Of a stretch of 41,643 bases of DNA, positions 1 through 41,643 are shown piece by piece (within the stretch, counting starts at the first letter, position 1; every line of letters starts with the position of its first letter). Origin of the DNA: a virus. The position numbers and the translations under genes are program-made. The stretch lies in the IMG/VR virus record IMGVR_UViG_3300004163_000005, positions 1-41,643 of that record. One strand, written 5' to 3'. The notes beneath the pieces are model-generated. The model was not told the DNA's origin. It did no database searches and was given only the letters and a program-made list of their open reading frames with translations.

Positions 1-60
1 TACGCACGGACCGTATTTCTCCCGTTTGCCGCGCCGAGCACCGGAGCTTTTATCGAGAAC
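1..60. other. Host flank left of the prophage
   Basis: These 60 bases lie outside the inferred prophage end. They are too short to assign to a host gene, and nothing recognisable was seen in them apart from the 5-bp duplicated word at 56-60. Confidence 0.6.
56..60. repeat. Target-site duplication, left copy (AGAAC)
   Basis: AGAAC directly precedes the TGTAGCG prophage terminus and recurs directly after the right terminus at 41584-41588. Mu-family transposases make 5-bp duplications. The match is short, so the call rests on its position at both ends rather than on its length. Confidence 0.6.
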
Positions 61-210
61 TGTAGCGCGGCGCGATATTTGGCTGTTTTTTGCGCTATAA
101 TTGTCGATGATTTAGTAATGCGATATGCCCAAATTAATTATATGTAAATCGTTAACTTTGCGGCTAAGAATAAGTAATTTTGCGGAATATTACAGCCAAA
201 TCCAGTGCCT
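61..210. other. Prophage right-end terminal region with subterminal repeats, no gene
   Basis: No coding sequence is seen here. The stretch holds short repeats expected of transposase binding sites: GCGATAT at 72-78 and 120-126; ATTTGGC at 77-83, with its inverse GCCAAAT at 195-201; and a direct pair TAACTTTGCGG (153-163) and TAATTTTGCGG (175-185) spaced 22 bp, two helical turns. GCCAAAT also occurs at 41415-41421 and 41535-41541 near the other end. The role as MuA-type sites is inferred. Confidence 0.5.
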
Positions 211-2715
211 CTATAAAATCACCTCATTTTGACTCATATTTGGCGCCGCGCCATCTATTTTCCCGCCTCGGATGTAATATTTGCCCCCTATGGTACCGGT
301 GCCTCTGACTCGTACCACGCCATTATCAAGCAATGTCATCAGCGACGTGGTGCCATCGGTGACTGATAGGGTGGCAACCAGTAAAGGATCACGTGGTAGC
401 AGCTCTTTGAACATAGCCCAAGTGTTTGTTGTTTCCTCGCCGATTTGGATAGTCTGTCTTACGCTGCCTAAGCCGACCTGAATACTGACGCTGTTGATGA
501 TACCGCGCACACCCACGCCGTCAACCGTGATTTCAACGAATTGGCCCACCTTTAATAAAGGCACTGTCTCGCCGTCCAAGGGCAAGGTGACTGCCTGGAT
601 GGACGGCTGTTCGTACTGCCCGGCAATGATCCTTTCGCCCAGCGCCCGGCAACCCACGACATCAGTCATCAAGGCATTACTTACAGTAGACGCCAGCCTT
701 GCGCCGTCTGTCCCATCCAGCCGGCACCACGCTAATGTACCGCCCACCTCTGAGCCGTGGACATAAACGCCGTTGGCTTGATACGGCGCGACATTGCTAC
801 GCACTAAGCCGATTGCCACTGAATCAGGAATAGTCACATCGGGAGACAATAGGGCAAAATCCCAGGGCAACACAGGATAACGCGGCATGATATTAATGAC
901 TTGGTTATTCGGATTGGGCACCACCATAGCACCAATATCGGCAGCCAAACCAGCTAACGCTTGGATAGGGGTTTGATGTATGTAACTGTACGCACCGGAG
1001 GGCACTACCCATGTAGCTGCAGTCCAGTTGATTGTCCAGTCGGTCGGTAATTGCAATTCAGCGAGTTGCTGGACGGTCAGGTCACTGCTTTGGGTGGCGC
1101 TGGCGGGTTGTTCGTACGGCTGGCCAAGCAGTGCGGTTAAGCCCCTTCCAGACAATGTAATGTTGCTTTTCCCGAACTCCGGCGTTTCGTGGATACGCTC
1201 CACCAGGACTTTAAAAGGGTAGCCATTAATCGTAATAATCAGCTGTACCGGCTCATCGGTGCCGATTTGTTGGACTTTGTCCAGATCGGCTTTATCGAGC
1301 AAAGTACCGTTGAACTGCCAGGCATAAGAATCAGCATCGAGACTGAGGCTGACTGACGACATCGAGATCGGGGTGGAATCCAGTAGAGTGACAGAAAGTG
1401 TATGTTGCATGATATAGGCATCCTGTGCAGGTATATGTATTGTGACATGGCCGGGCGGGTCAACCGGAGGCGGTGGCGGCGGGAATACGCCGCCTGGCTC
1501 CCACGTGCTGCTGCCGCCTGTCCAAGGTTGCATGGCGTCCTGGACGTTTGAGCGAATTTCCAATCCCATTTGTGAGGCATACTGGAAGTGGGCGCTGACT
1601 GCCGACCGTATCACACCGCGTTGCTGAGATACCTGCAGAAAGATTTCCGGCACTATGTACGGCCAAAGAAACGGGTTGTCAGGACTGTAGTCCTCGTTAC
1701 TTTGCAATAGAAAATTAACACTGGGCGTGTAGCGGAACGCTAACGATGGCTCATCGTAAACCTTGTGTAGGTCGTCATGAATAGTGATGCCCATATCATG
1801 CACGGGATGACTGGAACCCTTGTAAGTAAATACCAGCTCATTAAATTCGGCGGTAGCATCTACATATAAAGGTACAGCTTGTTCGTTGTCGCCGGTCAGC
1901 GTGTAATCCTGCCGGGTTAGTGACTCCGTTGGAACTAATACGGATGTCCCTAGCGGCGTCGCTTGATCTACCTGCCCAGCAACAACCACGGGCAGTAGGT
2001 CGGTGTGCTCGTAAATAATCGACGTGGCAAGGTTTGCAGGTATCGTTTGCTCTTGAACAAAGGCCCACTGGGATGGAAAATATGCCGCTTGATCGCGTGG
2101 CGACGATATTGACAAAGGCACCCCTACCGTACTTTCCTGCCGACTGAAAGTGGTAGAGACTGTTAACCGCTCTACGTGCGGATCATAGCTACCGGCAATA
2201 TTTACGCTAGCTTCATCGGTTGTGACAAAAAAAGCTCCGTGGTTGTTGATGTTCTTGGCAACGAAAGCCGCTACAGCATTTGTTGTGGTAGCGAGGTTGA
2301 TGATTACCGGGTTGCTGCCAGTAAAAACAGCGACAGCCTCATCAGCTGCCGCAGATAAAATCCCCTGTAAATTAGCAGTGCCGTTGAAGTTAAAGAGCGT
2401 AGACGGCGTGTAGCCGCCTACAAGAATGAAGTTTGGCTTAAATTCGTTGCTGCCAGCAAACGCGGCAACCGCATCATCAATTTGTGCAGACAGAACGCCT
2501 TGAGGCGCATTGGTCGCGACAAAATAACCGATAGCCGCATCGGTTGTGGCTAATAAATCGGAATGGACACCAGGAATTACACCAATAAACTCTGCAATAG
2601 CTGCGTCGGTTGTAGCAGTCAGATTACCAGCCAGATTAATACTGAAATCAAAGACCGTAGACGGCGTGTAATCGCCGCCTGACAGCTCGAAATCAGAAGT
2701 GGGCGTATAAGTCAT
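211..2715 (-). CDS. Tail tip / hub-like protein with N-terminal repeats
   Basis: This 834-residue protein is the last gene of the late operon and probably part of the tail tip. The first 180 residues are low-complexity repeats: YTPS-x2-F blocks at about residues 3, 16 and 102, and six copies of a roughly 15-residue unit, such as ATTDAAIAEF, at about 31, 53, 74, 119, 140 and 162. A proline run near residue 413 (PPPPPPVDPP) looks like a linker. The C-terminal half (about 430-780) reads like the hub/receptor region of siphophage tails, with no enzymatic motif visible. The start follows the LamG gene stop directly (TAA then ATG). A receptor-binding or adhesion role for the repeats is inferred. 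Confidence 0.7.
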   Translation of the reverse strand: MTYTPTSDFELSGGDYTPSTVFDFSINLAGNLTATTDAAIAEFIGVIPGVHSDLLATTDAAIGYFVATNAPQGVLSAQIDDAVAAFAGSNEFKPNFILVGGYTPSTLFNFNGTANLQGILSAAADEAVAVFTGSNPVIINLATTTNAVAAFVAKNINNHGAFFVTTDEASVNIAGSYDPHVERLTVSTTFSRQESTVGVPLSISSPRDQAAYFPSQWAFVQEQTIPANLATSIIYEHTDLLPVVVAGQVDQATPLGTSVLVPTESLTRQDYTLTGDNEQAVPLYVDATAEFNELVFTYKGSSHPVHDMGITIHDDLHKVYDEPSLAFRYTPSVNFLLQSNEDYSPDNPFLWPYIVPEIFLQVSQQRGVIRSAVSAHFQYASQMGLEIRSNVQDAMQPWTGGSSTWEPGGVFPPPPPPVDPPGHVTIHIPAQDAYIMQHTLSVTLLDSTPISMSSVSLSLDADSYAWQFNGTLLDKADLDKVQQIGTDEPVQLIITINGYPFKVLVERIHETPEFGKSNITLSGRGLTALLGQPYEQPASATQSSDLTVQQLAELQLPTDWTINWTAATWVVPSGAYSYIHQTPIQALAGLAADIGAMVVPNPNNQVINIMPRYPVLPWDFALLSPDVTIPDSVAIGLVRSNVAPYQANGVYVHGSEVGGTLAWCRLDGTDGARLASTVSNALMTDVVGCRALGERIIAGQYEQPSIQAVTLPLDGETVPLLKVGQFVEITVDGVGVRGIINSVSIQVGLGSVRQTIQIGEETTNTWAMFKELLPRDPLLVATLSVTDGTTSLMTLLDNGVVRVRGTGTIGGKYYIRGGKIDGAAPNMSQNEVIL

Positions 2716-3819
2716 TTATGATGGGATTAAAGGGCCGTGCGTTACCGGTTGCACCAACCTTTCCACCAGCTCCCAAGCATTGGATACAGCCCCATCATTG
2801 CAAAAACCACCGGGCGTTGTCGGCCATACGGGTTCTGTTGCACCCGATGTACCGGAGGCAATGCGCTTGTAGTAGTAGGGCTTGGCAACCGGATTGGTAG
2901 GAAATACTAAGTCATCCAGGCCGTAGACGGTCTCAGGTTCCCAAATGTTGTAATTAACGCCTACTGTGACGTTACAGGCTTTGGCATCTATTGTTATATC
3001 GATAGTAAAATCATTGGTATCAGTAAACGCTTTGCTGCCGGCCAATACCCCTGTCTCCACATCGTAAGCACGGGCTATGAAGATATTGGCGGCTAGAGAC
3101 TCAGAGATCAAACCAGAGATAGAGAGTAATGCCTGTCCTGGAAACGCGGCGGCAGGGAGGGTAAAGTCGGTGATGTATCGTGCGATGCCTTTGGTTATAC
3201 GCAGGTCATCGACGTAACCTCTAAACGATGTTCCCGATGACTGCCCCTGATAACTAGCAATCATCAACGGCTTACTACCGTTGTACATTGTTGCCGCCGT
3301 ACTCGACCATTGTTGAACGCCGTCTAAATACCCCTTGCAGGTTGAGCCCGTTTTTACAAGTGCTACGTGGTGCCAAACATTCAATGTTACGGTGGATGAG
3401 CCGGTATACGCTGTGCCAGCAGGCGATACTCCGCCGCCGTTACCCAGAAACGCCCACAGATAACCACCTGAGGTTATACCAAGAGCGTATGAGGGATAGC
3501 TAGACCCTGAAACGCCGTCTTTATCGATAATCTCCTGAGTGAACGCTATTAATGCGGTACAGTAAACCCACGCGTCTATGGTGAAATCACCTGTCGTTAG
3601 GTCCAACCCTGTCGAGTGAGGGACGGTGAGGTAATCACCAGTCCCGTCGAAATATGCCGATGCCCCTCCCCATTTGCTCTGCGCCGTGCTTATCTTAGCA
3701 TCGCCATGACTGGTCACTGTTTTTAATGCAGATGAACTATCAATAAATGCCGTTGAGTTATTGTCGCCATCCATGTGTAGCAACAGCGACACATTACTGA
3801 AATGCGGATCACCTACCAT
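2716..3819 (-). CDS. LamG/concanavalin-like domain tail protein
   Basis: This 367-residue protein has an N-terminal LamG-type jelly-roll domain at about residues 6-220. Typical landmarks are ASAYFDGTGDYLTVP, FTIDAWVYC, VWHHVALVKTG, GYLDGVQQW and FRGYVDDLRITKGIARY. Such domains bind glycans or proteins and in phage tails usually serve host recognition or virion decoration. The C-terminal part ends in a short segment with repeated aromatic residues (YYYKRIASGTSGATEPVWPT), a motif seen in other phage tail proteins. It overlaps its upstream neighbour by one base (TAATG) and sits between two other distal tail genes, which supports an adsorption role. Confidence 0.8.
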   Translation of the reverse strand: MVGDPHFSNVSLLLHMDGDNNSTAFIDSSSALKTVTSHGDAKISTAQSKWGGASAYFDGTGDYLTVPHSTGLDLTTGDFTIDAWVYCTALIAFTQEIIDKDGVSGSSYPSYALGITSGGYLWAFLGNGGGVSPAGTAYTGSSTVTLNVWHHVALVKTGSTCKGYLDGVQQWSSTAATMYNGSKPLMIASYQGQSSGTSFRGYVDDLRITKGIARYITDFTLPAAAFPGQALLSISGLISESLAANIFIARAYDVETGVLAGSKAFTDTNDFTIDITIDAKACNVTVGVNYNIWEPETVYGLDDLVFPTNPVAKPYYYKRIASGTSGATEPVWPTTPGGFCNDGAVSNAWELVERLVQPVTHGPLIPS

Positions 3820-4232
3820 TACACATTACCCTCGGTAATAGACCCCGATAGAATCTGAATAGCCCCACCCATCTGCGCGGACAACGTGTTAAATATTAAC
3901 GCCGCGCCGCTGCCCTCGATGCCGCAGGACATATCCAACACAAATGCGTCATCGCCATCCACGCCTCGCGCCCAGGCAATCACACCGGTCGCGTCGGCCA
4001 AGTCGTCATCGTTAATGTCATCGAATACCAGCACACCATTTGACACTGTACCGCACGGGTCCGACAGCATACAGGTGCCGATCAGCGTTTGCGTAGTGAT
4101 AGCGGCGCCGGTGGCTGGCCGAGGTGCGGTGTATAGCAGGATTTTTCCGGGGGTTGCGCCGGCATCGAGCGCAGCGGCAATGCATTGCGCCCGACTGTTT
4201 CTCAATGCTGTTGAAAAAGCTAATGCGCTCAT
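3819..4232 (-). CDS. Phage tail-associated protein, function unknown
   Basis: This 137-residue protein is Ala/Gly/Thr-rich with no signal peptide or catalytic motif. It begins with ALRNSRAQCIAAALDAGATPGKILLYTAPRP, quoted here only as a landmark across residues 8-39, and looks like a small structural protein. A clear ribosome binding site (AAGAGGAG) precedes the ATG. It lies between the 1179-residue tail protein and the LamG protein in the distal-tail block, so a tail-tip role is inferred from context only. Confidence 0.7.
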   Translation of the reverse strand: MSALAFSTALRNSRAQCIAAALDAGATPGKILLYTAPRPATGAAITTQTLIGTCMLSDPCGTVSNGVLVFDDINDDDLADATGVIAWARGVDGDDAFVLDMSCGIEGSGAALIFNTLSAQMGGAIQILSGSITEGNV

Positions 4233-4247
4233 AAAGGTCTCCTCTTG

Positions 4248-7200
4248 TTAAGCATTGATGTCGCCCCTGAACTCCAGGGCGAAGGTATAATCATCGTCCG
4301 TAGCCTCGCCTTGAGCGATAGCCTGGATCACCCAGGTCGGCACATTGGATGAATAGGTGTTAAAGCGCATCACGTTGCCGGATGCCCAGCCTGTGCCCCA
4401 GCCCGCCGCAGGAATACTGAAGTAAGGCTGCCCGGTATTGGGATTAATCGGCGCTGTGAGAGTTGCAATCGAGCCGGCGGAAATAATCTGCCCGATATGC
4501 TCGCCGGTTAGCGTAAACGCCGAGGCCGACGTAAATACCACCACCCAGCGCTCCTGGATGGCCGAGGCGTTATCGACCAGAATGGGGTACTGCGTATTGT
4601 TGTACTGAGCCGCTATGCTGTTGCCGACCCGCGCATCGGACCACACCCCGGTCCAGGTTTGCTGGGTAAACGGCACCGAGGTCCGTGCATAGAGAGTGCC
4701 GTACACAATAGCGTTTGATACCAAAGTTCCCGACAACGGAAAGTTATGAGTGATCGGCTTGGATAGCGATAGAGTGCCGGTAATCTGTACATCGCTTAAT
4801 ACGGCCATGTCTTCAATGCGGTCGACAATAGTCAACGGTTGCGAGACGCCATTCAAATCGCCGAATGTGATAGCACCTGTATCCAGATCAGCGAGATATT
4901 TAGCGGCCGCAAGAGGGTTGCCCGCCGCATCTTTAACAGTGAGCTTAGCGAGTCTTACCCGATCGGCACCCAGATTGATGGCTTGTCCGCTGGTAAACGT
5001 GCCGACGGTAGTTTGATCGTTAAGAATGACCACAACGTCACCGGGAGCGTAAACCGGAACCCGTCCGTCTGAAGGCAAACGCACCGGGTCCAGGCCGAGA
5101 ATCGCCGAAGAAAGCGGCAAATAGGTGTAAGCCACAGTACTGTACAAAATGGTATCCGCGTAGACAAAACGGGGTTTAAAAATGTGGCCTTCGACAACTG
5201 CGTCCGGATCGAACCACGGCTCGGCTTCGTGGCCCGCCGCCGCCACCCGTTGACCGAAACGCACTCGCCAGACGCCGGTTTCGTATTCGATGAATCCATC
5301 AATATCGCCGGCAATAATGTCGCCATTGCTCGCCGCCGTTGCCGATATTTGTCCGCCGCCGTCTGCAGGCGTTGCCCTGATCTGGAAAACGCCAACCTTG
5401 ACCGGCGCCGCCGGTGTACGCCCGATCGCAAACTCAATCGGCTGGAAATTCATTGTAGTCAGTAACGATTGCAAGGTTATGTCGGCCGATGCCAGTGGCG
5501 CCCAGGCGGTCACAATGCAATCTCCGGTGCTGTAGTCTATCGTACCGGCATAAGTGCCCGCGCCGGTGACAGCATCAATATCGTAATAGAGCTGACCGTT
5601 ACGATCCACGTACGTACGTGGACCCAACGCAAAGCGCACTGAACCTGCCACAATGGCTTCGGCATAGCCTGGTGTTAAATCCAGTTTGATAGTTGATAAT
5701 GTTAACGTTTCATTAGCCGTTGACCCCGCCGACGCCGTCCTGTAGATAACGCTGAAAGCAGACGGGACTGAGGTCTGTACGCTGGCATCACTGTAGCCGG
5801 TAATAGTGTTATACAGGCCTTCGGCCATACTACCGACAACCGGCGTATGGCCACTCCTAAACCAATTAGCGGCTTTATAGGTGACGCTACTGGTCGGGTC
5901 AAAAGTCAATGTACCGGCTGTGTAGTCGATCGACGATGACCGCCCACCCCGCAAAACCCCGGCACCATCGTCGGCATCCTGCTGTTGAAGTGTACCGGAT
6001 GACACCGGCACGGTGTACTGAGGATCGGCGGCCCAAGGCGCCGACCAGGTGATCTTCAATGATCCTGGAATGATATTGGTATCGCCCAGATCTAAGGTGA
6101 TCATATTTCCGGACACATTAAATTCGCTTAGCGTTTTGCTGATTGCAGCGCCGTGATTGTAAGCAACGGTAAAGTCAGTCCCGCCCAAGGGTAATGCCGC
6201 CGGGCTAAATTCAAGCAGTCCGGTCGTTAAATTAAGCTGCCCGGTAGCATCTCCGGAAACTACACCGGCCGCATTAACCGATGCCGTCCGTGCATCGCCG
6301 TCATCCCAATCGATTGTCAACGTTGAGGCATCGAAACCGGCCTGGCCAAGAGGATGAGTCACTTTCACCTTCCCGGGCGTAATAGCCGAGCGATTAAAGA
6401 AATCGGCCGCTTGTCCCCAAGCAAAAATGATATCGCTATCCGCATCCGGCAGCGCCCCAGTGGTCAACGTGACTGAGCCGGTCACGTAATTAAGGCTACC
6501 CGAGCCGATACCGACTTCTTCAGCGATCAAACCGCCGTTGCTGTTGTCGTGTAATTCATACCAGGTATTTAAGGCACGATAACTGACTGACAATGCACCC
6601 GGTTTAGGGGCCGGGTTGAGGTTGATCGTCCACACGTAGCCCCGATTTGCAGCGGTGACGCGGATAGATGTCGTATCAGCTACGCGGATAGGGGCAGCAG
6701 CCGGGCGGAACGTGCAAGATAAAGCGGAACTCGGTGCCGGGTTTGCAGGGAATTTAAATTTAAGTTCTCCGGTGGCATAAATAACAGTGCCGTACGCAAT
6801 ACCGTTATACATCAATGATCCGGCAATATCAGTTAAGGTGCCTACAGCCACCATTACAATTCTGAGCGTACCCGGAGTAATAGGGCTACCGAGATAACGG
6901 GAAAATATCAAAACAGACGTACTACCGGAATTAGCCACATTAATGGTGACATCGGCACTACTGCTCTCAATTAAAGGGATAGCGTTACCTCCGGCGCCAA
7001 TATCGATTAGCGGCAGTTCCGATTGCGAAGACGGCACCACTTGCGAATAGACCGAATCGGTCTTAATCGTTAACGACCCCGATGCCGCCGGTATCGCTAA
7101 TGGCCTCGCGCTGTAATACCGAGCCGCATTAGCCACTACGGTCTTGTAAATCACCGCGGCCGGGGACGTGGGGTCCGCTTTACTGATTTGTGCGCCGACG

Positions 7201-7787
7201 AAGTCGGTAACCAGCACATCGGATATTTCAATTTCGAGGATGCGGCGCTGGAACGCCCCGGTGCCGTCGGAGAATGTTTGTACTGAATCGGTCATTTTTG
7301 TAATCTTAACCGCCTGCGATGTAGTGGCTGTCACCAAATCCAACACATCGCCGATGCCCGGCTTTGCCGCAGTCTCGCCCTGAAAAATCACAATGGCCCG
7401 GCTACCCTGGTATTGGGTAGCCCACAAAAAACCGCTATACAAAGGTCCTCGCGCACGATAATTCTCAACCCGGCTTTTGGCCGAAGGGCGGCGGTCGAAA
7501 TAGTCGCCGGTGTTGAATAAATTGACGCCAATTTTACTGTCGCCCGGCAGTTTGCTGATAATGACGTGCGAGCCGAAATATCGATCGACGCTCGGCGTTT
7601 GCACGGCAGGGAATAGTTTGCGCATGTGGACAGCGCCGTAGACCCGATCCAGGGTAGAGATATCGTCGAAAATGTTATTGCTTTCGCCGTCGATAATCAC
7701 CTGCCCTGTGATCGCGCCGCCGCCTTCCGGCGCGTCCGACATCGTGTCGGATTTTAATAACTTAATGTCGCCTGATAAGATTGCCAT
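4248..7787 (-). CDS. Large repeat-rich distal tail protein
   Basis: This 1179-residue protein is the longest in the window. After a unique N-terminus it contains a recurring beta-strand signature of the form D/N-Y-x-T-G-x-[ILV]-x-[FL]: LNYVTGSVTLTTG, IDYTAGTLTFDP, IDYSTGDCIVTAW, IEYETGVWRVRF, and weaker copies (YATGELKFKF, ADLDTGAITFGD, TGLLEFSPA). This suggests a string of similar beta domains. Its place after the tape measure and before the receptor-type proteins fits a tail hub or central fibre of a siphovirus-type tail. No peptidase or hydrolase motif was noticed. The Shine-Dalgarno sequence is weak (GGTTAAAGA). The family is not recognised with certainty. Confidence 0.75.
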   Translation of the reverse strand: MAILSGDIKLLKSDTMSDAPEGGGAITGQVIIDGESNNIFDDISTLDRVYGAVHMRKLFPAVQTPSVDRYFGSHVIISKLPGDSKIGVNLFNTGDYFDRRPSAKSRVENYRARGPLYSGFLWATQYQGSRAIVIFQGETAAKPGIGDVLDLVTATTSQAVKITKMTDSVQTFSDGTGAFQRRILEIEISDVLVTDFVGAQISKADPTSPAAVIYKTVVANAARYYSARPLAIPAASGSLTIKTDSVYSQVVPSSQSELPLIDIGAGGNAIPLIESSSADVTINVANSGSTSVLIFSRYLGSPITPGTLRIVMVAVGTLTDIAGSLMYNGIAYGTVIYATGELKFKFPANPAPSSALSCTFRPAAAPIRVADTTSIRVTAANRGYVWTINLNPAPKPGALSVSYRALNTWYELHDNSNGGLIAEEVGIGSGSLNYVTGSVTLTTGALPDADSDIIFAWGQAADFFNRSAITPGKVKVTHPLGQAGFDASTLTIDWDDGDARTASVNAAGVVSGDATGQLNLTTGLLEFSPAALPLGGTDFTVAYNHGAAISKTLSEFNVSGNMITLDLGDTNIIPGSLKITWSAPWAADPQYTVPVSSGTLQQQDADDGAGVLRGGRSSSIDYTAGTLTFDPTSSVTYKAANWFRSGHTPVVGSMAEGLYNTITGYSDASVQTSVPSAFSVIYRTASAGSTANETLTLSTIKLDLTPGYAEAIVAGSVRFALGPRTYVDRNGQLYYDIDAVTGAGTYAGTIDYSTGDCIVTAWAPLASADITLQSLLTTMNFQPIEFAIGRTPAAPVKVGVFQIRATPADGGGQISATAASNGDIIAGDIDGFIEYETGVWRVRFGQRVAAAGHEAEPWFDPDAVVEGHIFKPRFVYADTILYSTVAYTYLPLSSAILGLDPVRLPSDGRVPVYAPGDVVVILNDQTTVGTFTSGQAINLGADRVRLAKLTVKDAAGNPLAAAKYLADLDTGAITFGDLNGVSQPLTIVDRIEDMAVLSDVQITGTLSLSKPITHNFPLSGTLVSNAIVYGTLYARTSVPFTQQTWTGVWSDARVGNSIAAQYNNTQYPILVDNASAIQERWVVVFTSASAFTLTGEHIGQIISAGSIATLTAPINPNTGQPYFSIPAAGWGTGWASGNVMRFNTYSSNVPTWVIQAIAQGEATDDDYTFALEFRGDINA

Positions 7788-7812
7788 TCTTTAACCTTTT
7801 ACTTAAATCTTT

Positions 7813-8109
7813 ATGGACCGCTTACAACAACTTGAGCAAGCCGTTGTAGACCAACACAACACCCTGAAAAAACTCACGAGCGAAGTTCTATCGTTACGTG
7901 CGTTTGCCCTTGCTGTATTCGAACAACCGAACATTGACCTGGCCCGTCTGCGTGATGATTATGTAGGGCTTTGGGAACAGGCTGTGGCGCAGGTTCCGCC
8001 TGAGATGCAGGATAAACAGAACCTACAGCGTCTGCTGATTGAGCTAGAGCATGTGTTAAACCGTCCAGGTCGAGCACGCGCTCACGACGCAGACGATCAG
8101 TGCGAGTGA
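7813..8109 (+). CDS. Small plus-strand orphan protein inside the tail operon
   Basis: This 98-residue ORF is on the strand opposite to the surrounding tail genes. It reads like a real protein: an N-terminal heptad pattern (MDRLQQLEQAVVDQHNTLKK), a hydrophobic middle (SLRAFALAVF), an acidic amphipathic helix, and a Cys near the end. No Shine-Dalgarno sequence precedes the ATG. A weak promoter-like pair, TTGCCA (7781-7786) and TAAATC (7804-7809) with a 17-bp spacer, would give a nearly leaderless message. The opposite strand also carries a 98-codon ORF (7874-8170), but its composition looks less protein-like. It may be a lysogeny-expressed moron, and the function is unknown. Confidence 0.5.
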   Translation: MDRLQQLEQAVVDQHNTLKKLTSEVLSLRAFALAVFEQPNIDLARLRDDYVGLWEQAVAQVPPEMQDKQNLQRLLIELEHVLNRPGRARAHDADDQCE

Positions 8110-8172
8110 CGAACCTGAAATTGCTATAAAAATCGTTTAGCGCGTGTATTTCCGCGAAAATGTCAGCCATTT

Positions 8173-8544
8173 TTAAACCTGCATGAGCTTAAGAGTTAAG
8201 GAATACCAGTCAGTGCCGGCAGGCGTCGAGTAGTCAATCACCGGCGTCGCTTCAATCGGTTGATCGCTTTCGAACACCACGCTGAATACGCGCGCATCGT
8301 TCAGCGTCAATGTCATCGTTTCGTCTGTAGCCAGTTTCGTCTGCAGCGCGGTGAGTGTAGTACGGTCGATCCAAGCGGCATCGGCTCCGCCTACCAAGGT
8401 GATCGGCCGCCCCGCCTGCTTGACGCCGGTTTCCAAAACCAAAGCCCCGGTTAACGTATAAGACTTGGTCCGCTGCACCGGGTTCCAGGCAAATTCATCC
8501 GACCAGATCAGGTCTTCGGGCAGCTCTATAGCGTCCAGCATCAT
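8173..8544 (-). CDS. Tail protein, distal-tail region
   Basis: This 123-residue protein begins MMLDAIELPEDLIWSDEFAW and continues with beta-rich sequence containing LTGALVLETGVKQAGRPITL and DYSTPAGTDWYSLTLKL. Its ATG overlaps the tape-measure stop (ATGA). Small proteins of this style directly after the tape measure in Mu-like siphophages belong to the distal tail, but I cannot assign a named family from the sequence alone. Confidence 0.75.
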   Translation of the reverse strand: MMLDAIELPEDLIWSDEFAWNPVQRTKSYTLTGALVLETGVKQAGRPITLVGGADAAWIDRTTLTALQTKLATDETMTLTLNDARVFSVVFESDQPIEATPVIDYSTPAGTDWYSLTLKLMQV

Positions 8545-11500
8545 ACAGTCCGGGCTCCCGCATCTTTCAGCACTCTCAATAATGCCGTTGCATCCGATGG
8601 CTTAAACACGCCCTCTGATTTTGAGTTTTCCGGAGAGACAAACTGCACACGCATCGTGTTTCCGGATGCTGTCGATTGACTGGCTGAAGCAACAGGCTGA
8701 GCCGGTATAACCGGCATGGGTACACTAAACGTGTTAGCCCGCTGTTGCATGGCGGCACGGATATCGGCAAACGGTGTAACGCCGACGGACGGAGACTTTA
8801 ACACCTCGCCCAAGGTTTTCCCGGCCGGCAGTGCTGCGATTTGCTTTGCGGAGGATGGTACGACTTGAGCGACACGCTTATCAATCATCTGTTTGATGCG
8901 ATTTTTTATCACCTCCATATCGGCTTCAGCGCCGTTATGCTGAAACTCCTCGGTGGCCAGCCGTAACACATCAATCGCCTCATCCTTGAGCCAGGGCGCA
9001 TGGGCACGCTTTAGCAAATCCTCAATTTGTGTGGTCATGGCCTTCCAGATAATGCTATCACTGCGCTGGGCCTGGCCCGATGCGACGGCCTGGATGTTGC
9101 CCGCACCAGCCGAGCCTAATCGGGCAGACGACTGGACGATATTGAATAACTGGCTATTGATCATGTCCCAATTAGGCTCATCAACCGGGCCACCCAATGC
9201 GCGGCGAATCACATCGCCGACCGGAACCCGGCCCGCGTTGACCAATGCCATAAAAGGAAGCCCCAACTTTTGTACCGCCTCCTTGCGGACAACGAATTCG
9301 CCGGGCTCCAAGAGCGCCTTAACCTTGTCGCCGCCACCGTAACCGGGCAGCAGTCCGGCCAACGGCTTATGGCCGTCTAATCGGCGCATGAAGTCACCGA
9401 CCGTTCCGCCGGTAGCAAGACGCCACGGCTCGCCGGTCGGTAAGCCTGCCGGGCCGCCGGTCGCCTGTGCCGCAGGCGCATTGCCTGCGTCGGTGGCTTG
9501 TGCTGCCGGCTCCTTGCCATTTGCCTCAACCGTACGGATCGTGATGACTTTTTCCGCCGGTGCAGTCAGCGCGGCAATGGCGGATTGAGCGGCCGTTAAA
9601 CTGGCACTGTCGATGCCGATCTTTAACGCATAATCCTTGTTCAGCGATTCGGTAATACCTGCGATTGTTTTTTGCGTCGCCTCCAACATATCGGCAGTTT
9701 CAGCCCATGCCTGCTTAGCGCGCTCAGCACTTTGTGTATGGGCGTTGGCCGTATCGACCAAGGTTTTCTGTTCGATCTTGAATAGCTTGTCGATACGTCC
9801 GCGGACTTCTGACTGTGCATCTCCGGAGTCCTTGACTGCGCTGGTGATGTTATCGTGCAAGCCTTTTGCCTCTATCAACCATCCCTTGATTTTTTCTTGA
9901 TCGGCCTGATCCCCCTTGCGCTGTTCAGCCTCAATTTTTCGCGTGAGTTCATTAAAACGAGACTCCTCAGCATCCAGCTTTTCACGCTCGGTCATGCCCA
10001 TCAACTTGACTTCAAACAAGGCTTGTTCGTGACTTTGGTTCAAGGCTTGCAATTGCTGCTTGGCTTGTTGTGCCGCCTGGTATTCCGTCGCGTAGACTTG
10101 GGACAAGCGGCCGACTTCGCCCTGGTAATAGTCGGCCAGACCGGTATAAACCGCCAACTTGTCTTGTCTTTTTTGGTTTTCTATTTCTGCAGTACGGGCA
10201 GCATTTTTAGCGGCGCCGGCCAGTTCCGCTTGATACTCTTGATCGATCAATGCCAGTTTGGCCACGCTGGCCTGTTGCTGTAATTGCAACTCAAGATCGG
10301 ACGCCTCCAGCTTGGCGGCCACACGCAACGTGTCTTTTTGCGCTTCGCTGCGATTCATCGCGTCGATCGCAGCCAGGCGTTCAGCCAGCCCTTGCGCAAT
10401 CGCTGCAGTTTGCGCCTTGGTGTCGGCGTCGATACTGGCGGTCAGCGCCTTGACTGCGTCCTGCACGGTTTTGAATGCTTCTTTTTGTTTGATCGCTTCG
10501 GTTTCTATAGCTTGGGTTTTAGCCTGTTCGGAAGCTGATACTTTTTGTGCGCTCTCCGCATAGACGGAATCGGCCTCGCCGATGCGCGCCCGAACGCCAT
10601 CGAAATGTACGTCTATCTTCCCAAGTTCATCCCTGAATGCTTTCCAGCTCTCTAACGACAGCGGGCGAGTCATAAAATCGGCAAACGCAACAAACTTGGC
10701 GGTCATTTGCGCGACATTAGCTCCGACGTATTGAACCCACTCAAACTGCAACGCCCATTTACCAACGGTCTGACCGATCTCCCAGGCGACTAATGCGCCG
10801 ACCGCTTTGTTAATCAAAGTAATAGCTTTTGCAAAGATACTCATCTGTCCGGCCGCCGCGCCTGCCGCGGTACCCGCTGCCGCTTGCTCAACAGCCAGAG
10901 CCCTGGCTGCTGCCCTTGCTGCAATCATCTCCTGAGTATATATCACCAGAGATTTAAGCTTACTGCCTGCAAACATTGCCAGCGCCACTTCACCGGCTTT
11001 GATAGAGACTTCAATAAACTGCTCAAGATGGTCGGCGATAAAGCCGATACCGTTGGCAATTTGTTCAGCGGCTGCAGAGGCTGACTTCGATTGACCGACA
11101 AAAACTAACAACCGGTTTTCCAGCTTCGTCCAGGATGCAGCCACTGTGCTCGGCATACTGTCGGCAGCCGCCTTGATCTCATCGAAACCGGACACAATGG
11201 CGTTAACCAGCTCGACATTGCCGACTTTACCGTCGGCCATCGCCTGTTTTAATGAGCCAATTCCGTCGTAGCCTAAATTCTTGGCCGCAACGTTGACCAG
11301 CATCAGGTTGGTGTCTGCCAATTGGCCGAAGTCCTCCCACTCTACAGCGTCTGTCGATATCGATTGGGTAAGCTGGGTGATGGTCGAGGCAACTTCAGCC
11401 GCGCCGGATTGTTGCGCCTTGAACGACAGGTTAACGGTTTCGGCCAACTTAGCCGCGATCTCCTGGCCGTTATTCAGGTTTTTTAGAGCCTGAGCGCCTC

Positions 11501-11831
11501 TGGCATACAGTTGCACAGTACCATCAAGCGCCACGCTGGTGCGCTGGGCAATATCAAACAGTTGCTGTTGTTTTCCGGCTAAATCGCCGGTCGGGCCGAT
11601 GGCCTGCTTAATGCGACCGGTTAAACCGGCATATTTGTCTGACAAGCCGGTCAAGCTTTCAGCCCCTTGTTTAAGGGCGGCAATACTAAACAGGCCGATT
11701 GCCATCTGCTTGACGTGATTGATTTCCTGACCGACTCCACGGACACGGTCGCGCGCAACATCCAGGCCGCGGCTCGCCTCATCCTGGAGGCGTAGAATAA
11801 TACGTGCAATTAAATCTCTAGTGGATGCCAT
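8541..11831 (-). CDS. Tape measure protein
   Basis: This protein is about 1096 residues from the ATG; an upstream in-frame TTG at 11843 would add four. It sets tail length and is expected inside the tail tube. The N-terminal third resembles tape-measure domains (LTGLSDKYAGLTGRIKQA, VALDGTVQLYARGAQAL, LTQSISTDAVEWEDFGQL). A hydrophobic segment follows around residues 280-340. The middle is a long Gln/Ala/Lys-rich coiled coil, and the C-terminus has the Gly-rich LATGG...GYGGGDKVKALLEPGEFVV signature of many tape measures. Neither start has a good ribosome binding site, which fits translational coupling to the upstream chaperone region. Length and position after the G/GT gene make the call firm. 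Confidence 0.92.
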   Translation of the reverse strand: MASTRDLIARIILRLQDEASRGLDVARDRVRGVGQEINHVKQMAIGLFSIAALKQGAESLTGLSDKYAGLTGRIKQAIGPTGDLAGKQQQLFDIAQRTSVALDGTVQLYARGAQALKNLNNGQEIAAKLAETVNLSFKAQQSGAAEVASTITQLTQSISTDAVEWEDFGQLADTNLMLVNVAAKNLGYDGIGSLKQAMADGKVGNVELVNAIVSGFDEIKAAADSMPSTVAASWTKLENRLLVFVGQSKSASAAAEQIANGIGFIADHLEQFIEVSIKAGEVALAMFAGSKLKSLVIYTQEMIAARAAARALAVEQAAAGTAAGAAAGQMSIFAKAITLINKAVGALVAWEIGQTVGKWALQFEWVQYVGANVAQMTAKFVAFADFMTRPLSLESWKAFRDELGKIDVHFDGVRARIGEADSVYAESAQKVSASEQAKTQAIETEAIKQKEAFKTVQDAVKALTASIDADTKAQTAAIAQGLAERLAAIDAMNRSEAQKDTLRVAAKLEASDLELQLQQQASVAKLALIDQEYQAELAGAAKNAARTAEIENQKRQDKLAVYTGLADYYQGEVGRLSQVYATEYQAAQQAKQQLQALNQSHEQALFEVKLMGMTEREKLDAEESRFNELTRKIEAEQRKGDQADQEKIKGWLIEAKGLHDNITSAVKDSGDAQSEVRGRIDKLFKIEQKTLVDTANAHTQSAERAKQAWAETADMLEATQKTIAGITESLNKDYALKIGIDSASLTAAQSAIAALTAPAEKVITIRTVEANGKEPAAQATDAGNAPAAQATGGPAGLPTGEPWRLATGGTVGDFMRRLDGHKPLAGLLPGYGGGDKVKALLEPGEFVVRKEAVQKLGLPFMALVNAGRVPVGDVIRRALGGPVDEPNWDMINSQLFNIVQSSARLGSAGAGNIQAVASGQAQRSDSIIWKAMTTQIEDLLKRAHAPWLKDEAIDVLRLATEEFQHNGAEADMEVIKNRIKQMIDKRVAQVVPSSAKQIAALPAGKTLGEVLKSPSVGVTPFADIRAAMQQRANTFSVPMPVIPAQPVASASQSTASGNTMRVQFVSPENSKSEGVFKPSDATALLRVLKDAGARTV

Positions 11832-11871
11832 GTTTATTTTCAAATATGTGTAGGATAGGCAACAGCGCGCC

Positions 11872-12296
11872 CTACTTACGATCCCACGTCAACGCGGTGA
11901 TGAAAAACTGCCAACCGTAGTCAAAAACCCCGGCGTGGCCTCGCTCGATCAGGGTGATACAAGCTTTGTCGAGCGCTTCTATTACGTTTCTTGAGGGACT
12001 GGAGCCGCCACCAGTCCCAGCAGGTCTAAAAAACCGGCATTGACCTCCAGCAATGCCTCTTTTACCTCGATTAATTCGCTACCGGTTAAATCGTCCAGCG
12101 ATTCACCCGGCGGCATTTGTACACAATCGTCTAACAGCTCAAGCACTTCATTGAAGCGTTTAGTAAACAGATCGATAATATCAACCTGCGCCAGCTTCTC
12201 GACTTGCTCCATCATATTGCGGGCAGTTCTGACGTGCAGCTCCTTAACGATTACCGACCGATTGTCATCCAATGGAATTAGCTTTTGCCTGCGCAT
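11872..12296 (-). CDS. Tail assembly chaperone GT fusion by programmed -1 frameshift
   Basis: The 104-codon G frame (stop at 11982-11984) carries the heptamer T TTT TTA at 12033-12027 in the correct phase, at codons 89-90. After a -1 slip the new frame stays open for 51 residues, to the TAG at 11872-11874, and ends in a protein-like segment (HAGVFDYGWQFFITALTWD). Eight bases after the heptamer lies a perfect 8-bp stem (GGGACTGG/CCAGTCCC, 11995-12018) with an 8-nt loop. The fusion would be 141 residues. G and GT chaperones bind the tape measure during tail assembly, and position between tube and tape measure is the classic one. Confidence 0.85.
11982..12296 (-). CDS. Tail assembly chaperone G (unshifted product)
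   Basis: This 104-residue, acidic, mostly helical protein (MRRQKLIPLDDNRSVIVKEL..., DIIDLFTKRFNEVLELLDD) is encoded immediately after the tail tube gene, overlapping it by one base. Its size, charge and place match the short tail assembly chaperone of siphophages and myophages. Most ribosomes should make this form; a minority would slip near codon 90 to give the longer fusion annotated separately. Confidence 0.85.
   Translation of the reverse strand: MRRQKLIPLDDNRSVIVKELHVRTARNMMEQVEKLAQVDIIDLFTKRFNEVLELLDDCVQMPPGESLDDLTGSELIEVKEALLEVNAGFLDLLGLVAAPVPQET
11995..12033 (-). promoter_or_regulatory. -1 ribosomal frameshift signal: UUUUUUA plus stem-loop
   Basis: The slippery heptamer lies at 12033-12027, the spacer of 8 nt at 12026-12019, and the stem arms at 12018-12011 and 12002-11995 with loop 12010-12003. 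The heptamer is the same as the HIV-1 slip site, and its zero-frame codons are UUU and UUA. The spacer length lies within the usual 5-9 nt. All elements are read directly from the sequence; use in vivo is inferred. Confidence 0.85.
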
Positions 12297-13042
12297 TAGC
12301 TATACACCACATCCATCTCGACTTCATAAGCCGCCGTGCCTCCTACCGGCACATTGGCGATACCGGCCAGATCCAGTTTAGCGAAATCATCGGCAAGAAA
12401 ATCAACGCCCGACGTGGGCGATAACACCGCCTCGAACACATTGACCACTGCTTTGGATTGGTCGGCCTGGTTGACGCCGTCAAACAAAATCCTGGCGATA
12501 ATGCTGGAGTTAGTACCGCCTGCGACTTTGCTGCTGGTCATGCTGCCGTAGCTGTAGTCGAGTTTTAGCGATTGCGCGTCAGTAATGGTGCCGCCGATAA
12601 TCTTGATTAATCCCAGATCAGGGTCGGTGATTTCATAATCGGTATCTAACGCGTAAGTCGGCGTACTGATCGAATGAGTCAACACCACATTACTGATTTT
12701 GCGTTTGGCTGTTTTAATGATGAGGCCTTGATAGGCGATAACGACCTCATCGGTGACGGTACCGCCGGTCACTGATACATTAGAGGTATCACCCAGGAAC
12801 ACCAAGGCCAGATTGTCTTTATCCAAATCGTCCAGTGAAATATTGACCTCACCAGGTTTTTTGATGAACACCGTATTGAGCGCGGAACCATAATTGCCCC
12901 GGTCTTTTGATACCCGCTCCTTTTTTTCGGTATTTTCTTTGATTTCAAACTTAGTGGCATTACCGATGTATTTAAAACCTCTGTAAACGCCACCGACTTT
13001 GCGATCGATATAAATGCGGCCTGAGCCTAAAAAACCTGACAT
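12296..13042 (-). CDS. Major tail tube protein
   Basis: This 248-residue protein is predicted to polymerise into the tail tube. Beta-rich features include FKYIGNATKFEIKENTEKKE near the start, EVNISLDDLDKDNLALVFLG, and a C-terminal AAYEVEMDVVYS. A strong ribosome binding site (AGGAG, 7 nt) precedes the ATG, fitting the need for high expression. It precedes the G/GT chaperone gene and the tape measure, the standard siphophage order. No sheath protein gene lies beside it, which argues for a non-contractile tail. Confidence 0.88.
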   Translation of the reverse strand: MSGFLGSGRIYIDRKVGGVYRGFKYIGNATKFEIKENTEKKERVSKDRGNYGSALNTVFIKKPGEVNISLDDLDKDNLALVFLGDTSNVSVTGGTVTDEVVIAYQGLIIKTAKRKISNVVLTHSISTPTYALDTDYEITDPDLGLIKIIGGTITDAQSLKLDYSYGSMTSSKVAGGTNSSIIARILFDGVNQADQSKAVVNVFEAVLSPTSGVDFLADDFAKLDLAGIANVPVGGTAAYEVEMDVVYS

Positions 13043-13067
13043 AACGTACTCCTAAATGACGTTCGTA

Positions 13068-13241
13068 TTAAATAACGCCCAGCTCTTTCAGAGACTTGGC
13101 TTGTTGTTCCGTGATTTCGATTTCGACGCCCGTCTTAACGGCCGCTTCGTCATAGTCGACACTTGCGTGGGTGTGCGGCTTTTTCAGTTTGACTTTGACG
13201 CGTTTGAGTTTATTAACTTCACTTTCCGGTTCGATATCCAT
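13068..13241 (-). CDS. Small phage protein (HI1506/DUF7210-like)
   Basis: This 57-residue protein (starts MDIEPESEVNKLKRVKVKL, ends QQAKSLKELGVI) has a strong AGGAG Shine-Dalgarno sequence six bases before the ATG; the upstream in-frame ATG sits too close to it. The pattern VKVKLKKPHTHASVDY...VEIEITEQQA resembles small FluMu-type proteins related to HI1506, of unknown function. It lies between the tail terminator and tail tube genes. The family link is from memory of the pattern and is moderately secure; the gene itself is well supported. Confidence 0.75.
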   Translation of the reverse strand: MDIEPESEVNKLKRVKVKLKKPHTHASVDYDEAAVKTGVEIEITEQQAKSLKELGVI

Positions 13242-13243
13242 GT

Positions 13244-13669
13244 TCATCTCCTGATGATTGATAACTGCATTTCTTTTTCGTGGAAGGGATGCCGGGTGCC
13301 GAGGTCGTAAAAAATCGCAACTTCGTCTGCGGCAACGGTAAATTCGGTATCCAGCTTTAACGGTACTAAGGCGCTCATAATCAATTCTTCCAGCTCGTCC
13401 AAGCGACTGAGGCCGTCAAAGACATCGTCCGTAATGCCTTGCTCATGCACTCCGACTACCACGCTGGCGGCAATATGGCCGGACGCATTGAATTTGCGCT
13501 TGGCCTTGGTCGGTACGTAACAAACAAACGGAAAATCATTAGCGTTGGGAGCGCTCTTGTAGCCGATCAAATGTTTGGCCGGTTTGCCGTAGCGGACCTG
13601 CCAATACGCATTAAGCGCCGCATGGGTACTCAGGCGTTGACGTAAGGCTAATAACGCTCCCAGGCTCAT
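13244..13669 (-). CDS. Tail terminator / minor tail protein
   Basis: This 141-residue protein carries a mixed alpha/beta pattern typical of tail terminators: an N-terminal helix (LGALLALRQRLSTHAALNAY), FPFVCYVPTKAKRK, ASVVVGVHEQGITDD, and a C-terminal strand segment. It directly precedes the HI1506-like and tube genes, where the tail terminator normally sits. The ring it forms would cap the tube and dock to the head connector. Identification is by position and overall pattern. Confidence 0.65.
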   Translation of the reverse strand: MSLGALLALRQRLSTHAALNAYWQVRYGKPAKHLIGYKSAPNANDFPFVCYVPTKAKRKFNASGHIAASVVVGVHEQGITDDVFDGLSRLDELEELIMSALVPLKLDTEFTVAADEVAIFYDLGTRHPFHEKEMQLSIIRR

Positions 13670-13672
13670 GGA

Positions 13673-14059
13673 TTAAACCGGCTGGTTGAAATTGAACGTG
13701 AGCGCGGGGATATTGACCGTGTTGCCCGAGGTGATGACCTGGTTACTGGTTTCATCGGTAACGGCAAGCACTAAGTTGTTAGTGTCATCGAGAAGCGCAA
13801 AATGCAAATCGTCTCCTGACGTACTTGACGCCGACGCCGTGGGCGATTTAGTCGCCGAGGTAATCTTCCGGCCGTTGCCGCCCTGGTTAGCCAAGGTAAA
13901 ATCGGCTGACGTTGTGGCTGCGGCAGCAACAATATTGCCTGTCACCGTCGCGTAGGAATTACCGACAGCGAATGCTTTTACCAGGGCCACGCGCTGAGCC
14001 GATGTTTTAATCAGCAACGGTCCGCCGTCCAGTACATTAGGGTGTAAATATTTAGCCAT
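13673..14059 (-). CDS. Probable virion structural protein
   Basis: This 128-residue protein starts MAKYLHPNVLDGGPLLIKT, and its later part is rich in Ala, Thr, Ser and Asn (SATKSPTASASSTSGDD). A good ribosome binding site (TGAGG) precedes the ATG. There are no membrane or enzymatic motifs. It lies between the collar-domain fibre gene and the tail terminator. It could be a fibre accessory or decoration protein, and the function is not recognised. Confidence 0.65.
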   Translation of the reverse strand: MAKYLHPNVLDGGPLLIKTSAQRVALVKAFAVGNSYATVTGNIVAAAATTSADFTLANQGGNGRKITSATKSPTASASSTSGDDLHFALLDDTNNLVLAVTDETSNQVITSGNTVNIPALTFNFNQPV

Positions 14060-14079
14060 ATAAACCTCAGAAATTAATT

Positions 14080-14901
14080 TTATGAAACACTACCGGTATC
14101 GGCAGTGGGTGTCGTTGTTGCTTCAATCGCCGAAAGCGCGTGATTTTGCGAAATCGAAGACGTCTCGGCAGCAGGCGTCATCGCGGCACTCAGGACATCA
14201 GGATCGGTAGACAGATTTTTGTTATTTGAAAAATAAGCCGCGTTTAACGTGGCGGACGCAGAACCGACGGTTAAGGCGGCCCCGTTCAAATCGATCGCGG
14301 CGGATAATGTGCCACTATCACTGGTTGTCATGGTGTGCTGGTAGTGCCACTCGGTTGCCGTGGCTCCGGCTTGCCGTGTCAATGAGTAAGTGGTCGTGTT
14401 AATGGTTATAGATAATTTAGGCGGGCCTCCCGCCACTGCTACAGGTTCGATTAGCTGCACAGTAAAGGCCAACACATCGCCGACTAAGTAGCCATCGGGC
14501 ATCGGACCATGAATGACGCAAGGGACTATAACGGTAACTGGGGCGACAGCCTCCGCCGCATTGCAAACCCGTATAATCGTTTGATAGCCTCCCGCGCTCC
14601 GCAAGTTGGGCAAAGCGAATGTGGTTACGCCATCGCCGCCGTGGCTATTGCCCAGCACCGTAAACAGCCCAGGATACTGGCTGACACTGAGCAGCTGCCC
14701 GTTGCATACGGCAAAACCATTCGGCACCGTCATGCCCGGCCAGCGGGATACAGCCCCGATCACATTGGTCGCCAAGGCTTGTTCGTTTCCCTGGTCGTCT
14801 TGGGTATACAGAGTTTTGTCCGATTTTGAATAGATCGAAACTTTACCCGTGGACGGCGGATTAGGGGCTGTCCCGCTCAGTAATATGATTTGTCCTGTCA
14901 T
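14080..14901 (-). CDS. Tail collar domain protein
   Basis: This 273-residue protein contains a phage tail collar (MdpB-like) domain at about residues 48-101, with the signature NGFAVCNGQLLSVSQYPGLF and GGDGVTTFALPNLR. The N-terminus (GTAPNPPSTGKVSIYSKSD) resembles fibre-attachment segments, and the C-terminal 150 residues are a beta-rich unique region likely facing the host. It ends the fibre cluster that begins at 16113. Collar domains occur in short tail-fibre tips and related proteins, so an adsorption role is a reasonable inference. Confidence 0.85.
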   Translation of the reverse strand: MTGQIILLSGTAPNPPSTGKVSIYSKSDKTLYTQDDQGNEQALATNVIGAVSRWPGMTVPNGFAVCNGQLLSVSQYPGLFTVLGNSHGGDGVTTFALPNLRSAGGYQTIIRVCNAAEAVAPVTVIVPCVIHGPMPDGYLVGDVLAFTVQLIEPVAVAGGPPKLSITINTTTYSLTRQAGATATEWHYQHTMTTSDSGTLSAAIDLNGAALTVGSASATLNAAYFSNNKNLSTDPDVLSAAMTPAAETSSISQNHALSAIEATTTPTADTGSVS

Positions 14902-15108
14902 TTATAAAACTCCCAAATAACCGTTGACCGTCAAAGTCGCGCTCACATCGAGCGTATCCATCACGATGTACGAGGTGCCTGCGGCAATCGTGGTATCGAC
15001 GGCGATAATGTTAGAGGTATTGCCCATCGACGTGTTGCGCTGTTCCAATGCCGCGATGTCCACGGCAATGGCCTCGGCTAAATCAATCAGCCTCTGTTGT
15101 AAGCTCAT
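14902..15108 (-). CDS. Small fibre-associated protein
   Basis: This 68-residue protein begins MSLQQRLIDLAEAIAVDIAAL, very like the start of the upstream fibre protein (MSLETRLTALAQALGTDVKAL), and ends in beta-rich sequence (VSATLTVNGYLGVL). The shared N-terminal helix suggests a common attachment or coiled-coil module duplicated within the cluster. It directly precedes the collar gene. A fibre subunit or adaptor is the likely role. Confidence 0.65.
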   Translation of the reverse strand: MSLQQRLIDLAEAIAVDIAALEQRNTSMGNTSNIIAVDTTIAAGTSYIVMDTLDVSATLTVNGYLGVL

Positions 15109-15111
15109 GAC

Positions 15112-15735
15112 TTACGCCTTGGCTGCGCTATAGTCGGCGACAAAATCATGATCGAGGTCGCCCAGCGCAGTAATTAACGCCGCCAGATCGGCAGCGCTCG
15201 CAGCGCCGATGTTATCCCGCGCTTGAGTTTGCTGCGGCCCCGTAAAGGTCTGCACCGCATCGACCCGGACCCGGTTGCCTAGAGAGTCCGCAATCGTGGC
15301 CGCAAAGTTAGGATCGTTCGCCAATGCGGCCGCAAGTTCATTCAGCGTGTCCAACGTCGCAGGAGACGAATCAACCAGCCCGGCAATCGCCGCAGCAATC
15401 AGGCTGGCGATCTTGTTTGCAGAGTAGGTCTTGTCGGTCACGCTCGATGCGGCCAGATCGTCAATCAATCCAGTCAAATCAAGGTTATCCAGCGCCGCAT
15501 CGATCTCATTGATGGCAGCGACCAGGTTACTTTTCGCCGTGGTGGTTAATGCGCTGGTGTCGCCGATTTTGCCGGCATTGGCAGCACCCGCGGCCAATAC
15601 TTCGTTGACAGCGGCAACCAAGCTGGTTTTAGTGGTGGTATTCAAGCCGGACAACACGCCAATAGCGGTGGTCAATGCTTTAACATCGGTGCCCAAGGCC
15701 TGCGCCAGAGCGGTTAAACGTGTTTCCAAACTCAT
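15112..15735 (-). CDS. Tail fibre protein
   Basis: This 207-residue helical protein has two matching repeats, LNTTTKTSLVAAVNEVLAA and LTTTAKSNLVAAINEIDAA, followed by ASSVTDKTYSANKIASLI and a segment common in fibre stalks (PATLDTLNELAAALANDPNF, FTGPQQTQARDNIGAAS). The whole looks like a trimeric coiled-coil shaft. A ribosome binding site (AGGAA) precedes the ATG. Its neighbours are other fibre-type genes. Confidence 0.8.
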   Translation of the reverse strand: MSLETRLTALAQALGTDVKALTTAIGVLSGLNTTTKTSLVAAVNEVLAAGAANAGKIGDTSALTTTAKSNLVAAINEIDAALDNLDLTGLIDDLAASSVTDKTYSANKIASLIAAAIAGLVDSSPATLDTLNELAAALANDPNFAATIADSLGNRVRVDAVQTFTGPQQTQARDNIGAASAADLAALITALGDLDHDFVADYSAAKA

Positions 15736-15744
15736 GGTTATTTC

Positions 15745-16113
15745 CTACTTACTTAGGTTGTAAATCGTGACTAAATCCACATCAAAACTAACTTCACCAC
15801 CAGGCGGACCGGATAATGACGCCAGCCAAGCCGCCTCATCGCCGACAAATCCATTTAATACCGCCACCTGATAGGCGCTTAGCCCCGGCATGCCAAACTC
15901 AGACAACACCGCGACCGTCACACTGCCGCCGCCCCCGATCACCTCAATCGATGAGGCCGCCGCCAGACTCAGCCGGTGTAAGGCCATCACATGGCCGCCT
16001 GACACCTCCGCCCCGACATCCGGCAGTGCGGTTAAAGCATGCGTCGTCGATACAACGCCCTGGCCGACAATGGCAATGTCCGACCCCGGCAACGCGGTAA
16101 ACGCATGCTTCAT
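15745..16113 (-). CDS. Tail fibre-associated protein with SAYxxAVxNGF motif
   Basis: This 122-residue protein carries near residues 74-104 the motif GLSAYQVAVLNGFVGDEAAW followed by LASLSGPPG, a collagen-linker-like signature widespread in phage tail fibre and adaptor proteins. The N-terminal part contains two similar phrases (HAFTALPGSDIAIVGQG and HALTALPDVGAEVSGG), a short internal repeat. The ATG overlaps the previous stop. It is probably a fibre adaptor. Confidence 0.75.
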   Translation of the reverse strand: MKHAFTALPGSDIAIVGQGVVSTTHALTALPDVGAEVSGGHVMALHRLSLAAASSIEVIGGGGSVTVAVLSEFGMPGLSAYQVAVLNGFVGDEAAWLASLSGPPGGEVSFDVDLVTIYNLSK

Positions 16114-16421
16114 TCGGTTACCGAGTCCTCAATCAGCATCGTCAAGGTCTGCGTATACCGGTGTACACCCGCGACAGTTTCCTTAATGTCCCAGACCAGC
16201 GTACCGACCGGCCATTTCGCCGTTCCGGCCGGGACCGATAGCTCATAATCGCCTGCGTCTTCGTCAATGACTGTAATTGTCAAGTCAGCAATCAGTTTGT
16301 CCTTATCGCGTACCTGGCTTTTCAACGTTACGCCGGTGAGCGGCGCCGGGTTGCCGGCATCGTCCAGATACTGACCGTGCAACACCAAGGTTGTGCCGCG
16401 TTTGAACTTGATCCCGTTCAT
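16110..16421 (-). CDS. Fibre-cluster beta-sandwich protein
   Basis: This 103-residue protein (FKRGTTLVLHGQYLDDAGNPAPLTGVTLKSQVRDKD...) has the pattern of a small beta sandwich seen as the N-terminal module of fibre or baseplate-adaptor proteins in several phages. There is no catalytic motif. It is overlapped by the next fibre gene and lies just after the head-connector gene, opening the fibre cluster. Assignment is from pattern and context. Confidence 0.65.
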   Translation of the reverse strand: MNGIKFKRGTTLVLHGQYLDDAGNPAPLTGVTLKSQVRDKDKLIADLTITVIDEDAGDYELSVPAGTAKWPVGTLVWDIKETVAGVHRYTQTLTMLIEDSVTE

Positions 16422-16424
16422 GCA

Positions 16425-16772
16425 CTAACCGCGCCCAATCCTGACATTGCCGAAGCCGGAACCCGCCTTGATTGTTAGCCCCAGAGATTCACGGGTAATG
16501 CCTTTGGCGATAGCTTCCGCAATGATGCGATATTGCCTGGCTTTATCGATCAGCGGCGAGTTGTCGGTAATCGCACCTTCAACCGATGCCAACTGTATGG
16601 CCCAGGTTGCGGCCAGCTTGGTCAGCGCGGCATTGGGCAAGGCCACGCCGACCGGATCGATACCCCGCGCCCATAATTCGCTGTCGACGTAGACGTCGGC
16701 GGCATCCAGGTGCGTCTCGGTTACCGTGATTGACGGATCGGTACAATCGGTTAATTGCGCATATTTAGCCAT
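16425..16772 (-). CDS. Probable head-tail connector protein
   Basis: This 115-residue, mainly helical protein begins MAKYAQLTDCTDPSITVTET. The region DAADVYVDSELWARGIDPVGVALPNAALTKLAATWA is typical of connector or adaptor proteins that plug the portal. The chosen ATG overlaps the stop of the gp10-like gene by 8 bases; an in-frame extension reaching to 17201 overlaps that gene heavily and is not protein-like. Placement after the capsid gene and beside a tail-completion gene supports the role. Confidence 0.7.
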   Translation of the reverse strand: MAKYAQLTDCTDPSITVTETHLDAADVYVDSELWARGIDPVGVALPNAALTKLAATWAIQLASVEGAITDNSPLIDKARQYRIIAEAIAKGITRESLGLTIKAGSGFGNVRIGRG

Positions 16773-17226
16773 GTTGATTAGCCATCGTATGAGCCAAGAC
16801 CGACATCGCGGCCGCTTGCATGTTGTCCACTCGGTTGTCCCTATCAGCAAAAAAGAAAGGGTGCGCTTTACTCCCTGGGTGGTTAATGACTCGGGCAAAA
16901 CCGAAACCGGCACCGCCTCCGACAGGAAAGCGCAAGGCTTTGCGGTCCTTCGGTCTGATGACATGCGGCTGGGTGCCATCCTCAACATACATGGCGTAAT
17001 CGGCATTGACATAAACCGTGGCCGAGCCGTTGCCGTTAGGATGCCAACCGATAGATTGTTCAAGCTGCCCGTTACGCGTCGTAAAGGCATGCCCGGCATG
17101 AATCCAGTCCAGCGTGTCGTCGGTGTAGCGCTCGGCGGCCGCGTTAACAATCCGCTGCGCCAGTTGCGGATCGCTAAATGCCGCCAGCACCGACGGCACA
17201 TTGCCCAGGTCGAGACGAATGTCCAT
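16765..17226 (-). CDS. HK97 gp10-like tail completion protein
   Basis: This 153-residue protein has the signature of the HK97 gp10/neck family: FTTRNGQLEQSIGW, TVYVNADYAMYVEDGTQPHVI, ALRFPVGGGAGFGFARVINHPGS and KAHPFFFAD. Members complete the tail or neck and join head and tail. It follows the 60-residue gene with one-base overlap (TAATG) and is followed by the connector gene. Confidence 0.85.
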   Translation of the reverse strand: MDIRLDLGNVPSVLAAFSDPQLAQRIVNAAAERYTDDTLDWIHAGHAFTTRNGQLEQSIGWHPNGNGSATVYVNADYAMYVEDGTQPHVIRPKDRKALRFPVGGGAGFGFARVINHPGSKAHPFFFADRDNRVDNMQAAAMSVLAHTMANQHG

Positions 17227-17408
17227 TAGCTTTTCTGGCCGTCAGCTGTGTCCGATGCAGCCGCAGACGTTGATGCATCAGGGCTATCAGCCGTTTTCTC
17301 ATTCCTTTTACCTTTTTTGACGGACTTGGCGTTGTCGCTGTCTTCAGTACCGGTTTTTTGTTGGGCTGCGGCTTCCCGCCGCGCCCGATTAAATGCTGTC
17401 AATCCCAT
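17226..17408 (-). CDS. Small charged protein after the capsid gene
   Basis: This 60-residue protein starts MGLTAFNRARREAAAQQK and continues as a Lys/Asp/Ser/Ala-rich, probably disordered tail. Small disordered proteins following the capsid gene occur in FluMu-type phages, and the opening phrase GLTAFNRARREAA is protein-like. A GGTGA sequence precedes the ATG. The function is not recognised. Confidence 0.6.
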   Translation of the reverse strand: MGLTAFNRARREAAAQQKTGTEDSDNAKSVKKGKRNEKTADSPDASTSAAASDTADGQKS

Positions 17409-17415
17409 ACGTCAC

Positions 17416-18369
17416 CTATGCAAGTTTGTGTTTGAACTGCACGATGCGGATTTTCTTGTTCTCGTACACGCGCTCCCAATTGGTGCCGGTCGCCAGTTCG
17501 GTACGGCTTGGAAAGTCGCCGGCCGACGTTCCCTTCCATTTAATACCGCGCGGATGCAGGATAAAGCGCCGACGGTACGTAGCCACGGTGTCGCCGGCCA
17601 AAATATCGCGGTCGGTCTCAATGTCGCTTTCGCCAATGGTGTCCTGTTTAAAACCAACAGCGCCAGGACCAAAAATATACGAGGTATAAGTGCCTGACGA
17701 GACCGGCAGGCCGTCATCCACGATGACGACTTTGTCTTGATAACGGCCAATCCGTTGACTCTTGTCAGCCGTGGTTTCGTAGACAATCATTTGTTGTTTG
17801 GCCAAGTACGTCTCGGTGGCCGAATGCATAGCCACCGCCGACACGCCGTCTTTGGCATCGCCCAGCAATTGGCAAGCATCCAGAAACGTATTTTGATTGA
17901 TTGCGCGAACCGCTTCCGAAGCACCGCCGGAAATATCCGAGACGTTGCCGGCCATCGACGCGGCAGCGAATGCGCCGGCTAACATATTAATTAGCTCTTT
18001 TTGCGATTGGCGCATTTGATAGCTGTCGATCAACTCCATGATCGCCCTGAGCGGATCGGCGCCGGATAACACCTTGGCCAGATCGTTGACACTAAAGGCA
18101 CGACCGCGACCAATCACCGCCGCGACATCTTTCGCGGCGCCAATGTTGCCGACAGTCAACGCATCAGTGCCGCTTAGATTCTCTTCATCGCCGGTCAAGT
18201 CGTCAAAAAACGGCAGGTTGACCGTGCCGCCGCCACTGGGCAAGGTAAGGTCGGTCAGCGCGCCGACAATGCCGCTCGCCCACATGGCGACTTTAACAGC
18301 GGTCGGGTTGACCTGGTAAGCTGCCCAGTTTTCAGGCGTCAACAAGTTTGCAATAGTGGTTTTTGCCAT
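17416..18369 (-). CDS. Major capsid protein
   Basis: This 317-residue protein follows the scaffold gene. Features are LPSGGGTVNLPFFDDLTGDEENLSG near residues 43-67, GRGRAFSVNDLAKVLSGADPL, a central helix, VAMHSATETYLAKQQMI, and a C-terminal beta region (RRRFILHPRGIKWKG). The AGGAA ribosome binding site lies 8 nt from the ATG. The pattern matches a phage coat protein family that is not the Mu gpT type, part of the head-module mosaicism. Identification rests on size, pattern and position. Confidence 0.85.
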   Translation of the reverse strand: MAKTTIANLLTPENWAAYQVNPTAVKVAMWASGIVGALTDLTLPSGGGTVNLPFFDDLTGDEENLSGTDALTVGNIGAAKDVAAVIGRGRAFSVNDLAKVLSGADPLRAIMELIDSYQMRQSQKELINMLAGAFAAASMAGNVSDISGGASEAVRAINQNTFLDACQLLGDAKDGVSAVAMHSATETYLAKQQMIVYETTADKSQRIGRYQDKVVIVDDGLPVSSGTYTSYIFGPGAVGFKQDTIGESDIETDRDILAGDTVATYRRRFILHPRGIKWKGTSAGDFPSRTELATGTNWERVYENKKIRIVQFKHKLA

Positions 18370-18382
18370 GATCGATTCCTAA

Positions 18383-19030
18383 TTAGTGGCCGGCAGCCGC
18401 TTTAAATTGCGCGGCCAGGGTTGGATTTGTTTTGTTGAGGTTGACTTGCTCGGTCAAATTCCAATGCTCTTTCGACCAAGGATTTTTCGCCGCGCTACCG
18501 GCATTGGGCGGCGCGCCAGAACCGGTGTCGCCTTGGGCCTTGGCTAAAAACGGCCGTTCTTCAAGCAATGCTTTAACCGCGTCGGCAACGGGTTTGCCGT
18601 CGATGGTGACATTATCGTTGTCATCAACTTTGGCACGGACGGCTAACAGCTCTTTAATCGTGGCCGGATCGACTGCTTCGGTCGCCGCTGCCAGCAGTGC
18701 ATGAGCGACAGCCATTTTCTCGTACTTGCCTTGCCATTTTTTTGCGTCAGCATCTCTAGCGTCTGCCAGCTCTTGCAGCCTGCCCTGTGCTTTAAGATTT
18801 GCCTCAGTCAGCGCCTTTAAGTCGCTGTGTCCGGTTGCTGCTTTCAATTGCCCGGCAAAATCAGCTTGTTGCTGAGCCAGCGCGGCATTGATTTGCGCCT
18901 GTACATCAACCGCACCCGAAGCCGGAGCACCGGCTTCGGGAGTGACAGTAGAGGTAGGGGTATTCTGGGGTGCTCCGCCAGCGGCTTGATCGGGCTCGGC
19001 GTTGAATAATTTATGACTGGGTCTGAACAT
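18383..19030 (-). CDS. Capsid scaffold protein
   Basis: This 215-residue protein has an Ala/Gln/Pro-rich N-terminus, a central coiled coil (VDVQAQINAALAQQQADF to KWQGKYEKMAVAHALLAA), and a C-terminal ELLAVRAKVDDNDNVTIDG followed by GKPVADAVKALLEERPF. This layout is typical of scaffold proteins such as the SPP1 gp11 type, which direct procapsid assembly and exit later. The ATG at 19030 has AGGA upstream; a TTG 18 bases further upstream would add six residues. It directly precedes the capsid gene. Confidence 0.82.
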   Translation of the reverse strand: MFRPSHKLFNAEPDQAAGGAPQNTPTSTVTPEAGAPASGAVDVQAQINAALAQQQADFAGQLKAATGHSDLKALTEANLKAQGRLQELADARDADAKKWQGKYEKMAVAHALLAAATEAVDPATIKELLAVRAKVDDNDNVTIDGKPVADAVKALLEERPFLAKAQGDTGSGAPPNAGSAAKNPWSKEHWNLTEQVNLNKTNPTLAAQFKAAAGH

Positions 19031-19096
19031 GCTCGAAATCCTGTACAAAGGAAAAAATAAATTTCCAGCACAGGTTACCGGGTGATGAAGTTGGAA

Positions 19097-19117
19097 GTAA
19101 TGCGAAGGGCTTCGCAG
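19097..19117. repeat. 21-bp palindromic repeat, copy 1
   Basis: The core TGCGAAGGGCTTCGCA is a near-perfect palindrome. The whole 21-bp word is identical to 27492-27512. Both copies lie in gaps of the late operon, so the pair may be a small REP-like element or a shared regulatory site. Confidence 0.6.
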
Positions 19118-19292
19118 TAGGATGAAGGGATAATTTAGAGAACGACTAAAAAGACCGGCTGAAAATCAGCCTAAAAGCAACGAGAAGGCCCGTTAAATGG
19201 GTGTTAACTTTTTTTAGAATACAACGACAGCGCTTGAGGTGCTTTTGAGGCTTAAATGAGCTTATTTTAAGTTTCTCGTTTTAATCATATTT

Positions 19293-19370
19293 TGTAGGTT
19301 GGCTGACGCAAGGAAGCCCAACACTTTAAAGCTTCGGTCCGTTGGGCTTCGTGCCTCAGCCCAACCTACA
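19293..19370. repeat. REP/REPIN-type palindromic element
   Basis: It begins TGTAGGTTGGCTGA and ends TCAGCCCAACCTACA, giving near-perfect terminal inverted repeats around inner AAGCCCAAC and GTTGGGCTT blocks. The GTAG start and paired inverted REP-like arms fit a REPIN, a RAYT-mobilised bacterial element. It sits in an intergenic gap between a 71-residue gene and the scaffold gene. Confidence 0.7.
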
Positions 19371-19378
19371 TTTTTTGT

Positions 19379-19594
19379 TTAAGCCGCTTTTGACTGCAAC
19401 AGTTGGTTGGTATCGAAGTTATCCAAGCCGATTTCTTCCAACGGTACATCCCACACTTCGGCTTCCGATATGGCGGCCTCGATCAAGTCGTAACACAAAG
19501 CCGCCTCGTTGCTGCCGGGACTCTCCATCCCTCGGGCTTTGGCTATTTCAATCACGGTGTTCAGTATCAATGCGTATTTAGTTTGCTGGGTCAT
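19379..19594 (-). CDS. Small acidic protein of unknown function
   Basis: This 71-residue, acidic, helical protein (MTQQTKYALILNTVIEIAKA, later ISEAEVWDVPLEEIGLDNFD) overlaps the end of the MuF-like gene by 17 bases, which argues for a real coupled gene. No domain is recognised. The gene ends just before a REP-type element. A head-assembly accessory role is possible from position only. Confidence 0.6.
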   Translation of the reverse strand: MTQQTKYALILNTVIEIAKARGMESPGSNEAALCYDLIEAAISEAEVWDVPLEEIGLDNFDTNQLLQSKAA

Positions 19595-21029
19595 GTTTGC
19601 GCTCCCTTAAAATGCCTGTGAGTATGGTGATTTGTTCTTGCTGACGCTGAATGTCTTGCGGCCATTTTCGTTCAATTAAGTTCCGTTGTCTATCGGGATG
19701 AAAGCTTGTAAAGCCGGGGATTTTGGTAGTCGGGTCGCTAATCCAAAGCCGGTGTTTATCGATCTGCTTTTGTAGCGATTTTATGCCTTTTTCCAGCTCG
19801 GCGTCGGTTAATTCCTGAGATTTCAAATACCAGCCGTGATGCGCGCCGCCTTTATGCCGGGCAGCTTCAAACGGAGATTGCGCCTTCAGGGCTTTATGCG
19901 TTACCAGCCCCAAACCGTCGGACCTTATCAAGTCATTCAACGGCACGCCGGCCTGCAAAGCGCTTTGCGCCCAGTTCGGCAACAAGGTTTGCCGCTGCCC
20001 GGGCGTGGCGTTTTTGACAAATTCGGCGTAATTTTTCGAGCCTTTCTGTTTGATCGGCGTCACCCTGGGGACCAACAGGCACATACAATGGGGGTGAGCT
20101 TTGTGCTGCGGCACCGTATCCCTGGTGAACACACCCTTGCCAAGCCCCATTTCGATATTGGCGTAATAATCGCAAATATCCGTAGTCGGGTGGCTGGACG
20201 ATAAGCGCCACTGGAAGCCGATGACCGATTCATCGCCCTCGACCGAGGCAATCACCGCGTTGTGTGCGGCGTCCGCCATCTCGGTTCTAGCAATGCGTTT
20301 TAGGTTGTACAGTTGCTTGTCGTACACCCACCATTTGACGGCCTTGTCGACTAATGCCTCGGAACCTTTGTCGACGGCGGCCTTGATTTGCTTTAACACC
20401 TGCTCGGCGGCGGAGCGGGAACCCGTGCTTTTGAGCATCGCTATACGCTCTTCCGCTTCGCCGACAACCTTGTTCCAATCGGCGCGGGCGTTCGGGTCGT
20501 GGATCAGGCCGATTGCCGATTCGTGCAACTCTTTGACCCAGTCGTCTGCATGGTTGGTGACAATCTTAAAGCGGTTCCCGCCGCGTTCGATGGCCCGTTG
20601 CATATCGTACACGACAGCACTGGTCGCTTTGCCCTGGCGAATACCGGCTTGTAACTGTTGTTGCACGCCGCGACGCGTGTCGGTTTTCCAGCGCCAAATA
20701 CGATCGGACAAGGTCAAACCGTCCGGCCAACGCGTAATAAAAGCTTGCTCGGCCAGCTTCAGGACTGTTTCGGATTGCAGGCTGGCAACGGTCAGCGGCA
20801 AACCGGATGCCACTACTACCGCGCTACTGATAGCCTCTTGAAGCGTGTTATTAACGGTAGATAAATGCGCATTCAGGGCGGCTTCGGCATCGCCTGACAG
20901 CCGCCAACCTTGGGCTCTTAATTGGGTTAGAAATTGTTTGACGAATGCGCCGGTGTCGGCGGTTATTTGGCCGTCGCGCTTGAGGATTTCTTGCGCCAGG
21001 CGTTTGTAGAGTTCGGCGTAGTCGGGCAT
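19578..21029 (-). CDS. MuF-like head morphogenesis protein with C-terminal extension
   Basis: This 483-residue protein is a minor head protein. Its conserved core lies at about residues 235-325: RTEMADAAHN (248-257), HPTTDICDYYANI and HPHCMCLLVP (312-321), the His/Cys-containing motif of the MuF/SPP1 gp7 family. The long N-terminal region is helical. Residues about 385-475 (GGAHHGWYLKSQELTDAELE, then GIKSLQKQIDKHRLWISDP) form an extra domain. MuF proteins often carry C-terminal effector domains injected with DNA, but no known toxin motif was identified. It starts with a one-base overlap after the zinc-finger gene. Confidence 0.85.
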   Translation of the reverse strand: MPDYAELYKRLAQEILKRDGQITADTGAFVKQFLTQLRAQGWRLSGDAEAALNAHLSTVNNTLQEAISSAVVVASGLPLTVASLQSETVLKLAEQAFITRWPDGLTLSDRIWRWKTDTRRGVQQQLQAGIRQGKATSAVVYDMQRAIERGGNRFKIVTNHADDWVKELHESAIGLIHDPNARADWNKVVGEAEERIAMLKSTGSRSAAEQVLKQIKAAVDKGSEALVDKAVKWWVYDKQLYNLKRIARTEMADAAHNAVIASVEGDESVIGFQWRLSSSHPTTDICDYYANIEMGLGKGVFTRDTVPQHKAHPHCMCLLVPRVTPIKQKGSKNYAEFVKNATPGQRQTLLPNWAQSALQAGVPLNDLIRSDGLGLVTHKALKAQSPFEAARHKGGAHHGWYLKSQELTDAELEKGIKSLQKQIDKHRLWISDPTTKIPGFTSFHPDRQRNLIERKWPQDIQRQQEQITILTGILRERKHDPAN

Positions 21030-21244
21030 TATCCAACTGGCCCCAGATCAGGGCCGAAATGATCTTTAGCACAACCACTACAATAGTAGATGCCACAATG
21101 GAAACAACGAAATTGCGACCATATCACGGTTGACTTGCCGCAACCTCCGCAATTGATTTGTTCGCGTACGTTCATATACTGCCGAGCCTGACTGGCAACA
21201 ATCTCTCGGCATCGATCAAGATGCGCTTGGCTATATGCAGTCAT
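21029..21244 (-). CDS. Small protein with three CxxC zinc-binding pairs
   Basis: This 71-residue protein has CxxC pairs at residues 32/35, 47/50 and 55/58 (NCGGCGKS, RCFHCGIYYCSGCAK). It could bind one or two zinc ions. It overlaps its upstream neighbour (ATGA) and its downstream neighbour (TAATG), so it is embedded in the head operon between the portal and MuF-like genes. Its size and cysteine content recall phage Com-type proteins, but the motif layout differs. The function is unknown. Confidence 0.7.
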   Translation of the reverse strand: MTAYSQAHLDRCREIVASQARQYMNVREQINCGGCGKSTVIWSQFRCFHCGIYYCSGCAKDHFGPDLGPVG

Positions 21245-21501
21245 AATCCAGCCAAATCTGCGGCTAACCTGGTTTTAGCGACACCCAACACGCCGATCGC
21301 TTCGTGCTTGCGCATCCCAGACATTTTCCAGGCAAACGAATAACCATCGCCTTGATCGTCCACGATAATGAAAAAGGCTTTTTTGCCTTGATAAGCGCCG
21401 TTATTGTTTTCGATGTCGACGATTGCATCGCGCAGCATGTCAATCGGCGAATAATGCAACGCTGAGTCGGATACAACCGACAGATCAACTACCTTGTTCA
21501 T
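21241..21501 (-). CDS. Hypothetical protein in the head operon
   Basis: This 86-residue protein (MNKVVDLSVVSDSALHYSPI..., AFFIIVDDQGDGYSFAWKMSG, HEAIGVLGVAKTRLAADLAGL) looks alpha/beta with no known motif. It overlaps the 44-residue gene upstream and the zinc protein downstream by 4 bases each, indicating translational coupling. The function is not recognised. Confidence 0.65.
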   Translation of the reverse strand: MNKVVDLSVVSDSALHYSPIDMLRDAIVDIENNNGAYQGKKAFFIIVDDQGDGYSFAWKMSGMRKHEAIGVLGVAKTRLAADLAGL

Positions 21502-21632
21502 AATCTTTCCCGTTTATCCAGAATGACACACAACACCATCATGCCGATTGCATTCCATTGCAAAGCTATATCGTGGGCCAAAAGCCATTGGATAAAAAAT
21601 ATCGACCACGCTATCAAAATATCATTATTCAT
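21498..21632 (-). CDS. 44-residue membrane peptide, coupled small gene
   Basis: The peptide starts MNNDILIAWSIFFIQWLLA and ends MMVLCVILDKRERL: two hydrophobic stretches followed by a short basic tail. The ATG overlaps the portal stop (ATGA at 21632-21629) and the TGA overlaps the next ATG (21501-21498), so it fits exactly between two genes. It could be a small holin-like or exclusion-type membrane peptide, but nothing beyond membrane insertion can be supported. Confidence 0.65.
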   Translation of the reverse strand: MNNDILIAWSIFFIQWLLAHDIALQWNAIGMMVLCVILDKRERL

Positions 21633-22996
21633 GCTCCCGCCTGCTGCCGTGCCAGTCTATCGCCGTAAGTATCCCCCATCGCATCAATTTCTTTCTCAAT
21701 CGCCGCCATCGTCGTGGACGAAACGTCATTTCTTAAAACCTGCTTGGCCAGCAACTTTTTAACGGCTTTATCGAACTCGGCGCCCATGCCCAAGTTAATC
21801 GAGTCCATCGCAATGCCAATGGCCTTGATCACATCGGAAAGATTAAAATCGGTCGGATAACTGATATTGCCGGTAAATTTACCGCCTTGCCACAAGCTAA
21901 CCAGCTGCGCTATCTCGGTTTCGGCAGACTCGCACATCTCGGCCATGCCGCTCAACGAACAGTTGGCCTCCATAAAATGGAACGACAGCGCTTCACCGGA
22001 CGGCTGCACGCTGCCGACAAACTCCAGATTTGCCACGCGATAAATATCCAAAACTATTGCGGCCATACGCTGCATGCAATGCGCCATCGGATCGGGCAGC
22101 GGGGCAATATAGCCGGGTTGGCCTCCGCCGGTCGGGTTGTAGGTCAGCCCGTTTTTGGTGCCGATGGTCAAGTTCTGCAAGCGCTCGCGCTCTTCCTTGT
22201 CCGCGGCCGGGATAGTCAAAATCGAGAATGCTTGCTCCCGTTCTTGCTCCCGAAGCTCTGAACCGATGTTGTACAACTCCCAGCATAGTTGCGCCAGATC
22301 GTAAAAAAACGACTGGCTGTAACTGTCGGTAGGGTTTAACGGCTTGGCGATATGCAAACGCACGACCGGAACCCTGCCTATTTTATAGTCGCCTTGCTCC
22401 GCCTTTGTGCTGCCATCCGGCAGAGTGCGGGTAATCACTTCGCTACCTTCCTGATCCTTGGTGAGCCGCCAGCCGGTGGTCGTAAAGGTTCGATACACTT
22501 TTTCATTGCCTTCCTGTTCGACGAAGGTTACCGACTGCCAAACACCGGCCGCATTCTTGGTCTCTGCAACCAGCTGGTTTTTCATGCGTAGCGCCAGATA
22601 AGGAATGGCTTGGTCGGCGCGGCTTTGCCCTTGCTGCTGAGGCTTATCGACAATCACATAGACGGTCCCTAATATCATCGCCAGCCGTTGATGGCTCGAT
22701 AATACCGAATCCAGCTTGCCGCCGGCGCCATCGGCATTCGCCATAAATTGCGTGTAAAGATCGTCGACTTCGCGATTGGGCGGTTGTTTCCATAAAAATC
22801 CCATGTACACGTCAACGATCTTTCTGGCGAAATTGCGATAAACCGCCAGGTTTTTGCGCGCCTCAAAATCGTCTTCTTCTTCGCGGCCGTGGGGCACCAA
22901 GTAAGCCCCTGAAGCATAACCGCCGAGCCCCGAATAACTGTCCAGCAAAAACTGGTCGGAGGTTTTATCAAGTTTGGTTGATGTCGCTATAGCCAT
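21629..22996 (-). CDS. Portal protein
   Basis: This 455-residue protein lies right after the large terminase gene, the standard position. Features are an N-terminal FARKIVDVYMGFLWKQPPNR, AMILGTVYVIVDKPQQQ, PVVRLHIAKPLNPTDSYSQS and a long C-terminal helical region, consistent with a portal wing/stem/crown plan. It does not show the pattern of the Mu gp29 (DUF935) portal and appears to come from another portal family, a sign of mosaic assembly. It would form the dodecameric DNA channel. Confidence 0.8.
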   Translation of the reverse strand: MAIATSTKLDKTSDQFLLDSYSGLGGYASGAYLVPHGREEEDDFEARKNLAVYRNFARKIVDVYMGFLWKQPPNREVDDLYTQFMANADGAGGKLDSVLSSHQRLAMILGTVYVIVDKPQQQGQSRADQAIPYLALRMKNQLVAETKNAAGVWQSVTFVEQEGNEKVYRTFTTTGWRLTKDQEGSEVITRTLPDGSTKAEQGDYKIGRVPVVRLHIAKPLNPTDSYSQSFFYDLAQLCWELYNIGSELREQEREQAFSILTIPAADKEERERLQNLTIGTKNGLTYNPTGGGQPGYIAPLPDPMAHCMQRMAAIVLDIYRVANLEFVGSVQPSGEALSFHFMEANCSLSGMAEMCESAETEIAQLVSLWQGGKFTGNISYPTDFNLSDVIKAIGIAMDSINLGMGAEFDKAVKKLLAKQVLRNDVSSTTMAAIEKEIDAMGDTYGDRLARQQAGA

Positions 22997-23004
22997 GATG
23001 GTGC

Positions 23005-24588
23005 TTATAGAAATTTAAAGTGGATAGGTGTATAGGCAGCCACGATGGGCTTAATGGTCCGTGCCGCAAAATCGCCCAAAGCCAGCGCTATCGCATAGTC
23101 GCCGTGCCGTTCAATGCCTTCGTCGTTTTCTGTCGTGTCTTTCGGCAATTTAATAATGCCATCGACCCGTTCCAGATCCCGCAGGTCAGAGTCATGCTGA
23201 AGATCGCGCGGGATGTCCATCATGTCGTCCTCAAAGGTCTGCACGAATGCCGCCATGTTGTCGCGATACCAAGCCAATGACAGCGTCACCTGCACAACAG
23301 AATTCCATTTTTCCCAGGTCAGCTCCGCCAGGTTTTGCCCTGGACCGGTCGCATCCATTGCGCCGCCGCTAAAATTAGGGAGTAGTGCTATCAAACTCCA
23401 TAGTATTTGCTGCTGTTGTAAAATCGGGCAATTATGCAACTCGACCACAAACGGCACCTGGCGTCTTAAATCACTTTTTTTAATCAATGGCACAATGACA
23501 GACAAATGGCCTTTTCTGGCAAAGTCCATGCCGAAAAAATGCGACTCGGTTTTATCCAGTGCCGTAATACAGGGCATTAAATCGCGCTTTATCCAGGCGT
23601 CTATTTCACGGGTGCGGGTTTCAACCGGCCAATTTTTAAAGTCTTCATCAAACGATAGCCTCAGCACCGGCCGCACAGCTTTCATAGCCCGCTCGATCCA
23701 TAAACCCGGTATGGCCGACCCGTCGCCATCGCGCGGCACCGTATCCAGCTCTTCACGCATCGCTGATTTTCGCGGCCCATAGGCTTTACGGATACGCAGA
23801 TACCAGTCTTTTTTGCCTTCTTCGGTGACCGGCTTTCCTTGCATAAAGCACACCCGCTCATACAATCCATTGGCGACGCATTCATCAAAAGTGATCTTAA
23901 AAACTGCCGCCGATTTGCCGTACAAGCCGTTGCGCACGTCCGAGACTAATTGATTGAAGGGGTTTTTAATGCCCCGGTGAGTGCTGATAATGCGTATTTT
24001 TCCGCCCCAGATCAGCAGCGCTGTGGCGGACTCAATGACTTTACGGACATCTTTATGCAAGGCGGCTTCGTCAATATCGACGATGCCTTGCAAACCGTGG
24101 ATGTTTTCCGGGCGGCTGGATAGCGCCACAATCCGGAACCCGGATGCAAAGCGTACTCGAAACGCCGTAATATCCTGAGTTGCTTCGCCGCGCTTGTCCT
24201 GGTCGGCAAAAATAAACTGCTCGATCTGGCTGACGCCTTCGCCCTGGGCGGATACGATCACCTTAGCAAACTTGGCAACGTAACCGATAAACTCCAGGCC
24301 TTTTTCGCGGGTATCGCCGATATAAAACACATTGGAGCCGCCTGCGGACTTCCTGGATGCTGCGGTGATGGTGTCATCCAGAGCCGTGGCCAGGGTAATC
24401 CCGGAGCGGCGGCATTTTTCGCCAATCGCTAAATCGACCGAATGAATCAATCGCACCCATTCGACCTGGTGCTTCATGAATACGCCGTCATCCATCGGAT
24501 TAAAGCCGTCCGGAATGTCACGCACCTTTTCAGGCAGTTCATCCCATTCAACAATACGCTGGGTGTCGCCTAACGGGGCCAGGCTCAT
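23005..24588 (-). CDS. Terminase large subunit (Mu gp28-like)
   Basis: This 527-residue protein is the DNA-packaging motor. The N-terminal ATPase has a Walker A-like GEKCRRSGIT at about residues 56-65, of the Mu-type GxxRRxG style, and a Walker B VDIDEA at 170-175. The C-terminal nuclease region contains FFGMDFARKG and GGAMDATGPG, each with candidate metal-binding Asp. It starts with a one-base overlap (TAATG) after the small subunit. Headful packaging from the integrated Mu-type genome is expected from the family. Confidence 0.9.
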   Translation of the reverse strand: MSLAPLGDTQRIVEWDELPEKVRDIPDGFNPMDDGVFMKHQVEWVRLIHSVDLAIGEKCRRSGITLATALDDTITAASRKSAGGSNVFYIGDTREKGLEFIGYVAKFAKVIVSAQGEGVSQIEQFIFADQDKRGEATQDITAFRVRFASGFRIVALSSRPENIHGLQGIVDIDEAALHKDVRKVIESATALLIWGGKIRIISTHRGIKNPFNQLVSDVRNGLYGKSAAVFKITFDECVANGLYERVCFMQGKPVTEEGKKDWYLRIRKAYGPRKSAMREELDTVPRDGDGSAIPGLWIERAMKAVRPVLRLSFDEDFKNWPVETRTREIDAWIKRDLMPCITALDKTESHFFGMDFARKGHLSVIVPLIKKSDLRRQVPFVVELHNCPILQQQQILWSLIALLPNFSGGAMDATGPGQNLAELTWEKWNSVVQVTLSLAWYRDNMAAFVQTFEDDMMDIPRDLQHDSDLRDLERVDGIIKLPKDTTENDEGIERHGDYAIALALGDFAARTIKPIVAAYTPIHFKFL

Positions 24589-25145
24589 TAAACGCCGCCC
24601 ATCAATACTTTTTGACGCCAGAACCGGGCTTGCTCATCATCAAAGCCCGCTGCTTTTGCCATTTCATCAACTTGTTTAGCCGCTTCCTCGCGGGCTTGCC
24701 GTTTGGCTTCGACCTCAAAATCTTTCCGCCACTTGGCCGAGCCGATGGCACTACGGCCAATATCGGCAATGGCCCTGGCCAGCTTCGGGATAACGGTCGC
24801 TTTGTCGGCCATTTCCCAGCCTTGCATGCTTTCCAGCACATCCATCATCTGATCGATGGCAACCATTTCACTGGCTTCCAGCAACGCGGCTTTTTCCTCG
24901 TTGCTCATACCGCCCATGGCTTTGGCAATCTCCATCCGCTCCCGTGCGCGCATGATCGTTTTTTCCATGCTGGCTTTCAGGTCTTTACCATAGTCACCAA
25001 CCGAGGTACGGCTGACCTGAAAACCTTGCGCCTTTAACCAATCCGATAATCCGGAATAATCGCTAAAGCCGCCGCTAATCAGGCGCTGGTTAAGCTCGGT
25101 CAATACCGCGTCGGGTAATTGGCTGATTGCTGGACGTGGCGGCAT
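24588..25145 (-). CDS. Terminase small subunit (DUF3486, Mu gp27-like)
   Basis: This 185-residue helical protein begins MPPRPAISQLPDAVLTELNQ, with FSDYSGLSDWLKAQGFQVSR as a probable DNA-binding segment, followed by a coiled coil. This is the DUF3486 pattern of Mu gp27. The ATG at 25145 is preferred over a longer in-frame start because the extra N-terminus overlaps the upstream gene and is Arg/Cys-rich noise. It recognises phage DNA for packaging and partners the next gene. Confidence 0.85.
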   Translation of the reverse strand: MPPRPAISQLPDAVLTELNQRLISGGFSDYSGLSDWLKAQGFQVSRTSVGDYGKDLKASMEKTIMRARERMEIAKAMGGMSNEEKAALLEASEMVAIDQMMDVLESMQGWEMADKATVIPKLARAIADIGRSAIGSAKWRKDFEVEAKRQAREEAAKQVDEMAKAAGFDDEQARFWRQKVLMGGV

Positions 25146-25147
25146 TA

Positions 25148-25441
25148 TTACTTCGGCTCCGGCCTGGCGACACCCGGCACAGTCGATAAGCCTTGGCGCA
25201 CATCGTCGCCTTTGGCGGTCAAGGTCGCAAACCAAAAGCTATTTTCGTGCTTGGCCACGACCAAGCCTTGTTCGTGCAACCATTGCAGATCGGCACGCAA
25301 CGTATCGGTTCCGACCGCTTGGCCGTGCTGGGACAATGCCGTTTTCAGGTCGACCTCGTGCAGGGTATAGGCTGCACCGGCCGATAACAGGTTTAAAATC
25401 GTCAACCGCCGGTGGGCGGTCATGTGTTCGTTGTAGTCCAT
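25148..25441 (-). CDS. Winged-helix protein (Mu gp26-like)
   Basis: This 97-residue protein (MTAHRRLTILNLLSAGAAYT, LKTALSQHGQAVGTDTLRAD, LQWLHEQGLVVAKHENSFWF) reads as a winged helix-turn-helix. A very strong AGGAGG sequence lies 5 bases before the ATG. Its place between the gp25-like and small terminase genes is that of Mu gp26, whose role is not known. Confidence 0.75.
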   Translation of the reverse strand: MDYNEHMTAHRRLTILNLLSAGAAYTLHEVDLKTALSQHGQAVGTDTLRADLQWLHEQGLVVAKHENSFWFATLTAKGDDVRQGLSTVPGVARPEPK

Positions 25442-25451
25442 AATGCCTCCT

Positions 25452-25808
25452 CTATTTATGATCGCGCCAGAACGAATCCATGCGCCCGACTTGTTCTTTC
25501 AGTGCGGTCAGGGCTGCGGTTTGTGCCGATAACGCGGCATTCATCGTACCCAGGGTGTCCGCCATCTTGCGCATTTCCCGGTAAATTTCGGCCAAGTCAT
25601 CATGCTTGGGCGCGTTCTTGACGTCCTGCTCCAGCCGCGTCAAGCGTTCGGAATGATCGTCCAGCCGGTCGTCAATACCGGTTTCCAGTTTGTTGATGGT
25701 TTCGTTGGTTACGCGCTGGCGATTATTCAGCCAGTTCATAATGCCGATCACTGCAATCATCAATGTCTGCACAACATCGAACAAAAATTTGGTTTCATCC
25801 ATAGTCAT
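25452..25808 (-). CDS. DUF2730 family protein (Mu gp25-like)
   Basis: This 118-residue protein has an N-terminal transmembrane helix (residues about 8-26, FLFDVVQTLMIAVIGIMNWL) followed by a coiled coil (TINKLETGIDDRLDDHSERL...). This is the layout of Mu gp25, which may act as a spanin-type or lysis accessory protein. It overlaps the DksA-like gene by 4 bases. Confidence 0.82.
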   Translation of the reverse strand: MTMDETKFLFDVVQTLMIAVIGIMNWLNNRQRVTNETINKLETGIDDRLDDHSERLTRLEQDVKNAPKHDDLAEIYREMRKMADTLGTMNAALSAQTAALTALKEQVGRMDSFWRDHK

Positions 25809-26068
25809 CGTCCTAACTTCTCCTTACGCTCCGCTTCTCTGGCGCATTCGATACAAGTTTCAATGCCCGGCAACGCCAAGCGCCTCGGCTCCGGAATTTC
25901 GTTGCCGCACTGCTCACACCGTTCGGCCGATACCGCATTCGGGTCAACGGCGTGGCGCTGGCGGTGTTGCAATAACGCCAGCTCGGTGTCGAATTGCTCG
26001 GCATGCAGGCCTTTGTCGTCATCGGTTAGATGCTCATCGGGATTTAATAGGGCTTCGAGTCCTTTCAT
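25805..26068 (-). CDS. DksA/TraR-type zinc-finger protein
   Basis: This 87-residue protein has a C4 zinc finger at residues 51, 54, 72 and 75 (CEQCGNEIPEPRRLALPG then CIECAREAERKEK), the TraR/DksA signature. TraR-type proteins bind RNA polymerase through the secondary channel and mimic the effect of DksA with ppGpp. It lies in the lysis region, where Mu-like phages often carry such a gene. The ATG at 26068 overlaps the holin-like gene stop; a longer in-frame start (26167) lies inside that gene. Confidence 0.88.
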   Translation of the reverse strand: MKGLEALLNPDEHLTDDDKGLHAEQFDTELALLQHRQRHAVDPNAVSAERCEQCGNEIPEPRRLALPGIETCIECAREAERKEKLGR

Positions 26069-26277
26069 AGCGTTCGCTTGCGTTTTAGGGTTAGGGGTTG
26101 CGTGGTGATGCTGCGTAAATAGATATTGGCGGCGGAGACCAGGCACATATAAACCAGGTAAGCCCAATCAGGCAGATAACTGCGCACTAAATGCAGGTTG
26201 TCAGCCAACAGCGGCACTAGGGCGGCCGCGATATTGAACCAAAACGTTTTGCTTTTAAAAATGTGTTTGCTGTCCAC
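26065..26277 (-). CDS. Holin-like small membrane protein (GTG start)
   Basis: This 70-residue protein has two hydrophobic segments (FWFNIAAALVPLLADNLHLV and WAYLVYMCLVSAANIYL) and a basic C-terminus, the size and topology of a class II holin. It follows the lysozyme and an envelope protein. The first codon is GTG with a weak Shine-Dalgarno sequence. A hairpin at 26297-26322 lies just upstream. Holin function is inferred from topology and lysis-cassette context. Confidence 0.7.
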   Translation of the reverse strand: MDSKHIFKSKTFWFNIAAALVPLLADNLHLVRSYLPDWAYLVYMCLVSAANIYLRSITTQPLTLKRKRTL

Positions 26278-26296
26278 AATAACCAGCCCGGTTTGC

Positions 26297-26322
26297 GGTT
26301 CCCAAGCCGTAGCTTGAGAACC
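26297..26322. repeat. Inverted repeat between lysis genes
   Basis: GGTTCCCAAGC at 26297-26307 and GCTTGAGAACC at 26312-26322 pair with a single mismatch and a 4-nt loop. There is no T-run on the minus-strand side, so a simple intrinsic terminator is unlikely. It may be a processing or attenuation hairpin before the GTG start of the holin-like gene. Confidence 0.5.
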
Positions 26323-26336
26323 TGTTTAAAAGACGC

Positions 26337-26879
26337 TTATGCGGTTTCGCTTGCACCGGCGGCTTGACTATCCGCCGACGGATCGCTTAATTCAGCCGCA
26401 TCGCGCAGTTGCCACTCGACAATCGCCAGGTCGAAATGGTCGGCCTCGGTGAACGGGTCATAAATCTCGAAGCCGAACTCTTGCGAGATCGTGCGCACTC
26501 CGTCGCCTAAATCGGCATCGCCGGATACGATAAGCTGCGCCTGGCCGACACCGATCAAATCAACCCTGAATAGCCCGCCTTCTTGCGGCGTCACCGTCAG
26601 CACGCCCGGATCGGACGACACCACAGACAGCGCACCATCCAGCACTGCGGTGGCGCCCGTCACCGAGACGCCGGTCAAAGACACAATAAGATATGACGCT
26701 GCCAAACTGATTTTTTTCAACATAAAAGCTTCCAATAGAATTTCTGCATCTTGAGAATGAATGACCATGCAGACGTTGGTCGTTTTTCGCCGCCTGCGGG
26801 TTAACCACACGCGGGCGAAAAATACGATGAACACCGCCACTACCGTGGCCGGGTAAGTGATTGATAACAGCTGGATCAT
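26337..26879 (-). CDS. Envelope protein with two possible starts
   Basis: The frame is 180 residues long. The first part (MIQLLSITYPATVVAVFIVF, then ARVWLTRRRRKTTN) is a membrane anchor with a basic stop. At residue 53 a second ATG (26723) has GGAAG five bases before it and begins MLKKISLAASYLIVSLTGVS, a good signal peptide, followed by an Ig-like beta region (SVVSSDPGVLTVTPQEGGLF, QLIVSGDADLGDG). So one frame may encode both an inner-membrane protein and a shorter exported protein. It lies between lysozyme and holin-like genes (ATGA overlap with the former). A lysis or spanin-like role is only a guess. Confidence 0.65.
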   Translation of the reverse strand: MIQLLSITYPATVVAVFIVFFARVWLTRRRRKTTNVCMVIHSQDAEILLEAFMLKKISLAASYLIVSLTGVSVTGATAVLDGALSVVSSDPGVLTVTPQEGGLFRVDLIGVGQAQLIVSGDADLGDGVRTISQEFGFEIYDPFTEADHFDLAIVEWQLRDAAELSDPSADSQAAGASETA

Positions 26880-27436
26880 GGCGCGGCCTCGAACAGGGCG
26901 CGCTCGGCGGCGCGGCGGCTGATTAAGCCGGGCAAGCGTTGCCGCTGGCCGTCCACTGTGCCCATAACCCAGCGCTCGAACTCGGCAGCGGCACCGGCGT
27001 AATCGCCCGCATGCAGTTTTTTGCGTAAGGTCGAGGTGGCGTAATTGCCCTGGCCGATATTGAAAATCAGCGAACACAACGCGTCGAACTGGTTTTGATT
27101 GAGCGGGACCGGAGTGACGGAACTTAAGAATAAAGCGGCTTGCCTAGCATCGCCGATTAACAACTGGCGGGCTTGGTCGGCATTAATCCGCAACACCACG
27201 GAAGCCTCGTGCGTTATCCGTCCCGCGCCACGACAAGCGGCAATCAAGCGGGCCAAGCGCGCGGCATCGGTATTGGGGAATAAATGGCAGTCGAATTTGG
27301 GCAGCAAGACATGACCGTAGCCGATCGTAACCCGCTTGGACGGACACAGGTAGACCGCTAAACTGCAATCGTCATGCCCGGTGCGGGTGATCAGCTCGAT
27401 GCCGCGTGCTGAAATAGTGGATGGATGGGATGTCAT
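26876..27436 (-). CDS. Phage lysozyme (GH24-type endolysin), altered active site
   Basis: This 186-residue protein belongs to the T4/P2 lysozyme family, which cuts peptidoglycan. Landmarks are AVYLCPSKRVTIGYGH (27-42), FDALCSLIFNIGQGNY with TLRKKL, and a C-terminal FERWVMGTVDGQRQRLPGLI. Aligned by eye to the E-x8-D-x5-T triad, the Thr is kept (37), the Asp position is Cys (31, tolerated in related enzymes) and the catalytic Glu position is Asp (22). There is no N-terminal signal-anchor, so a holin is needed. It is the first gene after a terminator cluster and starts a lysis unit. Confidence 0.85.
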   Translation of the reverse strand: MTSHPSTISARGIELITRTGHDDCSLAVYLCPSKRVTIGYGHVLLPKFDCHLFPNTDAARLARLIAACRGAGRITHEASVVLRINADQARQLLIGDARQAALFLSSVTPVPLNQNQFDALCSLIFNIGQGNYATSTLRKKLHAGDYAGAAAEFERWVMGTVDGQRQRLPGLISRRAAERALFEAAP

Positions 27437-27440
27437 AGGC

Positions 27441-27467
27441 TCTGCGCATGCGTAAAGGTTGCACAGA
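27441..27467. promoter_or_regulatory. Dyad upstream of the lysozyme gene, candidate late activator site
   Basis: TCTGCGCA (27441-27448) and TGCACAGA (27460-27467) form an imperfect dyad with an 11-bp spacer, starting 5 bases upstream of the lysozyme ATG. Mor/C-type activators bind dyads near late promoters. The distance to the start codon is short, so the site may be a false positive. Confidence 0.25.
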
Positions 27468-27491
27468 GTCTACGCGCGAGGGGATGGGGCG

Positions 27492-27512
27492 GTAATGCGA
27501 AGGGCTTCGCAG
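27492..27512. repeat. 21-bp palindromic repeat, copy 2
   Basis: This is identical over 21 bp to 19097-19117, with the palindromic core TGCGAAGGGCTTCGCA. It lies between the lysozyme start and the terminator hairpin. Two identical copies in intergenic spots suggest a small mobile or regulatory palindrome. Confidence 0.6.
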
Positions 27513-27514
27513 CA

Positions 27515-27545
27515 AAGAAAAGGCCGGATCAACCGGCCTTTTCTT
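27515..27545. terminator. Bidirectional intrinsic terminator
   Basis: AAGAAAAGGCCGG and CCGGCCTTTTCTT form a perfect 13-bp stem around the loop ATCAA. The T-rich end on either strand makes it able to stop transcription both ways. On the minus strand it would end the antirepressor/accessory transcript before the lysis genes. Confidence 0.8.
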
Positions 27546-27556
27546 TTGCCTGAGGT

Positions 27557-27589
27557 AGACCTTCCAGGTTTTAAAAACCTGGAAGGTCT
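27557..27589. repeat. 33-bp near-perfect palindrome, possible second terminator
   Basis: Two 16-bp arms (AGACCTTCCAGGTTTT and its complement) surround a single central A. On the plus strand the stem is followed by TTT. Palindromes of this style occur as dispersed repeats in bacterial genomes, so it may be either a small mobile repeat or a terminator. Confidence 0.65.
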
Positions 27590-27614
27590 TTTGAGTGTTG
27601 AAAAACGGGAAAAG

Positions 27615-27824
27615 TTAACGCCCTTTAACCTGTTCTCCTTGAAGCGCATTGCCCAACCGGGCGCGGGCGCTATGGTGTTCCTGGATCAGAAACGACAGCA
27701 GCAAGGCCTGTTTGTCGCGATTGCCCGCGTGCAGGTCCGGCTCCGGGTTCATCAGGTCGCCGACCGCTTCCAGACAAGCTGCGATGTGATCGATGCGGTC
27801 CAAGGCCTCGATAACCGGATTCAT
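27615..27824 (-). CDS. Hypothetical small protein
   Basis: This 69-residue, mainly helical protein (MNPVIEALDRIDHIAACLEA, MNPEPDLHAGNRDKQALLLS) overlaps the preceding gene by 4 bases (ATGA). No family is recognised. It ends before the terminator/palindrome cluster, so it is the last gene of the accessory transcript. The function is unknown. Confidence 0.65.
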   Translation of the reverse strand: MNPVIEALDRIDHIAACLEAVGDLMNPEPDLHAGNRDKQALLLSFLIQEHHSARARLGNALQGEQVKGR

Positions 27825-28048
27825 GCCGGACCGCCTTGATGACTGATCAGATCCAGCAGCTCCAAGGTATCGGCAAAGTATTGCGCATTATCCGACTCGC
27901 ACGATTGGTCCAGGTATTTCGATGCCCGACGCAAAGACTCCCGAACTCTCTCATCCAGTAATTTATGGTTCTCGGCCCTGGCGGCAATGGCGTCTTCCAG
28001 GCGGGCGTTATCTTTCTCCAGCAAGGCGATATATTTGGCGTGGTTCAT
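27821..28048 (-). CDS. Small coiled-coil protein
   Basis: This 75-residue protein (MNHAKYIALLEKDNARLEDA, ERVRESLRRASKYLDQSCES) is mostly coiled coil. The ATG at 28048 overlaps the antirepressor stop (ATGA); a longer in-frame start lies inside that gene. No family is recognised. Coupled translation with the Bro-N gene suggests both belong to one unit. Confidence 0.65.
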   Translation of the reverse strand: MNHAKYIALLEKDNARLEDAIAARAENHKLLDERVRESLRRASKYLDQSCESDNAQYFADTLELLDLISHQGGPA

Positions 28049-28602
28049 TGCGCACCGCCTTGTACGGGTAAGCGTGCGGCATCGGCGCAGATCACAAAAC
28101 CGCAGGCCCGCAGCCGTCCGGAATCCCGCCAAACTGTCGACGGGGCAATACGGAGCATGTCGGCAATGCGCGCCTGAGAATAACCGGCCCGGATTAAGCT
28201 CAGCACGTCGTTTAGGCGAGGGTTTGCATACAACACTTCGGCTTGCAAGGATTGCACTAAGCGTTTTGTTTCATCCGCAACACCGTAGCTGCCGGTTTTG
28301 CGGACGGAAGGAAGCACTTCGTCGCAGACCCAAGACTCGAACGGCTCCGATTCGGGTTTGTTGGATTTGATGATCAGGCGGTAGAGGTTGCCTTCGTCGA
28401 TCAGGGTGTAAGTGTTTGATAATCCTGGGACGTAGCTATTAGCTACACCGACAGATCTGCATGATTTTTTAACAGCGTCCCTAGAATTTGCGTAGCCTAA
28501 AATATCGCAAACGTCTTTGGCAATAAACCAAGGCTCGCCTTGTGCGCTAGGAATGACGCGGAATTGATGGGATTGAAACTGATAGGTTTGTAATGTGTTC
28601 AT
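28045..28602 (-). CDS. Bro-N domain antirepressor
   Basis: This 185-residue protein has an N-terminal Bro-N domain (residues about 1-110: EPWFIAKDVCDILGYANSRD, LIDEGNLYRLIIKSNKPES, FESWVCDEVLPSVRKTGSYG). A helix-turn-helix follows at about 140-175 (GYSQARIADMLRIAPSTVWR). Phages use Bro-N proteins as antirepressors that block prophage repressors. AAGGA lies 6 bases before the ATG, and a 10-bp hairpin stands just upstream. The gene has its own promoter-like sequence and a structured leader (28634-28862), recalling the c4-ant immunity loci of P1/P22-type phages. The target repressor is unknown and may be this phage's own. Confidence 0.9.
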   Translation of the reverse strand: MNTLQTYQFQSHQFRVIPSAQGEPWFIAKDVCDILGYANSRDAVKKSCRSVGVANSYVPGLSNTYTLIDEGNLYRLIIKSNKPESEPFESWVCDEVLPSVRKTGSYGVADETKRLVQSLQAEVLYANPRLNDVLSLIRAGYSQARIADMLRIAPSTVWRDSGRLRACGFVICADAARLPVQGGAQ

Positions 28603-28631
28603 GATTTTTCCTTGGATGGTAATTTCTAACG

Positions 28632-28657
28632 CCGCCAATGAGACCAATCATTGGCGG
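28632..28657 (-). other. Hairpin upstream of the antirepressor ribosome binding site
   Basis: On the minus strand CCGCCAATGA and TCATTGGCGG form a perfect 10-bp stem with loop TTGGTC. It ends about 18 bases before the AAGGA of the Bro-N gene. The loop word TTGGTC recurs upstream in the leader (ATTGGTCTC), so alternative pairing with the leader is possible. Confidence 0.65.
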
Positions 28658-28827
28658 TGAGCTGAACGGGGTTGGTCTACCAGTCCAAGGGCTGGCCGCC
28701 CCGAAGGGCGCCCCGCCCAGCCCACCATAAAGGAAACGCTGAACGTTGCGCATAAAAAAACCGCATGAAGCGGCGTTTCATACGCCCTGGAAACCGAGAG
28801 ACCAATCCCGTGCTGAGCAATGCCAGC
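28634..28827 (-). ncRNA. C4/Ash-like structured leader RNA upstream of the antirepressor
   Basis: On the minus strand the leader carries a short hairpin followed by T7 (CCGC-TTCAT-GCGG), then the phrase ATGCGCAACGTTCAGCG and TTTCCTTTATGGTGGGC, and a nested stem, GGGCTGGGC pairing with GCCAGCCC around CGCCC-TTCG-GGGCG. This arrangement resembles leaders annotated as c4 antisense RNA or ash-family regions upstream of phage antirepressors. A 68-codon ORF (28753-28547, start MRNVQRFLYGGLGG) overlaps the Bro-N start in another frame, like the orfx/ant arrangement in P1. The match is from memory; a covariance search would decide. Confidence 0.45.
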
Positions 28828-28833
28828 GCAATT

Positions 28834-28862
28834 AGATTAGCCCTCGGCTTTATTTTTGTCAA
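28834..28862 (-). promoter_or_regulatory. Sigma-70-type promoter for the antirepressor leader
   Basis: TTGACA (perfect -35, 28862-28857), a 17-bp spacer, and TAATCT (28839-28834). Transcription would begin near 28827 and run through the structured leader into the Bro-N gene. The -35 sits at the stop codon of the upstream moron. This would give the antirepressor an expression route independent of the early operon. Confidence 0.6.
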
Positions 28863-29446
28863 TTTTTACTACCGCAAAGCGTTGCCCACGATTTGCTCAT
28901 TTCTCCTTTAGCCATTTGGGATTCCAACACCTGAATGCTTCCCCCTGAAATAAACCTCTCAAATCCCGTATACCCACCAAAGCTATTTTTAGCATTGACA
29001 TAGCCACAAACAATTGGCGCTCCAATAAGGTTTGAAACAAAACTATTTTGAAATTTTGCGCTATCAGGATCTTTCAATGTGCTTTTGATTAAATTTTGCT
29101 GCCGGTCAATATAGTTTGCTTCTTTTACTTCAGGGCTAATAGGTTCGGGATCTTGCATCTGACAACGAATAAGAAATATCACCATGACTACCGTCACCAG
29201 TATCTCTAAACCCCCAGTATTGTTTTTGGGATCTTTAATAACCTTGGGCTTTGGCGCGGGCTTACTTTGAGCCTTGGTTTTTTGCTTGGGTTTCAATGCT
29301 AAGCGTTCCGCGCGAAGCTTAGCCAGCACCTCTGGATCGGTAGGCTTTTTTTTATAAGGCATTTTACAATTAGGGCATATCAATGAAGACATGCTTACAT
29401 CATTATCATCTATAAATCGCTCGTGTTGGCAGTTTTGGCAAATCAT
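28859..29446 (-). CDS. Zinc-ribbon membrane protein, probable moron
   Basis: This 195-residue protein starts at the ATG with a near-perfect GGAGGG site six bases upstream. Residues 3/6 and 24/27 form a zinc ribbon (CQNC, CPNC), followed by a Lys/Pro-rich linker, one membrane helix (about 79-95, LEILVTVVMVIFLI), and a C-terminal domain with RQQNLIKSTLKDPDSAKFQN and APIVCGYVNAKNSFGGYTGF. That C-terminal pattern occurs in many small bacterial proteins of unknown function. It looks richer in A/T than its neighbours and has no phage-assembly role, so lysogenic conversion is likely but unproven. Confidence 0.7.
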   Translation of the reverse strand: MICQNCQHERFIDDNDVSMSSLICPNCKMPYKKKPTDPEVLAKLRAERLALKPKQKTKAQSKPAPKPKVIKDPKNNTGGLEILVTVVMVIFLIRCQMQDPEPISPEVKEANYIDRQQNLIKSTLKDPDSAKFQNSFVSNLIGAPIVCGYVNAKNSFGGYTGFERFISGGSIQVLESQMAKGEMSKSWATLCGSKN

Positions 29447-29512
29447 TACATCCCTCCACATTACATAACAAAAAACGCTTATTCTACACTCTAGCCCTAC
29501 CGTCTGGAATAT

Positions 29513-29730
29513 TCACCGCCCCAACGGGTCTTCATTGATATCCGCATTAGGGTTTATCGGGCTTCTGGTTACACACGCCACCAACGCGTCGTCTGCTTTG
29601 AATTGAATTCGGCTGCCGTCTTCTGTAAGCGTTAAGGTGCCGATATGGGGCAGTTCCGTAGGTCGGGCAGCGCTTTTCTGCCCGACATTACCGCACCCCT
29701 TAAGTCGTCAATCAATTCTGTTGTTTTCAT
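29513..29730 (-). pseudogene. Small phage gene split by a REP-type hairpin
   Basis: An ATG at 29730 overlaps the Mor stop (ATGA) and begins MKTTELIDDLRG. The frame then enters a GTAG-type hairpin (29658-29691) and stops at 29632. The next frame continues with a protein-like segment (ELPHIGTLTLTEDGSRIQFK, then ADDALVACVTRSPINPNADI) to a TGA at 29513. Removing the hairpin would join the two parts, so the gene appears to have been broken by a REP insertion. The inference depends on the second half having been coding. Confidence 0.5.
29658..29691. repeat. REP-type hairpin inside the broken small gene
   Basis: GTAGGTCGGGCAGCG begins the element, and TCGGGCAG/TGCCCGA forms its stem around GCGCTTTTC, ending in ACATTAC. 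The 5' GTAG is the REP hallmark. Position and frame effect are as described for the pseudogene. Confidence 0.6.
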
Positions 29731-30158
29731 GATGCCTCCTCGGCAAATAGGTCTATTTGTTTACTCTCTTGTTTTTTCACGCCCGGAACCAGGCCGTCAG
29801 CCGTGCAAATACTGAGGATTTGCCGGTCGCTCAAGTCGTACCGAATGCCCAGTTCCGCATACTTTGCGCCTTCGCGATTGAGTTTGCGGATCACGAAGTT
29901 GCGGATCATGGTGCGCGCCCGGTGAGCTTTGGCGACCAGGATGGTTTCGCGGGGATAATGACGGCTGAGCATTTGCGCGCTGTCCAGGCCGATGCGCTTT
30001 ACCAGCGGATGTTCCGGGCTTAGGCTTTCTGGATCGGGGATGTACACGCGCACGCCCGGATAGTGTTGCCACAAATCCAGGGCGACCGGCTCGCCGCAGC
30101 TCTCGGCAATGCGTTGCAGGCTGAGCGGCCACAGGTGTTTGGGCGGTGCTTCGCTCAT
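29727..30158 (-). CDS. mor: Mor-type transcription activator (middle/late regulator)
   Basis: This 143-residue protein has the Mor/C family pattern at about residues 55-125 (RIGLDSAQMLSRHYPRETIL, ARTMIRNFVIRKLNREGAKY, AELGIRYDLSDRQILSIC), ending in a helix-turn-helix. Mor proteins bind dyads upstream of middle promoters and recruit RNA polymerase. It closes the early operon, just as in Mu, so it probably switches on later genes. It overlaps the upstream gene by 4 bases. Confidence 0.85.
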   Translation of the reverse strand: MSEAPPKHLWPLSLQRIAESCGEPVALDLWQHYPGVRVYIPDPESLSPEHPLVKRIGLDSAQMLSRHYPRETILVAKAHRARTMIRNFVIRKLNREGAKYAELGIRYDLSDRQILSICTADGLVPGVKKQESKQIDLFAEEAS

Positions 30159-30646
30159 GGTTGTGCGGCCTCGTTAATCTGTTGTTGCAGGCGGGCAATG
30201 TCGTTTTTTAAGGCATCGATTTGGGCGCTTTTTTCTGTATTCATTGGCCCGTGTTGCAACTGCGTCAGTTTTGATTGCAAGTCACGCAGTTCAAAAGCGG
30301 CCGCAAGCAATGTTTTAATCTTTTTGCGGTTTGCGGCGGCTTTGTCGGCCGGGTATTGGGGTGCATCCAGTTCCGGATCGGGATAGGTCCGGGCTGGCAG
30401 TAATGCGCGCAATTGGCCTGGGCTGGGCCAGCGTTGGGCCTGTCCTGCCAGCGCCAGGAAGGCGGAGTCCAGGCGCGGCCGGTCAAGCTTTTCTTCCCAG
30501 GCAATCGGCCAGCCGATCATGACTCTTAGCCAGGCTTGGGCGGTCATGACGATGGTTTCCGCCGGCGGCGCGCCTTCAAAATGCAGCGCAACCAGTTGTT
30601 GCAGGTTTTCAACGACGCAGGCGCGCAGCCAATCGCTATCGGCCAT
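30155..30646 (-). CDS. Early-region protein, replication-associated by context
   Basis: This 163-residue protein starts MADSDWLRACVVENLQQLVA. The part ETIVMTAQAWLRVMIGWPIA with FLALAGQAQRWPSPGQLRAL is helical, with a coiled-coil C-terminus (QSKLTQLQHGPMNTEKSAQI). The chosen ATG lies 11 bases inside the previous gene's end. Similar proteins occur near the end of early operons in Mu-like phages, but no biochemical function is known to me. Confidence 0.65.
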   Translation of the reverse strand: MADSDWLRACVVENLQQLVALHFEGAPPAETIVMTAQAWLRVMIGWPIAWEEKLDRPRLDSAFLALAGQAQRWPSPGQLRALLPARTYPDPELDAPQYPADKAAANRKKIKTLLAAAFELRDLQSKLTQLQHGPMNTEKSAQIDALKNDIARLQQQINEAAQP

Positions 30647-31091
30647 GTTTGAAATCCTCCAGCGCTTGCAAGGATTGGGCGGTTTTGCTGTGCTTTGTAG
30701 GGGCGACTTCAGTCGCCCTGTTGGCCGGTACAAGCTGGGCGGATGAATCCGCCCCTACAACCGTTACATCTTCCAATACCCGCTTCAGGTAGTTATGGTT
30801 GCTCAACGGCTTGCCGCCTTTGCTTTGTATCTGCTCGACGGTCTGGCGCATAGCCTGAGCGACGTTGCCGGAATGCCCCAAACTCAACGCCTCTTTAGCC
30901 AGCTTTAACGCCCTATCATTAGCCAGGTCGCGGGTGACCGAGCGGAACAGGCCCAGATAACCGACCAGGGCGGTACCGGCCTCGGTGTCGAGTTTGATCA
31001 ACAGCCCCAGCAGCTCGCGCCCGGCTTCGTCCTGAGCGAGGGCGTCCAGGCTGATGCGGGTATGGCAGACAGGGCATCTATTCAGCTGCAT
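30636..31091 (-). CDS. Early-region protein with CxxC motif and in-frame REPIN
   Basis: This 151-residue protein begins MQLNRCPVCHTRISLDALAQ and continues GRELLGLLIKLDTEAGTALV with GYLGLFRSVTRDLANDRALK, a pattern seen in small replication-region proteins of Mu-like phages. The C-terminal segment VGADSSAQLVPANRATEVAP is encoded by a 64-bp REP-type element (30696-30759), which was apparently accommodated in frame. The ATG at 31091 is preferred over a start at 31292 because the extra N-terminus is noise from an overlapping frame. Confidence 0.7.
   Translation of the reverse strand: MQLNRCPVCHTRISLDALAQDEAGRELLGLLIKLDTEAGTALVGYLGLFRSVTRDLANDRALKLAKEALSLGHSGNVAQAMRQTVEQIQSKGGKPLSNHNYLKRVLEDVTVVGADSSAQLVPANRATEVAPTKHSKTAQSLQALEDFKHGR
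30696..30759. repeat. REPIN-type element inserted in a coding sequence
   Basis: Terminal inverted repeats TGTAGGGGCG and CGCCCCTACA enclose two hairpins: GGGCGACT-TC-AGTCGCCC and GGGCGGAT-GA-ATCCGCCC. GTAG at both outer ends is typical of RAYT-mobilised REPs. The element lies wholly inside the gene at 30636-31091 and leaves its frame open. Confidence 0.85.
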
Positions 31092-31554
31092 GGTCCATTC
31101 CCTCTTTCGGCAATGCGTCCAGCGCTTCCTTGTAAGTGTCATAATCCAGCACTTCGATGGACTCATTGTGTTTTTTGATATGAGTGATAAAGGCGCCCGG
31201 CGTCCTGAACGTTGGCCAGGCGAAATAAGTCCTGTCATTGATGCCTTTTTCCTTGCACCATTTAGCACCAAATATCTTTTTGTTGCGGGCAATTTGCTTG
31301 GCTGACGGGCCTCTGCTTCCTAGGCAATAAAACCGGCGTGCGATGTCGCCCATCTTATCCATGTCACGCCCTTTGCCAGTCCAAACGTCCTTGCCGCTAA
31401 AAAAGCCATTGACGTAGACCATGATGACCAGCTTCATTTTGTCCCGCTGTATTGCTGCTGCGACCAAATAGCCATCACAAGACAGATAAACGGCGCCGTA
31501 TCGCCCTGACAGCCCCTGTTTAACTTCATCCCTTTGCTGTTTGGTTGGTTTCAT
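31078..31554 (-). CDS. Hypothetical early protein
   Basis: This 158-residue basic protein (LSGRYGAVYLSCDGYLVAAA, LVIMVYVNGFFSGKDVWTGK, ARRFYCLGSRGPSAKQIARN) appears alpha/beta. It overlaps its upstream neighbour by one base (TAATG) and its downstream neighbour by 14 bases. No domain was recognised; phages of this type carry such genes in the early region. Confidence 0.65.
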   Translation of the reverse strand: MKPTKQQRDEVKQGLSGRYGAVYLSCDGYLVAAAIQRDKMKLVIMVYVNGFFSGKDVWTGKGRDMDKMGDIARRFYCLGSRGPSAKQIARNKKIFGAKWCKEKGINDRTYFAWPTFRTPGAFITHIKKHNESIEVLDYDTYKEALDALPKEGMDHAAE

Positions 31555-31793
31555 TAGTGCGACCTCTCTGTTTTAACTCTGCGCAACATATAAGCATTGC
31601 CATGCTTGATATCGTCAATTGCGGATTCTAAGAAGCCCAAAACAAATTCATCGCCTTCTATTTGGCGTAAAGATAAGATGACCGCGACATCAATCAACGA
31701 CAGATGTTTTGACATTGCCTCTTTAGGCATTGACGGCGAGAAAATAGCATCTAAAGCGGCCAAAGTTTCTTGTCTAGGTTCCTTGTTACTCAT
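31554..31793 (-). CDS. Hypothetical small early protein
   Basis: This 79-residue protein (MSNKEPRQETLAALDAIFSP, SLIDVAVILSLRQIEGDEFV) is mostly helical. The ATG at 31793 overlaps the gp16-like stop (ATGA), which decides the start; a longer in-frame version to 31868 lies inside that gene. The function is unknown. Confidence 0.65.
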   Translation of the reverse strand: MSNKEPRQETLAALDAIFSPSMPKEAMSKHLSLIDVAVILSLRQIEGDEFVLGFLESAIDDIKHGNAYMLRRVKTERSH

Positions 31794-32254
31794 CGCACCC
31801 TCCGTCCTTCGCGCTGGGCATTCTTGGCCAGCGCGGCAATAATCCCGGCCAGCTCTTTCCGGTCGCAAAACACGAGCGAATCTTTTTGGTACATCTGCTT
31901 AGCCATTGCGCCGCCGTATTCCCACGGCCGTCCGGCTTCGGCCAGTTGCGCTTCGATCTTGCCCAGCTGGTCGGCGCGGCTCGATTGCGAGTCCAGGTTA
32001 TGCGGCTTGCGTCCGGCGCGCTTGGGCTTGGTAAAGACGGCGCCGCTTTTTTCCAAATGCCGGATGACTTTATTGATACCCTCGTTGGTCAAATCTTTAC
32101 TGGAGGTAACGCCGCCATGCGTCAGCAGCATGGCGCGATAGGTTTCCTCGTTCATGTTCAGCTGGGTTTTGCCGATATGGATTTTGCCGATGGCAGCCCG
32201 GCGCCGGGCGGCGTTTTTAGGGTTGGTGTAGGGGTGGAATTTGCTGTTGCTCAT
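31790..32254 (-). CDS. Gp16-like protein (DUF1018)
   Basis: This 154-residue basic protein has the DUF1018/Mu gp16 pattern: IGKIHIGKTQLNMNEETYRA, MLLTHGGVTSSKDLTNEG, then NKVIRHLEKSGAVF. The gp16 family is common in the early region of Mu-like phages and has an unknown role. It overlaps the DUF2786 gene stop by 4 bases. Confidence 0.85.
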   Translation of the reverse strand: MSNSKFHPYTNPKNAARRRAAIGKIHIGKTQLNMNEETYRAMLLTHGGVTSSKDLTNEGINKVIRHLEKSGAVFTKPKRAGRKPHNLDSQSSRADQLGKIEAQLAEAGRPWEYGGAMAKQMYQKDSLVFCDRKELAGIIAALAKNAQREGRRVR

Positions 32255-32958
32255 GAGTTGTGCTCCAATCCAGGCTTGACTTCAGTGCCGCCGACGCCGC
32301 GATTCAAGGTCGCTTGTTTGCCGGATGCATGGCCGTAAGTTCGATCTTTATAGCTTTGGTCGCTATTGTTCCTGTCTTTGTTGATGCGTGGGCTTAGCGT
32401 CGTCGTATCCGAATAATGTTTGCCCATATAGGCATCAATAGCTGTTCGGGCTTTGGCGTTGGGAGTAATGGCGGTGATTTTTTCGGCTGCCGCAAAAATC
32501 CAGCTCAAGCAAAAGGTGTCGGCACGAGCGGTCTTGGTCGCCGGCTTACAGCGCTTTAACTGGGTTTTAATGTATTCCGCCCGGTCTTTTTTAACCTGGC
32601 GTAATAACACTTGGAAAGCATAGCTCGCCAGCTCCGGCGCCGCGCCGACGCCGATGAATTTCCATTCGCCTTTGCTAGTAAAAAACACGCAAGCGCTGAA
32701 AATGATCTTGCAGCCGAACGCGTCGGCGGCAGTTAACGCTAATCTGGTTTCCCAACGGGTAGGTTTGTTTTTTACGCTGGCTTTGGCTTTGGTCTCGCTA
32801 GCCTCCGAGGCCTGCACGTCGATATGGGTGACGTTGTATTTTTCCATCAGCGCTTGCGCCTGGCGCATCGCGGTCGCCGCTTCGTTGGCATTGCTGGAGC
32901 CCGCCAGCTTCAGGCATTTTTTGATTTTCTCCAGGACTTTTTGTTGTTCTGTTTTCAT
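32251..32958 (-). CDS. DUF2786 family protein
   Basis: This 235-residue protein begins with the DUF2786 signature (VLEKIKKCLKLAGSSNANEA, then ATAMRQAQALMEKYNV). It continues with RWETRLALTAADAFGCKIIF and FIGVGAAPELASYAFQVLLR, a region shared by phage relatives. There is no catalytic motif that I can name. It sits in the early operon between the DUF3164 and gp16-like genes, as in several Mu-like phages. Confidence 0.82.
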   Translation of the reverse strand: MKTEQQKVLEKIKKCLKLAGSSNANEAATAMRQAQALMEKYNVTHIDVQASEASETKAKASVKNKPTRWETRLALTAADAFGCKIIFSACVFFTSKGEWKFIGVGAAPELASYAFQVLLRQVKKDRAEYIKTQLKRCKPATKTARADTFCLSWIFAAAEKITAITPNAKARTAIDAYMGKHYSDTTTLSPRINKDRNNSDQSYKDRTYGHASGKQATLNRGVGGTEVKPGLEHNS

Positions 32959-32960
32959 GG

Positions 32961-33575
32961 CTATAACCCCGCAATATCCATCGCTATTTGTTGGTACTTT
33001 TCGCTATCGCCGACACGTTCATACAGGCGTAAATACTGACTGGTGGCGGTGATCTGGATGCTGTCTTTCAGGGCATTCATGGCCTCTTGCCATTTGGCGT
33101 CATCGATCTTCAGGCGCATTAGGCCGAAGATGCGGGCGGTATTAATGTTGCCCTGTTTGTCGGTTTGAAAGGCATGCTCGATCAGCGCTCTGATGTTGGC
33201 GTTGCTGCCTTCGGCCCATTCATGAATGCATTCATCGACCAATTGCTTGGCGATTTGCAGGCGTTCGTCAAAGCTCAGGCTGTCGCTGATGGCCAGCAGC
33301 ACTTTGTATTTGCCGTCGTAACTGACCAGGCTCAAGTTACCTTTTTTGCCGCCCCATTTCAGGCCGTATTGTTCGGCCGATACGGTGACGAAGGTGGTGA
33401 TGTCGTCCAATGCCTGTTTTTTGAATGCGCGCATGTGTTCTTGCATGGCCAGGGCATTGTCGATGATGCGGCCGACGGTATCGTCGCGCAGTAAATCAAT
33501 GGCTTTGATGCTGTCCACCGGCACTAAATGGCCGTAGCTGTTGGCGCGGAAGTTTTCGGGAATGTGATTTTGCAT
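32961..33575 (-). CDS. DUF3164 family protein
   Basis: This 204-residue protein matches the DUF3164 pattern (LVPVDSIKAIDLLRDDTVGR, LKWGGKKGNLSLVSYDGKYK, ARIFGLMRLKIDDAKWQEAM). This family is typical of the early operon of Mu, B3 and D3112 type phages, and its function is unproven. A good ribosome binding site (GGAGAC) precedes the ATG. Confidence 0.88.
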   Translation of the reverse strand: MQNHIPENFRANSYGHLVPVDSIKAIDLLRDDTVGRIIDNALAMQEHMRAFKKQALDDITTFVTVSAEQYGLKWGGKKGNLSLVSYDGKYKVLLAISDSLSFDERLQIAKQLVDECIHEWAEGSNANIRALIEHAFQTDKQGNINTARIFGLMRLKIDDAKWQEAMNALKDSIQITATSQYLRLYERVGDSEKYQQIAMDIAGL

Positions 33576-33593
33576 GATGTCTCCTGTGTTCTC

Positions 33594-33989
33594 TTAATGC
33601 CAATCCGGCCTGACTTGGACCGTGGTGGTTTGGGGTTTACGGATTTTTGCCGATAGGCGTCTAAAGGCTGCGGCTTTTTTTTCATTGTCAGGGGCGAATT
33701 GTCCGGCATACAGGCACCGCGACAGCGTTAGCACGGCCTCCTGATTCTGTTCGGCTGCCGCTTTACCTCTGTTGTATTGGTGCACGCCTTCGCGCACCAG
33801 CGCCTTGACATCCTTGCCTTCTGCCCAGGCGTTAATGGCGGCGAGCGAGTAGATTTTTTCTCTACCGGACTGTTCGCTGGGCGGAAAACCTTCCAGAAAC
33901 GGTCTTGCTTTATTCAAATAGACCAGGCTGATGCCAAACAATTTGGCGACAGCCGCCGGTCCGATCCGGTCATTGATTGCGATAGCCAT
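33594..33989 (-). CDS. Early-region protein with possible HTH
   Basis: This 131-residue protein (MAIAINDRIGPAAVAKLFGI, LVYLNKARPFLEGFPPSEQS) may have a helix-turn-helix near its N-terminus (GPAAVAKLFGISLVYLNKA), then basic helical sequence. The start chosen overlaps the previous stop by one base (TAATG). An alternative GTG/ATG upstream at 34004 would lie inside the previous gene. The function is unknown. Confidence 0.65.
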   Translation of the reverse strand: MAIAINDRIGPAAVAKLFGISLVYLNKARPFLEGFPPSEQSGREKIYSLAAINAWAEGKDVKALVREGVHQYNRGKAAAEQNQEAVLTLSRCLYAGQFAPDNEKKAAAFRRLSAKIRKPQTTTVQVRPDWH

Positions 33990-34204
33990 TAGCCCAGCCT
34001 CCAAAGTTCGCAGCCGATTGCTACTGCCAGTACAAGCAAGACAGCGGCCATGCAGCCGCGGGCAATACGCAGCTCGGCGCGCAAGACCTTGATCTTCCGC
34101 TCGCGCTCAATAATGGCGCTGTTTATCGCATCGGAGCGGCTTTCCTGAGCGGCTTGTAAACGGCGATAGCCGTTATAGATGTTGTTGATTGTTGTGGCGT
34201 TCAT
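33989..34204 (-). CDS. Small protein with C-terminal membrane helix
   Basis: This 71-residue protein has an N-terminal coiled coil (SRSDAINSAIIERERKIKVL) and a C-terminal membrane helix (CMAAVLLVLAVAIGCELW). A membrane helix in the early operon is unusual. It may be an exclusion or membrane-tethering protein; the function is not recognised. Confidence 0.65.
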   Translation of the reverse strand: MNATTINNIYNGYRRLQAAQESRSDAINSAIIERERKIKVLRAELRIARGCMAAVLLVLAVAIGCELWRLG

Positions 34205-34208
34205 AGTG

Positions 34209-34415
34209 TTACAAATCCCCTGCTTGGTAGATATTCGCTAAGTCAACAGCCGTTTGCAGCGTGCCGACCAATGCCTTGGCTTCGTGTATTTTCAGTGTTA
34301 CGTAATTCATGCCGTCGTCATCGGTGATTTCGAGGCGGACAATCTGCGCTGATGCCATGGTCTGGACGGCGATATCGCCACCCTCACTTAAAACTTGTTT
34401 GCTTTCAAAGCTCAT
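34209..34415 (-). CDS. Hypothetical small early protein
   Basis: This 68-residue protein (SFESKQVLSEGGDIAVQTMA, EITDDDGMNYVTLKIHEAKA) appears beta-rich then helical. The ATG at 34415 has GAGG seven bases upstream and is preferred over a TTG two codons earlier. No family was recognised. Confidence 0.6.
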   Translation of the reverse strand: MSFESKQVLSEGGDIAVQTMASAQIVRLEITDDDGMNYVTLKIHEAKALVGTLQTAVDLANIYQAGDL

Positions 34416-34424
34416 GATCAAACC

Positions 34425-34652
34425 TCAATGATGTTGTGGCGCTGAGCTAGTCATCGCTTGTAAATACAACTGCAATTGCTGCTTATCCATATGCAAGGTA
34501 TCGCGCCAAGCGTCGATTGCGGCTTGTAAAAAATCACCCAATTCCGTCGCCGGCGTTTCTTTGTATTCTCCGGTGAGCCAGGCGGGATGCACCAGCGTTT
34601 TAACGCTGATCTCGCCGTTTTCCTGGTCGTCGATACTGATAATGACGTGCAT
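34425..34652 (-). CDS. Hypothetical small early protein
   Basis: This 75-residue acidic protein (MHVIISIDDQENGEISVKTL, FLQAAIDAWRDTLHMDKQQL) has a very strong AAGGAGG site before the ATG. It follows the HTH/zinc protein gene. The function is not recognised. Confidence 0.65.
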   Translation of the reverse strand: MHVIISIDDQENGEISVKTLVHPAWLTGEYKETPATELGDFLQAAIDAWRDTLHMDKQQLQLYLQAMTSSAPQHH

Positions 34653-34654
34653 GT

Positions 34655-34957
34655 TTAGCCTCCTTTATGCAGGCATTGCTGGCAGGCATCCCACCAGGCG
34701 GTTTTAGTGGTGCCGCCGGACGGCCGTGGTGCGTTGGCCCGTCCGGTGCATTCTTTTCGAGTTATCGTTTTACCGCTGTACGGACAATTCACATCGCTAT
34801 ATGCCCGATCGAACTGTTCCAATATCTTTTGCGGGTTGGCGGGATATTTGTCATTAATAACCAGCGACAACGTTGTTCGCGATACCTTGATTTTCCGGGC
34901 TACCTGGGTGACGTTGCTGTCAGCCACGGTTTGTTTCAGTCGTTCCAATAAGCTCAT
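34655..34957 (-). CDS. Small HTH protein with C-terminal Cys cluster
   Basis: This 100-residue protein begins with a Cro/LacI-like helix-turn-helix (TQVARKIKVSRTTLSLVIND). It is followed by four cysteines (58, 70, 92, 95) that could bind zinc (CPYSGKTITRKEC, CQQCLHKGG). It could be a DNA-binding regulator or a replication accessory. It overlaps the upstream gene by 38 bases, an unusually long overlap for this operon. Confidence 0.7.
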   Translation of the reverse strand: MSLLERLKQTVADSNVTQVARKIKVSRTTLSLVINDKYPANPQKILEQFDRAYSDVNCPYSGKTITRKECTGRANAPRPSGGTTKTAWWDACQQCLHKGG

Positions 34958-35315
34958 CTTCTGTTTTCATTGCTAGGGTTTCGCCATTGTTCGGGTTGAA
35001 TACAACCCGATCTTTCATCCGCACTACGGGCGCTTTGGGGCCGATGTCTTTTACTAGCGTATAGCGATAGCTGCCGTTACTGGCCGGCTTGCCGTCGTCT
35101 TCCAGCTTTCGTGTCAGTAATCCGACGGCCAGTAAGGCGTTTAGCCATCGACGCAGGTTAACTTCCGGCGTAAGCTCGGTGCCTTTGCAAATGGTCAGCC
35201 TCAGTTCGGCCAAGGTGATGGATTTGTTCTTTCGTAGCACCCACCACGCCTGAGCGCGCAAGCCGACGGTGACGGTGCGCGGCGCGGCATAGCCTTTGCG
35301 TTTTTTGGCCGCCAT
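34920..35315 (-). CDS. Winged-helix-like early protein
   Basis: This 131-residue basic protein (RTVTVGLRAQAWWVLRKNKS, ITLAELRLTICKGTELTPEV, LRRWLNALLAVGLLTRKLED) reads as a winged helix-turn-helix and is typical of the segment behind gene B in Mu-like phages. The ATG overlaps the previous stop (TAATG). The function is probably DNA binding, but targets are unknown. Confidence 0.7.
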   Translation of the reverse strand: MAAKKRKGYAAPRTVTVGLRAQAWWVLRKNKSITLAELRLTICKGTELTPEVNLRRWLNALLAVGLLTRKLEDDGKPASNGSYRYTLVKDIGPKAPVVRMKDRVVFNPNNGETLAMKTEDELIGTTETNRG

Positions 35316-35566
35316 TAAAGTGCAACCTCCGCAACCTCATTCCAGTCAACATCCCGGTCTTCGGCACAGAACCGGTCAAACTCCTTATCGTCAATCGACT
35401 TTAAACTGTACTCGTCACCGCAAAGCTTGATTTCGAGCTTGTCGCCATTGCCGCTTTCAATCGTGAGCATGCGGTAGTTGCTCTCGCCGGCAACGCCATG
35501 CTCGATGCGTAATTCGTCAAAGCTAATGCGCTTAACATCACCCAAAACGATTAATGACCCGCTCAT
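35315..35566 (-). CDS. Hypothetical protein downstream of B
   Basis: This 83-residue acidic protein (ELRIEHGVAGESNYRMLTIE, KLEIKLCGDEYSLKSIDDKE) overlaps the stop of the ATPase gene by 4 bases. Its composition suggests a small beta-rich domain. No family was recognised. Confidence 0.6.
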   Translation of the reverse strand: MSGSLIVLGDVKRISFDELRIEHGVAGESNYRMLTIESGNGDKLEIKLCGDEYSLKSIDDKEFDRFCAEDRDVDWNEVAEVAL

Positions 35567-36294
35567 TTCGCCCCCTTGCGCAAGCTGCGCATAGCGTCTT
35601 CACACAACAAATAGCCTTTTACGTCAGCGGCGATCAGCGCCTGCTTGCCCATCTGTCCGGCCATGGTCTCCAGCGTCGATACCGCCGAGGCCATCAGCCG
35701 GTAGCGGCCGCGTGACTGCTCCAGAACCTGCTGGGCGACGCCTTTGTCAGCTTCCACCTCGCACAACTGGCGTAAATACAACTGCACGTCGTCCAAGTTA
35801 GCCGGCTTGAAATCCACTACGGCGCTGATCCGGGTGGCGATATGCGCCAAACGATGTTCGGCAAAGCGGTGTTTTTCCGAGGTATGGCAAACCAGAATCA
35901 ACAACACGCCGGCCTGCTCGGCAATCCGGCGCAGATATTCGATCACGTTGGCCTTATCAAGCAGCCCGTGTTGTGCTTCGTCCAGGATGATCGGTTGCCG
36001 ACGTTGCGCCATGGCTTCGTTTATCGCTTTTTGCAAGGCAAAACCTTTCAAGTCACCAATTCCCAGCTCATAGGCCAGTAGGTCGCGCACGTAGTTCATG
36101 GTTATGCCGGGCAGGCCTTCCACGTAGATGGCGTTGCGTTCCGCGCCGAAATGATCGACGGTGCGGGTCTTGCCGGCGCCGGGCTCGCCGGCCACTAAAA
36201 TGCCCATCGCTTCCCTGGCCGCGCCGTTTTCAACGGCCTTGACGGCGGCCATAAACGCGTCGTGGTTGCTGGTTTGTACGTAACTGAGTTTCAT
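35563..36294 (-). CDS. B: MuB-like AAA+ ATPase, transposition target activator
   Basis: This 243-residue protein has Walker A GEPGAGKT at residues 36-43 and Walker B ILDEAQ at 103-108, followed by a sensor-type region (LLILVCHTSEKHRF) and an Arg-containing helix. MuB proteins coat target DNA in an ATP-dependent manner, bring it to the transposase and protect the prophage from self-insertion. It is about 70 residues shorter than Mu B and resembles B3-type homologues, lacking an obvious N-terminal HTH. The gene follows A with one small gene between. Confidence 0.9.
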   Translation of the reverse strand: MKLSYVQTSNHDAFMAAVKAVENGAAREAMGILVAGEPGAGKTRTVDHFGAERNAIYVEGLPGITMNYVRDLLAYELGIGDLKGFALQKAINEAMAQRRQPIILDEAQHGLLDKANVIEYLRRIAEQAGVLLILVCHTSEKHRFAEHRLAHIATRISAVVDFKPANLDDVQLYLRQLCEVEADKGVAQQVLEQSRGRYRLMASAVSTLETMAGQMGKQALIAADVKGYLLCEDAMRSLRKGAK

Positions 36295-36375
36295 GATTTA
36301 ATAGCCTCGTTTTTTGTTTAAGTTGTTTGGTTCACACCTGTAAAAAGCCGTCTGATAGCGCCAACTATCAGGCGG

Positions 36376-36618
36376 TTATTCGTTCATGAGCTCTTCAAAA
36401 TCCAGTCGCTCCCGCGTTTTAATGGCTAGGTCACGCTCAAATCTCAACATCATTCGCCGATAACCAAATCTGGAAAAACCCGTAACCACGGGCGGTAACT
36501 CCCGACAATAATGTCTGCGTGCCGGTGTTAATCGTCTGCCTGCTCTCAGTAAGAAGCTATTGAGACGATGCTTAGCTATCAACCGGTTTTGCTGCATAGA
36601 TGATCTTCTGGCTTTCAT
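36376..36618 (-). CDS. Small basic protein between A and B
   Basis: This 80-residue, very Arg-rich protein (MKARRSSMQQNRLIAKHRLN, FSRFGYRRMMLRFERDLAIK) has no recognisable domain. It sits in the 370-base gap between transposase and ATPase genes. The Shine-Dalgarno sequence is weak (GAGAA). Its composition allows nucleic-acid binding. It could also be a chance ORF. Confidence 0.45.
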   Translation of the reverse strand: MKARRSSMQQNRLIAKHRLNSFLLRAGRRLTPARRHYCRELPPVVTGFSRFGYRRMMLRFERDLAIKTRERLDFEELMNE

Positions 36619-36664
36619 GATTTAATTCTCACTTTTGGTTGTTTAAAAAACCGCCCAGTCGCGG

Positions 36665-38665
36665 TTATTCATTGCCGGCAGCCCGCTGGCCGTCGTCCAT
36701 AAATTTCTGCATTGTTTCCAAGTAGCTCAATTTCTCCGTTTGCCGGCTAAAATCCCCGCCATCAACGACAATCCGCTTTAATGGCTCGACCGTTTGAGCC
36801 GGCGTTAACTCCACGCGCTTTAACACCTCGCCGTCGATGACATGGCCGCGTTCGGCATTGGCGCGATCGATCTTTTCCTGGCCGCGCTTGATCATGCCGT
36901 CGATGCGTCCTTCTTTAAGGGCATCGATTTTCGATTCGGCAAAACCTTTAACCTTGTTGGCCTCGAACTCGGCAACACAAATGGCTCGGCCGTCCAGATC
37001 GCTGATCCAAACCTGGTTGGCATCGCTTAAGTCATACGCCAGCCGTACCTTGGTATTGGCCGGAAGCTCCGCCAGCGCCGGGTTAAAATAAATATTGTTG
37101 TTCCAGCGCACTTCGCCCCGAAATGGCGTCCGGATCACAAACGGCCGGTACAGCGTAAGCGTCTCGTCGTCCGTTAACGGACAATGCCAGCTCTGGTCGA
37201 AATTGGCTTGATAAGCCTCGGCCGGAGTTCTGCCGCCTAATTCACTGTGTTGATGCGCGTTGTTGTACCAGTCGATGCGCGCCTCGACTTGCACCATAAA
37301 ATGATTCCAAGCCGGTACAAAATCAGGCACATCGCCTTTGCTTTTAGCGCGGTTGATCGCTTGCGTGTTTCTGCGCAAGGTATCGCCATCCATGCCCGTG
37401 CCCTGGAAGGTCGGGAACGTTTTTGCCACGGCAATGGTGGTAATGTCCCAAAGCCCTTCAATGATGCCGCGCCCTTGCGGATTACCAGGGCGACCGGTTT
37501 CGTGCTCCACTCCCAGCCGAGCCAACATGCCGCCCACCGGGCAATCGATGATTTTGGCGGTTTGGCCGGAACCGTTATCGCTGTAATAAATCAGCGGCTT
37601 GCCGTGTTTGATCATGGCTTTGCCCAGCGCCTCGGAAACGGCAATCTGGTTTTCCGATAAGCTGAATGCCCGGCCCACAATGAACCGGCTGGCCGCGTCG
37701 ATAATGAACGTCACTTCCGGCGCGAACGGTTGACCATGATCGGGATGGCGCACCTTGGCTTTAAAGGTGTGGCCGTCGCCGACCCAGACTTCATTGCTCA
37801 TGCCGGACCAATCCCGGCGTGTAAACGGCCGCAACGCAGCCAGTTCCGAGCCGGTCGAACGCCCAATAGCCAGCACGACTTGAGGAATCTTTTTTTGCAG
37901 CCGGCAAATCACGTCGTAATCCGGGCACTTTTCGGTAAAGCCTTGCGCTTGCCAGGCCTTTTCAAAGTCGCGGTGCGCCTCGCGTAACGACGGCTTTTGC
38001 GGCTTGCGGTAAAAGCTCAAGAACAGTGCCAGCCACCATTTACCCCGCCAGTCTTCCTTTTGCCGAATGCCCGGCGCCAACTGCTTGCCTGAGCTTTTCT
38101 CCTGATTCCAGCGCTCCAGCGAGCGCCGTGAAACCAGTTCCCCGTCATTTCGCTTCACGCCCCGCGTTTCCCGAGCCAGTAGCATGCTATCCATTAGCTC
38201 GCTCTCCAATTCCCCGGCCGCTGCTTTTGCGATTAGATGATCGGCAGCCTTGCCAAAGCTCCAGCGCATTTGCAAGGCCATGACGCGCACGTTATGCACC
38301 AAGTGATGACGGGCCTCGTTAACCTTGCGTTGGCGTTCGGTTAGATTTTCCAGTGGCGTGACTGAGGCCGGTGCTAGGTGCTGCGCTTTTTCCTCAGCTG
38401 GAATTACTGCTGCAGGCTCGGTTTCGGCCGGTTTTTGTAGCGCTTGTAGAATGGTCGATGCGCGTCGATTGAGCATGGCTTCACGGATGGCTTTGGGTAG
38501 CGCCTTAATCAGAAACCACTTCTTTTTGTGCTTGCCACGGCTGTTTTCAAAGACGCATTGCCAATTCTCATTAATCGCCTGCCTCGTAACAGAGCTTTTA
38601 TGCTTGCAGATTACTACCGCGATCTCATCGGCATTGGCATACAGAGTTTTATCGATCTCACTCAT
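36665..38665 (-). CDS. A: MuA-like DDE transposase
   Basis: This 666-residue protein catalyses phage integration and replicative transposition. The N-terminus is a Mu-type winged DNA-binding domain (LYANADEIAVVICKHKSSVT, QCVFENSRGKHKKKWFLI). The catalytic core has the DDE triad D297 (VGDGHTF), D363 (YSDNGSGQ) and E403 (GRGIIEGLWD), and the C-terminal Mu transposase domain runs to about residue 560. The C-terminal tail (MIKRGQEKIDRANAERGHVI onward) probably contacts MuB. The gene overlaps the DUF5131 gene by 8 bases. Confidence 0.95.
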   Translation of the reverse strand: MSEIDKTLYANADEIAVVICKHKSSVTRQAINENWQCVFENSRGKHKKKWFLIKALPKAIREAMLNRRASTILQALQKPAETEPAAVIPAEEKAQHLAPASVTPLENLTERQRKVNEARHHLVHNVRVMALQMRWSFGKAADHLIAKAAAGELESELMDSMLLARETRGVKRNDGELVSRRSLERWNQEKSSGKQLAPGIRQKEDWRGKWWLALFLSFYRKPQKPSLREAHRDFEKAWQAQGFTEKCPDYDVICRLQKKIPQVVLAIGRSTGSELAALRPFTRRDWSGMSNEVWVGDGHTFKAKVRHPDHGQPFAPEVTFIIDAASRFIVGRAFSLSENQIAVSEALGKAMIKHGKPLIYYSDNGSGQTAKIIDCPVGGMLARLGVEHETGRPGNPQGRGIIEGLWDITTIAVAKTFPTFQGTGMDGDTLRRNTQAINRAKSKGDVPDFVPAWNHFMVQVEARIDWYNNAHQHSELGGRTPAEAYQANFDQSWHCPLTDDETLTLYRPFVIRTPFRGEVRWNNNIYFNPALAELPANTKVRLAYDLSDANQVWISDLDGRAICVAEFEANKVKGFAESKIDALKEGRIDGMIKRGQEKIDRANAERGHVIDGEVLKRVELTPAQTVEPLKRIVVDGGDFSRQTEKLSYLETMQKFMDDGQRAAGNE

Positions 38666-39506
38666 GCTTTACACCCGGATAACCGTTATATTCAACACCA
38701 TCTATCAGGCGTCCGGACTGCTTTTTCCCAACTCTACATACAGATGTATCAGGGTCAAAGTTATGCCATATCTTTCCCTTAACACCCGGCTCATTGCATC
38801 GAAGCTCATGTACTGGCGCCCACTCACCCCATTGCTTGAACAAAAATGGAACTTCGGCGGCAATGCATTGATCGCGCAACGATCTAACCCAGTCTGGATG
38901 CATCGGTCTCGCATTAGGTCCGGACTCGCCACCGACAACCACCCAGTCAAGTCCGTTCGGAATATGACCACTGCGAATGTCAACCTTACCAAGCAGCGGC
39001 TCAGCGCTAATCCAATGCACAGCAGCAGGCGCAGACAGCAGTAGCGGTATGCGCTCGCTGGCGGTTTTTTGATCTTCAACCGATACACCAAGCCAAACAT
39101 TAGGCATTAATTCAGCAAAACCTTCCTTTGCCTCATCACCCCAATAATCAAAAAACTCAAGCACTCTTGCAGGGCGCTTTGTCAACACTTGGTAAATATG
39201 TCGCGGAGCCTGTTGCATACTCACCATCACTCGATGAATAAAATCAAACGGCACCGATTCATGAAACAAGTCAGACATTGAGTTAACGAATATCAGTCGA
39301 GGCTTTTGCCAGCGCAATGGAATTTCAAGCCTGTCATAATGCCAGCGAACATCGGTAAATTTACGCCCGACGTAGGCCGGAACCTTTGCCATTCTCGGCC
39401 AGTCGCGTTCGGCGTAACAATATTTGCAGCCTTGAGACATCTTGCTACAGCCAGTTACCGGGTTCCATGTGGCGTCAGCCCATTCGATGTTTGTTTTAGC
39501 GCTCAT
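38658..39506 (-). CDS. DUF5131 (phage Gp37/Gp68) family protein
   Basis: This 282-residue protein has the family signature NIEWADATWNPVTGCSKMSQ with CKYCYAERDWPRM; the cysteines at 20, 27 and 30 form the three-Cys motif. This motif recalls the iron-sulfur region of radical-SAM enzymes, though no reaction is established. Later blocks are RPARVLEFFDYW, NVWLGVSVEDQ, WISAEPLLGKVD and WVVVGGESGPNARPMHPDWV, all typical of the family. The start overlaps the upstream stop (ATGA); a longer in-frame start to 39596 lies inside that gene. Such a gene between ner and A is not part of the Mu core. Confidence 0.92.
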   Translation of the reverse strand: MSAKTNIEWADATWNPVTGCSKMSQGCKYCYAERDWPRMAKVPAYVGRKFTDVRWHYDRLEIPLRWQKPRLIFVNSMSDLFHESVPFDFIHRVMVSMQQAPRHIYQVLTKRPARVLEFFDYWGDEAKEGFAELMPNVWLGVSVEDQKTASERIPLLLSAPAAVHWISAEPLLGKVDIRSGHIPNGLDWVVVGGESGPNARPMHPDWVRSLRDQCIAAEVPFLFKQWGEWAPVHELRCNEPGVKGKIWHNFDPDTSVCRVGKKQSGRLIDGVEYNGYPGVKHE

Positions 39507-39946
39507 TTTCCACCACTCATAGCTTGCTTGATTGCTTTCTCTTGCAGGCGCAATTGATTCTTCAATGCTTCCAACTTGCCCAGTTGCGCCTCCCAAACCT
39601 CTTTGCCTACACTCAATTTTGCACCGCGTAAATCGGCAATCCAGGCGGTAATATCGTGTGTCTCTAATGCCACTTCCAACGCCGGCAAATACTCCAGCGG
39701 AAAACGCCAGCCTTCACGGCTTTCCGCTGTCCAGCTATCCAATTGGTGCTTGGTAATCTCGTGACCGACCAACTCGCTCATCTTGGCTGCGATCTGGTAA
39801 CGGCTTAGCGGCGACAGCTTGATTAGCTCGCTCAGTAAACTCCGCAGCTGCGCACCAATATCTAATGATCCCGGCTTACCGCCGCGTTCGACCGGCACAA
39901 CTACCATGTCAAATAAATCGACTGTCAATGGATCACGCGCCTTCAT
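39503..39946 (-). CDS. Ner-adjacent DNA-binding-like protein
   Basis: This 147-residue protein (PLTVDLFDMVVVPVERGGKP, LSRYQIAAKMSELVGHEITK, HQLDSWTAESREGWRFPLEY) matches a family found immediately after ner in many Mu-like prophages. The phrase YQIAAKMSELVGHEITKHQL reads as a helix-turn-helix. The ATG at 39946 overlaps Ner by 14 bases; a GTG two codons upstream is possible. Its role is unknown, perhaps early transcription control. Confidence 0.75.
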   Translation of the reverse strand: MKARDPLTVDLFDMVVVPVERGGKPGSLDIGAQLRSLLSELIKLSPLSRYQIAAKMSELVGHEITKHQLDSWTAESREGWRFPLEYLPALEVALETHDITAWIADLRGAKLSVGKEVWEAQLGKLEALKNQLRLQEKAIKQAMSGGK

Positions 39947-40289
39947 GTTCACGAAGCCGCTGATCTTTTACATTGACGCCGGGAGCGAAACGCTTAAACT
40001 TTAAACCTCTGAAACCGCGTGGCTTAGGTTCGCCATTCTCGTAGTAGCGGCTGGGCCAAATGTCCTTGGGATGCAAGCCCAAGGCAGCAGCAATGCGTTT
40101 TTCAGAGGCGGGGTAGCTTTGGGTGAGTGCGCGCGATAAGGTGGTGCCTGTCGACAGATTGTGCTCTTCGGCCAATGCCTTCATTGTCCACCCTGCCTTA
40201 TGCAGGGCGGCGACAACGTCGGAAGGGTGCCAATCCTCGGCAGGGGGTTCTGCCGCAGGACTGGCTTTTTTTTCGGTTTGGGTAGTCAT
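39933..40289 (-). CDS. ner: Ner-like early regulator
   Basis: This 118-residue protein has a classic Ner/Nlp domain at residues about 20-85: DWHPSDVVAALHKAGWTMKA, LAEEHNLSTGTTLSRALTQ, SYPASEKRIAAALGLHPKDI and WPSRYYENG. Ner of Mu represses the early and repressor promoters by binding between them. The ATG at 40289 fits the early promoter at 40326-40354; a longer in-frame start at 40382 would sit upstream of the -10 and is rejected. The 14-bp palindrome inside that promoter is the likely binding site. Confidence 0.92.
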   Translation of the reverse strand: MTTQTEKKASPAAEPPAEDWHPSDVVAALHKAGWTMKALAEEHNLSTGTTLSRALTQSYPASEKRIAAALGLHPKDIWPSRYYENGEPKPRGFRGLKFKRFAPGVNVKDQRLREHEGA

Positions 40290-40325
40290 ATGTTTTTTGT
40301 CTCTGGGGTTGTTTAAGGTGTAGAC

Positions 40326-40354
40326 ATTAAACTCCAAAATTTTGGATACGTCAA
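40326..40354 (-). promoter_or_regulatory. Early promoter Pe, sigma-70 type
   Basis: TTGACG (-35, 40354-40349), 17 bases, TTTAAT (-10, 40331-40326) read on the minus strand. The ner ATG lies about 37 bases downstream of the -10. This is the best sigma-70 match in the intergenic region and faces the early operon. Confidence 0.75.
40333..40346. promoter_or_regulatory. 14-bp palindrome in the Pe spacer, probable Ner operator
   Basis: TCCAAAATTTTGGA is perfectly self-complementary and lies entirely between the -35 and -10 of Pe. A protein bound there would block RNA polymerase. Ner is the most likely ligand; a second repressor cannot be excluded. Confidence 0.6.
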
Positions 40355-40378
40355 CACAATAAACACCTAAATTTTTAT

Positions 40379-40387
40379 GCATTAATT
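40379..40387 (+). promoter_or_regulatory. Repressor operator-like half-site near Pe
   Basis: GCATTAATT matches eight of nine bases of the GCATCAATT half-site that builds the operators at 40446-40508. It lies about 25 bases upstream of the Pe -35. Confidence 0.35.
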
Positions 40388-40415
40388 CGTAGTTAGCCTA
40401 ATTTATGGAGTCAAT

Positions 40416-40511
40416 ATGAAATTAAAACTAAATCAATTGCTTAGGATTGATGCGCGCGCATCAATTAAAATCAGCGCCTTGCATCAATTCCACCAAGGAA
40501 TTGATGCATGA
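40416..40511 (+). CDS. 31-residue leader ORF upstream of the repressor
   Basis: An ATG with GGAG five bases upstream (40407-40410) opens 31 codons (MKLKLNQLLRIDARASIKIS... to GIDA). The TGA overlaps the repressor ATG (ATGA at 40508-40511). The ORF runs through both palindromic operators, so its sequence is largely dictated by them. Translational coupling to the repressor or attenuation of its translation is likely. It could also be an incidental ORF, but the Shine-Dalgarno and overlap argue otherwise. Confidence 0.5.
   Translation: MKLKLNQLLRIDARASIKISALHQFHQGIDA
40446..40465. promoter_or_regulatory. 20-bp perfect palindrome, repressor operator candidate
   Basis: ATTGATGCGCGCGCATCAAT is fully self-complementary and built from two inverted copies of the half-site GCATCAAT. 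It lies upstream of the repressor gene inside the leader ORF. It is most likely an operator for the S24-type repressor. Confidence 0.65.
40480..40508. promoter_or_regulatory. Inverted repeat over the repressor ribosome binding site
   Basis: TGCATCAATTCC (40480-40491) and GGAATTGATGCA (40497-40508) are perfect 12-bp arms around ACCAA. The right arm contains most of the AAGGA site (40495-40499) and ends on the A of the repressor ATG. As DNA it is an operator pair; as RNA it would form a stem that hides the ribosome binding site. Confidence 0.65.
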
Positions 40512-41410
40512 CAATTGGAACCAGATTAAAGGAATGGAGGGCCTCAAAAGACCTAAGTCAAAAGGACGCAAGCTCCATTTCTGGAGTATCGTTTAGCACA
40601 TACCAAAATTATGAAATGGATATAAGTCCTCCAGGAGCTAAATCACTAACAGGTTTTATTAACGCTGGAATTAATGCCAATTGGTTAATGACTGGCGAAG
40701 GGCCGATGCTACTGGAAGATGCCGTGCAGCTGCCGCCCGGCCTGAGAATCAAGATAGACAACATAAAAGCTGAAGGCGGTGATCAAGAAGCGGCGGCTCG
40801 CCGACAAGCGGATACGCTTCAGCTTTGCGCCGAATTTAAAGAAGCGCAAAGCCTCATTACAACAATAACCAATGAAATAGGCGTTGCTCTACCTAAAAAA
40901 ACATTCGAAAGCTTTATGGAGCTGTTATGGCTTAGTGCGGGCGAGAAAAGCGATTTGGTAAAATCAGCTGTTGCGGAACTGTCAACATATATAGATCAAC
41001 TGGCTCTGGTGCCGTTTTATGATGTAGAAGCCTCGGCCGGTCATGGTTCACTGGTTGATCAAGAGCAGCAAATCAGCCAAATGGCCTTTAGAAAGGATTG
41101 GTTAAAACAAAAAGGCCTGCAATCCAATAAATGCGCGCTAATCAAGGCCAAAGGTGACAGTATGGAGCCCACTATCTATGATGGCGACTTGCTGTTGGTG
41201 GACGTCAGCATTGACAGCATTAAAGATGACTCGATTTATATAATACAAGCCGATCATCATCTTAGCGTCAAACGCATACAGCAAGACTTTGACGGCTCAC
41301 TGATAGTTATCAGTGATAATCCGCGTTATGAAAAGCGTATAATCAGCTCAGTGCAAGCAAAAGAGGTAAAAATTGCGGGGCGCGTAAGGTGGTACGGCCA
41401 TGAAATATAA
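40508..41410 (+). CDS. S24/LexA-like phage repressor
   Basis: This 300-residue protein maintains lysogeny. The N-terminal helix-turn-helix spans about residues 5-60 (RLKEWRASKDLSQKDASSIS). The C-terminal S24 peptidase domain has the catalytic Ser218 (KAKGDSMEPTIYDGD) and Lys255 (HHLSVKRIQ). An Ala177-Gly178 pair (DVEASAGHGS) is a candidate self-cleavage site, so induction by RecA and DNA damage is likely. This differs from the Mu c repressor, which is not a LexA-type protease. AAGGA at 40495-40499 is the ribosome binding site. Confidence 0.92.
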   Translation: MTIGTRLKEWRASKDLSQKDASSISGVSFSTYQNYEMDISPPGAKSLTGFINAGINANWLMTGEGPMLLEDAVQLPPGLRIKIDNIKAEGGDQEAAARRQADTLQLCAEFKEAQSLITTITNEIGVALPKKTFESFMELLWLSAGEKSDLVKSAVAELSTYIDQLALVPFYDVEASAGHGSLVDQEQQISQMAFRKDWLKQKGLQSNKCALIKAKGDSMEPTIYDGDLLLVDVSIDSIKDDSIYIIQADHHLSVKRIQQDFDGSLIVISDNPRYEKRIISSVQAKEVKIAGRVRWYGHEI

Positions 41411-41583
41411 TTGCGCCAAATAAACAACAAAAATAATCGGTTTAAGCTAATTTTCCGACAAATGACGCGCAATCAATAAATTGAGTAAAATTTAAGCAAA
41501 AACTAAGCTCAGCTTAATCATCCCGCCACTTCCGGCCAAATCCCCGTTAATCCCTCTTTACGACATATATCTCGCTTCTTCAC
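41411..41583. other. Prophage left-end terminal region, no gene
   Basis: These 173 bases after the repressor hold no gene. GCCAAAT occurs at 41415-41421 and 41535-41541, and TTAAGC words recur (three times, two direct and one inverted). The outermost bases read inward on the minus strand GTGAAGAAGCGAGATATATG, similar to the Mu right-end TGAAGCGG style. Transposase binding sites are expected here. Confidence 0.5.
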
Positions 41584-41588
41584 AGAAC
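41584..41588. repeat. Target-site duplication, right copy (AGAAC)
   Basis: AGAAC repeats the word at 56-60 directly outside the right terminus. If the prophage ended at 41584 with ACA, the flank would read GAACA and the duplication would be off by one, so the last base is uncertain. Confidence 0.55.
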
Positions 41589-41643
41589 AGCCCGTTAGGG
41601 GTGCGGCAGGGAGGCCGCACGTCAGCAGAGGGGCAGGAGCCCC
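41589..41643. other. Host flank right of the prophage
   Basis: This short GC-rich stretch contains small inverted words (TGCGGC...GCCGCA and GGGGC...GCCCC). It is too short to assign a host gene. Confidence 0.5.

Follow-up and report, generated by a model that had tools for sequence, protein, structure and literature searches.

Our analysis of a 260-nt minus-strand leader, which follows the stop codon of ORF 28859-29461 and precedes a Bro-N antirepressor gene (start codon at 28602), indicated that the locus is very probably a P1-type immunity switch in which a C4 antisense RNA controls the antirepressor. The leader lies in IMG/VR record IMGVR_UViG_3300004163_000005, a virus record that was analysed over positions 1-41,643 (the whole stretch is referred to here as the window). 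This is a known type of switch but in an unusual host, a Mu-like phage. The more novel point of our analysis is that another RNA, sRNA-Xcc1, follows the same two-address scheme.

The central part of the leader (28650-28732, minus strand) matched the Rfam C4 family (RF01695) over the full length of the model (1-87), with 72.3 bits and an E value of 2.5e-12 against a gathering cut-off of 45 bits. This was the only above-threshold Rfam match in the window, and P1's own C4 obtained 68.8 bits in the same search. The original prediction, made from the letters alone, had read the locus as a c4-controlled ant region and named the Rfam C4 covariance model as its check; the score lies well above threshold, and the long nested stem with a TTCG loop that had been described is the C4 RNA (28732-28650). 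Stem P1 of C4 is intact, and the fold z-scores were -3.55 for the C4 segment and -5.24 for the whole leader. Specifically, a GGT at 28726 aligns with the 5' end of c4 in P1, 6 nt inside the Rfam match, and by this analogy an RNase P-type 5' end is predicted for C4 at that position.

The two antisense addresses of C4 each have two complementary sites on the same strand of the leader, one upstream and one at the gene start. The a' address, AGACCAA (28672-28678), lies in the single-stranded C4 junction, and its exact complement TTGGTCT is found as a1 (28799-28805) and again as a2 (28641-28647). The latter sits in the loop of a 10-bp hairpin (28632-28657) which had been noticed next to the ribosome-binding site and which proved to be real. 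The b' address, CCTTGGA (28684-28690), lies in the loop of C4 hairpin P3 and is antisense to the ribosome-binding site of Bro-N, which is b2 (TCCAAGG, 28610-28616); it also pairs, with one G-U, with b1 (TCCAGGG, 28785-28791) after a 7-nt gap from a1. The a1-b1 / C4 / a2-b2 anatomy of P1 is complete, in agreement with the c4-controlled reading. The core of a1 and a2, GATTGGTCTC, occurs exactly twice on both strands of the 41,643 bases (0.05 copies expected). The predicted duplex energy of the C4 segment was -36.5 kcal/mol with the upstream a1b1 region and -25.4 kcal/mol with the a2b2 region. A few off-site duplexes in the window reached approximately -35 kcal/mol, and these were rejected as other C4 targets, with a1 and a2 being the sole occurrences of the 10-nt a-site core. 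In the predicted C4 fold the unpaired probability of a' was 0.998, while b' was only about half unpaired, which counts against the switch reading.

Upstream of these sites lies a candidate promoter (28834-28862, minus strand) composed of a -35 TTGACA (28862-28857), a spacer of 17 nt and a -10 TAATCT (28839-28834), with the TGA stop of ORF 28859-29461 falling within TTGACA. The -10 box is weak (3 of 6), and a generic promoter scan gave no promoter at the site. Since generic promoter and terminator scans were uninformative at this locus, we used positional conservation in their place. In 41 of 43 C4 loci a promoter precedes a1 by 28-34 nt, and this conserved distance is stronger evidence for a promoter than the generic scan. 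Together with the uniqueness of the TTGACA-17 nt-TAATCT pair in the window (0.01 expected), it upholds the promoter that had been proposed. Transcription is predicted to start near 28827, the position where an isrK-like match begins. This leader segment (28754-28827, minus strand) comprises a 5' hairpin, a1, b1 and a terminator-like hairpin, and it scored 26.9 bits with isrK (RF01394), under the cut-off of 50 bits for that model but at the right position; relatives attain the cut-off at the corresponding place. A short terminated RNA is predicted from 28827-28754. The hairpin with its run of seven T residues (28754-28784, minus strand), which resembles an intrinsic terminator and lies between b1 and C4, was present as originally described. 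Terminator-like sites taken alone were near chance (6 found versus 3.3 +/- 1.9 expected), and the position and T-run of this hairpin are conserved in relatives. The c4-a1b1 model (RF03163), which represents the a1/b1 targets of C4, gave no match at the site, although a1 and b1 of this locus pair with a' and b'; the model does match relatives. Like the sub-threshold isrK score, this negative result counts against the switch reading. At E<=10 it returned just a 12-nt chance match elsewhere in the window, and every control genome also gave matches.

The gene downstream (28045-28602, minus strand) encodes a protein of 185 aa with a Bro-N domain (PF02498, 2.8e-20) and a C-terminal helix-turn-helix (HTH_23, weak at 4.3e-4), and it matched the PHROG anti-repressor Ant with 5.7e-39. 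Its reading frame is intact and its ATG (28602) lies 7 nt downstream of b2, and C4 and Bro-N probably share a single transcript. No icd-type gene intervenes between b2 and the antirepressor; therefore, the antirepressor itself would be the direct target of C4, and Bro-N relatives usually show this direct arrangement as well. The presumed target of the antirepressor is the candidate main repressor (40508-41410, plus strand), a protein with a helix-turn-helix and an S24 peptidase domain, which gave no match when compared with solved structures. Its ASA|G cleavage motif and its GDSM and VKR residues are kept, and by analogy with the LexA/S24 family they are probably functional. A palindromic repeat, ATTGATGC, is present in four copies at 40446-40507, flanked by the Ner-like gene and the S24 repressor gene, laid out as one perfect 20-bp palindrome and one spaced inverted pair, and it is likely the operator of the main repressor. 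We looked for the same repeat as a main-repressor operator at the C4 promoter and rejected this possibility, as ATTGATGC is absent near 28.6-28.9 kb. The C4 promoter thus does not look repressed by the main repressor, which fits production of C4 in the lysogen.

To compare the addresses across viruses, we gathered C4 loci via Bro-N relatives and a DNA pattern, confirmed them with a purpose-built covariance model, and kept 44 loci with distinct antisense segments. Complements (6-mers) of the locus's own addresses were detected at a1 in 43/44 loci, at a2 in 38/44 and at b2 in 35/44, compared with non-cognate matches of 8%, 6% and 3%, respectively. None of 5000 permutations reached the observed counts, which should not be read as a strict probability because the loci are related. 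These address-level k-mer tests were used instead of whole-segment duplex energies (cognate versus non-cognate), which are diluted by the conserved P3 stem. The 44 loci used 24 different a' addresses and had 43 different loops, with a' diversity being lower in the subset retrieved by the DNA pattern, since the pattern fixed part of a' (CCAACCCC). The a2 site lies in a hairpin loop in all 38 loci where it was detected. Among 36 genes that follow C4, the families recognised were of antirepressor type, namely Bro-N (17), pRha (3), P22_AR_N (2), KilA-N (1) and ORF6N (1).

In the switch that we propose, a single promoter near 28850 would give rise to a leader with a1-b1, the terminator, C4 and a2-b2, followed by the Bro-N antirepressor. 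Most transcripts would end at the T-run or be cut, releasing C4 with a 5' end near 28726. C4 would then act in trans on the antirepressor mRNA, where the junction address a' would kiss the a2 loop and the P3 loop b' would cover the ribosome-binding site b2, so that no antirepressor would be made and the prophage would stay silent. The RNase P processing, the trans action of C4 and the ribosome-binding-site block are all suggested by analogy with P1 and P7 (PMC5320573, PMC12197685, PMC8546580). If C4 were titrated, either by the terminated a1-b1 RNA or by incoming phage DNA with transcripts outnumbering C4, the antirepressor would be made and the main repressor relieved. Titration by the terminated a1-b1 RNA may take place as in Gifsy-1 (PMC4825925), and it fits the observation that a1b1 pairs more strongly with C4 than a2b2 does in 35/44 loci. 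Acting on the 40508 repressor, the antirepressor would provide, in addition to SOS cleavage, a second route to induction. A second immunity circuit alongside the main S24 repressor, as had been suggested, is a well-supported inference.

It is also conceivable that C4 acts through a leader peptide. An ORF on the minus strand (28547-28753) overlaps both C4 and the Bro-N start, and C4 could block its translation, with the antirepressor following by coupling or Rho-dependent polarity. There are precedents for such a route, as icd lies between b2 and ant1 in P1 and has been proposed to exert this kind of control, and Gifsy-1 uses orf45 coupling (PMC4825925). The original prediction was correct about the presence of the leader ORF and its overlap with the Bro-N start. 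Its position, frame and length, however, vary across the 44 loci, where it stops after 3-12 codons in many cases, and it had no match in Pfam at E<=1, Ash family included. Based on the early stops in relatives and the lack of a Pfam match, we regard the ORF as probably incidental, and its reading as an equivalent of icd, orf45 or Ash was ruled out. Moreover, the ORF traverses C4, and its start, being upstream of a2/b2, would remain uncovered when C4 occupies these two sites, and the location of b2 just before the Bro-N ATG points to a direct block of the ribosome-binding site. We therefore consider a leader-peptide route to be highly unlikely. In Hafnia phage yong2 (L197:1224-1907), a CDS annotated as 'Ash family protein' spans a C4 match of 77.3 bits, and some Ash annotations may be reading frames through C4.

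Two further readings concern what C4 does rather than how. C4 could primarily serve in trans, by silencing same-address antirepressors of superinfecting or co-resident phages, with the antirepressor hitting the repressors of other prophages. C4 is indeed trans-acting and sets heteroimmunity in P1/P7 (PMC12197685, PMC5320573), genomes carry up to 16 C4 copies, and the AGACCAA address of our locus is common to loci L008 and L070. Yet C4 finds its best targets within the window in a1 and a2 of its own locus, and covariation with the own leader was found in nearly every locus; such a role, which we hold to be rather unlikely as an alternative, supplements self-regulation and does not replace it. 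The Pseudomonas genomes of L004, L005 and L008 contained 9-16 C4 matches each. As for a decayed relic, i.e., a C4-like sequence without function, the weak -10 box would be consistent with it, but the six pairing sites, stem P1 and the Bro-N frame are all intact and the promoter lies at its conserved place, which makes decay very improbable. The P1-type switch acting on its own antirepressor is the reading that we retain.

When compared with known systems, the locus recalls immI of P1 and P7 (c4-icd-ant1/ant2), with which it shares the C4 fold, the a1-b1-c4-a2-b2 order, the downstream antirepressor, the 7-nt a1-b1 gap, GGT at the predicted 5' end and a b2 site adjoining the start of the first gene. 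The P1 record is annotated in the order a1, b1, c4, a2, b2, icd, ant1, and its sites read TTGACAG for both a1 and a2, and GTTAGTGC/GTTAGTGA for b1/b2. Our locus differs from P1/P7 in its lack of icd, with Bro-N starting 7 nt past b2, in its other a and b addresses and in its Mu-like genome. It also differs in that the P1 promoter has the C1 operator Oc4, whereas no operator-like main-repressor repeat was found at the promoter here. In the isrK-STnc1160-orf45-anrP region of Gifsy-1, a short terminated leader RNA comes first, then a processed RNA and then an antirepressor (PMC4825925). The same succession is predicted at our locus, with the sub-threshold isrK match, but no orf45 is recognisable. 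The likeness to P22-type phages that had been drawn did not hold: P22 gave no C4 match and was rejected as a C4 phage, and its antirepressor is held by sar RNA (PMC12197685).

Loci with the same promoter-to-ATG leader and covarying addresses were found in gammaproteobacterial Bro-N prophages (L018, L020, L022, L030, L045 and others). These differ from our Mu-like virus in that, of 40 C4-bearing viral records, MuA was matched by one, and weakly. That record (L019:3771-4893) has two isrK-C4 units ~950 nt apart, the first preceding a Bro-N gene. The Mu-like setting that had been noted is well marked in the window by MuA (PHROG match, 6.3e-133), a Mor-type activator, a Ner-like HTH protein, a lysozyme and a divergent HTH-S24 repressor. 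Its closest MuA relatives share just ~35% identity, and our search for relatives via the Mor-like protein found none. C4 was not found in six reference Mu-like phages (Mu, D3112, SuMu, 3927AP2, Kp4866-3 and VW-6B). In the window, the Ner-like gene and MuA are separated by a gene for a DUF5131 protein (38658-39596; PF07505, 2.8e-93), and an extra gene at this position of a Mu-like early operon is unusual.

In several Bro-N loci, C4 is replaced at the same position by sRNA-Xcc1 (RF02221), which Rfam assigns to no clan and which is absent from the window. sRNA-Xcc1 has been described as an integron-borne, virulence-regulated RNA, which in Xanthomonas cassettes lies upstream of symE (PMC2996969, PMC12444791, PMC12189769). 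We detected it before antirepressor genes at L003:3855-3939, L004:3855-3939, L042:3847-3931, L132-L186 and L200:1201-1285. Like C4, it has a three-way junction, a b' loop, a junction a', a1/b1 upstream and a2/b2 at the antirepressor start; unlike C4, it has another P2 arm and another consensus. A search pattern based on the P2 arm, which did not include the pairing sites, returned 55 viral loci, giving 47 distinct loci with L003 and L004 added. Cognate 6-mer complements were present for a1 in 44/47, a2 in 42/47, b1 in 43/47 and b2 in 41/47, compared with 1-5% for non-cognate pairs, and 0/5000 permutations reached these counts. The loci carry about 15-22 different a' addresses. The gene after sRNA-Xcc1 (40 tested) was mostly of an antirepressor type (Rha, Bro-N, P22_AR_N, ORF6C or KilA-N), and in Bordetella phage vB_BaM-IFTN1 it is annotated as an antirepressor. 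The same code was seen independently in the vB_BaM-IFTN1 record, an Aeromonas record and an Escherichia phage. In an Azomonas prophage (L003), isrK at 1273, C4 at 1354 and 2418 and sRNA-Xcc1 at 3855 were detected, so that two C4 loci and an sRNA-Xcc1 locus follow one another within ~2.7 kb as three tandem immunity cassettes.

Judging from these sequence comparisons, it is likely that C4 and sRNA-Xcc1 belong as two branches to a broader class of two-address antisense RNAs of phages, in which sRNA-Xcc1 would be an immunity RNA silencing the downstream antirepressor, and in which each branch would have many mutually exclusive a/b addresses as a pairing code for heteroimmunity. Shared ancestry of the two RNAs is possible, and our purpose-built C4 model scored two sRNA-Xcc1 copies at 20.1 bits. 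We found no paper linking sRNA-Xcc1 to a C4-type design in a literature that did not include the 2011 sRNA-Xcc1 paper or a 2017 paper reportedly describing c4-2.

Our results suggest that a complete C4-antirepressor switch can reside in a Mu-like phage, in a compact form without icd. They also make the C4 address code explicit, nearly all of the a' addresses being exactly matched by their own targets, so that immunity groups would be predictable from sequence and testable by 7-nucleotide swaps. sRNA-Xcc1, so far discussed for virulence and integron cassettes, would be reassigned to phage immunity control, which gives it an immediately testable function and calls for caution against taking its copy number as a virulence trait.

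Follow-up and report, generated by a model that had tools for sequence, protein, structure and literature searches.

A five-site array in the translated repressor leader of Mu-like phages is a probable transposition enhancer

An early region with a five-copy array

The DNA analysed here (the window, 41,643 nt) is a single IMG/VR virus record with a Mu-like early region at its right end, where a transposase, a DUF5131 gene, a regulator and a Ner-like HTH_35 protein are read leftward and a repressor with HTH_3 and Peptidase_S24 domains is read rightward:

36665..38665, minus strand: Mu-A-like transposase (domain matches)
38453..38665, minus strand: winged-HTH N-terminus of the transposase (residues 1-71), which is proposed to read the array (predicted fold, top match 1tns)
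39503-39952: regulator neighbouring Ner
39933..40289, minus strand: Ner-like HTH_35 regulator (domain matches)
40508..41410, plus strand: repressor, HTH_3 plus Peptidase_S24 (ORF and domain matches)
41414..41431, plus strand: candidate transposase end-binding site CGCCAAATAAACAACAAA (motif common to L002 and L003)
41456..41473, plus strand: another such candidate site, weaker (42 bp further on, 5 mismatches)

The two candidate end sites adjoin the repressor on its right, and their motif recurs with the 42-bp spacing in the two close relatives of the window, L002 and L003. Between the transposase and the early regulator lies the DUF5131 gene (38658-39596, minus strand), of which the L002 and L003 loci showed no homologue.

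Upstream of the repressor, the following elements are interleaved:

40378..40387, plus strand: array element R0, TGCATTAATT, near the predicted repressor transcript start
40407..40410, plus strand: Shine-Dalgarno GGAG of the leader ORF (GGAG in both close relatives too)
40416..40511, plus strand: leader ORF of 31 codons, ATG at 40416; its stop TGA (40509-40511) overlaps the repressor ATG (40508-40510) as ATGA
40431..40443, plus strand: candidate IHF site AATCAATTGCTTA, a perfect consensus match, between R0 and R1'
40445..40454, minus strand: array element R1', CGCATCAATC in R orientation
40457..40466, plus strand: array element R2, CGCATCAATT
40480..40489, plus strand: array element R3, TGCATCAATT
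40499..40508, minus strand: array element R4', TGCATCAATT in R orientation

The five elements, copies of one short sequence that we call R, were assigned by comparison with relatives and with a template. The original prediction had recognised much of this arrangement: the 31-codon ORF with its Shine-Dalgarno site and ATGA overlap is present where claimed, as are the two perfect palindromes inside it, one of 20 bp (40446-40465) and one with 12-bp arms (40480-40491 and 40497-40508) set 5 nt apart. The second palindrome does span the repressor ribosome site, since it includes AAGGA (40495-40499) as well as the initial A of the repressor start codon, to which R4' extends, and the upstream near-match, GCATTAATT at 40379-40387, proved to be the fifth member of one fixed-geometry array. 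Chance is a poor account of these repeats: exact GCATCAATT occurs four times in the window (three at the leader region) against 0.69 expected, a count reached by 0 of 100 shuffles, and in three phages, 20,000 dinucleotide shuffles of each leader yielded no case with palindromes equal or better at both observed axes. An Rfam C4 antisense RNA (28650-28732, minus strand, 72 bits) lies elsewhere in the window, where L065 has similar DNA; inspection by eye found no exact R within it, and a link to the leader was likewise not found.

L002 and L003 can be aligned with the window nearly gap-free from the early promoter to the repressor, and both keep the 31-codon leader, GGAG and the ATGA overlap. The palindrome axes are also kept, with a different sequence in each phage: R is GCATCAATT in the window, GAGCGCAAT in L003 and GACCGCAAT in L002, some copies having single deviations, and the fifth, upstream copy changes along with the rest. 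In the L003 record, five of the six occurrences of the pattern GAGCRCAAT fall at the array. Among the three close relatives, 12 of 22 stem pairs are changed on both sides (0/500 shuffles as high), and cross-pairing 1:3 and 2:4 is as good as 1:2 and 3:4; all copies are therefore held to one sequence. The L003 repressor (L003:5001-5702) keeps the HTH half and has its S24 half swapped for an unrelated C-terminus.

Such covariation, strong in both pairings, could also be the mark of an RNA attenuator or translational switch. The original prediction had included an RNA stem and attenuation; in the version weighed here, R1':R2 and R3:R4' would alternate with 1:3 and 2:4 and the R3:R4' stem would hide the repressor start. 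The window RNA folds better than its shuffles (z -3.6) and R4' adjoins the repressor start codon in many loci, both of which fit. Against this, stem mismatches in 16 arrays are divided about equally between G-U and A-C (4 vs 4 for 1:2, 3 vs 2 for 3:4), not the pattern of an RNA-level constraint that tolerates the one and not the other; with no G-U bias, selection is probably not acting on RNA stems. Only some relatives fold unusually well (z +0.5 in L103), and in three loci with shifted arrays (L130, L135, L138) the repressor start lies in a loop with the R0-R3 spacing still kept. The arm order R'-R-R-R' allows no classic 2:3 antiterminator, and no terminator-like site was found in the window leader, which thus does not combine the exclusive 1:2, 2:3 and 3:4 pairing with the terminator of an attenuator. 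We consider an RNA switch very improbable.

Fixed geometry across Mu-like phages

Relatives were gathered by a Ner scan, which gave 68 loci (L105 being the L003 contig, L110 the L002 contig and L112 the L103 contig); a transposase scan over viral contigs gave no matches, and a scan of genome contigs gave weak relatives of the repressor S24 half and nothing else. Each locus was scored against a rigid five-arm template with spacings learnt from the first cases (maximum score 50). Six loci were too short; of the 63 that could be scored (the window and 62 from the Ner scan), 22 scored 41-50, and the best of 1,890 shuffles reached 38. The other 41 fell below the template, and in seven of them (L107, L109, L111, L113, L115, L124 and L138) the array is visible by eye with an arm missing or shifted. 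This layout thus recurs in about 20 related phages, and almost every one has an R of its own. In the open-licence literature we found no description of the five-copy array.

The spacing is tight. Relative to the repressor ATG, classes I and II place R3 at -27 and R4' at -8; R2 is found at either -50 or -40, a jump of 10 bp, and R0 lies 102-105 bp from R3; in L130, L135 and L138 the whole array is shifted into the first repressor codons with the R0-R3 distance unchanged. This looks like a DNA-level constraint, in keeping with the near-equal G-U and A-C counts in the stems. R0 often departs from the other copies by a transition at a central base, as though a weaker site were being maintained (window, L105, L110, L138, L113).

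The IHF-type site is called by its match to WATCAANNNNTTR, which we take to be the IHF consensus. A perfect consensus precedes R1' in 9 of 24 loci against 0.32 expected, and one with at most one mismatch in 14 of 24 against 4.58 expected; in the remaining 10 of 24 the match is poor (at least 2 mismatches). Matches fall mostly at a single position, 15 nt before R1'; relative to the repressor ATG, most class I loci have the site at -77. From this consensus, IHF would be expected to bind within the array.

Which protein reads R

R-sequence distances were compared with protein distances by Mantel tests in 18 template-selected, non-duplicate phages; L117, L118 and L148 were set aside as near-duplicates, and L132 since its transposase N-terminus was not found. 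The values are moderate and the phages in the set are related to each other; the R register and repressor starts were partly assigned by hand, that of L142 being a guess. R followed the transposase N-terminus (r 0.42, p 0.0001), and this held given Ner (0.37, p 0.0002), the repressor (0.40, p 0.0002) or the neighbouring regulator (0.50). The transposase catalytic core, a proxy for descent, had no predictive value for R (0.11, p 0.18, 15 phages); controlling for it left the tie to the N-terminus in place (0.36, p 0.0018, 15 phages). An earlier run with hand-picked R in 23 and 19 phages agrees (0.33), the R register of L116 and L137 being off there. By these sequence distances, R appears to track the transposase N-terminal winged helix across phages, and not the repressor or Ner, which suggests that the transposase binds R. 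Two post hoc associations in small samples concern the fourth helix position: glutamine there goes with GTTG in R (4/5 vs 0/13, p 0.0016), whereas phages with arginine tend to have CGC at a fixed place in R (6/8 vs 1/10, p 0.013).

R might instead be bound by Ner, which in Mu is the Cro-like regulator of the corresponding region, or by the regulator next to it (39503-39952); either would then shut off the repressor gene. Before control, R does show ties to Ner (r 0.22, p 0.04) and to the neighbour (r 0.21, p 0.04), but both fade once the transposase N-terminus is controlled for (0.08, p 0.27 and 0.12, p 0.12), and the tie of R to the transposase survives the converse control. This makes a Ner or neighbour site extremely unlikely.

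The original prediction read the palindromes as operators through which the repressor would control its own gene. An array of half-sites downstream of the likely repressor promoter would suit autoregulation, and the repressor N-terminus does show a weak correlation with R (r 0.26, p 0.023). The close relatives speak differently: the repressor recognition helix is identical in the window, L002 and L003 (residues 22-47 are nearly all invariant), and one helix would have to read three different R sequences, which is evidence against the repressor as the reader. Conversely, L128 and L133 agree in R and in the transposase helix and differ in the repressor helix. The half-sites are also oppositely oriented in the two palindromes, R'-R in the first and R-R' in the second.

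A palindrome that tracks the repressor much better lies in the leftward early promoter:

40326..40331, minus strand: candidate -10, TTTAAT, of the early promoter (from consensus)
40333..40346, no strand assigned: palindrome TCCAAAATTTTGGA in the early-promoter spacer, likely repressor operator (identical in L002 and L003)
40349..40354, minus strand: candidate -35, TTGACG, 17 nt from the -10 (from consensus)

Across 22 phages, including L120, whose spacer is probably wrong, this palindrome follows the repressor HTH (r 0.57, p 0.0002); it does not track Ner or, given the repressor, the transposase (0.13, p 0.056). The early-promoter palindrome is thus, by sequence covariation, the likely repressor operator, and we regard it as highly unlikely that the leader palindromes have that role.

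A probable enhancer in a leader proposed to be coupled to the repressor

The transposase N-terminus that R appears to follow was modelled with AlphaFold2 (window residues 1-71, 19 rows, pLDDT 86.5). Its top solved match is 1tns, the MuA DNA-binding domain (TM 0.78; Z 8.9, rmsd 2.4, 66 aligned), followed by 1qpm, the Mu repressor DNA-binding domain (Z 8.1); Foldseek E-values, weak for so small a domain, were 0.015 and 0.018, and the Pfam Mu DNA-binding model matched 1 of 23 transposase N-termini (E 0.0035). In this model, the window transposase N-terminus is folded like the MuA enhancer-binding domain.

In Mu, an IHF site lies between O1 and O2. The array resembles Mu enhancer E, the internal activation sequence (O1-O2), in position, lying between the repressor gene and the early promoter and near the left end; in build, with copies of one short site in two clusters around an IHF site (here called by consensus); and in its proposed reader, a domain with the predicted fold of MuA subdomain I-alpha. 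Papers on Mu describe the transpositional enhancer as bound by MuA subdomain I-alpha (PMC3362531), the ends and the enhancer E (O1-O2) as bridged by six MuA subunits (PMC3562280), and the enhancer as located in an AT-rich segment beside the repressor gene (PMC5977238); a further one reports a specific IHF site in the Mu genome that affects early transcription, with a figure legend naming an operator/enhancer (PMC3820752).

Mu enhancer sites double as repressor operators, and a shared operator-enhancer, with transposase and repressor competing for R, has this precedent, along with the Mu repressor domain as second-best fold match and a residual correlation between R and the repressor after control for the transposase (0.21, p 0.056), a weak tie. 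The regulatory frame is also that of Mu, with divergent repressor and ner genes and the early promoter between them. In place of the MuA-like winged helix of Mu repressor c, however, the window repressor is of another family, HTH_3/S24, with its likely operator in the early-promoter spacer, seemingly a different palindrome from the array, and relatives with the same repressor helix have different R. By comparison, then, enhancer sites and repressor operators do not coincide here, and a Mu-style shared operator-enhancer seems very unlikely.

Comparison establishes, at the level of sequence, the array, its fixed geometry, the concerted change of its copies, their tracking of the transposase N-terminus and an open leader frame. 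The reading that we hold to be highly probable is that the five-site array is a Mu-type transposition enhancer, set apart from the repressor operator, in a translated leader coupled to the repressor. R0, the IHF site, R1', R2, R3 and R4' would together form the internal transposition enhancer of the phage, read, as in Mu enhancer E, by the N-terminal winged-helix domain of the MuA-like transposase; by analogy with Mu, the array would stimulate transposition. The repressor would use its own operator in the early-promoter spacer. The earlier idea that one stretch is both DNA site and coding leader would thus stand, with the transposase most likely replacing the repressor as the protein concerned. 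The array also departs from the Mu enhancer in having five strictly spaced sites of one sequence, with R differing between lineages, and in extending across a translated leader as far as the repressor start.

Coupling of the leader to the repressor start, also part of the original prediction, was supported by the reading frames. Of the 69 loci, 25 (the window plus 24 from the scan) had a repressor start assigned and entered the leader-frame test; 18 of them begin ATGA. The coupled frame, taken over 28 codons, contained no stops in 18 of 18 ATGA loci, and the other two frames were open in 2/18 and 5/18 (31 and 19 stops); at non-ATGA repressor starts it was open in 1/7, so that coupling is not universal. 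Most loci have an ATG or GTG giving leaders of about 30-40 codons. A stop/start overlap with the upstream frame kept open is thus present, as in termination-reinitiation coupling, known with an ATGA overlap, for example, from Mu com-mom. The leader peptide is not conserved, the codon differences between L002 and L003 being 11 nonsynonymous and 2 synonymous.

Since the last site of the array sits on the repressor start, at the usual place of the ribosome site, the repressor would be made by termination-reinitiation from the leader ORF, which is read straight through the proposed enhancer. We read this as R4' taking up the ribosome-site position and the leader supplying ribosomes to the repressor start. 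No Shine-Dalgarno was seen before the repressor start in L002 and L003; the window retains AAGGA 8 nt before the ATG, so that independent initiation is possible there, which counts against coupling. Repressor translation may depend on translation of the leader. Like com-mom, the locus has a stop/start overlap, a start region in an inverted repeat and an own ribosome site that is weak or absent; unlike com-mom, it has as its upstream ORF a short leader that encodes an unconserved peptide in DNA proposed to be the enhancer. None of seven repressor N-terminal or full-length matches checked in plasmids and phages (drawn from nine fetched records, L091 and L093 left out) had an ATGA-coupled leader with a Shine-Dalgarno site; members of this HTH family therefore do not share the layout as a rule.

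With this arrangement, an array occupied by transposase would impede repressor synthesis, and the enhancer in its turn would be impeded by traffic along the leader. We tentatively extend this, at clearly less than even confidence, to an enhancer freed from repressor control and built into the repressor leader, which would make lysogeny and transposition physically exclusive and give each lineage its own enhancer-transposase code. If so, repressor transcription and translation would sweep transposase off the enhancer, and transposase on R0-R4' would block repressor synthesis; the code would be a second specificity, independent of repressor immunity, keeping co-resident phages from using each other's enhancers. 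Immunity and enhancer recognition, fused in Mu, would be separated here; what would be new with respect to Mu is that operator and enhancer are separate, that five sites with a lineage-specific R keep a strict geometry, and that the leader is translated. Such a design suggests that a lysogeny switch can be built from a recombination enhancer placed in a translated leader, and would offer a sequence-only route to enhancers and their recognition code across Mu-like phages, where in Mu biochemistry was needed.

Six reference phage records were also passed through a loose repeat finder (a seventh, OK490420, was left out), and no inference was drawn from these phages. For Mu the finder returned six 8-mers, at most one mismatch being allowed. 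In D3112 (L174, around 895, at the cI start, minus strand), four AAGRCGGAAC-like copies surround the repressor start, one of them within the gene, and may be the D3112 enhancer.
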